Source of the DNA: Clostridia bacterium
Lineage (GTDB): Bacteria > Bacillota > Clostridia > Oscillospirales > CAG-272
Direction: 5' to 3'
Length of the DNA stretch: 40,264 bases
Assembly (NCBI GenBank): GCA_017547655.1
Contig: JAFYPF010000028.1
Location: forward strand, 1 to 40,264
Shown: positions 1 to 40,264 of the stretch, in pieces
Numbering within the stretch: position 1 is the stretch's first letter
How the letters are laid out: each line of letters opens with the position of its first letter
Notes under the pieces: generated by a model
Database searches by the model: none
What the model saw: the letters and a program-made list of their open reading frames with translations, nothing else
Told to the model about the DNA's origin: nothing
Program-made: the position numbers and the translations under genes

Positions 1-3
1 GTA

Positions 4-205
4 CGAACCCCAAGGCTCCCACTTTGGGGGGAGCTGTCAGCGCAGCTTTCGTAGAAAGCTTGGCAAAGAACTTTGCCTCTCTGGTTTGTGCGAACCCCAA
101 GACTCCCACTTTGGGGGAGCTGTCAGCGCAGCTTTCGTAGAAAGCTTGGCAAAGAACTTTGCCTCTCTGGTTTGTGCGAACCCCAAGACTCCCACTTTGG
201 GGGAG
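4..205. repeat. Tandem dispersed repeat, two full units and a partial third
   Basis: Units begin with CGAACCCCAAG at positions 4, 91 and 177, giving periods of 87 and 86 bases. Each unit holds a short hairpin (CTCCCACTTTGGGGGAG type), then GCTGTCAGCGCAGC, then a CTTTCG...AAAGC stem and GGCAAAGAACTTTGCC. The third copy diverges after about 30 bases. Related units lie in the opposite orientation at 30790-31079. No open frame and no CRISPR-like spacers are present. This looks like a dispersed intergenic repeat family of gut Clostridia; its function is unknown. Confidence 0.8.
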
Positions 206-279
206 TGGTGGCATAGCCGACGTAAAGGGATTCTCTCGCTGCCCCCCTGATTAAATCCCCTCTTTTTTCAAAAAAACTC

Positions 280-308
280 TTGATATAGTCAAAAAATACT
301 GATATAAT
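280..308 (+). promoter_or_regulatory. Predicted sigma-A promoter of metA
   Basis: TTGATA at 280-285 and a perfect TATAAT at 303-308 are separated by 17 bases. The metA ribosome site AAAGAGGTGA lies at 333-342, just ahead of the ATG at 347. I see no SAM riboswitch or T-box between promoter and gene. Confidence 0.8.
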
Positions 309-346
309 GGTTTAATAGCAATACTTTTACTCAAAGAGGTGATATT

Positions 347-1267
347 ATGCCAATCAAGGTACAATCGGGACTTCCCGCAATAGAAATCCTTGAAAATGAA
401 AATATATTTGTTATGGACGAAAATCGCGCTATACATCAGGACATACGTCCGCTTAAGATTGCGATTCTCAACCTTATGCCTACGAAAATTGTTACAGAAA
501 CACAACTTATAAGATTATTGTCAAACACCTCGTTGCAGGTTGAGCTCACCCTCCTTTACCCGTCGACTGCCCACAAACCCAAGCATACGTCCGAAGAGCA
601 CATGCACCATTTTTATACAAGTTGCGATAATGTTATGAATGAAAGGTTTGACGGACTTATTATAACGGGCGCTCCCGTAGAAATTCTCGACTTTTCCGAG
701 GTAGGTTATTGGGACGAACTTTGCAAGATAATGGAATGGTCAAAGACGCACGTTTATTCCACACTTCATATTTGTTGGGCAGCGCAGGCAGCTTTGTATT
801 ATCACTACGGAATTCCGAAATATCCTCTTTCGCAAAAAATGTTCGGTATATTCCCCCATACGATAAATAATCCCTCTCACCCACTTCTTCGAGGATTTGA
901 CGAGGTATTTAATGCACCGCACTCAAGGCATACAGACATTGATTCCGAGCTTGTGCGCAACAACAAGAGCCTTGAAGTTCTTGCAGAATCGGATAAATCG
1001 GGGCTCTTCCTTATTGCAGACAAGAATATGAGAAGATTTTTTGCTACGGGCCATCTTGAATACGACTTTGACACACTTTCAAAGGAATATTTCAGAGACG
1101 TAAACAAGGGACTCGATATTCAAGTTCCGTACAACTACTTCCCCGATGATGATCCCACCAAGAAGCCACTGAACACGTGGAGAGGTCATGCGCATTTACT
1201 CTTTGCAAACTGGCTTAACTACTGTGTATATCAGCTTACACCTTACGATTTGAATGAATTAAGATAA
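347..1267 (+). CDS. metA: Homoserine O-acyltransferase MetA, probably the acetyl-CoA type
   Basis: This enzyme acylates the homoserine hydroxyl in the first committed step of methionine synthesis in the cytoplasm. The 306-residue length and colinear motifs match the MetA/HTS family: a start [22 protein letters not shown] at about 34-45, the catalytic cysteine C143 in [10 protein letters not shown], and GHLEYD near 235 carrying the histidine and glutamate. By my alignment to E. coli MetA, the specificity position (Gly111 in E. coli, Glu111 in the Bacillus cereus acetyltransferase) is E112 here, in GAPVE. Acetyl-CoA is therefore the more likely donor. The gene heads a probable operon with the membrane protein 17 bases downstream. 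The start is fixed by AAAGAGGTGA at 333-342. Confidence 0.95.
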
Positions 1268-1284
1268 AAAAAGAGGTATTTACT

Positions 1285-2064
1285 ATGGCTGTTAACAAAA
1301 AAAGAGTTGCCCCTGCAGGTAGCAACGCTGTATCTTTATTTACAAAGCACTTAAAACTGCTTATGATTATCGGTTGCGTTATACTTCCCATAATAAGCAA
1401 CTTTGTTCTATCTTTGATCTTGTCGTTTATATCAGGAGATATACTTCTTGTTGACGCAGCTAACTTTTTAAGCGGATTTATAACCGCCCTAAATCTTGTA
1501 GGTTTGTTTTTTGTATATGCTGTTTTACTTAACTCTATTATTCGTTTCGGATATGAGAAGAGCAAAAAACTTATCGGTTTTTGCGGATTAAGAATTGCAA
1601 TAATTTATACTTCTTATCTTGCTATAGGTACAATTATTACAGAAAACCTTTCCGCGTCATTTACAGGTAATTTGATTACGTGTTTTACGAATGCGGTTGT
1701 AGACCTTATGTTACTTGCGGGTGCGCTTTTCCTTGCTTGCTTTTTACGATCCAAATATCTCGACGAAAAAAATACAAACATTACGGTAAAAACTTTCTTT
1801 GCCGCTAAAAACCCTCTCATTTCCATTTCGACGTGGGTAGTTGTGCTTATATCCGCATTTCTTCTTTCGGGTTGCGTAATCGATACAATCGTTGACGTAG
1901 TTTCATACGGCGCAAGCGACCTCAACTCTACCGAGATTATATACCTTATAACCCCCTACGTAAGTTGGCTTATTAAAACTGTTGCGGGATATTGCGTAAT
2001 GTGGTTTACAGCAAAATGGCTCGATACTCGTTGGAGACAGTTTAGTCTGGAAAGCAAGAAATGA
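1285..2064 (+). CDS. Multi-spanning membrane protein of unknown function
   Basis: A 259-residue protein that I do not recognise. Hydrophobic stretches at roughly residues 25-50, 55-85, 100-120, 135-155, 180-205 and 215-245 suggest five or six transmembrane segments, with a positively charged N-terminus (VNKKRV) and C-terminus (RWRQFSLESKK). It has no signal peptidase site and no recognisable transporter motif. A ribosome site (AAAGAGGTATTT) precedes the ATG. It sits 17 bases after metA, and its stop codon overlaps the start of the response regulator gene in an ATGA. Translational coupling suggests a shared function with that regulator, possibly as an envelope sensor partner, but this is only inferred from position. 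Confidence 0.75.
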   Translation: MAVNKKRVAPAGSNAVSLFTKHLKLLMIIGCVILPIISNFVLSLILSFISGDILLVDAANFLSGFITALNLVGLFFVYAVLLNSIIRFGYEKSKKLIGFCGLRIAIIYTSYLAIGTIITENLSASFTGNLITCFTNAVVDLMLLAGALFLACFLRSKYLDEKNTNITVKTFFAAKNPLISISTWVVVLISAFLLSGCVIDTIVDVVSYGASDLNSTEIIYLITPYVSWLIKTVAGYCVMWFTAKWLDTRWRQFSLESKK

Positions 2065-2708
2065 ACGATATTTGTTTGATAAGCCGAGACAAACGATTTG
2101 CTCGTATGCTCGAACTTGAGCTATCGGGTATAGGCTTAAGCGTAAAAAACGTTACCGAACAATTGAATCCCCCCGCATTGAAGCTTGTTGCCGATACTGC
2201 AAGTCTTATCATCTATGATTCCGACTACTATTCGGGCGACTTGTCGTTTGTCAGCAAAAATCAACTTCCATTTATTGTGTTGGGAAAAGAAGGCGACGTC
2301 GGAGAATTTGAAAACATTATAGCATTTTTTGAAAGACCGTTTAAGGTTACTGAACTTACAACTCTTGTAGGAGACAAATTTAACGTTAAACGTACTACGG
2401 GAATAACCGTTAATCCCACAAAAACCACAATCAATATGGAGCTTGACCAATTCACAAAAAAGGTTACTATAGACAAAAAAAGCATTAAATTTTCTCCAAA
2501 GGAATTTGCGCTGCTCTCTCTTCTTTATAAAAACAGAGGGCGCATAGTTCCCCGCCAAAAAGTTATCGATACTATTTGGGGAGAGGATTATGATTCCAAG
2601 AACAATGCAGATAATGTATATATAAATTATCTCCGCAAAAAACTGGACGACACCCTCGGTGTAAAAATGATTTACACTATAAGAGGTAAAGGATATATGA
2701 TGAAATAG
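2061..2708 (+). CDS. OmpR-type winged-helix regulator with a degenerate receiver domain
   Basis: The 215-residue protein has an N-terminal receiver-like fold (about 1-110) and a C-terminal Trans_reg_C winged helix (about 130-215). The winged helix shows SPKEFALLSLLYKNRGRIV, IWGEDYDSKNNADNVYINYLR and YTIRGKGYMMK. In the receiver, D53 could be the phospho-acceptor, but the usual pair of acidic residues after strand 1 is replaced by SRD, the Ser/Thr after strand 4 by Gly, and the K-P-F lysine by Arg (ERPFK). It may therefore act without phosphorylation. No histidine kinase gene lies nearby. The gene overlaps the upstream membrane-protein gene by four bases and ends at a strong shared terminator. 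Confidence 0.88.
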   Translation: MNDICLISRDKRFARMLELELSGIGLSVKNVTEQLNPPALKLVADTASLIIYDSDYYSGDLSFVSKNQLPFIVLGKEGDVGEFENIIAFFERPFKVTELTTLVGDKFNVKRTTGITVNPTKTTINMELDQFTKKVTIDKKSIKFSPKEFALLSLLYKNRGRIVPRQKVIDTIWGEDYDSKNNADNVYINYLRKKLDDTLGVKMIYTIRGKGYMMK

Positions 2709-2710
2709 AA

Positions 2711-2742
2711 AAGTGTGTGAGCAATAGCTCACACACTTTTTT
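2711..2742. terminator. Bidirectional rho-independent terminator
   Basis: A perfect 12-base-pair stem, AAGTGTGTGAGC at 2711-2722 and its complement at 2727-2738, has an AATA loop. T residues follow on the plus strand and A residues precede on the left. It separates the regulator gene from the converging amidohydrolase gene, whose stop lies at 2741, and can serve both. Confidence 0.92.
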
Positions 2743-3553
2743 AGCTCTTTATTCCAAAAAGCTTTTCGGCATTTTTAGAAAGTATTTTTTCATTTTCTTC
2801 TTCGGTCAAGCCGATATTGAAAAATCTTTCAAATTCCAAAGTCGGCTCCCACATAGGATAATCGGTACCGAAAAGAACTTTATCAACACCATAGGAATAT
2901 ATTATTTTTTTAGCTTCCTCGCTGCTTATAGCATAGAGGCTTGACGAGCAATCAACATAAAGGTTAGGCAGTCCCGACAATTTATCCGCCGCTTCTTCCC
3001 ATACAGACCAACCGCCAAGGTGGGCGCCTATAACAGTCAATCCCGTATATATCTCCAAAATCGGCAAAAGTCTGTTCGGATTTGAAAAATCAAATCTGTG
3101 GTCGCCCGTATGCATAAGTATGGGCAAACCAAACTCTTCGCATTTCTCATATATCTTCAAACATCTGTAGTCATCTATCTTAAATTGCTGTATATCGTGA
3201 TGCAATTTTACGCCTTTCAGACCTAAATCAATAAGATGTTTAATATCTCCGTCAAGGTCTTCTGTGTCGGGGTGAAGTGTACCGAGTCCGGTAAACTTAC
3301 CATCGCTATTTTTCACGCTATCTGCAATAAAGTCGTTAATACCCCTAACTTGATGAGGTGTGGTCGCCACCGACTGCACAATATAGTGGTCGATACCAAC
3401 TTTATCCCCCACTTCAAGCAAACCGCTTACCGTTCCGGTTCCGAAAGAGTGTTCTCCATAGAAGCCATCTGTTCCCGCTACTGCTCTTGCCGCAATCTTT
3501 TCGGGATATATATGACAATGCGCGTCTATTACATAATATTTATTGTCAAGCAT
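2741..3553 (-). CDS. Amidohydrolase-2 family metal-dependent hydrolase
   Basis: A 270-residue TIM-barrel hydrolase of the amidohydrolase-2 family (decarboxylase/lactonase-like clade). Metal-site motifs are in order: H12-C-H14 in IDAHCHIYP, a histidine in ILMHTGDH near 148, a histidine in IGAHLGGW near 177, and the aspartate of LFGTDYPMW near 230. The substrate cannot be predicted. It is the last gene of the three-gene T-box operon, five bases after the TIM-barrel/acyl-CoA synthetase fusion, so it may act on an acid or acyl derivative made there (inference). It ends against the shared terminator at 2711-2742. Confidence 0.85.
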   Translation of the reverse strand: MLDNKYYVIDAHCHIYPEKIAARAVAGTDGFYGEHSFGTGTVSGLLEVGDKVGIDHYIVQSVATTPHQVRGINDFIADSVKNSDGKFTGLGTLHPDTEDLDGDIKHLIDLGLKGVKLHHDIQQFKIDDYRCLKIYEKCEEFGLPILMHTGDHRFDFSNPNRLLPILEIYTGLTVIGAHLGGWSVWEEAADKLSGLPNLYVDCSSSLYAISSEEAKKIIYSYGVDKVLFGTDYPMWEPTLEFERFFNIGLTEEENEKILSKNAEKLFGIKS

Positions 3554-3558
3554 TTCCT

Positions 3559-6057
3559 TTACGCTTTCTTAAGTCCTAACTTTTCAACAGCGTTTTCACG
3601 CATTTTGTATTTCTGTATCTTTCCTGCCGCGTTCATAGGGAACGAATCAACGAAGTCAATATATCTCGGCACCTTATGTCTCGCCATATGGTCAGCGATA
3701 TATTTCTTCATCTCGTCCTCGGTCATCATTTCTCCCTCTTTAAGAATAATACAAGCCATAATTTCCTCGCCGTATTTTTCATCGGGTACACCAATAACCT
3801 GAACGTCACTTACTTTAGGACAGGTATATATAAATTCCTCAATTTCCTTAGGGTAAATATTTTCACCGCCACGGATAATCATATCTTTAAGCCTGCCCGT
3901 TATTCTGTAGTTACCTTCGAGGGTACGACAAGCAAGGTCACCCGTATGCAACCAACCGTCAGCATCAATAGCCGCCGCAGTTGCTCCCGGCATCTTATAA
4001 TAACCCTTCATAACGTTATATCCCCTTGCAACAAACTCACCGTTTTCGCCGTCGGGACATTCTTCGCCCGTTTCGGGGTTAATGATTTTACATTCAACAT
4101 TAGCAAACGCAGAACCTACAGTTTCGGTTCTTACTTCAAGAGAATCGTAATAACTGCTCATAGTACAACCGGGAGATGCCTCTGTCTGTCCGTAAACAGA
4201 TACGATTTCTTTCATATTCATAACTTCCGTAGCTTTTTTCATAAGCTCCGCAGGGCAGTTTGAACCCGCCATAATACCTATTCTCATATATGAAAAATCA
4301 GTTTTTTCAAAATCGGGATGCTCCATCATCGCAATAAACATTGTAGGAACACCGTTAAATGCAGTTATATGCTCGTTGTGAACACACGCCAATGCGGGTT
4401 TAGGCGAGAAGTAGGGCAACGGATACATTGTTGTTCCGTGAGTCATAGACGCCGTCATAGAAAGTACCATACCAAAACAATGGAACATAGGCACTTGAAT
4501 CATCATTCTGTCTGCAGTGGACAAATCCATATGGTCGCCGATATACTTGCCGTTATTTACAACATTATAATGCGTAAGCATAACTCCCTTTGGGAAGCCC
4601 GTTGTTCCCGAAGTATACTGCATATTACATACGTCGTCTTTATCAACAAGAGCCGCCATTCGGTAAACTTCTTCAACGGGAACCTCGTCTGCTCTCTTCA
4701 AAGCATCGTTCCACGTCATACAACCCTTTTGAGTAAATCCAACAGTAATAACATTACGCAAGAAAGGCAACTTCTTGCTGTGAAGCGGTTTACCCGCTTT
4801 TGTTGTTTCAAGCTCGGGACAAAGCTCTGCTACAATTTCACCGTAACTAGTATCCTTTGAGCCCTCTGTCATAATAAGGGTATGCGTATCCGACTGACGA
4901 AGCAAATATTCAGCCTCGTGAATTTTGTATGCGGTATTTACGGTAACAAGTACTGCGCCTATTTTTACCGTAGCCCAGAATGCGATGAACCATTGAGGCA
5001 CGTTAGATGCCCAAGCGGCAACCTTGTCACCCGCTTTAACGCCGAGCGAAATAAGCGCTCTCGCAAACGTATCAACGTCATCTCTGAATTCGCTATATGT
5101 TCTCGTATAGTCAAGCGTAGTGTATTTAAATGCATATTGGTCGGGGAAATCTTCAACAAGTCTGTCAAGAACCTGCGAGAAAGTAAGGTCAATAAGGTCA
5201 TCCTTCTTCCAACTGAAACGGCCCGTATGCGCTCTGTTGTAGTAGAAATTCTTATCTCCCTTTGAAGTATCCGAAAACTGCTTCATATAGTGGCTAAACT
5301 GCGCAAAGATAATTTCCATATCGTCAATTTCTTCGCACCACATAGGATCCCACACCAAGGATATAAAGCCGTCGTAGTTAACGCTTCTCAAAGCGTTCAT
5401 AATATCTTTTATCGGAAGTTCACCCTCGCCCGCAAGACAATACTCTTTGTCTCCGTTTTCGAGCGAAATATCGTTATAATGCACATGCTTGATATATGCG
5501 CCGAGATTTTTTATTATAACTTCAGCATTTTTTTCTTCAACATAAGCTTCGGATAAATTCCACAATGCGCCAAGACTGTCTGAAGCAAAGCTTTCAAGCG
5601 TTGTGCGTAACGTTGCAGTATTACGGAACAATCCCGATGTTTCAAGCAAAAGCACTATTCCACGTTCTTCCGCTTCGAGCAATACTTCTTTTATAAACTT
5701 TTCAGCAATATATATTCCGTCAGCATTTTCCGAACGTGATTTTAAACGAATAAAAGGAATATGCAAAAACTGCGCTATTTCAAAACATCTTGCAATTTCA
5801 TTTTTTGCTTCTTCCGCTTCGGACTCAACCGAAATATCACTTACAATGTCGATACAAGGAATGGAAAGCTTTTTGTCATAAAGACTGCGCAACGTTGATG
5901 CCGCAGAATAATCGTGAAAAGCTCCGTCTCTATCGGTAAAAAGACGATTATTTATGTTGTGAAGCTCAATCCCCTTAAATTTCAGAGATTCGGCTATTTC
6001 ACAAAAATCACTAAAGGTACTGCTATGCCATCCCTTCGTTGAAAATGAAAGCTTCAT
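3559..6057 (-). CDS. Fusion of xylose-isomerase-like TIM barrel and AMP-forming acyl-CoA synthetase
   Basis: An uninterrupted 832-residue frame with two enzymes. Residues 1-265 form a sugar-phosphate isomerase/epimerase-type TIM barrel: E139 in LLLET, H191/H193 in HVHYND and the GEGEL loop at 210-214 are present, but the usual second-site D and H are replaced in LWNLSEA. Residues 285-825 form an ANL-superfamily acyl-CoA ligase. Its P-loop is YTSGTTGFPKG at 481-491, followed by VYGQTEASPG, GWLHTGD, the hinge GRLKDMIIRGGENIYP, and a C-terminal AAGKIQK with the adenylation lysine. The ligase half resembles medium- and branched-chain fatty acyl-CoA synthetases. It is the second gene of the Leu T-box operon, 19 bases after the LeuA-like gene. 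The start follows GGAG. What the barrel does is unknown. Confidence 0.9.
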   Translation of the reverse strand: MKLSFSTKGWHSSTFSDFCEIAESLKFKGIELHNINNRLFTDRDGAFHDYSAASTLRSLYDKKLSIPCIDIVSDISVESEAEEAKNEIARCFEIAQFLHIPFIRLKSRSENADGIYIAEKFIKEVLLEAEERGIVLLLETSGLFRNTATLRTTLESFASDSLGALWNLSEAYVEEKNAEVIIKNLGAYIKHVHYNDISLENGDKEYCLAGEGELPIKDIMNALRSVNYDGFISLVWDPMWCEEIDDMEIIFAQFSHYMKQFSDTSKGDKNFYYNRAHTGRFSWKKDDLIDLTFSQVLDRLVEDFPDQYAFKYTTLDYTRTYSEFRDDVDTFARALISLGVKAGDKVAAWASNVPQWFIAFWATVKIGAVLVTVNTAYKIHEAEYLLRQSDTHTLIMTEGSKDTSYGEIVAELCPELETTKAGKPLHSKKLPFLRNVITVGFTQKGCMTWNDALKRADEVPVEEVYRMAALVDKDDVCNMQYTSGTTGFPKGVMLTHYNVVNNGKYIGDHMDLSTADRMMIQVPMFHCFGMVLSMTASMTHGTTMYPLPYFSPKPALACVHNEHITAFNGVPTMFIAMMEHPDFEKTDFSYMRIGIMAGSNCPAELMKKATEVMNMKEIVSVYGQTEASPGCTMSSYYDSLEVRTETVGSAFANVECKIINPETGEECPDGENGEFVARGYNVMKGYYKMPGATAAAIDADGWLHTGDLACRTLEGNYRITGRLKDMIIRGGENIYPKEIEEFIYTCPKVSDVQVIGVPDEKYGEEIMACIILKEGEMMTEDEMKKYIADHMARHKVPRYIDFVDSFPMNAAGKIQKYKMRENAVEKLGLKKA

Positions 6058-6076
6058 TTTTTACATTCTCCTTTCA

Positions 6077-7459
6077 TTAAACATTATGCTCTTCGTAAAC
6101 AATCTTGTTTACTGCGCTTATATATGCTCTGATACTTGCGCCTATAATATCGGTAGAAATACCGTTACCCGAATAAAGCTTGCCGTCAAAACGAAGCTTA
6201 ACAAGCGCCGAGCCAACAGCTTCTTTACCCTCCGTAATTGACTGAATCTGAAAATCATCAAGCTCATAACGATGACCGATAATTTGTTCGATAGCCACAA
6301 ATGCCGCATCAATAGGACCGTCGCCTATCGCAACTCCCTGCAAGGTTTTACCGTCTCTGATGAGGGTTATTTGCGCACTTGCACTGATTATATTTCCGTT
6401 ATTTATAACATAGTTCTCAAGCTTGTATGAATCGGGAACCTGTAAAGCAACGGTTGCTATAATTGCATCCAGCTCTTTTGCGCCGACACTTCTCTTTTCG
6501 GCAACACGGCACACTTCCTCATGTACACGTTTATTATCTTCATCGGAAAGGTCGTATCCGAGCTTGGCTACGGCAGCCGACACTGCATTTATATCATCTT
6601 TTGCATCAAGTCTTATTCCGTTTTCTTCAACTGATGATACAGAAACGTTCTTTTCCATCTTCTTGTCAGAGCATATCCAGCCAACCTGACTCAATATACG
6701 GTGCATTTCTGTATAACTAGTTCCTGCATAAAAGCCGTAATTGTCGCCGCAATCCTTTACCATTCCAGCAAAAGCATCAAAGGGAACACCGTCTCCGCCT
6801 ATTGACGTTTTTACAACCGAAACGCCATCTCTTACAGCCATAATAGCTTCTGCAGATGCAAGACCATTCTTATTTGAACAGCCAACACCCACATCGACTC
6901 CCGCTTCCTCAACTATTTTCTTGCCAAAGTTTGCAAAATCATCTGGCATCATTCCCGCAGCGCTGTCACACACGGAAACGGTTTTTGCACCTGACGCTAC
7001 TGCCGTTTTTATAACTTCGATAAGAAAGTCAGCTTCAGCTCTTGTTGCATCAACCGCACAAAACTCAACGTCAGGACAAAGCGACACTGCTTTTTCTACG
7101 GCATACTTTACCCACTCATTCATTTTTTCGGGTTTTTTATGCATAAAGTATTCCATACCGACCGCCGACATTGGAACTTCAATACGTATTCTCCCCTTAT
7201 TTGCAACACTCAAAGCCGCCGCCGCATCGACAATTGACTGCTCGTTACTTCCCGCCGCAACAGATATAACACTGTTCTTAACAAAAGAAGAGGCTGTACG
7301 CACAAGGAGAATATCCGTTCTCGCATTTGTTATTTCGGGCAATTCTATTACGTCAACTTTTAGCTTTTCAAGCTGTCTGATTATTTCAAGTCTTTCTTTG
7401 AAGCTAAAGGTCTTGTCGCTTCTGCAAAGCGTTTTGTCTGCAATTTTAATTTGTTTCAT
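6077..7459 (-). CDS. 2-isopropylmalate synthase-like protein with a degenerate metal site
   Basis: A 460-residue protein with an HMGL-like TIM barrel (about 1-265), a linker, and a C-terminal LeuA allosteric dimerisation domain (about 335-460, with GKTLQGVAIGDGPIDAAF). The frame is intact, but the catalytic signatures are altered. The canonical D-T-T-L-R-D-G becomes D8-K-T-L-C-R-S, and the metal-binding H-x-H of the VHCHNDLGLA segment becomes G193-C-S195. It may have lost Claisen-condensation activity or may use different chemistry. I chose the ATG at 7459 because the ribosome site GAGAAAGGG lies just upstream; a longer frame to 7480 would place that site inside the gene. It is the first gene after a T-box leader with a leucine codon, which fits a leucine-linked role. 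Confidence 0.85.
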   Translation of the reverse strand: MKQIKIADKTLCRSDKTFSFKERLEIIRQLEKLKVDVIELPEITNARTDILLVRTASSFVKNSVISVAAGSNEQSIVDAAAALSVANKGRIRIEVPMSAVGMEYFMHKKPEKMNEWVKYAVEKAVSLCPDVEFCAVDATRAEADFLIEVIKTAVASGAKTVSVCDSAAGMMPDDFANFGKKIVEEAGVDVGVGCSNKNGLASAEAIMAVRDGVSVVKTSIGGDGVPFDAFAGMVKDCGDNYGFYAGTSYTEMHRILSQVGWICSDKKMEKNVSVSSVEENGIRLDAKDDINAVSAAVAKLGYDLSDEDNKRVHEEVCRVAEKRSVGAKELDAIIATVALQVPDSYKLENYVINNGNIISASAQITLIRDGKTLQGVAIGDGPIDAAFVAIEQIIGHRYELDDFQIQSITEGKEAVGSALVKLRFDGKLYSGNGISTDIIGASIRAYISAVNKIVYEEHNV

Positions 7460-7504
7460 TATAAAACACCCTTTCTCCAATGCCGTATTTATTCGGCAAA
7501 AATA

Positions 7505-7774
7505 AAAATAAAAAAACCCGAAGTCAATTTTGACTTCAGGGACGAAATTATCGCGGTACCACCCTGTTTACCGAAAAAAACGGTCAACTCAATAAAACTC
7601 AAACAAGTCTTTTGCCATGATAACGGGACACTCCGTAACCGCTTACTCATCATACTTTCTGCGATTCTGCTCAGGAACGAGACTTTCGAAACTCTTCACA
7701 CCGTCTTGCACCAACCGACAGCTCTCTGAAATGAAGTTATGAATCGAAATAATTCCTTCGTTGCATTTTAAATA
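7505..7774 (-). promoter_or_regulatory. T-box leader, predicted tRNA-Leu (CUC specifier)
   Basis: Read on the minus strand, the leader holds a Stem I with AGAGAG and GGTTGGTG elements. The specifier candidate CTC is at 7681-7679, nine bases ahead of the end of GTTCCTGAG, the same spacing as the codon in the Bacillus glyQS leader as I recall it. The T-box antiterminator core AGGGTGGTACCGCG is at 7565-7552. The terminator hairpin at 7541-7517 (CCCTGAAGTC / GACTTCGGG) is followed by a T run at 7516-7510. The variable base after TGG is T, matching A73 of tRNA-Leu. It should switch on the LeuA-like operon when tRNA-Leu is uncharged. Confidence 0.93.
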
Positions 7775-7780
7775 TGCTTT

Positions 7781-7809
7781 AGTATAGCACCGTACTAAAA
7801 ATTTGTCAA
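7781..7809 (-). promoter_or_regulatory. Promoter of the Leu T-box operon
   Basis: On the minus strand TTGACA (7809-7804) and TATACT (7786-7781) are separated by 17 bases. This places the transcript start near 7774, directly at the leader. Confidence 0.85.
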
Positions 7810-7852
7810 GGGATTTTTTATTTTTTTCAAAAAATCCCCTCTATGTAATTAA

Positions 7853-7928
7853 AAAAGTCTGTACAGACCTAGACAAACTCCAAATCTCGCACAACCTTTG
7901 GAATATTCCTTGGTCTGTGCGGACTTTT
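7853..7928. repeat. Long imperfect inverted repeat between the T-box operon and lepA
   Basis: AAAAGTCTGTACAGACC and GGTCTGTGCGGACTTTT pair over about 17 positions with two wobble-type mismatches. A nested TCCAAA/TTTGGA stem lies inside the loop. On the minus strand the hairpin is followed by a run of T, terminator-like, but no gene is read toward it from the right. The stretch 7810-7996 holds no coding frame; otherwise I see only A/T-rich spacer and a small GGGATTTTTT/AAAAAATCCC stem near 7810-7838. Confidence 0.6.
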
Positions 7929-7996
7929 AGTAAATGCACAGAAATATTGCTTTATTAGTTTTGTTGGTAATAATAAAATATGTTAAAAAATTGTAC

Positions 7997-8025
7997 TTGA
8001 TTTAAAGTGGATTATTAGTTATAAT
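7997..8025 (+). promoter_or_regulatory. Promoter of lepA-hemW
   Basis: TTGATT at 7997-8002 and TATAAT at 8020-8025 have 17-base spacing. The lepA ribosome site GGAG follows at 8045. Confidence 0.75.
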
Positions 8026-8057
8026 AATATGAGTATTATTAAAATGGAGATTGCTGT

Positions 8058-9878
8058 ATGTCAATAACTAACGACAGACAAAAAAAAATAAGAAACTTTT
8101 CAATCGTGGCACATATCGACCACGGTAAATCAACCCTTGCCGACAGAATTTTGGAACATACCCAATCTGTTGCAAAGCGAGAAATGGAAGAGCAGTTACT
8201 CGATAATATGGACCTCGAAAGAGAGAGAGGCATTACCATAAAGGCTCGTGCGGTTAAGCTGGACTATACTGCGCCCGACGGTCAAGAGTATGTTTTAAAC
8301 CTCATTGACACCCCCGGACACGTTGACTTTAACTACGAGGTATCACGTTCGCTTAACGCTTGTGACGGTGCCTTGCTCGTTGTTGACTCAACCCAAGGAA
8401 TTCAGGCGCAAACACTCGCAAATGCATATCTTGCAGTCGATGCCGACCTTGAAATAGTTCCCGTTATAAACAAAATAGACTTACCGGCAGCAGATCCCGA
8501 CAAGGTAAGAAAAGAAATAGAAGACGTCATAGGCATTCCGGCCGAGGGTTGTCCCGCTATATCTGCAAAAAGCGGCCTCAACATAGACCAAGTGCTTGAT
8601 AAAATTATTAGTGATATTCCCTGTCCCAAAGGAGATGTCGACAAACCGCTCAAGGCTTTGATATTCGACTCTTACTATGATTCGTATTTAGGTGTTGTAG
8701 TATATATCCGCGTATTTGACGGTCAGATAAAAAGCGGCGACGAAATATATATGATGGGTACGGGTGCAAAGTTTACTGTAGTTGACGTAGGCACTATGTC
8801 AGCCTTTGAGCTTGCAAAATCCGACTATCTTGCTGCAGGTGACGTTGGTTATATTACCGCAAGCATAAAAAACGTATCAGATACACGTGTCGGCGATACA
8901 GTTACAAACGCAGAAAACGGAATTGACACGCCGCTTCCCGGCTTTAAAAAAGCCGTACCTATGGTGTATGCAGGTATATATCCCGCCGACGGTGCAAAAT
9001 ACGGCGACCTGCGTGATGCGCTCGAAAAACTCCGCCTCAACGATGCTGCTTTGACGTTCGAGCCCGAAACATCTGCAGCTCTCGGATTCGGTTTCCGTTG
9101 CGGTTTTTTGGGACTTCTTCACATGGAAATTATCGAAGAGCGTATCGAACGCGAATTCAATCTTGACCTTATCACAACAGCGCCAAGCGTTATTTATAAA
9201 ATAGACAAAAAAGACGGCTCGACGGTTATGATTGATAACCCCGCAAACTATCCCTTGGTAGACGAGATTGAAACCGCATACGAGCCTATGGTTAAAGCAA
9301 GTATAATCACCCCATCCGAATATATCGGCGGAATTATGGATCTTTGCCAGGACAGACGAGGCGTATTTATAGATATGACCTATATTGACACTACAAGAGC
9401 GGAATTGCACTACAGACTTCCCTTAAATGAAATTATTTACGACTTTTTTGACGCCTTGAAGAGCCGAAGCAAAGGCTATGCATCGCTCGACTATGAAATT
9501 GCGGAATACGTTCCAAGCAAGCTCGTTAAGCTTGATATATTGCTTAACGGAGACGTAGTTGATGCATTATCTTTCATAGTCCATGAAGAGAAAGCTTACG
9601 CAAGGGGAAGAAAGATATGCGAAAAGCTGAAAGACAATATACCGAGACAGTTGTTTGAAGTGCCGATTCAGGCGGCTATCGGCGGAAGAGTTATAGCTCG
9701 CGAAACCGTAAAAGCACTTCGTAAAGACGTTCTTGCAAAATGCTACGGAGGCGACATTACCCGTAAAAAGAAACTGCTCGAAAAGCAGAAAGAGGGTAAA
9801 AAGAAAATGCGTACGCTCGGTACGGTTGAGGTTACACCCGAAGCATTTATGGCTGTCCTCAAGCTTGATGACGAATAA
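8058..9878 (+). CDS. lepA: Elongation factor 4 (LepA), ribosomal back-translocase GTPase
   Basis: A 606-residue translational GTPase that acts on stalled or mistranslocated ribosomes. G-domain motifs are complete: G1 AHIDHGKST near 17-25, the switch-I RERGITI, G3 DTPGHVDF, G4 NKIDLP, and a following SAKSG. The EF4-specific C-terminal domain is present, ending with [22 protein letters not shown] and a [12 protein letters not shown] tail. Length is normal for the family. GGAG lies 10 bases ahead of the ATG. hemW follows after 26 bases, a common lepA-hemW pairing in Firmicutes. Confidence 0.98.
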
Positions 9879-9904
9879 TAAGTTCTATATAAGGAGGAAA
9901 TATT

Positions 9905-11089
9905 ATGGAAAAGAAACTTGGACTTTATATACACATTCCTTTTTGCGAACACAAGTGCGACTATTGCGACTTTTACTCCATAACAAAGTTCGACGATTAC
10001 GTAAGATACACCGACTCTCTGTTGCTCCAAATGGAAGATTTTTCTGAAAAGGCATCTGATTACGTAGTCAACACCATATATATTGGCGGAGGAACCCCCA
10101 CCGCAATTCCCGTCAAAAGAATGCTTGAAATTATTGATGGTATTTACCGCAATTTCAAGGTTGATGAAAAAGTTGAATTTACAATGGAAGCCAATCCCGC
10201 CACAGTTAACAAAAAGATGCTGAAGAAGTACTATAAGGCAGGTGTAAACCGCATCAGTTTTGGTATGCAGAGTGCTATTGACGAGGAGCTTGCATCCCTT
10301 TCAAGAATTCATTCTTTTGACGAATTTGCAAATAGCTACAATATAGCAAAACAGGCAGGCTTTGAAAACATAAACGTCGATATAATGTACGGCATTCCCG
10401 GACAAACACAACGTTCTTTGGGGTATACACTCGAACAAGTATGCGACCTTAAGCCTACTCATATTTCGCTGTACGGCCTTAAAATTGAAGAGGGTACGCC
10501 TTTCTTCGAAAAGAAAGATAAGCTTGACCTTCCCGATGAAGATACAGAGTTTGAAATGTATAAATACGCCGTGGACTATCTCCGATTCAGGGGTTATTGG
10601 CAGTATGAAATAAGCAACTTTTCAAAAGATGGGTTCAAATGCAAACACAATCTCAAATATTGGAACTGTCAAGAATATCTCGGCTTTGGTCCCGCTGCTC
10701 ATTCTTATTTTGACAATCACAGATTCTCATATAAGCGAAGCGTACCTATGTTTATGGATGCGCTTGAATACGTTGATGCGGGAATTGACATACTCGAAGA
10801 AGATTACGATATTACTCCCGAGGAGCGTGTTGACGAGTACATTATGCTTAAGTTAAGACTTGCAGAGGGGCTTAACGTAAACGAATTTAAATATAACTTC
10901 AACAAAGATTTCAGCCAGATGTTTGAAAAAGAACTGAAATTATATATTGAAAACGGCTTTATGGAATTTAAAAACGGCAACTACTATTTTACGACCAAGG
11001 GTATGTACGTATCTAACTACATTCTCTCGACGTTTATGACCTGCGAAAGCGATATAACCAAGAATATCGCCAAAGGACTCGATAAATAA
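9905..11089 (+). CDS. hemW: Radical SAM heme chaperone HemW
   Basis: A 394-residue protein of the HemN-like coproporphyrinogen family, HemW clade. It opens with LYIHIPFCEHKCDYCDFYS, where the CxxxCxxC motif binds the radical-SAM 4Fe-4S cluster. YIGGGTPTAIP and the glycine-rich FGMQSA region follow, then a HemN C-terminal domain. HemW proteins bind heme and deliver it to respiratory enzymes rather than oxidising coproporphyrinogen, and they lack the extended N-terminus of true HemN, as here. An AAGGAGGAAATATT ribosome site precedes the ATG. It is co-transcribed with lepA and ends at the hairpin at 11097. Confidence 0.94.
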   Translation: MEKKLGLYIHIPFCEHKCDYCDFYSITKFDDYVRYTDSLLLQMEDFSEKASDYVVNTIYIGGGTPTAIPVKRMLEIIDGIYRNFKVDEKVEFTMEANPATVNKKMLKKYYKAGVNRISFGMQSAIDEELASLSRIHSFDEFANSYNIAKQAGFENINVDIMYGIPGQTQRSLGYTLEQVCDLKPTHISLYGLKIEEGTPFFEKKDKLDLPDEDTEFEMYKYAVDYLRFRGYWQYEISNFSKDGFKCKHNLKYWNCQEYLGFGPAAHSYFDNHRFSYKRSVPMFMDALEYVDAGIDILEEDYDITPEERVDEYIMLKLRLAEGLNVNEFKYNFNKDFSQMFEKELKLYIENGFMEFKNGNYYFTTKGMYVSNYILSTFMTCESDITKNIAKGLDK

Positions 11090-11096
11090 TTTTAAC

Positions 11097-11127
11097 CTCC
11101 CGATTGAAAAGTCGGGAGATTTTATTT
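11097..11127 (+). terminator. Terminator after hemW
   Basis: The stem CTCCCGA (11097-11103) pairs with TCGGGAG (11112-11118) and is followed by a T-rich tail. It lies between hemW and the converging YolD-like gene. Confidence 0.88.
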
Positions 11128-11435
11128 TACTTATCCAAAATTTCTATGTCATATATATCCGAAAAATCAATTTTCGTATCCATAACAAGCGTTTTTTTAT
11201 TGGGCAAAACAGATTTTACTCTGCCCACCTTTGTTTTATATCCCCCATCGAAGTAATAAGTTATTTTTATAAGGCAACCGTCTTGCAGAGAGGATAGTTT
11301 TATATTGATTTCTTCTATTCTGTCGCATAAAAGCTCTGCTTTTGGTACTATTACACGCTCTTTTGCTCTATATGCTTCATCAAGCCCTCGCAACGGGCTG
11401 AATGGAGCAAATATTTTAGCTCTTTCACTTCTCAC
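11127..11435 (-). CDS. YolD-like small protein
   Basis: A 102-residue protein resembling the YolD family, small proteins encoded beside UvrX-type Y-family polymerases in Bacillus and Clostridia. The SPLRGLDEAYR segment at about 13-23, and a C-terminal half alternating short beta strands (GCLIKITYYFDGGYKTKVGRV, then KIDFSDIYDIEI), fit that family. It overlaps the 3' end of the polymerase gene by 11 bases, so the two are translationally coupled. The biochemical role is not established; an accessory role in lesion bypass is the usual inference. Confidence 0.75.
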   Translation of the reverse strand: MRSERAKIFAPFSPLRGLDEAYRAKERVIVPKAELLCDRIEEINIKLSSLQDGCLIKITYYFDGGYKTKVGRVKSVLPNKKTLVMDTKIDFSDIYDIEILDK

Positions 11436-12699
11436 CCGATTTGTGTCCTCCTATCTGTCTGTTACGCTCTTTTTCTGTAGCGCACTCTTCAAGGTCTCTC
11501 CCCTTTAAGAGTGAATTTTTTCCGTATTTTCGTCGTATACTGTTTACCGCCTTCATTCGAGCATTTTCTTTTTGTTTTACGCTTTCGTCTGTAAAAAAAT
11601 CAAGCTGTTCACACGTTTGCTTGTCAACATTGTTAAAACATATACTTATTTTTCTTATCAGTTTTTTTCTATCCGTAACGTTATAATAAACACTTTCAAT
11701 TCCCGCAATAACGTTACTCACTGCGTTAGTAGGACCGTTAAACCTATATGTTCCGCCACTCCACTCTCGCTCTTTCCCCTCATAACCTACAGTCAATGTC
11801 AGCGATCTTGCCACTACCTCTTTATCAAAAAGTTCCATACAAAGATGCTCCGCCATTTCTTTTGCGATAATTAACCCCTCGTCTAACTTATAACCTCTCG
11901 GTAATATCTGCGAGGTGCTGTACGAACGGCTTTTTGTTTTATATGATTTTATATCTTCGATAGTGGTCGGCTCTCTCCCCCACGCATGATCAATATATAT
12001 TTCAGCATCAACGCCAAGCTTTTTGTAAAGTGTTTTTTCGGGATAATGAGCCAAATCCCGCATAGTATATATGCCATAGGTTGCAAGTCGGCTTGCAATC
12101 CCCTTGCCTATATGCCAAAAGTCTGTTATAGGGCGATGATCCCAAAGAGTTTCTCTATAAGTCTCTTCGTCAAGCGCACCTATAAAATCGGGGCTTTCCT
12201 TTGCCATTATATCAAGGGCAATTTTTGCGAGGTAGAGATTTGTTCCTATTCCGCATGCGGCAGGTATACCCGTAGTCTTATAAACGTCTTGCCGTATAGT
12301 TTCTCCAAGGTCTCTTGCGGTCATCTTATATAAAGGTAAATATTTTGTTACGTCCATAAATACTTCGTCTATTGAATAGACATGTATATCATCTTTAGAT
12401 ATATATTTAAGATAAACCCCGTAGACCTCGGCTGAATATTTAATATACTTTTTCATACGGGGGGACGCCTTTATATAATCTATATTCGTCGGAATTTCGT
12501 ATACACGGCAACGGTTTTTTACACCTAATTTTTTCATAGCGGGAGTAACGGCAAGACAAACAGTAGTTTGATTTCTTTCGGGATCGGCTACAATAAGCCT
12601 CGTCGTCATTGGATCAAGCCCGCGCTCAACACATTCCACCGAAGCAAAAAACGATTTTAAATCTATACACAAATATTGTTTTTTCGGTAACGTCTCCAT
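11425..12699 (-). CDS. Y-family translesion DNA polymerase (UvrX/DinB-like)
   Basis: A 424-residue Y-family polymerase for error-prone bypass of damaged DNA. The palm domain shows LCIDLKSFFASVECVERG near 10-27 (first catalytic Asp and steric-gate Phe region) and VYSIDEVFMDVT near 106-117 (second Asp-Glu pair). Helix-hairpin-helix residues around FWHIGKGIASRLATYGI follow, then a little-finger domain with RSYSTSQILPRGY. The C-terminus is highly charged and lacks an obvious beta-clamp pentapeptide. A GGGGGGAG ribosome site precedes the ATG. I looked for an SOS (LexA) box upstream and saw none that I could defend. Confidence 0.9.
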   Translation of the reverse strand: METLPKKQYLCIDLKSFFASVECVERGLDPMTTRLIVADPERNQTTVCLAVTPAMKKLGVKNRCRVYEIPTNIDYIKASPRMKKYIKYSAEVYGVYLKYISKDDIHVYSIDEVFMDVTKYLPLYKMTARDLGETIRQDVYKTTGIPAACGIGTNLYLAKIALDIMAKESPDFIGALDEETYRETLWDHRPITDFWHIGKGIASRLATYGIYTMRDLAHYPEKTLYKKLGVDAEIYIDHAWGREPTTIEDIKSYKTKSRSYSTSQILPRGYKLDEGLIIAKEMAEHLCMELFDKEVVARSLTLTVGYEGKEREWSGGTYRFNGPTNAVSNVIAGIESVYYNVTDRKKLIRKISICFNNVDKQTCEQLDFFTDESVKQKENARMKAVNSIRRKYGKNSLLKGRDLEECATEKERNRQIGGHKSGEK

Positions 12700-12830
12700 A
12701 TTCTCCCCCCTTTATTATTTGCCCGACAAACTCACAGCACTACTATTGTGCACCAAAATCGATTATTTTTCTCCCCAAAGGCAAAAATTTATGTATGCGT
12801 TATTCCAAAAATGTGTTAACATTTATCGTA

Positions 12831-12859
12831 TTGACGGAATAATCGAAATATGTTATAAT
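12831..12859 (+). promoter_or_regulatory. Promoter of the exopolysaccharide gene pair
   Basis: TTGACG at 12831-12836 and TATAAT at 12854-12859 are 17 bases apart. Because the -10 box covers 12859, translation cannot begin there; this moves the downstream start to 12898. Confidence 0.82.
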
Positions 12860-12897
12860 TGGCATATATATGTAAAATGTATGTAGGGGTAATAGCT

Positions 12898-13608
12898 TTG
12901 AAACAATATCTCAAAAAAATATACGGCGGAAGCCAAGAAGAATATTATTCTGTTCTGAAAAAAGACTTAATCTGCGGAACAAGAAAATTTATAATAACAG
13001 TTAACCCCGAAATACTGATTATGTCCGAAAAAGATAACCAAATATCAACTATGCTGCTCGACCAAAATGCTAGCCTTATTCCGGATGGTATTGCCGTAGT
13101 AAAGGCTTGTAAAACACTTAACATTCCCATTACGGAAAAAATTGCAGGAGTTGAAATTGCCGAGTTCTTACTCAAGGAAGCTGACAACCAAAACAAAAGC
13201 CTATACCTTTTCGGCGCATCAAACGAGGTTATTGAGCTTTTGGTTAAAAAAATAGCCGTTTGTTACCCAAACGCCAAGCTTTTGGGATATTCAAACGGTT
13301 ATGTGCAAGATAAAGAAAAGGTTTTTGATGAAATAGCATCACTTTCACCGGATATCTGTATGGTAGCATTAGGAGTTCCTACCCAAGAAAAGCTTATTTA
13401 CAAGCATTTAGACAGATTTGAAAAGGGAGTTTTTATAGGTGTTGGCGGAAGCTTTGACGTTATCAGCGGCGCCAAGTCTCGTGCTCCGCAGTTCTTTTTA
13501 AAGCACAATCTGGAATGGCTGTACAGAATAATGAAAGAACCAAAAAGACTAAAAAGATTTTACGACAATAATATAAAGTTTTTATTTAAAATTAAAAACA
13601 AAGACTAA
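12898..13608 (+). CDS. WecG/TagA/CpsF family glycosyltransferase
   Basis: A 236-residue GT26 glycosyltransferase that adds a sugar (typically N-acetylmannosamine or its acid form) to a polyprenyl-linked intermediate on the cytoplasmic membrane face. Family signatures are TVNPEIL early, the LIPDGIAVVKACK segment, LYLFGASNEV, ALGVPTQEKLIY, and GVFIGVGGSFDVISGAKSRAPQFF near residues 180-205, followed by LEWLYRIMKEPKRLKRF. The TTG at 12898 is preferred, after AGGGG at about 12884-12889. Upstream in-frame codons overlap the promoter or lack a ribosome site. The gene is followed eight bases later by the sugar-phosphate transferase, so both probably build one cell-surface polymer. Confidence 0.9.
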   Translation: MKQYLKKIYGGSQEEYYSVLKKDLICGTRKFIITVNPEILIMSEKDNQISTMLLDQNASLIPDGIAVVKACKTLNIPITEKIAGVEIAEFLLKEADNQNKSLYLFGASNEVIELLVKKIAVCYPNAKLLGYSNGYVQDKEKVFDEIASLSPDICMVALGVPTQEKLIYKHLDRFEKGVFIGVGGSFDVISGAKSRAPQFFLKHNLEWLYRIMKEPKRLKRFYDNNIKFLFKIKNKD

Positions 13609-13616
13609 TTATAATT

Positions 13617-14978
13617 ATGGAGATGAAAAAATTGAAGAGAAACAGAGAGCAATTTAAAAGGCTTTTCAGACTTTTTCTAACCGGTGTTCTGGTATTAATC
13701 CAAACAATCATCTTTGCTTCTATTTGGCTAAAAAATTACAATGAAAATATAGTTCTTCCGTTCGTCGAAAGAGGAAACTGGTTTATTTACGCTTTATACG
13801 CCCTTCTTCTAATAACGTTTCTTCACTCATTTGACGGAATTAAGTACGGAAGATACCGCAAATCCAACATTATTATATCACAATGTCTTGCAATTTTATT
13901 TACGGTATTCTTTTCGTATTTGGTAATAGTACTGCTTTCTGCCGGATTTGTTACGGTAATCCCATTACTGATTTTAACTGCGATAAGCATTGCAATTTCG
14001 TTTGTATTCACTATAATCGCAGACTTTATATTTGGAAAAGTATTTACAGCCAAAAAAACAGTAATAATTTATGATGCATATTCTCCCGAGGTGTTTATAG
14101 AAAAACTTAAATTGAGAAAGGACAAGTTCTCATTAAAACAAATTGTCAATGTTTCGGAGGGAATAGATAAGCTCGAAGAAGCAATAAAAAGCGCGCAAGG
14201 CGTTATACTTTATGATATACACGCCGAAATGCGTAACAAGCTCCTAAAAATTTGTTTTGAAAACGACATCAGAGCATACGCAACCACAAAAATCTCCGAC
14301 GTATTGGTAAGAGGAGCAGAATGCATACACCTTTTTGATACCCCTCTGCTGCTCTACAGAAACAACGGTATGACGATTGAGCAAAAATTCGTTAAACGTG
14401 CTATGGATATTGTAGTGTCACTGCTAATGCTCATTATTGCATCTCCTTTTATGATTATATCTGCAATAGCGATTAAGCTCTGTGACGGCGGCCCGATTTT
14501 TTTCAGACAAAAAAGGGCAACGATTAACGGAAAAGTATTCGAAATACACAAGTTCAGAACTATGATAGTCAATGCCGAAAAGGACGGTACCCCGCTCCCC
14601 GCTATTGATAATGATCCGAGAGTTACTCCTGTCGGAAAGATTCTCCGAGCATCACGTCTCGACGAGCTTCCTCAACTTTTTGATATTCTTGTCGGCAATA
14701 TGAGCCTTGTAGGCCCACGTCCCGAGAGAATAGAACATGTCGAAGCCTATACAAAAGAAGTTCCCGAATTTCAATACAGATTAAAGGTAAAGGGTGGTCT
14801 AACAGGCTATGCACAGCTTTACGGTAAATATAACACCCCTCCTTATGACAAACTTCAGCTTGACCTTATGTATATTCAAAATTATTCGTTGCTTCTTGAT
14901 TTAAAGCTCATTCTTATGACTGTAAAAATTATGTTTATGAAAGAAAGCACCGACGGTTTCGAATCAAAAGAAAAATAA
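13617..14978 (+). CDS. Polyprenyl-phosphate sugar phosphotransferase (WcaJ/CpsE-like)
   Basis: A 453-residue initiating transferase that moves a sugar phosphate from a nucleotide sugar to undecaprenyl phosphate. The N-terminal half has four hydrophobic segments at about 15-35, 48-68, 85-108 and 112-140, followed by a poorly conserved cytosolic stretch. The catalytic bacterial-sugar-transferase domain starts near 258 with KRAMDIVVSLLMLI and contains GGPIFFRQKR, HKFRTM, SRLDELPQLFDILVGNMSLVGPRPE and a GLTGYAQLYGKYNTP segment, all typical. The start ATG 13617 has a weak ribosome site, and coupling to the upstream gene is likely. The downstream region 14979-15105 shows no clear terminator. The final sugar is not predictable. 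Confidence 0.92.
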   Translation: MEMKKLKRNREQFKRLFRLFLTGVLVLIQTIIFASIWLKNYNENIVLPFVERGNWFIYALYALLLITFLHSFDGIKYGRYRKSNIIISQCLAILFTVFFSYLVIVLLSAGFVTVIPLLILTAISIAISFVFTIIADFIFGKVFTAKKTVIIYDAYSPEVFIEKLKLRKDKFSLKQIVNVSEGIDKLEEAIKSAQGVILYDIHAEMRNKLLKICFENDIRAYATTKISDVLVRGAECIHLFDTPLLLYRNNGMTIEQKFVKRAMDIVVSLLMLIIASPFMIISAIAIKLCDGGPIFFRQKRATINGKVFEIHKFRTMIVNAEKDGTPLPAIDNDPRVTPVGKILRASRLDELPQLFDILVGNMSLVGPRPERIEHVEAYTKEVPEFQYRLKVKGGLTGYAQLYGKYNTPPYDKLQLDLMYIQNYSLLLDLKLILMTVKIMFMKESTDGFESKEK

Positions 14979-15105
14979 ACTACCTTCTTTTAAGGAAAGA
15001 AAGTTTGGCAAAGAAACCTCGCCCCTACGGTCTATACCTCATCTCACATAAATCCAAAAAAGGACGGATTTCATTGAACAAGTCCAGTAAAAACGGACAA
15101 TGACA

Positions 15106-15156
15106 AAAAATACCTCCTATGGTAGAATTAAAACAACTACCATAGGAGGTATTTTT
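15106..15156 (+). promoter_or_regulatory. Perfect 20-bp hairpin that hides a Shine-Dalgarno sequence
   Basis: AAAAATACCTCCTATGGTAG at 15106-15125 is the exact complement of 15137-15156, with an 11-base loop. The right arm contains AGGAGGT, placed correctly for the decayed transposase frame that follows. In a transcript read in from outside, the site would be locked in the stem. Such hairpins are a known way for insertion sequences to block expression from external promoters. Confidence 0.8.
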
Positions 15157-15157
15157 A

Positions 15158-15566
15158 TACCAAGACGAAAAGGAACACATAATACGCCACAAAAAATAAT
15201 TGATGAGATAGTTAGAAAGCATCGCGAGGGTGAAAGCCAGCAAAGACATTACAAGAGTATAAATATGAAAACAAAAGATTGAAGATAAAAAACGAACTTT
15301 TGCTGGATTTTCTCTTGCTCACAGAAAGGAAGTAAGGACAAGCGTAAAATATATGGTAATCTACCATGCAAAACTTCATACCTATGAGGAGGCTTGCCGC
15401 CTCATAGATGAGTACATCTATTTTTACAATCATCAACGAATACAAATAAAAACAATTGAATCTTGATCCAAGATATTTGCTTGATTTAGGAGATTATAAA
15501 AGTATCACGGCAAAAGATATGAAGCTTCTTACGGATATAAAAGAATTTATAAAAACACATCAATAA
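15158..15566 (+). pseudogene. IS3-family transposase remnant (orfA and orfB fragments)
   Basis: Several out-of-frame pieces remain. The first, from 15158, reads PRRKGTHNTPQKII..., preceded by ATA where an ATG is expected after AGGAGGTATTTTT. After a deletion it shifts frame into YKYENKRLKIKNELLLDFL near 15249-15310, the usual IS3 OrfA C-terminus. A fragment at about 15345-15465 reads YEEACRLIDEYIYFYNHQRIQIK, the C-terminal end of an IS3 OrfB integrase. A last 33-residue frame (15465-15566) is unplaced. Most of orfB, including the DDE catalytic core, is gone, so the element is dead. Possible left-end bases GTCCAGTAAAAACGGACAATG lie near 15082-15102. Confidence 0.75.
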
Positions 15567-15579
15567 TAGAAAATTAAAG

Positions 15580-15634
15580 AAAAATATTGGACACATCACT
15601 ATGGAAATTTCCCAATGATGTGTCCAATATTTTT
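15580..15634. terminator. Large symmetric hairpin, probable bidirectional terminator
   Basis: Nineteen-base arms (15580-15598 and 15616-15634, outermost AAAAATATTGG / CCAATATTTTT) are perfect and enclose a 17-base loop that is itself nearly palindromic. T runs lie at the base on both strands. It follows the IS remnant and lies downstream of hppA on the minus strand. Confidence 0.7.
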
Positions 15635-15660
15635 GCAAAAAAAAAGATACGGGCAAAATG

Positions 15661-15701
15661 AAGTGCCCCAATTTGTACTGTCCGCACAAATTGGGGCACT
15701 T
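15661..15701. repeat. Perfect 16-bp inverted repeat near the hppA 3' end
   Basis: AAGTGCCCCAATTTGT (15661-15676) pairs perfectly with 15686-15701 around a nine-base loop ACTGTCCGC. No T tract follows on the minus strand, so a simple terminator reading is weak. It may be an IS end or a dispersed palindrome. Confidence 0.7.
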
Positions 15702-15741
15702 TAATGACTCAGTCCTTTAAATTTTATCACTTTAATAAGAA

Positions 15742-17844
15742 TTAAAGAATATGGAACTTAAATACCAATGCTGCAAATACAATGGAAACCATTGAAAGAA
15801 GCTTAATAAGAATGTTTATTGAAGGACCGGAAGTATCCTTGAAGGGGTCACCAACTGTATCACCAACAACAGCTGCTTTGTGTTCGTCACTACCCTTACC
15901 GCCGCCTACAGCGCCGCTTTCAATATACTTCTTCGCGTTATCCCATGTACCACCGGAGTTAGACATAAATATTGCAAGCAAGAAACCTGTTGCAGTCGCA
16001 CCTGCGAGCATACCTACTACACCCTGATAACCAAGTACAACACCAACAACTATCGGAACTACTATCGCAATAATTGTAGGAACAATCATCTCTTTCAAGC
16101 TGGAACGTGTACAAAGGTCTACACATGATTTATAGTCGGGTTCTCCGTCGCCTTCCATAAGTCCTTTAATTTCCTTGAACTGACGACGAACTTCAACAAC
16201 AACTGACTGAGCTGCTTTACCAACAGAGCTCATAGTCAAAGCCGCAAACAAGAAGGGCAAGCACGCACCTATAAACAAACCAACCAATACCTTGGGGTTC
16301 ATTATATCAAAGTTTGTAACGATTTCGTCTCCCGCCTTAAGAGCAACTTCCTTTATCTTATCGATATATGAAGCAACAAGAGCCAAAGCGGTCAATGCTG
16401 CCGAGCCGATAGCAAAGCCTTTACCTGTTGCCGCTGTTGTGTTACCAAGAGAGTCAAGAGCATCAGTCTTCTTACGAACATCTGCTTCGAGACCTGCCAT
16501 TTCAGCAATACCGCCTGCATTATCTGCTACAGGGCCGTAAGCGTCAGTAGCAAGCGTAATACCAAGTGTTGAAAGCATACCTACGGCAGCAAGAGCAATA
16601 CCATAGAGACCGAATGTAGCAGATGTTTTACCACCGCATACAAAATATGAAACAAGTATACATACACCAATAATTATTATCGGAATAACTGTTGAAAGCA
16701 TACCCAAGCTTATTCCCTCAATAATAATGGTAGCCGAACCTGTAGAGCTTGACTTAGCCAACTTCTGAGTGGGTTTATATGTATCTGACGTAAAATATTC
16801 AGTAGCCTTACCAATAAGAACGCCTGCGATAAGACCTGAAAGTATCGGAACACAGAACTTGAGGTTTTCTGCGCCAAGTACCAAGTATGTAACCGGAACT
16901 GAAAGAACTGCAATCAAAATTGCACTAAAGTTTGTTCCGCGGCTAAGAGCCTTCAAAAGTGTAGACTGTTCTGTACTTTCGCCTGTTCTTACAAGGAATG
17001 TACCGATAATCGAAGCAACAATGCCAAGACCTGCAAGAACCAAAGGAAGAGCTATAGCCTTCAAAGAACCAAACGCTGCATAACCGAGTGCAAGCGAAGA
17101 AATGATAGAACCAACGTAAGACTCGTAAAGGTCTGCGCCCATACCGGCAACGTCACCAACGTTATCACCAACGTTATCAGCTATAACTGCAGGGTTTCTG
17201 GGGTCATCTTCGGGAATTCCCGCCTCAACCTTACCAACAAGGTCTGCACCAACGTCTGCCGCTTTGGTGAAAATACCGCCGCCAACTCTTGCAAACAATG
17301 CCATGGATGATGCGCCCATACCAAATGTAAGCATCGAACTTGCTATAGCAGCAGTCTCGAGCTTAAATACAAACTTAAGAAGAATGAACCATGTTGACAA
17401 ATCAAACAGACCGAGACCTACAACCGTAAATCCCATAACCGAACCTGCCGAGAAAGCAACACGCAAACCCTTATTAAGACTCTCTCTGCAAGCATTCGCT
17501 GTTCTGCCGTTTGACAAAGTAGCTATCTTCATTCCAACGAAACCGGAAAGTCCCGAATAGAAGCCACCTGTTATAAAAGCAAAAGGAACAAACCAAGTAA
17601 GCATGCCCAATGCCGCCATAACAACAAGCACAACAAACATACAAGCAAAGAAAATACCAACAACTTTATACTGGCGTTTCAGGTATGCAAGTGCACCCTG
17701 TCTTACCCATTTTGATATTTCTTTCATCTTATCGGTTCCCTCAGGGAACTTAATTATCTTCTTCGCTGTAATCAATGCAAAAAGCAAGGCAGCCAAAGAA
17801 ATTACCAAAGTGAAAAATGGTACAAAATTTTCAAAACCTTTCAT
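15742..17844 (-). CDS. hppA: Membrane-bound, K+-dependent ion-pumping pyrophosphatase
   Basis: A 700-residue integral membrane pyrophosphatase that couples pyrophosphate hydrolysis to Na+ and/or H+ export. The conserved catalytic loop [22 protein letters not shown] is followed by [22 protein letters not shown] second acidic signature ([20 protein letters not shown]) and the C-terminal [21 protein letters not shown] are also complete. The [10 protein letters not shown] segment has Ala where K+-independent enzymes have Lys, so K+ dependence is predicted, and Na+ transport is plausible. About 16 transmembrane segments are expected. The ATG at 17844 follows GGAGGTAATT; a longer frame to 17856 would start inside that ribosome site. 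It is transcribed alone from the promoter at 17876-17904. It could recycle pyrophosphate from the AMP-forming acyl-CoA synthetases encoded nearby. Confidence 0.96.
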
Positions 17845-17875
17845 AATTACCTCCATATGAATTTAGGGTATTATT

Positions 17876-17904
17876 ATAATACAAAACTAACCGTCAATTG
17901 TCAA
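17876..17904 (-). promoter_or_regulatory. Promoter of hppA
   Basis: On the minus strand TTGACA (17904-17899) and TATTAT (17881-17876) are 17 bases apart, about 30 bases before the ATG. Confidence 0.8.
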
Positions 17905-17979
17905 CACTTTTTTGTTATTTTCTGTCCAAAACCGCAACATTTTATCATTTCAAAGTTAAATCGTCCGTTTTTTCACACT

Positions 17980-18003
17980 CACAGTGTTAAAATTAACACT
18001 GTG
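17980..18003. promoter_or_regulatory. 24-bp palindrome upstream of the hppA promoter
   Basis: CACAGTGTTAA and TTAACACTGTG flank a central AA, a perfect dyad about 75 bases upstream of the -35 box of hppA and just beyond the stop of the neighbouring minus-strand gene. No T tract follows in either useful direction, so it reads as an operator rather than a terminator. The TGTTAA/TTAACA half sites recall redox-repressor (Rex) operators, but the spacing is two bases rather than the usual four or so. Confidence 0.45.
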
Positions 18004-18021
18004 TAACACCCCTCCCGATTA

Positions 18022-19185
18022 TTACAATCCCAAGTCATTCCACATTTTTGCTACAGAAAATGCTTTTTCAGAAGAGATATTTTTATTTATTTGCAACTCG
18101 TTTAATGAGTTTTTTATATCTTCCTTAAAAATCAATTCAAACCATCGCCTGAATTGATAAGGAACAAACAACCATTTCTTCTTTTCAAGTTCAGGGTATC
18201 GAAATTTTAAAATATCATACGGCGAAAAAACCCTTGACAATGCGTACTTAATTACGCCTAATTTATTTCCTCGCCTAATTGCAACTCGATTTTCAAGATT
18301 GCCATAAACACCGCCGCACAAAATATATTCCGACAAGGCTTTAGACACGTCATCGTATTCTTCTCCGCCAAAATATACTCGAGCAAGCTTTTTCACAACA
18401 TTATCTAACCGCTCTAATCCCCCCATTTTCAAAAGTGAATAAGTATCCTCTCCGTAGGCATCACCATTAAAAATATATACATCCAAAAATGGTTTAATTC
18501 CACAACCTCCACCTTTTAAATGTTTGGCTAAATGAATAAGATGATAATAATAAATCATAGCCCTGTTAAACTTATAACCGTAGTTATATCCCTCTTCCAA
18601 AACAACGTAATCCCAAGCATTTTCCAGCAATTCATCGGCTGTCTTGTTTACAGTATCGCATCCGAGCAAATGATAATGCAATTCAAGGTGAACGTTACTT
18701 CTAGAATAAATCTGATAGTCGTGATCTCCCTTTGAATAAAATACATAGTCAAGCTTTTCAACCAAGGCGTCTTTCGCTTTTTCTATCGACTCCTTCTTCA
18801 CAAGAATATCAATATCACAGCTTGTACGCATCCACGGCTCCGGATAATACCTTCTTATAACAGCTCCCTTTAAAAGCACAAAGGGTATTTCAGCTTCCTC
18901 AAGAGTTTTACATATTCGACCTAATTCGTAGTTAATATTTTCATATCTGTAAACCGCCAGAAGCTGCTCATTTATACATTTCTGACCAAAAACGGACTGT
19001 TTATCAAGCAGATTTACTCTGTCAAACGAATACGAGACCAAATGAGCAATATCATGCTTTTTGGCAGCAGCAAACACTTTTTTTTGCATTTCTTCATTTT
19101 TAAGCAACTTAACGGATATTTCGGACAATTCCCCGCCAAAAAGACCGCACCTTAACAGCTCAAATAATAATTCATATATTTCCAT
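18022..19185 (-). CDS. Uncharacterised nucleotidyltransferase-like protein (NTP_transf_5 type)
   Basis: A 387-residue protein with the signature of the uncharacterised nucleotidyltransferase family: FVLLKGAVIRRYYPEPWMR followed by TSCDIDILVKKE, where D-x-D is the predicted metal pair. Helical regions surround it and an HLEXHY-like segment (VHLELHYHLLG) lies downstream. Family members occur beside polysaccharide or peptide biosynthesis genes, but the substrate is unknown. The ATG at 19185 follows AGAGGG at the right spacing; a longer frame to 19200 has no site. It has its own promoter at 19217-19245. I see no partner gene that fixes its role. Confidence 0.78.
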   Translation of the reverse strand: MEIYELLFELLRCGLFGGELSEISVKLLKNEEMQKKVFAAAKKHDIAHLVSYSFDRVNLLDKQSVFGQKCINEQLLAVYRYENINYELGRICKTLEEAEIPFVLLKGAVIRRYYPEPWMRTSCDIDILVKKESIEKAKDALVEKLDYVFYSKGDHDYQIYSRSNVHLELHYHLLGCDTVNKTADELLENAWDYVVLEEGYNYGYKFNRAMIYYYHLIHLAKHLKGGGCGIKPFLDVYIFNGDAYGEDTYSLLKMGGLERLDNVVKKLARVYFGGEEYDDVSKALSEYILCGGVYGNLENRVAIRRGNKLGVIKYALSRVFSPYDILKFRYPELEKKKWLFVPYQFRRWFELIFKEDIKNSLNELQINKNISSEKAFSVAKMWNDLGL

Positions 19186-19216
19186 AACAACCCTCTGCAT
19201 TTAAAACTATAATACT

Positions 19217-19245
19217 ATTATACACTATTTTTTACTCCAAATCAA
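19217..19245 (-). promoter_or_regulatory. Promoter of the nucleotidyltransferase-like gene
   Basis: On the minus strand TTGATT (19245-19240) and TATAAT (19222-19217) have 17-base spacing. Confidence 0.75.
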
Positions 19246-19262
19246 TACACAAATTAAAAAGC

Positions 19263-19291
19263 GCCGAGGGCTTATAAATCAAGCCCTCGGC
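19263..19291 (-). terminator. Terminator after the 251-residue unknown gene
   Basis: The stem GCCGAGGGCTT (19263-19273) pairs with AAGCCCTCGGC (19281-19291). On the minus strand it runs into CGCTTTTTAATTTG. Confidence 0.9.
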
Positions 19292-19310
19292 ATTATTAGA
19301 ATTATAGTTT

Positions 19311-20066
19311 TTACAATTCGGGATAATAATCAAAAATATTACTTATAATATCAGTCGGTCTCTCAAGAAAAATATCATATCCTATAGCATATTCCAACAT
19401 GTCGGCAAAAAACAAATAAACCATTCCTCCGGTAAACTTTAGCGTATAATCTCTATACACTATCTCTCCGCCCTCGGATTTTCTTAATTTAACCAACATT
19501 TTTACTTTCTTCACTAAATCCCTATAGAATATATGCTCTTCACGACTCCTTAATACAAGCTCCGAGGAATCGTTGCTCTTCTTTAGAAGATAAAGTGTAG
19601 TAGAAAAAGCCGTCAAATCCATATCTTTAGCCGCAACCGTATTATCAAGCATCTGCCATCTTTTAATTTTAAAATAAAGATATTTTTCTTGGCTATCCTT
19701 TGGTATCTCTTTAATATCACAGCGCTTAACCGTAGAACAACTTTCCACCTCGCCAAAATATCTTATACCCGCCTTTTTGCCAAAAAAGCGTTTTGACTGA
19801 TAAATCGCTATGTATTTTATGGGAAACTGACATTCATTAACCTGCGAAATCGGTATATGGTAAAACTTCTCCTTAATCAAAACCTCGAACTGAAAAGTGC
19901 TTCTAACCACACCCACCAAAACGCATCTGTCTTTATAGTCCAAATCTGTTTCTGTTTTTGTGGCAGATTCAAAATGTTTCGTTTCTGTATCAACCAAGCT
20001 CTCCTTATACACAGTATTACCGTTAATAATAGCTTTAAGTTTGGACATCACGTCAAATAACGCCAT
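19311..20066 (-). CDS. Hypothetical protein, unrecognised 251-residue family
   Basis: I cannot place this protein. It is soluble, rich in aromatic and charged residues, with a predicted beta-rich middle (CVLVGVVRSTFQFEVLI, then YIAIYQSKRFFGKKAGIRYFGEVE, then YLYFKIKRWQML) and a C-terminal part that mentions no known motif. The KYIAIYQSKRFFGKKAGIRYFGEV stretch recalls beta-sheet cores of nuclease-like proteins, but no catalytic set is visible. It follows the antiporter gene by 27 bases with an AGAGGGCG ribosome site, so the two probably share a transcript that ends at 19263. Confidence 0.6.
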   Translation of the reverse strand: MALFDVMSKLKAIINGNTVYKESLVDTETKHFESATKTETDLDYKDRCVLVGVVRSTFQFEVLIKEKFYHIPISQVNECQFPIKYIAIYQSKRFFGKKAGIRYFGEVESCSTVKRCDIKEIPKDSQEKYLYFKIKRWQMLDNTVAAKDMDLTAFSTTLYLLKKSNDSSELVLRSREEHIFYRDLVKKVKMLVKLRKSEGGEIVYRDYTLKFTGGMVYLFFADMLEYAIGYDIFLERPTDIISNIFDYYPEL

Positions 20067-20093
20067 CGAAACGCCCTCTTCCCAACAACTAAT

Positions 20094-21386
20094 TTATTTT
20101 TCTTTTTTTACAGCATTAAGCTTATGCATTCTTCTGTGCTTAACATCATCAGCCATAGGCTTAATTTCTCCTGCAGCTTCGAGCGCCTTTCTGGTAAGCA
20201 GAGGTCCTACAAGCTCATAAATAAGAACCGCAAAAAGCGTTATATTTCTGATAAGATTGCCCTGTTCGCCCAACGCCATTGCAGTCGCACACATACCGAG
20301 CGCAACTCCCGCTTGTGGGAAAAGGGTTATGCCCAAGTATTTGCATATTTCAGGTGAACATTTAGTTGCTTTTGTGCTTATAAAGGTTCCGTAATATTTA
20401 CCTAAGCATCTGAAGATAATGTAAACTATGCCTACAACTACTATCGCCCAATCGGCAAACACACTAAGCTCAAGCTCTGCCCCCGACACAACAAAAAACA
20501 AAGCAAACAAAGGAGAAGTCCATTTGTCCGATGCAGCCATAAGATCCTCCGAAAGAGGACAAATGTTACAGAATACCGTTCCGAGCATCATACATACTAA
20601 CAAAGATGAAAACTGGATATGTACCGAGCCCACGTGGAAATCAAGCATAGACAATGATGCGGTAAGGAACACAATACCGATAGTAAGATTCAATCGGTTG
20701 GTGTTAGAGTTAAACAGCTTTTCAAGCTGAGTCAACACCCAACCCATAATAGCGCCCAAAATCAATGAACACACAATTTCAACAATAGGATTTACGATTA
20801 TGGAAACAAGATCAACCGATCCGCTTATCAATGTTTTTGCAATACCAAACGATACAGCAAACACAATCAAGCCTACAGCATCATCGAGCGCAACAATGGG
20901 GAGCAACAAACGTGTCAACGGTCCGTCTGCTTTGTACTGACGAACTACCATTAACGTCGCCGCAGGAGCTGTAGCCGTAGCAATTGCGCCTAATGTGATA
21001 ACCTGTGGAATAGAAAGCTTGTCGGGCATAATCAAATACACTACCAACAAAGCAAGATCAACAAACAATGTCGCAACCAAGGCTTGAACAATACCGACAA
21101 CCAAGGCCTGTTTACCCGTTTTCTTAAGTTCTGAAAGTCTGAATTCATTTCCTATCGAAAAGGCTATAAAGCCAAGCGCCACTTCCGATATAAGAGCCAA
21201 TTGCTCTACCGAGCTATGAGTATCAAAACCCAAGCCATGTATTCCAAGCTGCCCCAAGCAGTATGGTCCTATAAGCACACCCGCTATAAGATAAGCAGTA
21301 ACCGACGGAAGTTTTAATGGTTTAAACAACCTCGTCATAAGAAGTCCCGCTATAAGAGCTATTGAAACCGATAATAAAATTGCCAA
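20094..21386 (-). CDS. Cation:proton antiporter, CPA2 family
   Basis: A 430-residue membrane protein with about 12 hydrophobic segments. It matches monovalent cation:proton antiporters of the CPA2 group: early [28 protein letters not shown], then FSIGNEFRLSELKKTG, then TATAPAATLMVVRQYKADGPLTRLLLPIVALDDAVGLIVFAV carrying the paired acidic ion-binding residues. There is no C-terminal TrkA-N or KTN regulatory domain, unlike KefB/C. It is probably Na+/H+ or K+/H+ exchange at the plasma membrane. The start is TTG at 21386 with a weak AGAGATGA upstream; no better ATG exists in frame. Confidence 0.85.
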   Translation of the reverse strand: MAILLSVSIALIAGLLMTRLFKPLKLPSVTAYLIAGVLIGPYCLGQLGIHGLGFDTHSSVEQLALISEVALGFIAFSIGNEFRLSELKKTGKQALVVGIVQALVATLFVDLALLVVYLIMPDKLSIPQVITLGAIATATAPAATLMVVRQYKADGPLTRLLLPIVALDDAVGLIVFAVSFGIAKTLISGSVDLVSIIVNPIVEIVCSLILGAIMGWVLTQLEKLFNSNTNRLNLTIGIVFLTASLSMLDFHVGSVHIQFSSLLVCMMLGTVFCNICPLSEDLMAASDKWTSPLFALFFVVSGAELELSVFADWAIVVVGIVYIIFRCLGKYYGTFISTKATKCSPEICKYLGITLFPQAGVALGMCATAMALGEQGNLIRNITLFAVLIYELVGPLLTRKALEAAGEIKPMADDVKHRRMHKLNAVKKEK

Positions 21387-21713
21387 AATAAAATCATCTC
21401 TTTTTCTATATATTTATGTGATTTACACAGTCAGTGATTATAGCATAAAATGTTTTTTTTTACAAGAGTTTTTAACAATTTTTAATAAAAAACTTCTTAC
21501 TTTCATTTAAAAGTATCAACGATAAGAATCATTCCTTTTTAATGGTTTGCCTCCAACTGAAGCATTACATATTCCGACTCCGTTATACTCGGAGAATACT
21601 ATAGGATATGAACCGAGTATAACTCCTATTCATGCAAAAAAGCATATCATCATATTTAATCTTATTTCCATATAAATGTAATGCAAACAATTTACTTTTA
21701 TATAACAATATAA
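21387..21713. other. Noncoding interval with one clear hairpin
   Basis: No coding frame is evident. GTTATACTCGG at 21582-21592 is the exact complement of 21613-21623, with a 20-base loop. A T8 run near 21450-21458 sits upstream of the antiporter. The rest is A/T-rich. Confidence 0.5.
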
Positions 21714-21746
21714 AAATTGTGTATGGGAAAAGCCCACACACAATTT
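21714..21746 (-). terminator. Terminator after the lipoprotein gene
   Basis: AAATTGTGTATGGG (21714-21727) pairs with CCCACACACAATTT (21733-21746) with one wobble pair. A T-rich stretch follows on the minus strand. Confidence 0.85.
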
Positions 21747-21749
21747 GTT

Positions 21750-23225
21750 TTACATATTAGATTCCGACCCGTTAACTTCCTTTACCGTAACAATAGTAAG
21801 CTGCTGTAGCTCCATAGCCTCGGTTTGATTGCCAACTGTCATTTCGCCATATACAATCAAATCACTTTCGATTTTCGAAAGCTTATCTTCCGCAAAAGTA
21901 ACCACTATACTTTGTTTTCCCGACTTACAGGTAATTCCCATAGGAATCAACGCTTCTTCATAAGAGGCAAGGTTGGGTTCCTCTACGGTAAACTTGTAAA
22001 CACCCTCACCAAGCTTTTCAACGTCCGTTACAATTGTTTTATCATATGCTGCAGTATTAATAAGGTTGTAAACTATTGCTTTAGCTTCATCATCGGACAA
22101 ATTATAGGTTTCAACATCAACGCCCTGCGTAATTTTTTGAACACCGTTTCTGTAATCCATATTAACGGTTGTCATTCCGTTTATCGTGGAATCTGCGGTG
22201 TAAACGAATCCGCCGTTAATCTTGCCGAAAAATACGCTATCCTTCTCGGTGTATTTATTAGTTTCAGCGCCTACCTTTAAGTTTTGAGTTATATCAAGTT
22301 CAAACGAGCCCTCGGACAAACCTGCATATTCATTTATAGCATCAGTCGTTTTATCGAGAACGGCAACGTCGTCGACTTCGGTATATTCAGACGGATCAAT
22401 ACCCTCAAGAGTTTTCTTTGCTTCTCCGTACTTTGAGTACTTCATTACTTCCTTGAACACAGGAATTGCGGTATCTGTTTCTTCCACGTCAAAAACCAAT
22501 TCAAGCGACATTTCTGCCACACGGTATTCATTATCGGCAGTCAAAGATATTATAACGTCTATTACATCAACACTCAACATATCTTCGTCAAAACCCGTCT
22601 CTTTCAAAAGAAGACTAATAGATTTTTTAGTATATCCGGAAAAAGATAAACTCCAGCTACCGTCTTCATTTTTCAAATAATCTGATTTTGTACAATCTCC
22701 AAAATCAAATTCTTTACTAAGCACATTAGTACTAAACTCTAAATATTCATCAACAGTCATTTTTGAGCAAAAATTCTGTGCCGAATTTCCCTTGATGGTT
22801 GAAACAAACGTCATACCTTGATTATATGCCTCGATTTCAGTAGACATTTCATCTAGCAAAAGGTCCTCGCATAATACTTCGGTTTTCAAGAAACGGTAAT
22901 AGTAATAATCAAGTGCATCTCGTTGTCCTATACTTATTTCAAAACCGGAAACCTTGCTTTCTATTTTAAAGCCATTCATAAACATAACCATATCAGCAGT
23001 CATGGCGCCTTCATAAGATTCAGCATTTTCCATTGCAGCGTCAACAAGCTCCCAGAGCTCTTTTGCAGACGTAGGTTCAATCGGTTTTTCCTCGCCCTTT
23101 GTTTCTTCAGCCGTTTCCTCCTCTGTTTCTTTTACATTTTCGTTTGCAGTATTCTTACAAGAAACAAGAGAAAACATAAGCGCAAAGCACAACACCAAAC
23201 CAATTAGAGTTAAAAACTTTTTCAT
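21750..23225 (-). CDS. Secreted lipoprotein of unknown function
   Basis: A 491-residue protein with a lipoprotein signal: positively charged MKK, hydrophobic core to about 20, and lipobox L-V-S-C23. An acidic, low-complexity linker (KETEEETAEETKGEEKP) follows, then two similar alpha/beta segments. Each begins with a phrase of the type 'AVDDAIN/ELVDAAMENAESYEGAMT', and both ask for a measured beta-sheet fold like the LolA/LppX-type or DUF6612-type lipoproteins. That assignment is by impression only. It should sit on the outer face of the cytoplasmic membrane. It has its own promoter and terminator, so no neighbour suggests its function. Confidence 0.72.
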   Translation of the reverse strand: MKKFLTLIGLVLCFALMFSLVSCKNTANENVKETEEETAEETKGEEKPIEPTSAKELWELVDAAMENAESYEGAMTADMVMFMNGFKIESKVSGFEISIGQRDALDYYYYRFLKTEVLCEDLLLDEMSTEIEAYNQGMTFVSTIKGNSAQNFCSKMTVDEYLEFSTNVLSKEFDFGDCTKSDYLKNEDGSWSLSFSGYTKKSISLLLKETGFDEDMLSVDVIDVIISLTADNEYRVAEMSLELVFDVEETDTAIPVFKEVMKYSKYGEAKKTLEGIDPSEYTEVDDVAVLDKTTDAINEYAGLSEGSFELDITQNLKVGAETNKYTEKDSVFFGKINGGFVYTADSTINGMTTVNMDYRNGVQKITQGVDVETYNLSDDEAKAIVYNLINTAAYDKTIVTDVEKLGEGVYKFTVEEPNLASYEEALIPMGITCKSGKQSIVVTFAEDKLSKIESDLIVYGEMTVGNQTEAMELQQLTIVTVKEVNGSESNM

Positions 23226-23258
23226 AAAATAAAGCCTCCCTTTTTTGTCTTCGCTTTT

Positions 23259-23287
23259 ATACTAACATTATTGTAACATTTTGTCAA
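23259..23287 (-). promoter_or_regulatory. Promoter of the lipoprotein gene
   Basis: On the minus strand TTGACA (23287-23282) and TAGTAT (23264-23259) are 17 bases apart. GGGAGG lies just ahead of the ATG. The first bases of the spacer (AAATGTTA) are shared with the next promoter at 23909-23937. Confidence 0.78.
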
Positions 23288-23290
23288 CAA

Positions 23291-23318
23291 AAAAGACAGT
23301 TTGAAAAAACTGTCTTTT
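23291..23318 (-). terminator. Terminator after the DUF4282-like gene
   Basis: AAAAGACAGTTT and AAACTGTCTTTT form a perfect 12-base-pair stem with a GAAA loop. T residues follow on the minus strand. Confidence 0.9.
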
Positions 23319-23333
23319 TAACCGTTTGTTTGC

Positions 23334-23873
23334 CTATTCCTTTGCTTCAGTAGAAGTCTGCATCTCTGCGTCAGGCTGTACGGGCACTTGTGCTATAGGA
23401 GCTTGTTTGGACTGTTTTTTCTCTTTCTTGGAAACTTCGTCAGTTTTATATTGGTCTTTAAGCTTATTATTAATTTGAATGCTATTCTTAACCAAAAGAA
23501 TGAAGAGCATCATTCCTTCAAACACAAGACGGGTTGCAATAGGGCCTACTATCATCGCAATAAGACCTACCCAGCCGTACCATACAGTTGTTGTTTCGCC
23601 CGTGAAAATACTCTCATGTGTGTTAACAATAAAAAGCATAAAAAAGCCGCCGACAACAAACGTTACCGTTATAAGAACGTAAAGAGTCTTAATAATAGCC
23701 TCCATCAATAAGCCTCTAAAGTTAAACAAATCATTTAAAAATCTTCCAAATCCCTTGAGTGAATCACGCTTCTTGTCCGGTACTACGGTTAAGCAAAGAA
23801 TTATGGTTGCGATAAGAGAGGCTACAGCACCTAAAGACATAAAAATTATTGCATTTGATAATCCGGTTGACAT
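23334..23873 (-). CDS. Small membrane protein resembling DUF4282
   Basis: A 179-residue protein with an N-terminal hydrophobic segment (about 7-28), then two more at about 60-82 and 98-128. A charged cytosolic tail rich in K, E and Q runs from about 135 to the end. The FNFRGLLMEAIIKTLYVLI and ARRLVFEGMMLFILLVKNSI-type helices resemble DUF4282 proteins. Its function is unknown. AGGAGG precedes the ATG. It is monocistronic between the promoter at 23909 and the terminator at 23291. Confidence 0.7.
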   Translation of the reverse strand: MSTGLSNAIIFMSLGAVASLIATIILCLTVVPDKKRDSLKGFGRFLNDLFNFRGLLMEAIIKTLYVLITVTFVVGGFFMLFIVNTHESIFTGETTTVWYGWVGLIAMIVGPIATRLVFEGMMLFILLVKNSIQINNKLKDQYKTDEVSKKEKKQSKQAPIAQVPVQPDAEMQTSTEAKE

Positions 23874-23908
23874 AATGCAAAACCTCCTGTTTATATATTG
23901 TTATTTTT

Positions 23909-23937
23909 ATTATAACACTTTATTAACATTTTGTCAA
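23909..23937 (-). promoter_or_regulatory. Promoter of the DUF4282-like gene
   Basis: On the minus strand TTGACA (23937-23932) and TATAAT (23914-23909) have 17-base spacing. Confidence 0.85.
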
Positions 23938-23956
23938 TATATAGTATAAAACAAAG

Positions 23957-23984
23957 AAAAGTACGAGTTTTGCTCGTACTTTTA
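23957..23984 (-). terminator. Terminator of the VOR operon
   Basis: GTACGAG (23961-23967) pairs with CTCGTAC (23973-23979), extended by A/T pairs on both sides. On the minus strand it follows the last gene of the seven-gene operon. Confidence 0.85.
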
Positions 23985-23990
23985 CTTTTT

Positions 23991-24521
23991 TCAGTAGTTA
24001 TAACCGGTGTCAATCGCCTTAAGGTTAATTTCAAACATATCTGCACGCTTTGCCGATACTACTTTTGACAAAGCAGCTTCCATATCGTCGTGTGTTACGG
24101 CGCCTGATTCTTTTATAAACTTACCCATCATTATCATATTCGCCAACGTAGGAGCACCTATCTCCTGCGCAAGCTTTGTTGTGGGTATGTAGAACACCTT
24201 AACGTCAGTTCTTTCTACCTTTCTTTCGATAAGAGTAGAATCAACGAAAATCATACCGCCGGGTACAACCAAATCTTCATACTTATCAAGTGAAGGAAGA
24301 TTCATAGCAATAAGAACGTCGGGATTAGATACAATAGGAGAGCCAATCGGTTCATCGCTGAGTATTACGCTGCAGTTCGCTGTGCCGCCTCTCATTTCAG
24401 GACCGTATGAAGGCAACCAGCTTATCTCCTTGCCCTCAAGCATACCTTTGTATGCCATAAATTTTCCTGCAAAAAGAACGCCCTGACCGCCAAATCCTGC
24501 TATAAGTGTATTGGTTGTCAT
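23991..24521 (-). CDS. 2-oxoacid:ferredoxin oxidoreductase, gamma subunit
   Basis: A 176-residue subunit of the POR/VOR/KOR family gamma type. The opening [19 protein letters not shown] is the family signature, followed by [22 protein letters not shown]. The gamma subunit supports CoA binding and complex assembly in the cytoplasmic complex that interconverts 2-oxoacids, CoA and ferredoxin with acyl-CoA and CO2. It is the last of four adjacent subunit genes (delta-alpha-beta-gamma in transcription order), two bases after the beta gene. Substrate assignment rests on the alpha subunit and on context. Confidence 0.93.
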
Positions 24522-24523
24522 AA

Positions 24524-25276
24524 TTATTCAGCCTCCTTTGTTGCGCTTCTGTCCTTGTATACGCCGAGAGGATAATAAGGAATCATCTTTTCGTCAACCC
24601 ACTTAAGTGCATCAACGGGTGTCATCCCCCAGTTTGTAGGACACGTCGAAACAACTTCAACAAGCGAAAATCCTTTATTGTTTATCTGATTTTCAAACGC
24701 TTTCTTTATAGCCTTCTGCGCTTCTTTAATATTCTTAATATTATTTACCGCAACTCTTGCAATAAACTCGGGACCGTCAAGAGTAGAAAGCATTTCGCTT
24801 ACCTTTACGGGATAACCTGCAGTTGAAACATCACGGCCATAGGGAGATGTCTGTGTTACCTGACCGGGAAGAGATGTAGGAGCCATCTGTCCGCCTGTCA
24901 TACCGTATATCGCATTGTTTACGAAAATTATTGTAATATTTTCATTTCTTGTTGCCGCATGTACTGTTTCCGCCATACCGATAGAAGCCAAATCGCCGTC
25001 GCCCTGATATGTAAAAATAACGTTTTCGGGCATAGCTCTCTTCAATCCCGTAGCAACTGCGGGAGCACGTCCGTGAGCCGCCTCTACCATATCACATGCA
25101 AAATAATTATATGCCATAACTGCGCAACCAACGGGCGCTACACCTATTGTCTTTCCTTCTATACCAAGGTCGTCAATTGCCTGTGCAACAAGGCGGTGAA
25201 TGATACCGTGTGTGCATCCGGGGCAATAGTGAAGCTCGGCATCTGTTAAGCTTTTAGGCTTTTCAAATACTACCAT
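24524..25276 (-). CDS. 2-oxoacid:ferredoxin oxidoreductase, beta (TPP-binding) subunit
   Basis: A 250-residue thiamine-diphosphate subunit. The [18 protein letters not shown] opening has a cysteine pair, of which the cluster-binding set is partial. [14 protein letters not shown] and the TPP/Mg motif [22 protein letters not shown] ending in [16 protein letters not shown] follow. The ATG at 25276 overlaps the stop of the alpha gene in TAATG and follows GGAGG, so the pair is translationally coupled; a longer frame to 25357 is not supported. Together with alpha it forms the decarboxylase/acyl-transfer core. In this complex the reaction can run toward reductive carboxylation if reduced ferredoxin is available. 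Confidence 0.93.
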
Positions 25277-26337
25277 TATTTTTCGCCTCCTGCCATCTTC
25301 TTTATAGCTTCGAGAACCTGCTCGGGAGTGGGAATCATACCACCAACGCGATTGCAAAGCTCAACGGGTTTCTTACATTCTGTCGCAAGCTTAACGTCCT
25401 CAATCATCTGTCCCATTGACAATTCAACGCTGAGGAATCCCTTTACCTTTTCTGCCGCTTCTGCCAAAGGCTTCTTGGGGAACGGCCAAAGTGTAATCGG
25501 TCTTATCATACCAACCTTTATACCCATATTTCTTGCCGCAATTACTGCATTCTTGGAAACACGGGATGCAATACCAAATGCAACAACGCAATATTCCGCG
25601 TCTTCCATCATAAATGATTCGTATCTTGCTTCGTTTTCTTCGATAGCTTTATATCTTTCAAATCTTTCGATATTTGTCTTTTCAAGCTCTTCGGGGAGCA
25701 AATAGAGAGAGTTTACTATGTTGTGCTTTCTCTTCATCTGTGTTCCCGTAACAGTCCAATCCTTTTCTGTAGGCTTGTAATCTACCTCGGGCAATTCTAC
25801 GGGCTCCATCATCTGTCCCATCGTTCCGTCTGCAAGAAGCATCGCGGGAACTCTGTATTTTTCTGCAAGCTCAAAAGAAAGAATAGTCATATCAGCCATT
25901 TCCTGAACCGATGCGGGTGCAAGTACTATCAAATGATAGTCGCCGTGGCCGCCGCCTTTCGTTGCCTGAAAATAGTCTGACTGAGAAGGTTGAATACCAC
26001 CAAGACCGGGGCCGCCTCTCTGTACGTTTACTATAAGCGCGGGAAGGTCAGCGCCTGCTATATACGAAATGCCTTCCTGCTTGAGCGATACGCCGGGGCT
26101 GGAAGATGACGTCATAACACGCATACCCGTACCTGCTACGCCGTACACCATGTTAATTGCGGAAATCTCACTTTCTGCCTGAAGAAATACGCCGCCTATC
26201 TTGGGCATTCTCTTTGCCATATAAGCCGCAATTTCAGTCTGGGGAGTTATAGGATATCCGAAGTAGTGACGGCAGCCTGCCTTAATTGCCGCCTCAGCAA
26301 TCGCTTCGTTGCCTTTCATCAATACCTTATCTGCCAC
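25276..26337 (-). CDS. vorB: 3-methyl-2-oxobutanoate:ferredoxin oxidoreductase-type alpha subunit
   Basis: A 353-residue alpha subunit of the 2-oxoacid:ferredoxin oxidoreductases (POR_N and POR_II domains). It has [33 protein letters not shown] near the start, [41 protein letters not shown] and [16 protein letters not shown]. This 350-residue form is what annotation pipelines call VorB, i.e. branched-chain 2-oxoacid specific, though such names are not proof of substrate. I place the start at GTG 26337, after GAGGTGA, inside the junction with the ferredoxin gene; the frame extends to 26358 without a site. It is the third of the four complex genes in order delta, alpha, beta, gamma. Confidence 0.9.
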
Positions 26338-26347
26338 AAAATTCACC

Positions 26348-26554
26348 TCACTTTTCAACCGTTATAACGCAGTCGGGACACATTGTTGCGCAGAATGCAC
26401 AAGCTATGCACTTTTCCTGATCTGTTATCTCGGCGGGAGAATGTCCCTTTTTGTTAATCTTGTCTTTTGCAAGTACTATAATCTTCTTGGGGCATACGTC
26501 AACGCAAAGTCCGCAACCCTTGCAAAGATCAGTCGCAAAGCTAACTTTTTTCAT
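26348..26554 (-). CDS. 2x[4Fe-4S] ferredoxin, delta subunit of the oxidoreductase
   Basis: A 68-residue ferredoxin with two complete cluster motifs, CKGCGLCVDVCP near 11-22 and CIACAFCATMCP near 49-60. Two clusters relay electrons between the TPP site and external ferredoxin. GGAGC precedes the ATG. It lies 10 bases upstream of the alpha start and forms part of the complex rather than a free ferredoxin, judging by context. Confidence 0.93.
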   Translation of the reverse strand: MKKVSFATDLCKGCGLCVDVCPKKIIVLAKDKINKKGHSPAEITDQEKCIACAFCATMCPDCVITVEK

Positions 26555-26589
26555 ATAGATTGCTCCTATCTGAATATTATTATTTTTTA

Positions 26590-27255
26590 TTAAAACAGTT
26601 TCTCCTGTAATTTCAGACGAAAAACCTTATTGTTTCCAACAGCCTTTAATACATCGTCGGCAATCGATTCCTTAACCGCAGTATACATCACTTCGGTATT
26701 CGTCAGCTTCGCCAAATGCTCTGTCATCTCAACCGTTCTTATAACGTCTTCGGCAGTCGTCTCTTCTCCGAGGTTTGAGTTGTTCACTATCTTTGTAAAC
26801 TTTAATTTAGATGCATATTCGATTTCTCTAAAAACCTCGTATGCTTCTTCAACCGTCGTCGTCAACGGTCTGTAAAAGTTTACAGTAAAAATCATCTCAT
26901 AGTCGTTATCTTCTTTGAGTCTCGGCACAAACCGCCCCAAAGCCAAAGCGCCTCTGTCATCTCCGCCAAGGTCAATTATAACCTGTCTGTCCTTTCGGTC
27001 AAAAAGACCGTAAGCCGCAGAGGGCAAGCTCGGCAAATCAACACTTGTGTTTGCAAACGGTAATGATATAAGCTCTATATCATTCTTTGCAAACAACTCT
27101 TCGCTGTCCTTTGTACGAAAGTACGGATTTACTATATCAAGGTCTGCTATGCTTACCTTATAATCCATCTCACGAAGCATCAAAGCATAGTTCACGGCAA
27201 GATTGGTCTTTCCGCTTCCATAGTGTCCCGAAAAAATCGTTACTCTCTTCATCAT
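26590..27255 (-). CDS. MinD/ParA-type P-loop ATPase in the VOR operon
   Basis: A 221-residue nucleotide-binding protein of the deviant-Walker (SIMIBI) class. The P-loop GHYGSGKTNLAVNYA lies at about 9-23, followed by DLDIVNPYFRT. The switch region is VIIDLGGDDRGALALGRF. Length and motifs suggest a MinD/CobQ-like ATPase; DNA-partition or septum roles are unlikely in this setting. It lies between the nitrilase gene and the ferredoxin gene of the oxidoreductase and may serve cofactor or Fe-S delivery to the complex (inference). A rather distant GGAG site precedes the ATG at 27255. I know of no proven function. Confidence 0.8.
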   Translation of the reverse strand: MMKRVTIFSGHYGSGKTNLAVNYALMLREMDYKVSIADLDIVNPYFRTKDSEELFAKNDIELISLPFANTSVDLPSLPSAAYGLFDRKDRQVIIDLGGDDRGALALGRFVPRLKEDNDYEMIFTVNFYRPLTTTVEEAYEVFREIEYASKLKFTKIVNNSNLGEETTAEDVIRTVEMTEHLAKLTNTEVMYTAVKESIADDVLKAVGNNKVFRLKLQEKLF

Positions 27256-27287
27256 TATATTCTAATGCTCCTTTCTTAACGGATTTA

Positions 27288-28088
27288 TTATTTTACCTCA
27301 TAAAGTTCGGGGCGCCTGTCAGCAAACACGTTTATTGTGCTTCTTATGTTTTCTATAACACCGAAATCAAGTTCAGCCGATATAATATCCTCGGTCTCAC
27401 CCGCAGACACAAGTTCTTCACCCCAAGGATCAAATATACGCGAACACCCCGAGTTAACGTTTCTACCCGCCTTGCCGCAGCTGTTACAGCAACAAACGAA
27501 CATCTGATTCTCAATCGCTCTTGCCTTTGCCAATGCGTTCAAATGCGCAACTCTGACAGATGGCCACTGTGTAACCACAAACAAGCAGTCAAGTCCCATC
27601 ACCGTCATCGTTCTGACAAACTCGGGAAATCTTATATCATAACATATTATAACACCACAGCTCTTCCCGTCAAGAGTAAATTTGCAAATATGATTACCCT
27701 TTGCAAAATGTTTATCCTCTTTCATCGGCGAGAAAAGGTGCGTCTTGTCATATTCAGCGATACAGTTACCCTCTCTGTCAAACACGTAAGAGGTATTATG
27801 CATCTCATCATTTTTTACGTTTGCAACGCTTCCCGCAACAATATTAACATTCAATTCCTTTGCAAGTCCGCCAATAACCCTCTTTGTCTTCTCTCCGTCC
27901 TTGTCGCAATAATCCTTTATAGACTCTTCGGGAAAAAATCCCGTATTCCAAGTCTCGGGCAATACGATAACGTCAGGGTTATTCTTTGCAGCATCACGTA
28001 TAAGCTTTTCCGCTTTTACAAAGTTCTCACTGCTTGAGCCAAAAGCCATATCCATTTGTATACAGGATACTTTCAACTTATTTGACAT
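27288..28088 (-). CDS. Nitrilase-superfamily amidohydrolase, omega-amidase-like
   Basis: A 266-residue carbon-nitrogen hydrolase with the full catalytic triad: E in VIVLPETWNTG, K in EYDKTHLFSPM, and C in GVIICYDIRFPEFVR. The closest family type is omega-amidase (NIT2/YafV). These enzymes hydrolyse 2-oxoglutaramate and similar amides formed when glutamine-type transaminases aminate 2-oxoacids, which would fit an operon making branched 2-oxoacids (inference). The ATG at 28088 follows GAGGTGGAG; the frame extends to a GTG at 28097 that overlaps that site. It starts directly behind the stop of the acyl-CoA synthetase gene at 28099. Confidence 0.85.
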   Translation of the reverse strand: MSNKLKVSCIQMDMAFGSSSENFVKAEKLIRDAAKNNPDVIVLPETWNTGFFPEESIKDYCDKDGEKTKRVIGGLAKELNVNIVAGSVANVKNDEMHNTSYVFDREGNCIAEYDKTHLFSPMKEDKHFAKGNHICKFTLDGKSCGVIICYDIRFPEFVRTMTVMGLDCLFVVTQWPSVRVAHLNALAKARAIENQMFVCCCNSCGKAGRNVNSGCSRIFDPWGEELVSAGETEDIISAELDFGVIENIRSTINVFADRRPELYEVK

Positions 28089-28098
28089 TATCTCCACC

Positions 28099-30387
28099 TC
28101 ACAGCTTGTTTCTTTGTATCTTTCCGCTTACCGTCTTTGGCAACTCTTCCTTAAATTCAACTATTCTCGGGTACTTATAAGGCGCAGTCTTTTCTTTTAC
28201 GTACTTCTGAATTTGTCTCTTAAGCTCTTCGGAAGGCTCTGTTCCCTTTACGAGAACAATGCTTGCCTTAACAACCTGACCTCTTACCTCGTCGGGAGTT
28301 GCCGATACACCGCACTCGAGAACGTAAGGCAATTCCATAATAACGCTTTCTATTTCAAACGGTCCTATGCGATAGCCGGAAGATTTGATAACGTCATCAA
28401 CTCTGCCAACGTACCAGAAGAAGCCATCTTCATCTTTCCACGCAACGTCGCCCGTATGGTAAAATCCGTCGTGCCATACCTCTTTGGTCTTGGCAGGATC
28501 GTTGTAATATCCGGTAAATAATCCGCAAGGAGCTCCGTTCTTAACATTAACAACAATCTCGCCCGTTTCACCAACAGGAACAGACTTTCCGTCTGCATCT
28601 ACTATATCAACGTCGTATACGGGTGTTGCTCGTCCCATTGAACCGATCTTATGAGGCGCACCTACCATATTACCAATAATCATTGTGCTTTCGGACTGAC
28701 CAAAGCCTTCGATAATCTGCAAACCCGTCGCCTTTTCAAATTGCTTGTAAACCTCGGGGTTCAACGCTTCGCCCGCCGTTGTCATATGCTTTACCGATGA
28801 AAAATCGTATTTTGAAATATCTTCTTTAATAAGCATACGGAGCATTGTAGGAGGTGCGCAGAACGTTGTTATGTGGTGCTTTGCAAACATAGGCAATATT
28901 TCAGCCGCATTAAATCTGTCAAAGTCGTAAACAAACGTAGCCGCCTCGCAAAGCCACTGACCGTATAATTTACCCCACATGGACTTCGCCCAACCCGTAT
29001 CGGATATTGTAAAATGCAATCCGTCGGGATCAACGTTGTGCCAATACTTCGCTGTATGGAAATGTCCTAATGCATATTTATAGTTGTGCGCGGCAATCTT
29101 CGGATAACCCGAGGTTCCCGACGTAAAGAACATCAACATCAAATCTTCGCCGCAAGGTGAATCTTCTTTTCTGTCAAAATGAGAACTGTAAAGAGTATAT
29201 TCCTCGTCGAACGTTCTCCACCCCTCACGTTCTCCGTTTACAATAATCTTATGCTTGAGTGTCGGGCTCTTTTCTGCCGCCATTTCAATCTGATGAGCTG
29301 TATCGCCGTCTGCGGTACAAATTACACCGCAAACACCCGCAGAGTTAAATCTGTATTCAAAATCATGCTCAACGAGCTGATTTGTTGCAGGAATAGCTAT
29401 TGCACCAAGCTTGTTAAGTCCAAGCATTGCAAACCAGAACTGATAATGTCTCTTCAAAACGAGCATTACTCTGTCGCCCTTCTTAATGCCAAGCGACTTG
29501 AAGTAGTTTGCGCACTGAGCAGAAGCACGTTTCATATCCTTGAAAGTGAATCTTCTCTCGGTCATATCTCTTGATATGTGCAACATCGCAAGCTTGTCGG
29601 GTTCCTTTGCCGCCATTTCATCAACAAGATCAAATGCAAAGTTGAATTTCTCTGTATTCTTAAAGGTTATCGAAGTAGGCGTTCCCTTTTCGTTCTCGAC
29701 AACATCAATAAACTTCTTATATATTCTGTCCTTCGTATCCTTTTCAACAACACTATTGCTCTTAATAAGCTTTGAGGGAGTAAGCTCGGGAATAGGTTCG
29801 CCTGTCGGGTTAAGTACTATCGCATAAAACGAGCAGTCCTTGCCATTAACCGCAATCATACCGTGAGGTGTAGTACTGTTAAAATAAATACTGTCGCCGG
29901 GGCCGAGTATCTCTCTGTGTTCACCTATCTGAACAAGCAAGTTACCTTCTATAATAATATCGCATTCCTGTCCCTCGTGGCTAGTCAGCTCAATATCCTT
30001 TGACTGCGCCTCTTCGTCATATACGCTCTTAACAAACAAAGGCTCTGCTATACGATTCGTAAACGAATACGCCATATTAAAATACGTCATACCGTGAGCT
30101 TGAGATACCTTTTGTCCGGTTCCCGCTCTTGTTACGGTATAAGATTTAAGTCTCGGCGAATAACCCTCGATAATATCAGTTACGTTTACGTTCAAAGCAA
30201 GCGCGCATCTGTAAATAAATGCAAAGTTCAAGTCGCTTTCTCCCTTTTCGCAAAGGATATACTCCTCAACAGTAACGCCTGTCTTTTGCGCCATTTCCTC
30301 GGCGCTTAACGCCTCAAGCTCGCGAAGCTCTTTAATACGCCCCGCCATTTCTCTTATTTTGTAGTCAAGTCCTGTCATTTGTTGCAT
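28099..30387 (-). CDS. XRE helix-turn-helix / cupin / acyl-CoA synthetase fusion
   Basis: A 762-residue, three-part protein. Residues 14-75 form an XRE-type helix-turn-helix (RIKELRELEALSAEEMAQKTG, then EEYILCEKGESDL). Residues 100-195 are a cupin, with HEGQECDIIIEGNLLVQIG and PGDSIYFNSTTPHGMIAV, including a histidine that could bind metal or ligand. Residues 245-762 are an AMP-forming acyl-CoA synthetase: P-loop FTSGTSGYPK at 421-430, GFGQSEST, YHTGDVAWKDEDGFF, VKSSGYRIGPFE and a C-terminal TVSGKIQRNKL. It looks like a combined acid-activating enzyme and DNA-binding regulator. The ATG at 30387 follows GGAGAA; the longer frame to 30483 runs through the T-box leader and is wrong. It is the first gene after the Val T-box. 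Confidence 0.92.
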   Translation of the reverse strand: MQQMTGLDYKIREMAGRIKELRELEALSAEEMAQKTGVTVEEYILCEKGESDLNFAFIYRCALALNVNVTDIIEGYSPRLKSYTVTRAGTGQKVSQAHGMTYFNMAYSFTNRIAEPLFVKSVYDEEAQSKDIELTSHEGQECDIIIEGNLLVQIGEHREILGPGDSIYFNSTTPHGMIAVNGKDCSFYAIVLNPTGEPIPELTPSKLIKSNSVVEKDTKDRIYKKFIDVVENEKGTPTSITFKNTEKFNFAFDLVDEMAAKEPDKLAMLHISRDMTERRFTFKDMKRASAQCANYFKSLGIKKGDRVMLVLKRHYQFWFAMLGLNKLGAIAIPATNQLVEHDFEYRFNSAGVCGVICTADGDTAHQIEMAAEKSPTLKHKIIVNGEREGWRTFDEEYTLYSSHFDRKEDSPCGEDLMLMFFTSGTSGYPKIAAHNYKYALGHFHTAKYWHNVDPDGLHFTISDTGWAKSMWGKLYGQWLCEAATFVYDFDRFNAAEILPMFAKHHITTFCAPPTMLRMLIKEDISKYDFSSVKHMTTAGEALNPEVYKQFEKATGLQIIEGFGQSESTMIIGNMVGAPHKIGSMGRATPVYDVDIVDADGKSVPVGETGEIVVNVKNGAPCGLFTGYYNDPAKTKEVWHDGFYHTGDVAWKDEDGFFWYVGRVDDVIKSSGYRIGPFEIESVIMELPYVLECGVSATPDEVRGQVVKASIVLVKGTEPSEELKRQIQKYVKEKTAPYKYPRIVEFKEELPKTVSGKIQRNKL

Positions 30388-30411
30388 AAAATCATTCTCC
30401 GTTTCCGGGAC

Positions 30412-30704
30412 AAGAAAAGCACTCATCCCAAAGTTAATGACTTTGAGACGAGTGCTGATTGTCCTATACACCCGCGGTACCACTCAAATTGCGATTATTT
30501 TTAACCGCCACTCTCGGAATCCAACAATTCCTATGTCTTGACGCGACAATTACGGGAAGATTCTACTTGCCTTTTTCGGCTTTCTTTCTTCCGGCTCGGA
30601 AGCTACAAACACAAAAAATTCTTACACGACTCACACCAACACGTCGTCTCTCTGGGTAAAAATACACTTTATGCCCTCTTCGTCGAAGCCTTTATTATTT
30701 AATT
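30412..30704 (-). promoter_or_regulatory. T-box leader, predicted tRNA-Val (GUA specifier)
   Basis: On the minus strand, Stem I carries AGAGAG and GTGTTGGTG elements. The specifier candidate GTA is at 30606-30604, followed by G and nine bases to the end of CCGAG, the same register as in the Leu leader at 7505-7774. The antiterminator core is GAGTGGTACCGCG. The variable base after TGG is T, matching A73 of tRNA-Val. The terminator hairpin AGCACTCGTC.../...GATGAGTGCT at 30456-30418 is followed by TTTTCTT. The start codon of the first gene lies 25 bases beyond it. Confidence 0.9.
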
Positions 30705-30710
30705 ACGAGT

Positions 30711-30739
30711 ATTATAACACTGTATCTTTTTTTTGTCAA
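30711..30739 (-). promoter_or_regulatory. Promoter of the Val T-box operon
   Basis: On the minus strand TTGACA (30739-30734) and TATAAT (30716-30711) are 17 bases apart, both consensus. Confidence 0.93.
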
Positions 30740-30789
30740 GTAAATTGCAAAATTTTCTGTTATTTCCCTATTGTTCGGGAATATAACAA

Positions 30790-31079
30790 AGATAATACGG
30801 GAAATCTCTCCTCCAGTCTCGCTTTCGCTCGACAGCTCCCCAAAAGCGGGAGCCTTTGGGTTTGTACAAACCCGCAAGGCAAGGTTTCTTTACCTACTTT
30901 CTTTAGGAAAAAGCCCCTTCCGTCAACCTTCGGTTGCCACCTCCCCCATTGGGGAGGCTTTAGGTTTGTACAAATATTATTAAATAGCACAAACCAGAGA
31001 GCCAAGGTTCTTTGCCAAGCTTTCTTCCTTAAAGAAAGCGGAGTTTCTTTGCCTACTTTCTTTCAAGAAAGTAGGTAGG
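30790..31079. repeat. Dispersed repeat region, opposite orientation to 4-205
   Basis: This 290-base gene-free stretch carries at least two related units ending in the same GGGTTTGTACAAA / AGGTTTGTACAAA phrase. Each has a CTCCCC...GGGGAG-type stem and TTCGGTTGCC or CGCTCGACAGC boxes. Read on the minus strand they match the 4-205 units (CAAACCCAAAGGCTCCCGC... against CGAACCCCAAGACTCCCAC...). Arrays of the CTTTCTT/AAGAAAG type near 31010-31075 end at the chromate-transporter gene. No coding frame is convincing. Confidence 0.65.
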
Positions 31080-31700
31080 TTATACGTGGATGTTGAATAT
31101 ATAACCTGCGGCGATGCCGACAACGGCAGAGCCTACTATTACGTATATGGGACTCAACTTTTTATATTTCAAAACCGTATACAGCGATACTGCGAATATT
31201 ACAAGCGAAACGTAGAACGCTGCTGTCTTTACAACACCAAACGTTATACTTACGGGAAAAAATACGGTAGTGCCTATTGATATCACAGCCGACAAAATAA
31301 GTCCGATTACGGCGGGCTTTAGTCCCGACATACAACCGCTTACGGTCTTACTATTCTTAAATTTCTCAAAAAATCTTGCAACAATAAGGATTATAATAAA
31401 CGAGGGCAAAACAACACCGAGGGTTGCAACAAATGCGCCGAACACGGCGCTTATAGCCGAGTCTCCCAAAAGTGCAATTCCACGTTGAGAGCCAACGTAA
31501 GTTGCAATGTTTATCGCAAAGGGACCGGGGGTAGATTCGCTTACGGCAATAAAATCAACTATCTGCGATTCCGCAAGCCAGCCGTGCTCAAGCACCGCCG
31601 CCTGAACAAGAGGAAGCATAGCATAGCCGCCCCCAAAGGTAAACGCGCCTATTTTGAAGAATGTCCAGAAAAGCTCAAGAACGCTCAAAATCAAGCTCAT
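31080..31700 (-). CDS. Chromate transporter family protein (half-size), second copy
   Basis: A 206-residue membrane protein with one CHR domain: FFKIGAFTFGGGYAMLPLVQAAV near 13-36 and AVSESTPGPFAINIATYVGSQRG near 50-72. Six hydrophobic segments are visible. Half-size ChrA proteins are usually encoded in pairs and act as heterodimers that export chromate or a related oxyanion. It overlaps the upstream partner by four bases (ATGA), so both are translated together. The substrate in this organism is unknown. Confidence 0.9.
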   Translation of the reverse strand: MSLILSVLELFWTFFKIGAFTFGGGYAMLPLVQAAVLEHGWLAESQIVDFIAVSESTPGPFAINIATYVGSQRGIALLGDSAISAVFGAFVATLGVVLPSFIIILIVARFFEKFKNSKTVSGCMSGLKPAVIGLILSAVISIGTTVFFPVSITFGVVKTAAFYVSLVIFAVSLYTVLKYKKLSPIYVIVGSAVVGIAAGYIFNIHV

Positions 31701-32272
31701 TTCCCCGCCCTCCTTTCAGCAACAATCGATGAAACAAGCCCTATAACCGCACAACAAATTACAACAATTATTACGTCTATCTTCACAATTGCCGCAAGTA
31801 CAAACGAAAGTCCCATAACAATATATGAAACCATACCCTTGGGACACGCCTTATACATCTTTACAAGTGCTTTTATTATCAACGCAAGAACACCTGCTCT
31901 GATACCCATAAAAGCATACTTTACTGCCTTTAAATCCTGTACAAGTTCAAGAATTCCCGAAATAGCAAGTATTATCAAAAACGAAGGAAGCACCACACCG
32001 AGAGTACAAGCAAACGAGCCCCAAAATCCACAGCATTTATATCCCACAAACGTAGCCGAGTTAACAGCAATAGGTCCGGGGGTGGATTCAGCAATCGCTA
32101 CAACCTCAAGAATCTCTTCATCGGTTATCCACTTTCTCTTCTCCGAAACCTCTCTTTGAATAAGCGGTATCATTGCATATCCGCCCCCGAAGGTAAAAGC
32201 GCCTATCTTAAAAAACGTCGCAAAAAGCAGCCAAAGCTTTTTGAAATATCCCTTTCGGTTAATTTTTTCCAT
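31697..32272 (-). CDS. Chromate transporter family protein (half-size), first copy
   Basis: A 191-residue partner of the downstream protein. It shares the CHR signatures FFKIGAFTFGGGYAMIPLIQREV and AIAESTPGPIAVNSATFVGYKCCGFWGS and the same hydrophobic layout. The two differ throughout, consistent with an antiparallel heterodimer. It follows the ArsB/SLC13-type permease gene by 24 bases, and the four-gene run has a single promoter at 34799-34827. Confidence 0.9.
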   Translation of the reverse strand: MEKINRKGYFKKLWLLFATFFKIGAFTFGGGYAMIPLIQREVSEKRKWITDEEILEVVAIAESTPGPIAVNSATFVGYKCCGFWGSFACTLGVVLPSFLIILAISGILELVQDLKAVKYAFMGIRAGVLALIIKALVKMYKACPKGMVSYIVMGLSFVLAAIVKIDVIIVVICCAVIGLVSSIVAERRAGK

Positions 32273-32296
32273 ATTACGTCTTCTCCGTATAATCGT

Positions 32297-33430
32297 TTAT
32301 ACCCCCCTTATAAGAAACATAAAACCTGTCAGTATTATCAAAAATGCAAAATTAAAAGCCGAAAACAGTCCTATATAGTACTTTGTCTTTCCGGGGTTAT
32401 TCTTTACGTATTCTCTAAACGTTATCAAACTCGCAAGAGACGATATAAGCGTACCCACGCCGCCAATATTCACACCAACGAGCAAGTCGGCATAATTGCC
32501 CGTAAATTGACTGAGCAATATCGCCGAGGGAACGTTGCTTATAAATTGACAAGACACAACACTGAACAACAGTGTACTTTTATTAAGCAATTCCGAAAAC
32601 AATTCCCGCACTACTTCTATTCTCGCCATATTCCCCGAAAATATAAAGAAAAACACAAATGTAAACAAAAGTCCGTAGTCAACCATCTTTAATGCTTTTC
32701 TGTCAACAAAAACAAGAACGAGCGGAATAATGATTAGCCCTATCCAATACGGAATTCCTCTAAACACTATCGCTATCGAAAGTACAAACAATGCAAGATA
32801 TAGCGCCGTCTTTTTAGAATCAAGAATTATTTTCTCATCAGACAAAACCAACGGCTCGGGTTTTACAAATATCACACAACAGAACGTAATCAAAACCACT
32901 GACAATATAAACGGCGGCGCCATTATAGCCATAAACTCAAGATTTGGTATCTCAAATCTTGAGTATAGGTACAAATTCTGCGGATTGCCAAAAGGAGTAA
33001 GCATACCCCCAAGATTTGCCGCTATATTTTGCATTATAAACGTAAAGGCCATATATTTTTGCTTTCCCGTCGTTACCAACACTAAATATCCCAACGGCAA
33101 AAACGTTAACAAAGCCATATCGTTTGCAATAAGCATCGAGCCTATAAAGGTTATGTAAACCAAAGCTAAAACACTCATACGAGCATTTTTGAAAAGCTGA
33201 ACCACTTTTCTTGCAAGCATATAGAAAAATCTGACATTTTTCAACGCGCAAACCACTGCAAGAACGCAATACAAACAGGTTAACGTTTTATAATCAAAAT
33301 AACTCTTATATTCACTGTCAACGGGCACTATAAAGCTCGTCAACAGTGCAGCTGCAAAAGCTATGCACATTACAGCATTCTTTTTTATAAAGCTTATAAA
33401 ATCAAATGATCCTTTAACGCATTTTCCCAT
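32297..33430 (-). CDS. ArsB/NhaD/SLC13-type permease
   Basis: A 377-residue integral membrane protein with about 10-11 hydrophobic segments. It belongs to the ion-transporter superfamily (ArsB, NhaD, SLC13 carriers). The paired motif phrases IANDMALLTFLPLG, near 100-114, and the segment NLGGMLTPFGNPQNLYLYS are typical of that group, matching the two repeated inverted halves. Likely substrates are anions such as citrate or arsenite, or Na+/H+; I cannot choose. The gene lies seven bases from nhaC and upstream of the chromate-type pair. Confidence 0.8.
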   Translation of the reverse strand: MGKCVKGSFDFISFIKKNAVMCIAFAAALLTSFIVPVDSEYKSYFDYKTLTCLYCVLAVVCALKNVRFFYMLARKVVQLFKNARMSVLALVYITFIGSMLIANDMALLTFLPLGYLVLVTTGKQKYMAFTFIMQNIAANLGGMLTPFGNPQNLYLYSRFEIPNLEFMAIMAPPFILSVVLITFCCVIFVKPEPLVLSDEKIILDSKKTALYLALFVLSIAIVFRGIPYWIGLIIIPLVLVFVDRKALKMVDYGLLFTFVFFFIFSGNMARIEVVRELFSELLNKSTLLFSVVSCQFISNVPSAILLSQFTGNYADLLVGVNIGGVGTLISSLASLITFREYVKNNPGKTKYYIGLFSAFNFAFLIILTGFMFLIRGV

Positions 33431-33437
33431 ATATTAG

Positions 33438-34748
33438 TTACTTTTTTCTCTCCGGAACAAAAAGTATAAAACAAATCGAGCTTACCAAAAGCAACATTGG
33501 ATAGAAAAGGTTGCTTATTATTTCAAACGCCGACAGCGAGTGTCCTAATGTGTTTACAACCGAAAGAGCAACGAGTATTTGCGCACCGTACGGCAATACA
33601 CCTTGGAAAATACACGAAAACGTATCGAGAACCGATGCTGTCTTTTGGCTTGATATTCCATATTCTTCAGCCATTTCTTTTGCTATCGGGTTTGCCATTA
33701 CTATTGCAACAGTGTTATTGGCTGTAGCAATATCCATTAACCCTACCAAAAGACCTATTCCGAGCTGACCGCCCTTTTTACCCTTAAATACACAGCGTAT
33801 TCCGTTCAAAAGCGCTTCAAAACCGCCGTTGTAACGAATAAGTGAACACAATGCAGCAACAAGAATGGCTACCATTGACGTTTCAAACATTCCCGAGGCG
33901 CCATCTCCCATACCCTTAAGAAGCGCAGGAAAATCTACAGCTCCCATCAAAAGCATTATTACACTTCCCGACAAAATACCTACCATAAGAGTTACAAATA
34001 CGTTTATACCGATCACGCCGCAAACAAGAACAAGAACATACGGAATAATCTGAATCATATCGTATTCCTTGTTTATACCGCTTGAAATATCCACCCCAAG
34101 AGACAGCACTGTTATTAAAACAAGCGTTACTATAGCGGCAGGCAAAACTGTCGCAAAGTTCGTACGGAACTTATCTTTCATCTTACAGCCTTGACCGTTA
34201 CAAGCGGCAATGGTAGTATCGGATATAAAGGAAAGATTGTCGCCAAACATAGCCCCGCCCACAACGGAACCCACACAGAGAGGAAGCGAAAAGCCCGTTC
34301 CCTCGGAAATCGCTACCGCTATCGGGGTGATAAGCGTTATCGTTCCTACCGACGTTCCCATCGCAGTCGACACGAAACAGCTTACTATAAATATTACAAC
34401 CACCGCAAACTTCGGAGGCGTAACCGACAGCATAAAATATGCCACACTTTCCGCAGAGCTTCTGCCTACAACGCCTACGAATATTCCCGCAAGCATAAAT
34501 ATTAAAAGCATTGTTATAATATTCTTATCTCCGACGCCCTCGCCCATAATCTCAAACTTTTTCTCGAGTGTTTCGCCCTTTGTTTGAAGTATCGCAACAA
34601 AAAGCGCTATAAGAAACGCCACTACAACGGGAACGCTGTAAAATCCCATTGATATTTTCATTACGTATTCAAATATTATGCCGAGCGAAAGATAAAACAC
34701 TATAAATACCCCTATAGGTATAAGCGCTACTGCATTACTTTTTTTCAT
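33438..34748 (-). CDS. Na+/H+ antiporter, NhaC family
   Basis: A 436-residue NhaC-family antiporter. Clear signatures are MLAGIFVGVVGRSS, CFVSTAMGTSVGTITLITPIAVAIS, GGAMFGDNLSFISDTTIAA near 165-183, and FSCIFQGVLPYGAQILVALSV near the end. About 11 transmembrane segments are expected. Members exchange Na+ for H+ or, in some clades, arginine/ornithine or malate/lactate. It is the first gene of the four-gene transport operon, with its own promoter. It complements the Na+ or H+ pump HppA encoded elsewhere in the window. Confidence 0.9.
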   Translation of the reverse strand: MKKSNAVALIPIGVFIVFYLSLGIIFEYVMKISMGFYSVPVVVAFLIALFVAILQTKGETLEKKFEIMGEGVGDKNIITMLLIFMLAGIFVGVVGRSSAESVAYFMLSVTPPKFAVVVIFIVSCFVSTAMGTSVGTITLITPIAVAISEGTGFSLPLCVGSVVGGAMFGDNLSFISDTTIAACNGQGCKMKDKFRTNFATVLPAAIVTLVLITVLSLGVDISSGINKEYDMIQIIPYVLVLVCGVIGINVFVTLMVGILSGSVIMLLMGAVDFPALLKGMGDGASGMFETSMVAILVAALCSLIRYNGGFEALLNGIRCVFKGKKGGQLGIGLLVGLMDIATANNTVAIVMANPIAKEMAEEYGISSQKTASVLDTFSCIFQGVLPYGAQILVALSVVNTLGHSLSAFEIISNLFYPMLLLVSSICFILFVPERKK

Positions 34749-34798
34749 ATCAATCTCTCTTCTCCATTATTTTATTTGGCAACAGCCAACAGTCACTA

Positions 34799-34827
34799 AT
34801 TATACCATATTGCACATTAAAAATCAA
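34799..34827 (-). promoter_or_regulatory. Promoter of the nhaC transport operon
   Basis: On the minus strand TTGATT (34827-34822) and TATAAT (34804-34799) have 17-base spacing. The rest of the 34749-35042 spacer holds a GCTAAAATAA/TTATTTTAGC inverted pair at 34926-34970 and the MATE promoter; no gene is seen. Confidence 0.78.
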
Positions 34828-34999
34828 TAAATTAACAATAAAAATAAAGTTTAACTAGTTTAGGAAAAACAATAACACACAATAAAGTGTATTAGGGTTA
34901 ACTGACTTTCAAACCTTACAGGCAAGCTAAAATAACGCTTTATATGTTTGTTATTGCGTATTATTTTAGCCGTATATGGCACTTTTGTAATTAAAAATA

Positions 35000-35029
35000 T
35001 TGACTTTGATATGAATTAAGTGCTATAAT
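35000..35029 (+). promoter_or_regulatory. Promoter of the MATE gene
   Basis: TTGACT at 35000-35005 and TATAAT at 35024-35029 have 18-base spacing. The ribosome site GGAAGGTGG follows at 35038-35046. Confidence 0.75.
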
Positions 35030-35054
35030 ACAAAAAAGGAAGGTGGATTATGCT

Positions 35055-36413
35055 ATGAAGACAATAGATGCCACAAAAGGCTCTTTAACCAAACAGATTT
35101 TCATATATACGATACCGTTGGTTCTTTCAACAATTCTACAGTCTCTTTTCGACATAGCCGATAAAGCCGTGCTCGGAAATATGGCAGGAACCACCGCGGT
35201 TGCCTCAATTGCCGCAACAACCACCGTTTCCTCTCTTATAATAAGCGGAGCTGTCGGACTTGCAACCGGTACTGCAATTGTACTTGCCCGTTTTGTAGGA
35301 CAAAAAAACGAAGAGCGAATACGAAAAACAATTGACACATCTCTTATCACAAGCGTTTCTATAGGTTTGCTCGTTGCAGTTATTGGTTTTATCTTAACAC
35401 CAATATTCCTGACTGTTACCAAATGCCCAGATGAATGTTTCAACGGTGCTTTGTACTATATGCGAATTGTAATTTCAGCCGCCCCCGCAACATTGCTTTA
35501 CAACTATGGTTCTGCTATTTTGAGAACTCTCGGAGACTCACAAAGACCTTTAATTTACATCGCTATTGCAGGCGTTATAAAGGTTACGCTTAACATTATT
35601 CTTTGCATCGTTCTCCCCCAAAAGGTTATTGCCGTTGCCGTTGCAACAATCGTGGCAAATATTATTAGCGCTTCACTTGTGCTTTTCAGATTATCTCATC
35701 TTGATGACAACATAAAAGTAAAAATCAATCAAATGCACTTTGACTTCTCCTCGTTTGTATGCATACTGCGTTTCGGTATTCCCGCATCAATATCTAATTT
35801 GGTGCTCCCCCTCGGAAATATCCAAATAACAACAGCAATAAACTCCTACGGCCCAAACGCTATGGCAGGTCAAGCCGCTGCATTATCGGTTGAAAACTTC
35901 TCCTATGCATTCTCGGGCGGATTTGCAAGTGCCGCAATGACGTTTATGGGACAAAATATCGGAGCTAAAAATATTGACCGTGTTAGAAAAACATTTTGGC
36001 TTTGTATATTTTACAACACGTTGATTACAGGCTCGCTCGGCGTTCTCACCTATCTCTCGGGTGAATTCTGGCTAGGTATCATCGTCGGCGCAGCATCTAC
36101 TGAAGCAATTCGATACGGTATGATGCGACTGTTTTACGTAATTTTATTTGTGTTTATCCATGCAATCAGCGCAATATTGGTAAGCTCGATGAAAGCATTT
36201 GGTTACCCTATGTTGGCAAGTATAACTAACATCGCATTTAACCTCGGGTTCCGTGTCCTTTGGATGCAATTTATCTACCCGATCAACCCAAAATTCAGCA
36301 CAATTATGCTCTGTTACACTGTCGCTTGGACGTTAAATCTTCTCTTCTATATGCTATTTGTGTCAATTGTCTACAGAAGATACGTCAAAAAGGGTATCTG
36401 CAAGGATATTTAA
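35055..36413 (+). CDS. MATE family multidrug/Na+ antiporter
   Basis: A 452-residue, 12-segment MATE transporter of the NorM/DinF-like bacterial branch. Family features are the start KGSLTKQIFIYTIPLVLSTILQSLFDIADKAVLGNMAGT, the GSAILRTLGDSQRPL phrase near 160 and the second-half repeat GIPASISNLVLPLGNIQITTAINSYG. It exports drugs or metabolites in exchange for Na+ or H+. I chose the ATG at 35055, eight bases after GGAAGGTGG, rather than the GTG at 35043 that overlaps that site. It is monocistronic and ends at a strong hairpin. Confidence 0.93.
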   Translation: MKTIDATKGSLTKQIFIYTIPLVLSTILQSLFDIADKAVLGNMAGTTAVASIAATTTVSSLIISGAVGLATGTAIVLARFVGQKNEERIRKTIDTSLITSVSIGLLVAVIGFILTPIFLTVTKCPDECFNGALYYMRIVISAAPATLLYNYGSAILRTLGDSQRPLIYIAIAGVIKVTLNIILCIVLPQKVIAVAVATIVANIISASLVLFRLSHLDDNIKVKINQMHFDFSSFVCILRFGIPASISNLVLPLGNIQITTAINSYGPNAMAGQAAALSVENFSYAFSGGFASAAMTFMGQNIGAKNIDRVRKTFWLCIFYNTLITGSLGVLTYLSGEFWLGIIVGAASTEAIRYGMMRLFYVILFVFIHAISAILVSSMKAFGYPMLASITNIAFNLGFRVLWMQFIYPINPKFSTIMLCYTVAWTLNLLFYMLFVSIVYRRYVKKGICKDI

Positions 36414-36434
36414 TTGTTTAAAATGATTTTCCAT

Positions 36435-36486
36435 AAAAAATATGCACCGCCAAAAGTCGTCTAACTTTGGTGGTGCATATTTTTTA
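36435..36486 (+). terminator. Terminator after the MATE gene
   Basis: An A6 run and TATGCACCGCCAAAAGT (36441-36457) pair with ACTTTGGTGGTGCATA and T6 (36464-36486), with a short loop. T-rich sequence follows on the plus strand. Confidence 0.92.
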
Positions 36487-36524
36487 TGTTTAGGATTTTG
36501 AAGATCATAGGGAAAAATTATAAC

Positions 36525-37586
36525 TCACATAACTCTCTCTATTATGTCAAAACATATACGAGGCAGCTCTCTCAAAATTACAAAACACTCTTTTCTCACA
36601 GGAGACATTTCTCTATATACGGGAAGCTCGTAGGTGCACTCTACGATTCGCTCAAATTTAGCTACCGCATCTATTTTTGATTGTTTTGAACCTTTCGAAT
36701 TGATTGCATTTACAAGATCATTTCCTGCTTCATATACCCAAGGAAAATCTTCCTTGTATACTGACAAAACAATCAGAATATTATATGGGAATATATCCAT
36801 TTTTTCACGCATTGAAAACCACAAATCCTCTATAATCATCGGATTGATTTTTTTTGAAGAACGCCGCATCTCAAGAGAATGGTGTTTATCTATTCTTTCA
36901 ATAACATCATCAACCTTTTTATTAACTTGATCAATGTTACCATAGAGCTTCGAATCTGTATTTCCTAACAAGCGCTGTGTATTACGCGATGTTTCCAAAA
37001 GCTCTTCAAGAATATTAGGATCCAAATGCAAACTCGATTCTGCCTCTACCCCATCCACTTCTTCTGAAGAAGCTTCCTGAAGTTCGATGATACTCTTTTC
37101 GAGATCGGGATAGCAAAGTTCAAAAGCTTTATCTAATCTCGTAGTGCTAAGAGAATTTCCCGTTGCTTTGTTAAGGGTTTCAATTAGTCTTTTCATATCC
37201 TCTTTTGAAAAAGAAGTTGCCTGAAACTGTGATATCGGAGATCCCTTTAGATCTGAAGGCTTTAAACCAAAAAGCAAAGGAGCAACATAACTATTGTCTA
37301 TAGATTTTGACAATGCACCCGCTTCAAAGTTTAACCACTGGGAATTAAGGTTATCTTTTGTCACACATATCAAGCCAAAACTTGACTCTTTCAATTCTTG
37401 CGCTACATCTGTATTCCAACGAGCACCTTTTTCAATATCTTCAGAAGAAACAAAGGGATCAATTGCTTGGATTACAGTAGGTAGCCAATCCCTAAAAAGC
37501 AAGGCTATTTTTTTGCTGCATTCACCGGACCAGCTAATGAAAACCTTCATGATATCACTTCCTTTTTCTTTATAGTCAAAGACCAT
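36525..37586 (-). CDS. Stand-alone TIR-domain protein
   Basis: A 353-residue protein. Residues 13-145 form a bacterial TIR domain: MKVFISWSGECSKKIALLFRDWL, then FGLICVTKDNLNSQWLNFEAGALSK, where W-x-x-x-E supplies the glutamate expected in NAD+-cleaving TIR enzymes. Residues 180-353 include a possible coiled region (NTQRLLGNTDSKLYGNIDQVNKKVDDVIERI) and a helical C-terminus without a recognised domain. The ATG at 37586 follows a perfect AAGGAGGAAATAT. The internal ATG at 37550, at the TIR start, also has a usable site. A TIR NADase or signal-producing role in phage defence is plausible, but no partner (such as a SIR2-type effector) is adjacent. The gene lies in an accessory island. Confidence 0.88.
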   Translation of the reverse strand: MVFDYKEKGSDIMKVFISWSGECSKKIALLFRDWLPTVIQAIDPFVSSEDIEKGARWNTDVAQELKESSFGLICVTKDNLNSQWLNFEAGALSKSIDNSYVAPLLFGLKPSDLKGSPISQFQATSFSKEDMKRLIETLNKATGNSLSTTRLDKAFELCYPDLEKSIIELQEASSEEVDGVEAESSLHLDPNILEELLETSRNTQRLLGNTDSKLYGNIDQVNKKVDDVIERIDKHHSLEMRRSSKKINPMIIEDLWFSMREKMDIFPYNILIVLSVYKEDFPWVYEAGNDLVNAINSKGSKQSKIDAVAKFERIVECTYELPVYREMSPVRKECFVILRELPRICFDIIERVM

Positions 37587-37600
37587 ATATTTCCTCCTTG

Positions 37601-37629
37601 ATTGTATTATAGTTATGCTATTTTGTCAA
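37601..37629 (-). promoter_or_regulatory. Promoter of the TIR gene
   Basis: On the minus strand TTGACA (37629-37624) and TACAAT (37606-37601) are 17 bases apart, followed by AAGGAGG. Confidence 0.82.
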
Positions 37630-37704
37630 TATACTATAGCTTATTTAAATTATTATTTTTCTACAATTTATTATCAGAAGAAATGAAAGTTGTATAGTAA
37701 AAAA

Positions 37705-37772
37705 GGACTGTTCAAAGAGTGAGAAGTGAAAAATTAAAAATCCTGAACGCTTTCGCATTCAGGATTTTTGTG
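37705..37772. repeat. Heptamer-periodic repeat, partial copy with terminator hairpin
   Basis: AGTGAGA-AGTGAAA-AATTAAA units run into the hairpin AATCCTGAACGC / GCATTCAGGATT at about 37739-37768. The right-hand hairpin is shared with the copies at 38832-38955 and 40002-40127. On the minus strand it can terminate the nuclease-like gene at 37812. Confidence 0.8.
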
Positions 37773-37811
37773 TTATCCCAACAATTTCGAACCTCTATTC
37801 CATTTAATCCT

Positions 37812-38693
37812 TTATTCTTCGTCCAGTTCCCTTAAACGCTCAAGCCACTTAACAAACGTTTTGTCTTTACAAGAGTCTAAAATTGCCCCCTCACAAAACT
37901 TTTCTGCTAAAACATTGGCGACTATCATCGCACAAACGCACTGACCATCGTATTTTGAACAATCAACTTCTTTAATGGTTTCTGCTTCAATAGAATTTTT
38001 CCTCAATATATCACTATAATGCGCAAGATTCATCTCGGGATGGTTGTCTATAAAGCAGAGCACTGCGCTGGAAAATTCTTCAACATCATTATTATAGCTG
38101 AAGCAAGGAAAGTGAAAAGGATGTTCAAACCCGCCGTCCGCCGAGTTATCTGTGTACCATTCTCCAAAATAATTCGTATCAAAAATTGGCAAATACTTTG
38201 TTAGTTCATAATATTTTTTCCCAAGACTTTCCCATTTAGATTTATAGTCGTCCGCCTTCAAGGCATAAGGATTATATTTATCAATTTCAAAACTGAATTT
38301 TCTAATCGTAGTATCGGCTCCCTTTTTGCCATCCTTAGTTGTTATCCCATTAAGAAAATCAGCATGACTTTTACTAACACTCTTTGCCACAAGATGACTG
38401 GGCAAGATATAATAATCAGGATTTTCTTTGTCATTTAGGCAAACAAGAACATAGTAAATATTTTCACCAAAAAGGGTTTCATTCTTTTGTGACAAAGTCC
38501 ATGTTTTTTTGCTTGTATGATTTGTTTTGACTTGTAATGCCATTTGTTTATCGTTACTTCTGTTAATTGCCAGAACATCAAAACTTTTCGTGTTAGACAT
38601 AGGAACTGCAGCTGTAAAACCTCGGCGCTCAAGTTCTGCCGCGACAAAATATTCTCCGCAATTCCCAATTGAAATATTGTCTGTTTTACTCAT
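37812..38693 (-). CDS. PD-(D/E)XK nuclease-like protein with an extra C-terminal domain
   Basis: A 293-residue protein in two parts. Residues 1-110 look like a PD-(D/E)XK nuclease fold of the DUF4365/Holliday-resolvase-like type: G-x-x-G-E14-YFVAAELERRGF, then SFDVLAI with the aspartate, then MALQVKTNHT with Q-x-K. The order E, D, Q-x-K fits that group. Residues 130-293 contain an aromatic-rich segment (WYTDNSADGGFEHPFHFPCFSYNNDVEEFSSAV), perhaps a DUF6508-like domain; this is only an impression. AAAGGAGGATCA precedes the ATG at 38693. It may be a restriction or defence enzyme; the neighbouring TIR gene supports an immunity setting but not a proven pair. Confidence 0.72.
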   Translation of the reverse strand: MSKTDNISIGNCGEYFVAAELERRGFTAAVPMSNTKSFDVLAINRSNDKQMALQVKTNHTSKKTWTLSQKNETLFGENIYYVLVCLNDKENPDYYILPSHLVAKSVSKSHADFLNGITTKDGKKGADTTIRKFSFEIDKYNPYALKADDYKSKWESLGKKYYELTKYLPIFDTNYFGEWYTDNSADGGFEHPFHFPCFSYNNDVEEFSSAVLCFIDNHPEMNLAHYSDILRKNSIEAETIKEVDCSKYDGQCVCAMIVANVLAEKFCEGAILDSCKDKTFVKWLERLRELDEE

Positions 38694-38831
38694 TCTGATC
38701 CTCCTTTGACATAAAAAATTGCATATTTGTCATAGCATCCTTGTCATTTAATTATATTGCAAATATCTTAATTTTTCAACACGTTTGCATAAAGTCACAG
38801 GTTCAAGCCCAAAAGGTCGGGGAAAGGTGCA

Positions 38832-38955
38832 ATACTTCTTCACTATTCACTATTACTTCTTACTTCCCAAAAATCCCGAATGCGAGTTTAGTGAAGAGTG
38901 AAAAGTGAATAGTGAAAAAGTAAAATCCCGAACGCTTTCGCATTCGGGATTTTTG
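38832..38955. repeat. Heptamer-periodic repeat, full copy
   Basis: A left block of ACTTCTT-CACTATT-CACTATT-ACTTCTT units leads to AAATCCCGAATGC. A right block of AGTGAAG-AGTGAAA-AGTGAAT-AGTGAAA-AAGTAAA units follows, then a final hairpin ATCCCGAACGC...GCATTCGGGAT. Left and right blocks are roughly complementary, so the entire 124 bases can fold as a nested hairpin. Confidence 0.85.
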
Positions 38956-39001
38956 GGACCGACACTCAAAATGGAACCGGTCTAAAAACCTGATTTTCAC
39001 T

Positions 39002-39310
39002 TTATACAGATGTTTCGTTGCTAATTCCAATAAAGTTGTCTTCACTATCAAACAACAAAACAATATGATAACCCGTAGCCATCCATTGTCTAATAGTTAC
39101 AACCTGTCCATCATCAGTTGTTGTGCGTGAAACAGAATTTTCTACTCCAACAACATTTTTAATTTCATTGTAGGTTTTACCACTCATATTACCAAGAGAA
39201 GCAAATTTTGAAGCCAAAACTTTTCCCGGTGCTTTCACCGCTGCCCCCATAATTAAATATAGAACGATACCGCCTACTGTTGTCAAGATTGAAATCAATG
39301 CAAACTCCAT
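39002..39310 (-). CDS. Small membrane-anchored protein of unknown function
   Basis: A 102-residue protein with one N-terminal transmembrane segment (about 4-24, ALISILTTVGGIVLYLIMGAAV). It is followed by a short alpha/beta domain, SGKTYNEIKNVVGVENSVSRTTTDDGQVVTIRQWMATGYHIVLLFD, reminiscent of SmpA/OmlA- or BLIP-like folds in its 'motif-G-x-P, W-x-x-GYHI' layout. There is no lipobox. AAGGAGGGATCA precedes the ATG. It has a promoter whose spacer holds direct repeats next to a divergent ribbon-helix-helix gene, suggesting tight regulation. Confidence 0.7.
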   Translation of the reverse strand: MEFALISILTTVGGIVLYLIMGAAVKAPGKVLASKFASLGNMSGKTYNEIKNVVGVENSVSRTTTDDGQVVTIRQWMATGYHIVLLFDSEDNFIGISNETSV

Positions 39311-39338
39311 ATTGATCCCTCCTTTTTAAGATAGTCTT

Positions 39339-39367
39339 ATTTTATCCTACTTTATCCTACTTGTCAA
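39339..39367 (-). promoter_or_regulatory. Promoter with tandem operator-like repeats
   Basis: On the minus strand TTGACA (39367-39362) and TAAAAT (39344-39339) are 17 bases apart. The spacer and -10 region contain two direct copies of GTAGGATAAA (39360-39351 and 39350-39341). A related TAAGATAAAAT lies about 30 bases away toward the ribbon-helix-helix gene. Such tandem repeats are typical operators for ribbon-helix-helix proteins. Confidence 0.65.
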
Positions 39368-39412
39368 TATTTTTCGGCATTTTATCTTATAATATTTTTC
39401 GAGGTGATAATA

Positions 39413-39568
39413 TTGAAGCCGTTGAAAGAAAAGATTAGTATAACAATTGATAACGACATTTTAGCTAAACTTAAAGAAAAAGCAGAATACGATGACCGTT
39501 CTCTTTCGCAATATATAAATCTCGTTTTAAAACAACATATAAATAACATCGAAAACAAAAAGCCGTGA
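39413..39568 (+). CDS. Small ribbon-helix-helix (CopG/Arc-type) DNA-binding protein
   Basis: A 51-residue frame starting at TTG 39413, six bases after GAGGTGAT. It reads KEKISITIDNDILAKLKEKA followed by a second helix (DDRSLSQYINLVLKQHIN), the beta-alpha-alpha pattern of Arc/MetJ/CopG repressors. It lies divergent to the small membrane-protein gene and beside operator-like repeats. It could repress that promoter, or be the antitoxin-like half of a small module, but no toxin is next to it. Its frame ends in K-P-stop inside the terminator palindrome. Confidence 0.8.
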   Translation: MKPLKEKISITIDNDILAKLKEKAEYDDRSLSQYINLVLKQHINNIENKKP

Positions 39569-39581
39569 AATTCACGGCTTA
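39560..39581. terminator. Shared palindromic terminator between convergent genes
   Basis: AAGCCGTGAA and TTCACGGCTT form a near-perfect palindrome with T runs on both sides. It contains the stop codons of both converging genes, each reading AAG-CCG-TGA (Lys-Pro-stop). Confidence 0.85.
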
Positions 39582-39931
39582 TTTTTATTCAATTTACATT
39601 TAGCAGTATTTATTGAAGTAACAAGCAACTTCTTTACTTCAATGCACTTCTCTAAAACATCGTTATTATCATAGTATCCGCTTTCAATTAAGAGTTCTAA
39701 CCAATACTCACTTTCAGAGCATTCTTTAAGTGCAATTTGTAGCTTAGCAATAAAATCGGCAGTTCCGTGTCCGTAAAAAGCTTCACGGATGTTTGCACCA
39801 ACACTTGTACCGCTACGGATAAGTTGGTTAGTAAGCACACTTTCCTTTTTGGTTTGTTTTACATAGTTGCAAACCTTAATTATCTGTAAAGCAAATTCTT
39901 TGGATTTTGTAATCAACGGACTATCAGCCAT
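39572..39931 (-). CDS. Four-helix-bundle protein (23S rRNA intervening-sequence family)
   Basis: A 119-residue all-helical protein of the four-helix-bundle family first described from 23S rRNA intervening sequences. Hallmarks are KSKEFALQIIKVCNYV, LTNQLIRSGTSVGANIREAFYG and DFIAKLQIALKECSESEYWLELL. The molecular function is unknown; family members are common in accessory DNA and near diversity-generating or mobile elements. AAAGGCGGT precedes the ATG. It is the last gene before the repeat beside tRNA-Asn. Confidence 0.9.
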   Translation of the reverse strand: MADSPLITKSKEFALQIIKVCNYVKQTKKESVLTNQLIRSGTSVGANIREAFYGHGTADFIAKLQIALKECSESEYWLELLIESGYYDNNDVLEKCIEVKKLLVTSINTAKCKLNKNKP

Positions 39932-40001
39932 AATATTACCGCCTTTCTTAAAATCATTATACCACCATAAAATAAGAAGAGCAAGGCAAAGCCTTGCAAA
40001 A

Positions 40002-40201
<200 letters not shown>

Positions 40202-40237
40202 ATAATGGCAAATAACATATTGTCATTTGCCAAATTT

Positions 40238-40264
40238 GTGTTAGCATCGACCTATTTTACCGGA
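40238..40264 (-). rRNA. rrf: 3' end of a 5S rRNA gene (truncated by the window edge)
   Basis: On the minus strand the last 27 bases begin GGTAAAATAGGTCGATGC and continue into CTAACAC. This matches the conserved 3' end of clostridial 5S rRNA (AGTAGGTCG-TGCC-type). The rest lies beyond the edge. An inverted repeat TGGCAAATAACA / TGTCATTTGCCA at 40206-40232 separates it from tRNA-Asn. Confidence 0.65.

Follow-up and report, generated by a model that had tools for sequence, protein, structure and literature searches.

On the minus strand of the window (the whole stretch of 40,264 nucleotides that was analysed), a T-box-type leader RNA is followed by genes for an HTH-cupin-acyl-CoA synthetase fusion, a nitrilase, a P-loop ATPase, and the delta, alpha, beta, and gamma subunits of a 2-oxoacid:ferredoxin oxidoreductase, in that order. 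The first-pass annotation had named the families of these seven genes, all of which were assigned as claimed by NCBIfam- and Pfam-type profile matches, and had described tight spacing, which was also found, the genes being close together or overlapping. The genes and transcription signals are as follows.

30711..30739, minus strand: promoter, TTGACA-17 nt-TATAAT, a TG preceding the -10 hexamer, 12/12 consensus match
28099..30387, minus strand: ACS1, fused HTH (Xre type)-cupin-AMP-forming acyl-CoA synthetase, 762 aa (HTH_3, Cupin_2, AMP-binding, AMP-binding_C)
27288..28097, minus strand: nitrilase-family carbon-nitrogen hydrolase (PF00795, E 4e-47)
26590..27255, minus strand: P-loop ATPase, weakly NUBPL/ParA-like (PF10609, 3.9e-6, just under gathering)
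26348..26554, minus strand: oxidoreductase delta subunit, two 4Fe-4S motifs (CxxCxxCxxxC)
25276..26337, minus strand: oxidoreductase alpha subunit VorB (NF005507, 562 bits, cut-off 399)
24524..25279, minus strand: oxidoreductase beta subunit, TPP binding (PF02775, 4e-22; GDG...NN motif)
23991..24521, minus strand: oxidoreductase gamma subunit (PF01558, 1.8e-37)
23957..23983, minus strand: operon terminator behind the gamma subunit gene, 11-pair hairpin with T tail

The most likely starts of the synthetase and the alpha subunit are ATG 30387 and GTG 26337, respectively. A single promoter and a single terminator had been proposed; the terminator was found at 23983-23957, while a single operon promoter is likely rather than proven because further promoter-like matches, two of them with 11/12, sit inside operon genes. 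A promoter match of 11 or 12 of 12 positions occurs within 90 nt upstream in 60/82 homologous valine-class leaders, and the best of 82 shuffled stretches reached 10.

Enzymes encoded by the operon

ACS1 is proposed to be an isobutyryl-CoA synthetase on the basis of its relatives and context. Its nearest solved relative is 3etc (E 5e-185), which we take to be the Methanosarcina acetivorans acyl-CoA synthetase MacsMa, as the motif numbering agrees. The 580-residue chain of 3etc aligns with the synthetase part only, from query residue 248 onward. The HTH-cupin part found no solved relative at 1e-5, and a search for an HTH operator in 29 promoter-anchored upstream stretches returned the promoter and A-rich positions with no visible palindrome. 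MacsMa prefers 2-methylbutyrate (PMC10455477). The top NCBIfam match of ACS1 is MbcS (NF047394), but its score of 432 bits lies under the family cut-off of 850, and membership in this equivalog was rejected. For lipid synthesis, MbcS of Staphylococcus aureus activates both isobutyrate and 2-methylbutyrate (PMC10026030). By analogy, ACS1 could supply isobutyryl-CoA to FabH as a primer for branched-chain fatty acids, with the oxidoreductase also feeding isobutyryl-CoA. We regard this as very improbable, since the tRNA-Val control described below, the linked oxidoreductase, and the aminotransferase linked in relatives' loci point to an amino acid product.

The oxidoreductase shares the four-subunit layout of VorB-type 2-oxoacid:ferredoxin oxidoreductases, with the alpha subunit well above its cut-off; the other three subunits stay under the NCBIfam cut-offs considered, with Fe-S and TPP motifs present. 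It differs from other VorB-type enzymes in that a T-box controls it along with a cognate acyl-CoA synthetase. The oxidoreductase is present in 43/59 homologous valine-class loci and absent within 9.8 kb in 16/59, and the nitrilase gene is present in 8/59. The P-loop ATPase, whose best solved relative reaches only E 0.0097, is a candidate Fe-S maturation factor; CbiA and ParA profiles gave weak matches in 20/20 aligned members. In three genomes that have both ilvC and ilvD (G011, G013, and G072), the oxidoreductase module follows a gene of the isoleucine class whose leader carries ATC, and the module is therefore not tied to ilvCD loss.

The leader RNA and its codon classes

The first-pass annotation had described a T-box leader with the specifier GUA (Val) and had pointed to the RF00230 covariance model as a check. 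In a permissive Rfam scan of the window, RF00230 matched the minus strand at 30695-30441 over model positions 1-219 of 219 with E 6.3e-18, although the score of 80.3 bits is below the curated gathering score of 93. A scan of the window at the gathering threshold reported as its sole T-box the other one at 7535-7770 and did not call the operon leader. In a whole-genome search, the operon leader was one of 12 T-boxes (E 4.4e-18). Its parts are listed below.

30441..30695, minus strand: T-box leader RF00230, 80.3 bits, covariation in 43 homologues
30593..30690, minus strand: Stem I; in alignment A2, helices 15-17/119-121 and 24-27/112-115 have 98.4 and 100% of cells paired
30604..30606, minus strand: specifier codon GUA (valine), Rfam specifier column
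30473..30484, minus strand: T-box core AGUGGUACCGCG with UGGU bulge
30442..30488, minus strand: antiterminator, helices UUUGAG/CUCAAA and CGGGUG/CACUCG, pairing in 43 leaders
30418..30456, minus strand: intrinsic terminator (attenuator) hairpin, 17 pairs, -25.3 kcal/mol alone

The antiterminator fold was obtained for its 47-nt stretch at -11.8 kcal/mol, and 43 homologous leaders pair in 98.2% of 513 cells, while the terminator helix has 97.5% of cells paired and the 83-nt stretch around the hairpin gives z = -4.0. Both structures need 30454-30442 and are therefore mutually exclusive. The Rfam alignment places GUA in the specifier column, which was compared across 10/12 T-boxes of the genome and reads GUC before valS, ACC before thrS, UUC before pheS, UCC before serS, and AAC before aspS, all five genes being above NCBIfam cut-offs. 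An AspRS gene behind a T-box with an Asn codon is a known pattern. The leader is confirmed as a T-box, and it appears to read tRNA-Val. With other T-boxes of Firmicutes, such as the leaders of aminoacyl-tRNA synthetase genes, it has in common Stem I with the specifier, the AGAGA region, the UGGU bulge, and the exclusive terminator and antiterminator; it differs from the Rfam consensus in lacking the AGUA and GAA letters flanking the specifier. A T-box turns genes on when its cognate tRNA is uncharged, and the ilv-leu operons are another known T-box-controlled gene set in Firmicutes, whereas this leader would control the reductive carboxylation of a fermentation acid.

For comparison, 5/218 sites were dropped as identical copies, and 56/213 were excluded from the protein tree because of a translation <650 aa. 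The leader set retained 82 after removal of near-copies >90% alike and of L116, and 43/82 were aligned for covariation, 9/53 predicted pairs being excluded from the pair count. The aligned leaders contain 283 two-sided cells against a shuffled mean of 83, and this covariation rules out a chance T-box. The 175 T-box-like leaders before the synthetase family divide into 86 with a valine codon, 83 with ATC (Ile), and 6 that are unresolved or misread. The valine codons comprise 76 GTA, 9 GTC, and 1 GTG (L163, which the matrix read as TGT and a separate reading gave as GTC, was assigned GTC manually), and RF00230 re-read GTC in 4/4 loci tested. A misread specifier is ruled out, as GTA, GTC, and GTG stand at the same place in homologous leaders and ATC in the sister class.

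The codon classes follow the protein tree: a valine clade of 76 members contains 69 with GTN, 6 without a recognised T-box, and 1 unresolved, and 70 ATC proteins fall outside it. They also coincide with one residue of the catalytic domain, encoded as follows.

28987..28989, minus strand: Ala467 codon (residue 471 of the 766-aa query), diagnostic of class, aligned with Gly of WGK in 3etc

Residue 467 is Ala in 69/69 valine-class and Gly in 70/70 isoleucine-class proteins, MacsMa likewise having Gly here, and the position is four residues before an acyl-pocket Trp of a homologue. Ala467 could be a mere clade marker because eleven further columns, all ahead of the catalytic domain, likewise distinguish the two classes. 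Ala and Gly differ by one methyl group, and isobutyrate and 2-methylbutyrate by one carbon. From these comparisons, the valine switch is one member of a valine/isoleucine switch pair, which the first-pass annotation had missed, and the sister synthetase with the isoleucine (AUC) T-box would very likely serve in the same way for isoleucine formation from 2-methylbutyrate.

A proposed valine route from isobutyrate

The standard valine pathway was compared across draft genomes. In 19 genomes with a valine-class gene, ilvB, ilvC, and ilvD were each over the cut-off in 0/19, against 47/78, 41/78, and 41/78 of the others. Fisher tests on these counts treat genomes as independent, which they are not because the LepA tree shows clustering of the valine-class gene, with 13 changes against a shuffled mean of 17.4 (1/500 as low); with each genus counted once, ilvC is found in 0/15 (p 8e-5). 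Clustering of the ilvD label does not exceed that of shuffled labels, with 27 changes against a shuffled mean of 28.9 (138/500 as low). The LepA tree covers 90/97 genomes with 13/87 inner branches starred, leaving the kinship-corrected comparison of the ilv exclusion with only 3 supported pairs and hence no power. Neither a valine-class gene nor ilvD was found in 33/90 genomes. None of ilvB, ilvC, and ilvD is over the cut-off in this genome (84.6% complete) or four congeners (most complete 97%). G046 has ilvD fragments below the cut-off. G015 has ilvC and ilvD as well as a partial synthetase; the latter was discarded as a counter-example, being closest to the isoleucine class with 80% identity to an ATC member.

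A branched-chain aminotransferase is nearby in 36/59 valine-class loci, which would complete the route from isobutyrate to valine, and 3/3 of those tested beside valine-class genes pass TIGR01123. Over the cut-off, IlvE_II was found neither in this genome nor in 3/4 congeners; the class IV enzyme of this genome is closest to D-amino-acid transaminases, under the cut-off.

The operon is most probably (probability about 0.86) a valine-supply unit switched by uncharged tRNA-Val and making valine from isobutyrate. When valine is scarce, uncharged tRNA-Val would pair with the GUA specifier and its 3' end would bind the UGGU bulge, stabilising the antiterminator and allowing RNA polymerase to continue into the operon. 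The fused synthetase could then convert environmental isobutyrate to isobutyryl-CoA, which the VorB-type oxidoreductase would carboxylate with reduced ferredoxin and CO2 to 2-oxoisovalerate, and an aminotransferase may form valine. In this scheme we infer the tRNA binding, the substrate, the direction of the oxidoreductase, and the aminotransferase of this genome, while the switch, the specifier, the gene linkage, the enzyme families, and the 0/19 count are read from the DNA. The first-pass annotation had proposed the same product, and the three synonymous valine codons, the ilvBCD counts, and the neighbouring aminotransferases support it.

Amino acid fermentation is the best-known setting of VorB-type enzymes, and relatives do have P-loop-oxidoreductase operons with no T-box: in genomes without a valine-class gene, a motif scan found a T-box in front of 0/20 such loci, 14 of which are also T-box-free by Rfam at the gathering score. 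The oxidoreductase might oxidise 2-oxoisovalerate to isobutyryl-CoA and reduced ferredoxin in valine catabolism, with the synthetase reversed or recycling CoA. This degradative role is judged highly unlikely because a valine T-box switches genes on at uncharged tRNA-Val and ilvBCD is not found where the valine-class gene is present; moreover, an AMP-forming synthetase, which consumes ATP, makes a poor exit. That the T-box favours synthesis, as originally argued, agrees with the valine codons in relatives.

Rumen anaerobes reportedly make valine and isoleucine from branched-chain acids, as found in isotope work by Allison and colleagues. The chemistry proposed here is the same, from acid to acyl-CoA, 2-oxo acid, and amino acid; that work was physiological, whereas the present analysis names the genes, the operon, and the switch. 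An open-licence literature search listed no paper linking a T-box with a VorB-type oxidoreductase or with isobutyrate, and PMC11365079, in its accessible part, deals with acetyl-CoA carboxylation, not valine. It is fairly probable that certain Clostridia, known mainly from gut drafts, have given up the acetohydroxy-acid pathway and obtain valine and isoleucine from fermentation acids of the community through twin tRNA-switched synthetases, in which the specifier (GUN/AUC) and the residue beside the acyl pocket (Ala/Gly) were switched together and the HTH-cupin part lets the enzyme itself add a further layer of control at the protein level. If so, an old observation of rumen physiology would gain genes, an operon, and a regulator, and amino acid supply would be tied to cross-fed isobutyrate. 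Genome-based auxotrophy calls that rely on ilvBCD would then class these bacteria as unable to make valine, though they may form it from isobutyrate. The paired codon and residue switch would offer a direct, cheap handle on enzyme specificity, and the RNA switch would count as genetic evidence on which way a reversible enzyme runs.

Compatible with valine synthesis from isobutyrate, the valine switch might drive a single oxidoreductase shared with the isoleucine and perhaps the leucine route; we hold this wider role to be possible, if rather doubtful. This genome has one VorB over the cut-off, yet it also holds an isoleucine-switched synthetase and a leucine T-box operon, and leuB is over the cut-off in 0/5 genomes of the genus. 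An ATC site lies on the same stretch in 53/86 loci with a GTN site.

Proposed valine switch and operon of the window

The operon proposed by the first-pass annotation was confirmed behind the leader, with genes for an HTH-cupin-synthetase fusion, a nitrilase-family protein, a P-loop ATPase and a 2-oxoacid:ferredoxin oxidoreductase with delta, alpha, beta and gamma subunits. The main features are as follows.

30739-30711, minus strand, perfect promoter
30695-30441, minus strand, T-box leader (RF00230)
30456-30418, minus strand, attenuator
28099-30387, minus strand, fused HTH-cupin-AMP-forming acyl-CoA synthetase
26590-27255, minus strand, P-loop ATPase
23983-23957, minus strand, operon terminator

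Weaker promoter-like matches lie inside the operon genes. In the proposed mechanism, uncharged tRNA-Val would bind the leader and stabilize the antiterminator, and the operon would then be transcribed through. Isobutyrate, the putative substrate, would be converted to isobutyryl-CoA, which could be carboxylated in the reductive direction to 2-oxoisovalerate, and a putative last step in the genome of the window (G000) would yield valine. T-boxes, the oxidoreductase family and reductive-carboxylation chemistry are each already known; no paper joining the T-box, this family and isobutyrate-to-valine chemistry was found among those listed in searches of the open-licence literature.

The whole-window Rfam scan at gathering scores reported only another T-box, at 7535-7770, and not the leader at 30441-30695. 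A permissive scan of 30350-30800 matched RF00230 over the entire model with an E value of 6.3e-18; the score of 80.3 bits is below the gathering score of 93. The Rfam specifier column of the leader reads GUA, and homologous leaders carry GTA, GTC or GTG, bearing out the valine specifier that had been proposed.

In an alignment of 43 of the 82 available same-class leaders, RNAalifold predicted 53 pairs, 30 of which show two-sided changes. For 44 of the 53 pairs, standard pairs made up 96.7% of cells, two-sided changes numbered 283 cells versus a shuffled mean of 82.7, and the covariation score was 0.483 versus 0.240 for shuffled and at most 0.136 for slid controls, the structure being drawn from the same alignment, a bias in its favour. 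Taken from the window and evaluated on its own, the antiterminator forms in 98.2% of cells, mainly via invariant letters, and is mutually exclusive with the terminator because 30454-30442 is common to both. These comparisons indicate that the window leader is under selection as RNA.

A whole-genome search located 12 T-boxes in G000 (1.39 Mb, 36 contigs, 84.6% complete), the window leader included, and 10 of them were aligned as an internal control for specifier reading. Five precede genes for aminoacyl-tRNA synthetases scoring over NCBIfam cut-offs, namely valS (GUC), thrS (ACC), pheS (UUC), serS (UCC) and aspS (AAC); the codon fits the product in the first four, and an AspRS with an Asn codon is the pattern of the indirect Asn-tRNA route. 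The specifier is CUC before a LeuA-like gene (below its cut-off), UGG before a trpB-like gene and UUC before a DAHP-synthase-like gene, the latter two being named from translations, since their partial sequences gave no NCBIfam match at 1e-40.

Valine and isoleucine twins of the fused synthetase

Queried with the fused protein at E 1e-3, 93 of the 97 related genomes gave a match; this permissive count takes in other synthetases as well. At least 589 relatives were confirmed in a collection scan, and 39 of the 80 named loci among the matches listed bear a hoofed-animal gut sample in the title. Of 218 HTH-cupin sites examined, 213 were not identical, and 175 of these are preceded by a T-box core. 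With the specifier position located by the letters behind the codon and not by the codon itself, 83 leaders read ATC, 76 GTA, 9 GTC and 1 GTG, and 6 were unresolved or misread; RF00230 re-read GTC in all four loci tested (L164, L178, L187 and L198). A 157-protein tree contains a 76-member clade (SH-aLRT 100) with 60 GTA, 8 GTC (one set by hand) and 1 GTG leaders, 6 members without a recognized T-box and 1 unresolved, and all 70 ATC proteins fall outside it. A split HTH-cupin gene outside this clade (L116, G095:C5) carries one of the nine GTC T-boxes, so the valine specifier may have arisen twice.

Both kinds occur in G000, which has, besides the valine-class gene of the window, a stand-alone isoleucine-class gene with its own AUC T-box at G000:C24:103449; a Mem_trans-type transporter gene lies just upstream of this T-box and synthetase (L063, G000:C24:103120-105716). 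Among the 86 retrieved loci that carry a GTN site, 53 contain an ATC site too, usually with the two genes in tandem and one T-box each. Read from these leaders, the specifier is valine, with an isoleucine twin switch.

At the chosen thresholds, the two classes are told apart by 12 columns, of which 11 fall in the HTH-cupin part and linker (residues 15-225 of the 766-aa query version of the window synthetase). The single catalytic-domain column, query residue 471 (467 from the start Met), is Ala in 69/69 valine-class and Gly in 70/70 isoleucine-class proteins. The nearest solved structure, 3etc (E 5e-185), which we take to be MacsMa of Methanosarcina acetivorans, has Gly at this column. For MacsMa, the preferred substrate is 2-methylbutyrate and Trp259 is critical in the acyl pocket (PMC10455477); the motif YHTGD, published as residues 431-435, anchors the numbering of the aligned chain and places the diagnostic column at residue 255, four positions ahead of Trp259. 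The extra methyl group of Ala versus Gly may compensate for one carbon less in the substrate; alternatively, the column could do no more than mark the clade. Another characterized relative, MbcS, activates isobutyrate and 2-methylbutyrate (PMC10026030); the window protein scores below the cut-off of the MbcS family. The HTH-cupin part may provide a second control layer, and a search for its operator found none.

Gene content of the proposed route in relatives

The comparison covered 59 valine-class loci whose downstream sequence extends for 8.5 kb or more. Of these, 43 encode the P-loop protein together with the complete four-subunit oxidoreductase, and 36 have a same-strand branched-chain aminotransferase, three examples of which pass TIGR01123; no oxidoreductase was found within 9.8 kb in 16. 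By predicted gene function, the operon in relatives contains the whole isobutyrate-to-valine route. The nitrilase is optional (8/59 loci), adjoining the aminotransferase gene in four of the eight. In the window, the alpha subunit exceeds the VorB cut-off (562 versus 399 bits), the delta subunit has two CxxCxxCxxxC motifs, and the beta subunit has a GDG...NN motif. IlvE_II is over its cut-off in one of five genomes of the genus, which is not G000; a class IV aminotransferase of G000 is nearest to D-amino-acid transaminases, below cut-off.

The P-loop protein has weak NUBPL/ParA similarity and may load Fe-S clusters; its gene lies ahead of the oxidoreductase genes whether or not a T-box is present (also in loci L203-L222), an arrangement suggestive of a partner in maturing the oxidoreductase. 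A motif scan of 20 VorB-picked loci from genomes without a valine-class gene found no T-box core before the module (one, L206, ends at a contig edge upstream), and 14 of them at the Rfam gathering score, which leaders as weak as that of the window would escape, gave one T-box, behind the L206 gamma subunit. In several genomes with ilvC and ilvD, an isoleucine-class gene precedes the oxidoreductase, with an ATC leader in G011, G013 and G072 and no recognized T-box in G027, G039 and G056. Because of these T-box-less loci and ilvCD genomes, the oxidoreductase by itself is no marker of the switch.

With scores above family cut-offs in 97 genomes, ilvC, ilvD and ilvB were each found in 0 of the 19 with a valine-class gene and GTA leader, versus 41, 41 and 47 of 78 others (Fisher p 1e-5, 1e-5 and 5e-7). 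In genomes at least 90% complete, each was found in 0/12 versus 37, 36 and 43 of 65. Over the full set, ilvC was found in 0/15 (p 8e-5) once the window's genus counts as one. Kinship may contribute to this exclusion, because a tree built from LepA of 90 genomes resolved too poorly for a pair test, with three supported pairs, and the valine-class label was more clustered than shuffled labels; ilvD clustering was no greater. Neither the valine-class gene nor ilvD occurs in 33 of 90 genomes. G046 has three sub-cut-off ilvD fragments, and a partial synthetase in G015, a genome with ilvC and ilvD, was rejected as a valine-class exception, being isoleucine-class by similarity.

Other loci of the genome

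By eye, the N-terminal start of a protein at window 36525-37586 (minus strand) resembles a TIR-type domain, with no NCBIfam match at 1e-15. A Gut-1 RNA match (RF01706, 60.1 bits; L009, 8-83, minus strand) lies close to the tryptophan T-box locus. At window 2741-7770 (minus strand), the leucine T-box (CUC) is followed by a divergent LeuA-like gene, a fusion of a TIM-barrel with an acyl-CoA synthetase, and an amidohydrolase, and may represent a further unusual route to an amino acid; leuB was over cut-off in none of the five genomes of the genus. At G000:C24:40596-49563 (L083), a tyrosine T-box (UAC) precedes genes for an acyl-CoA synthetase, a Na+/solute symporter, IorA, IorB, a PaaK-like ligase, an ACT-like protein and an aminotransferase, in what looks like an aromatic counterpart of the window operon; a T-box was found in 8 of 21 orthologous loci (motif scan of 21, with Rfam also on 12), with UAC in all eight.
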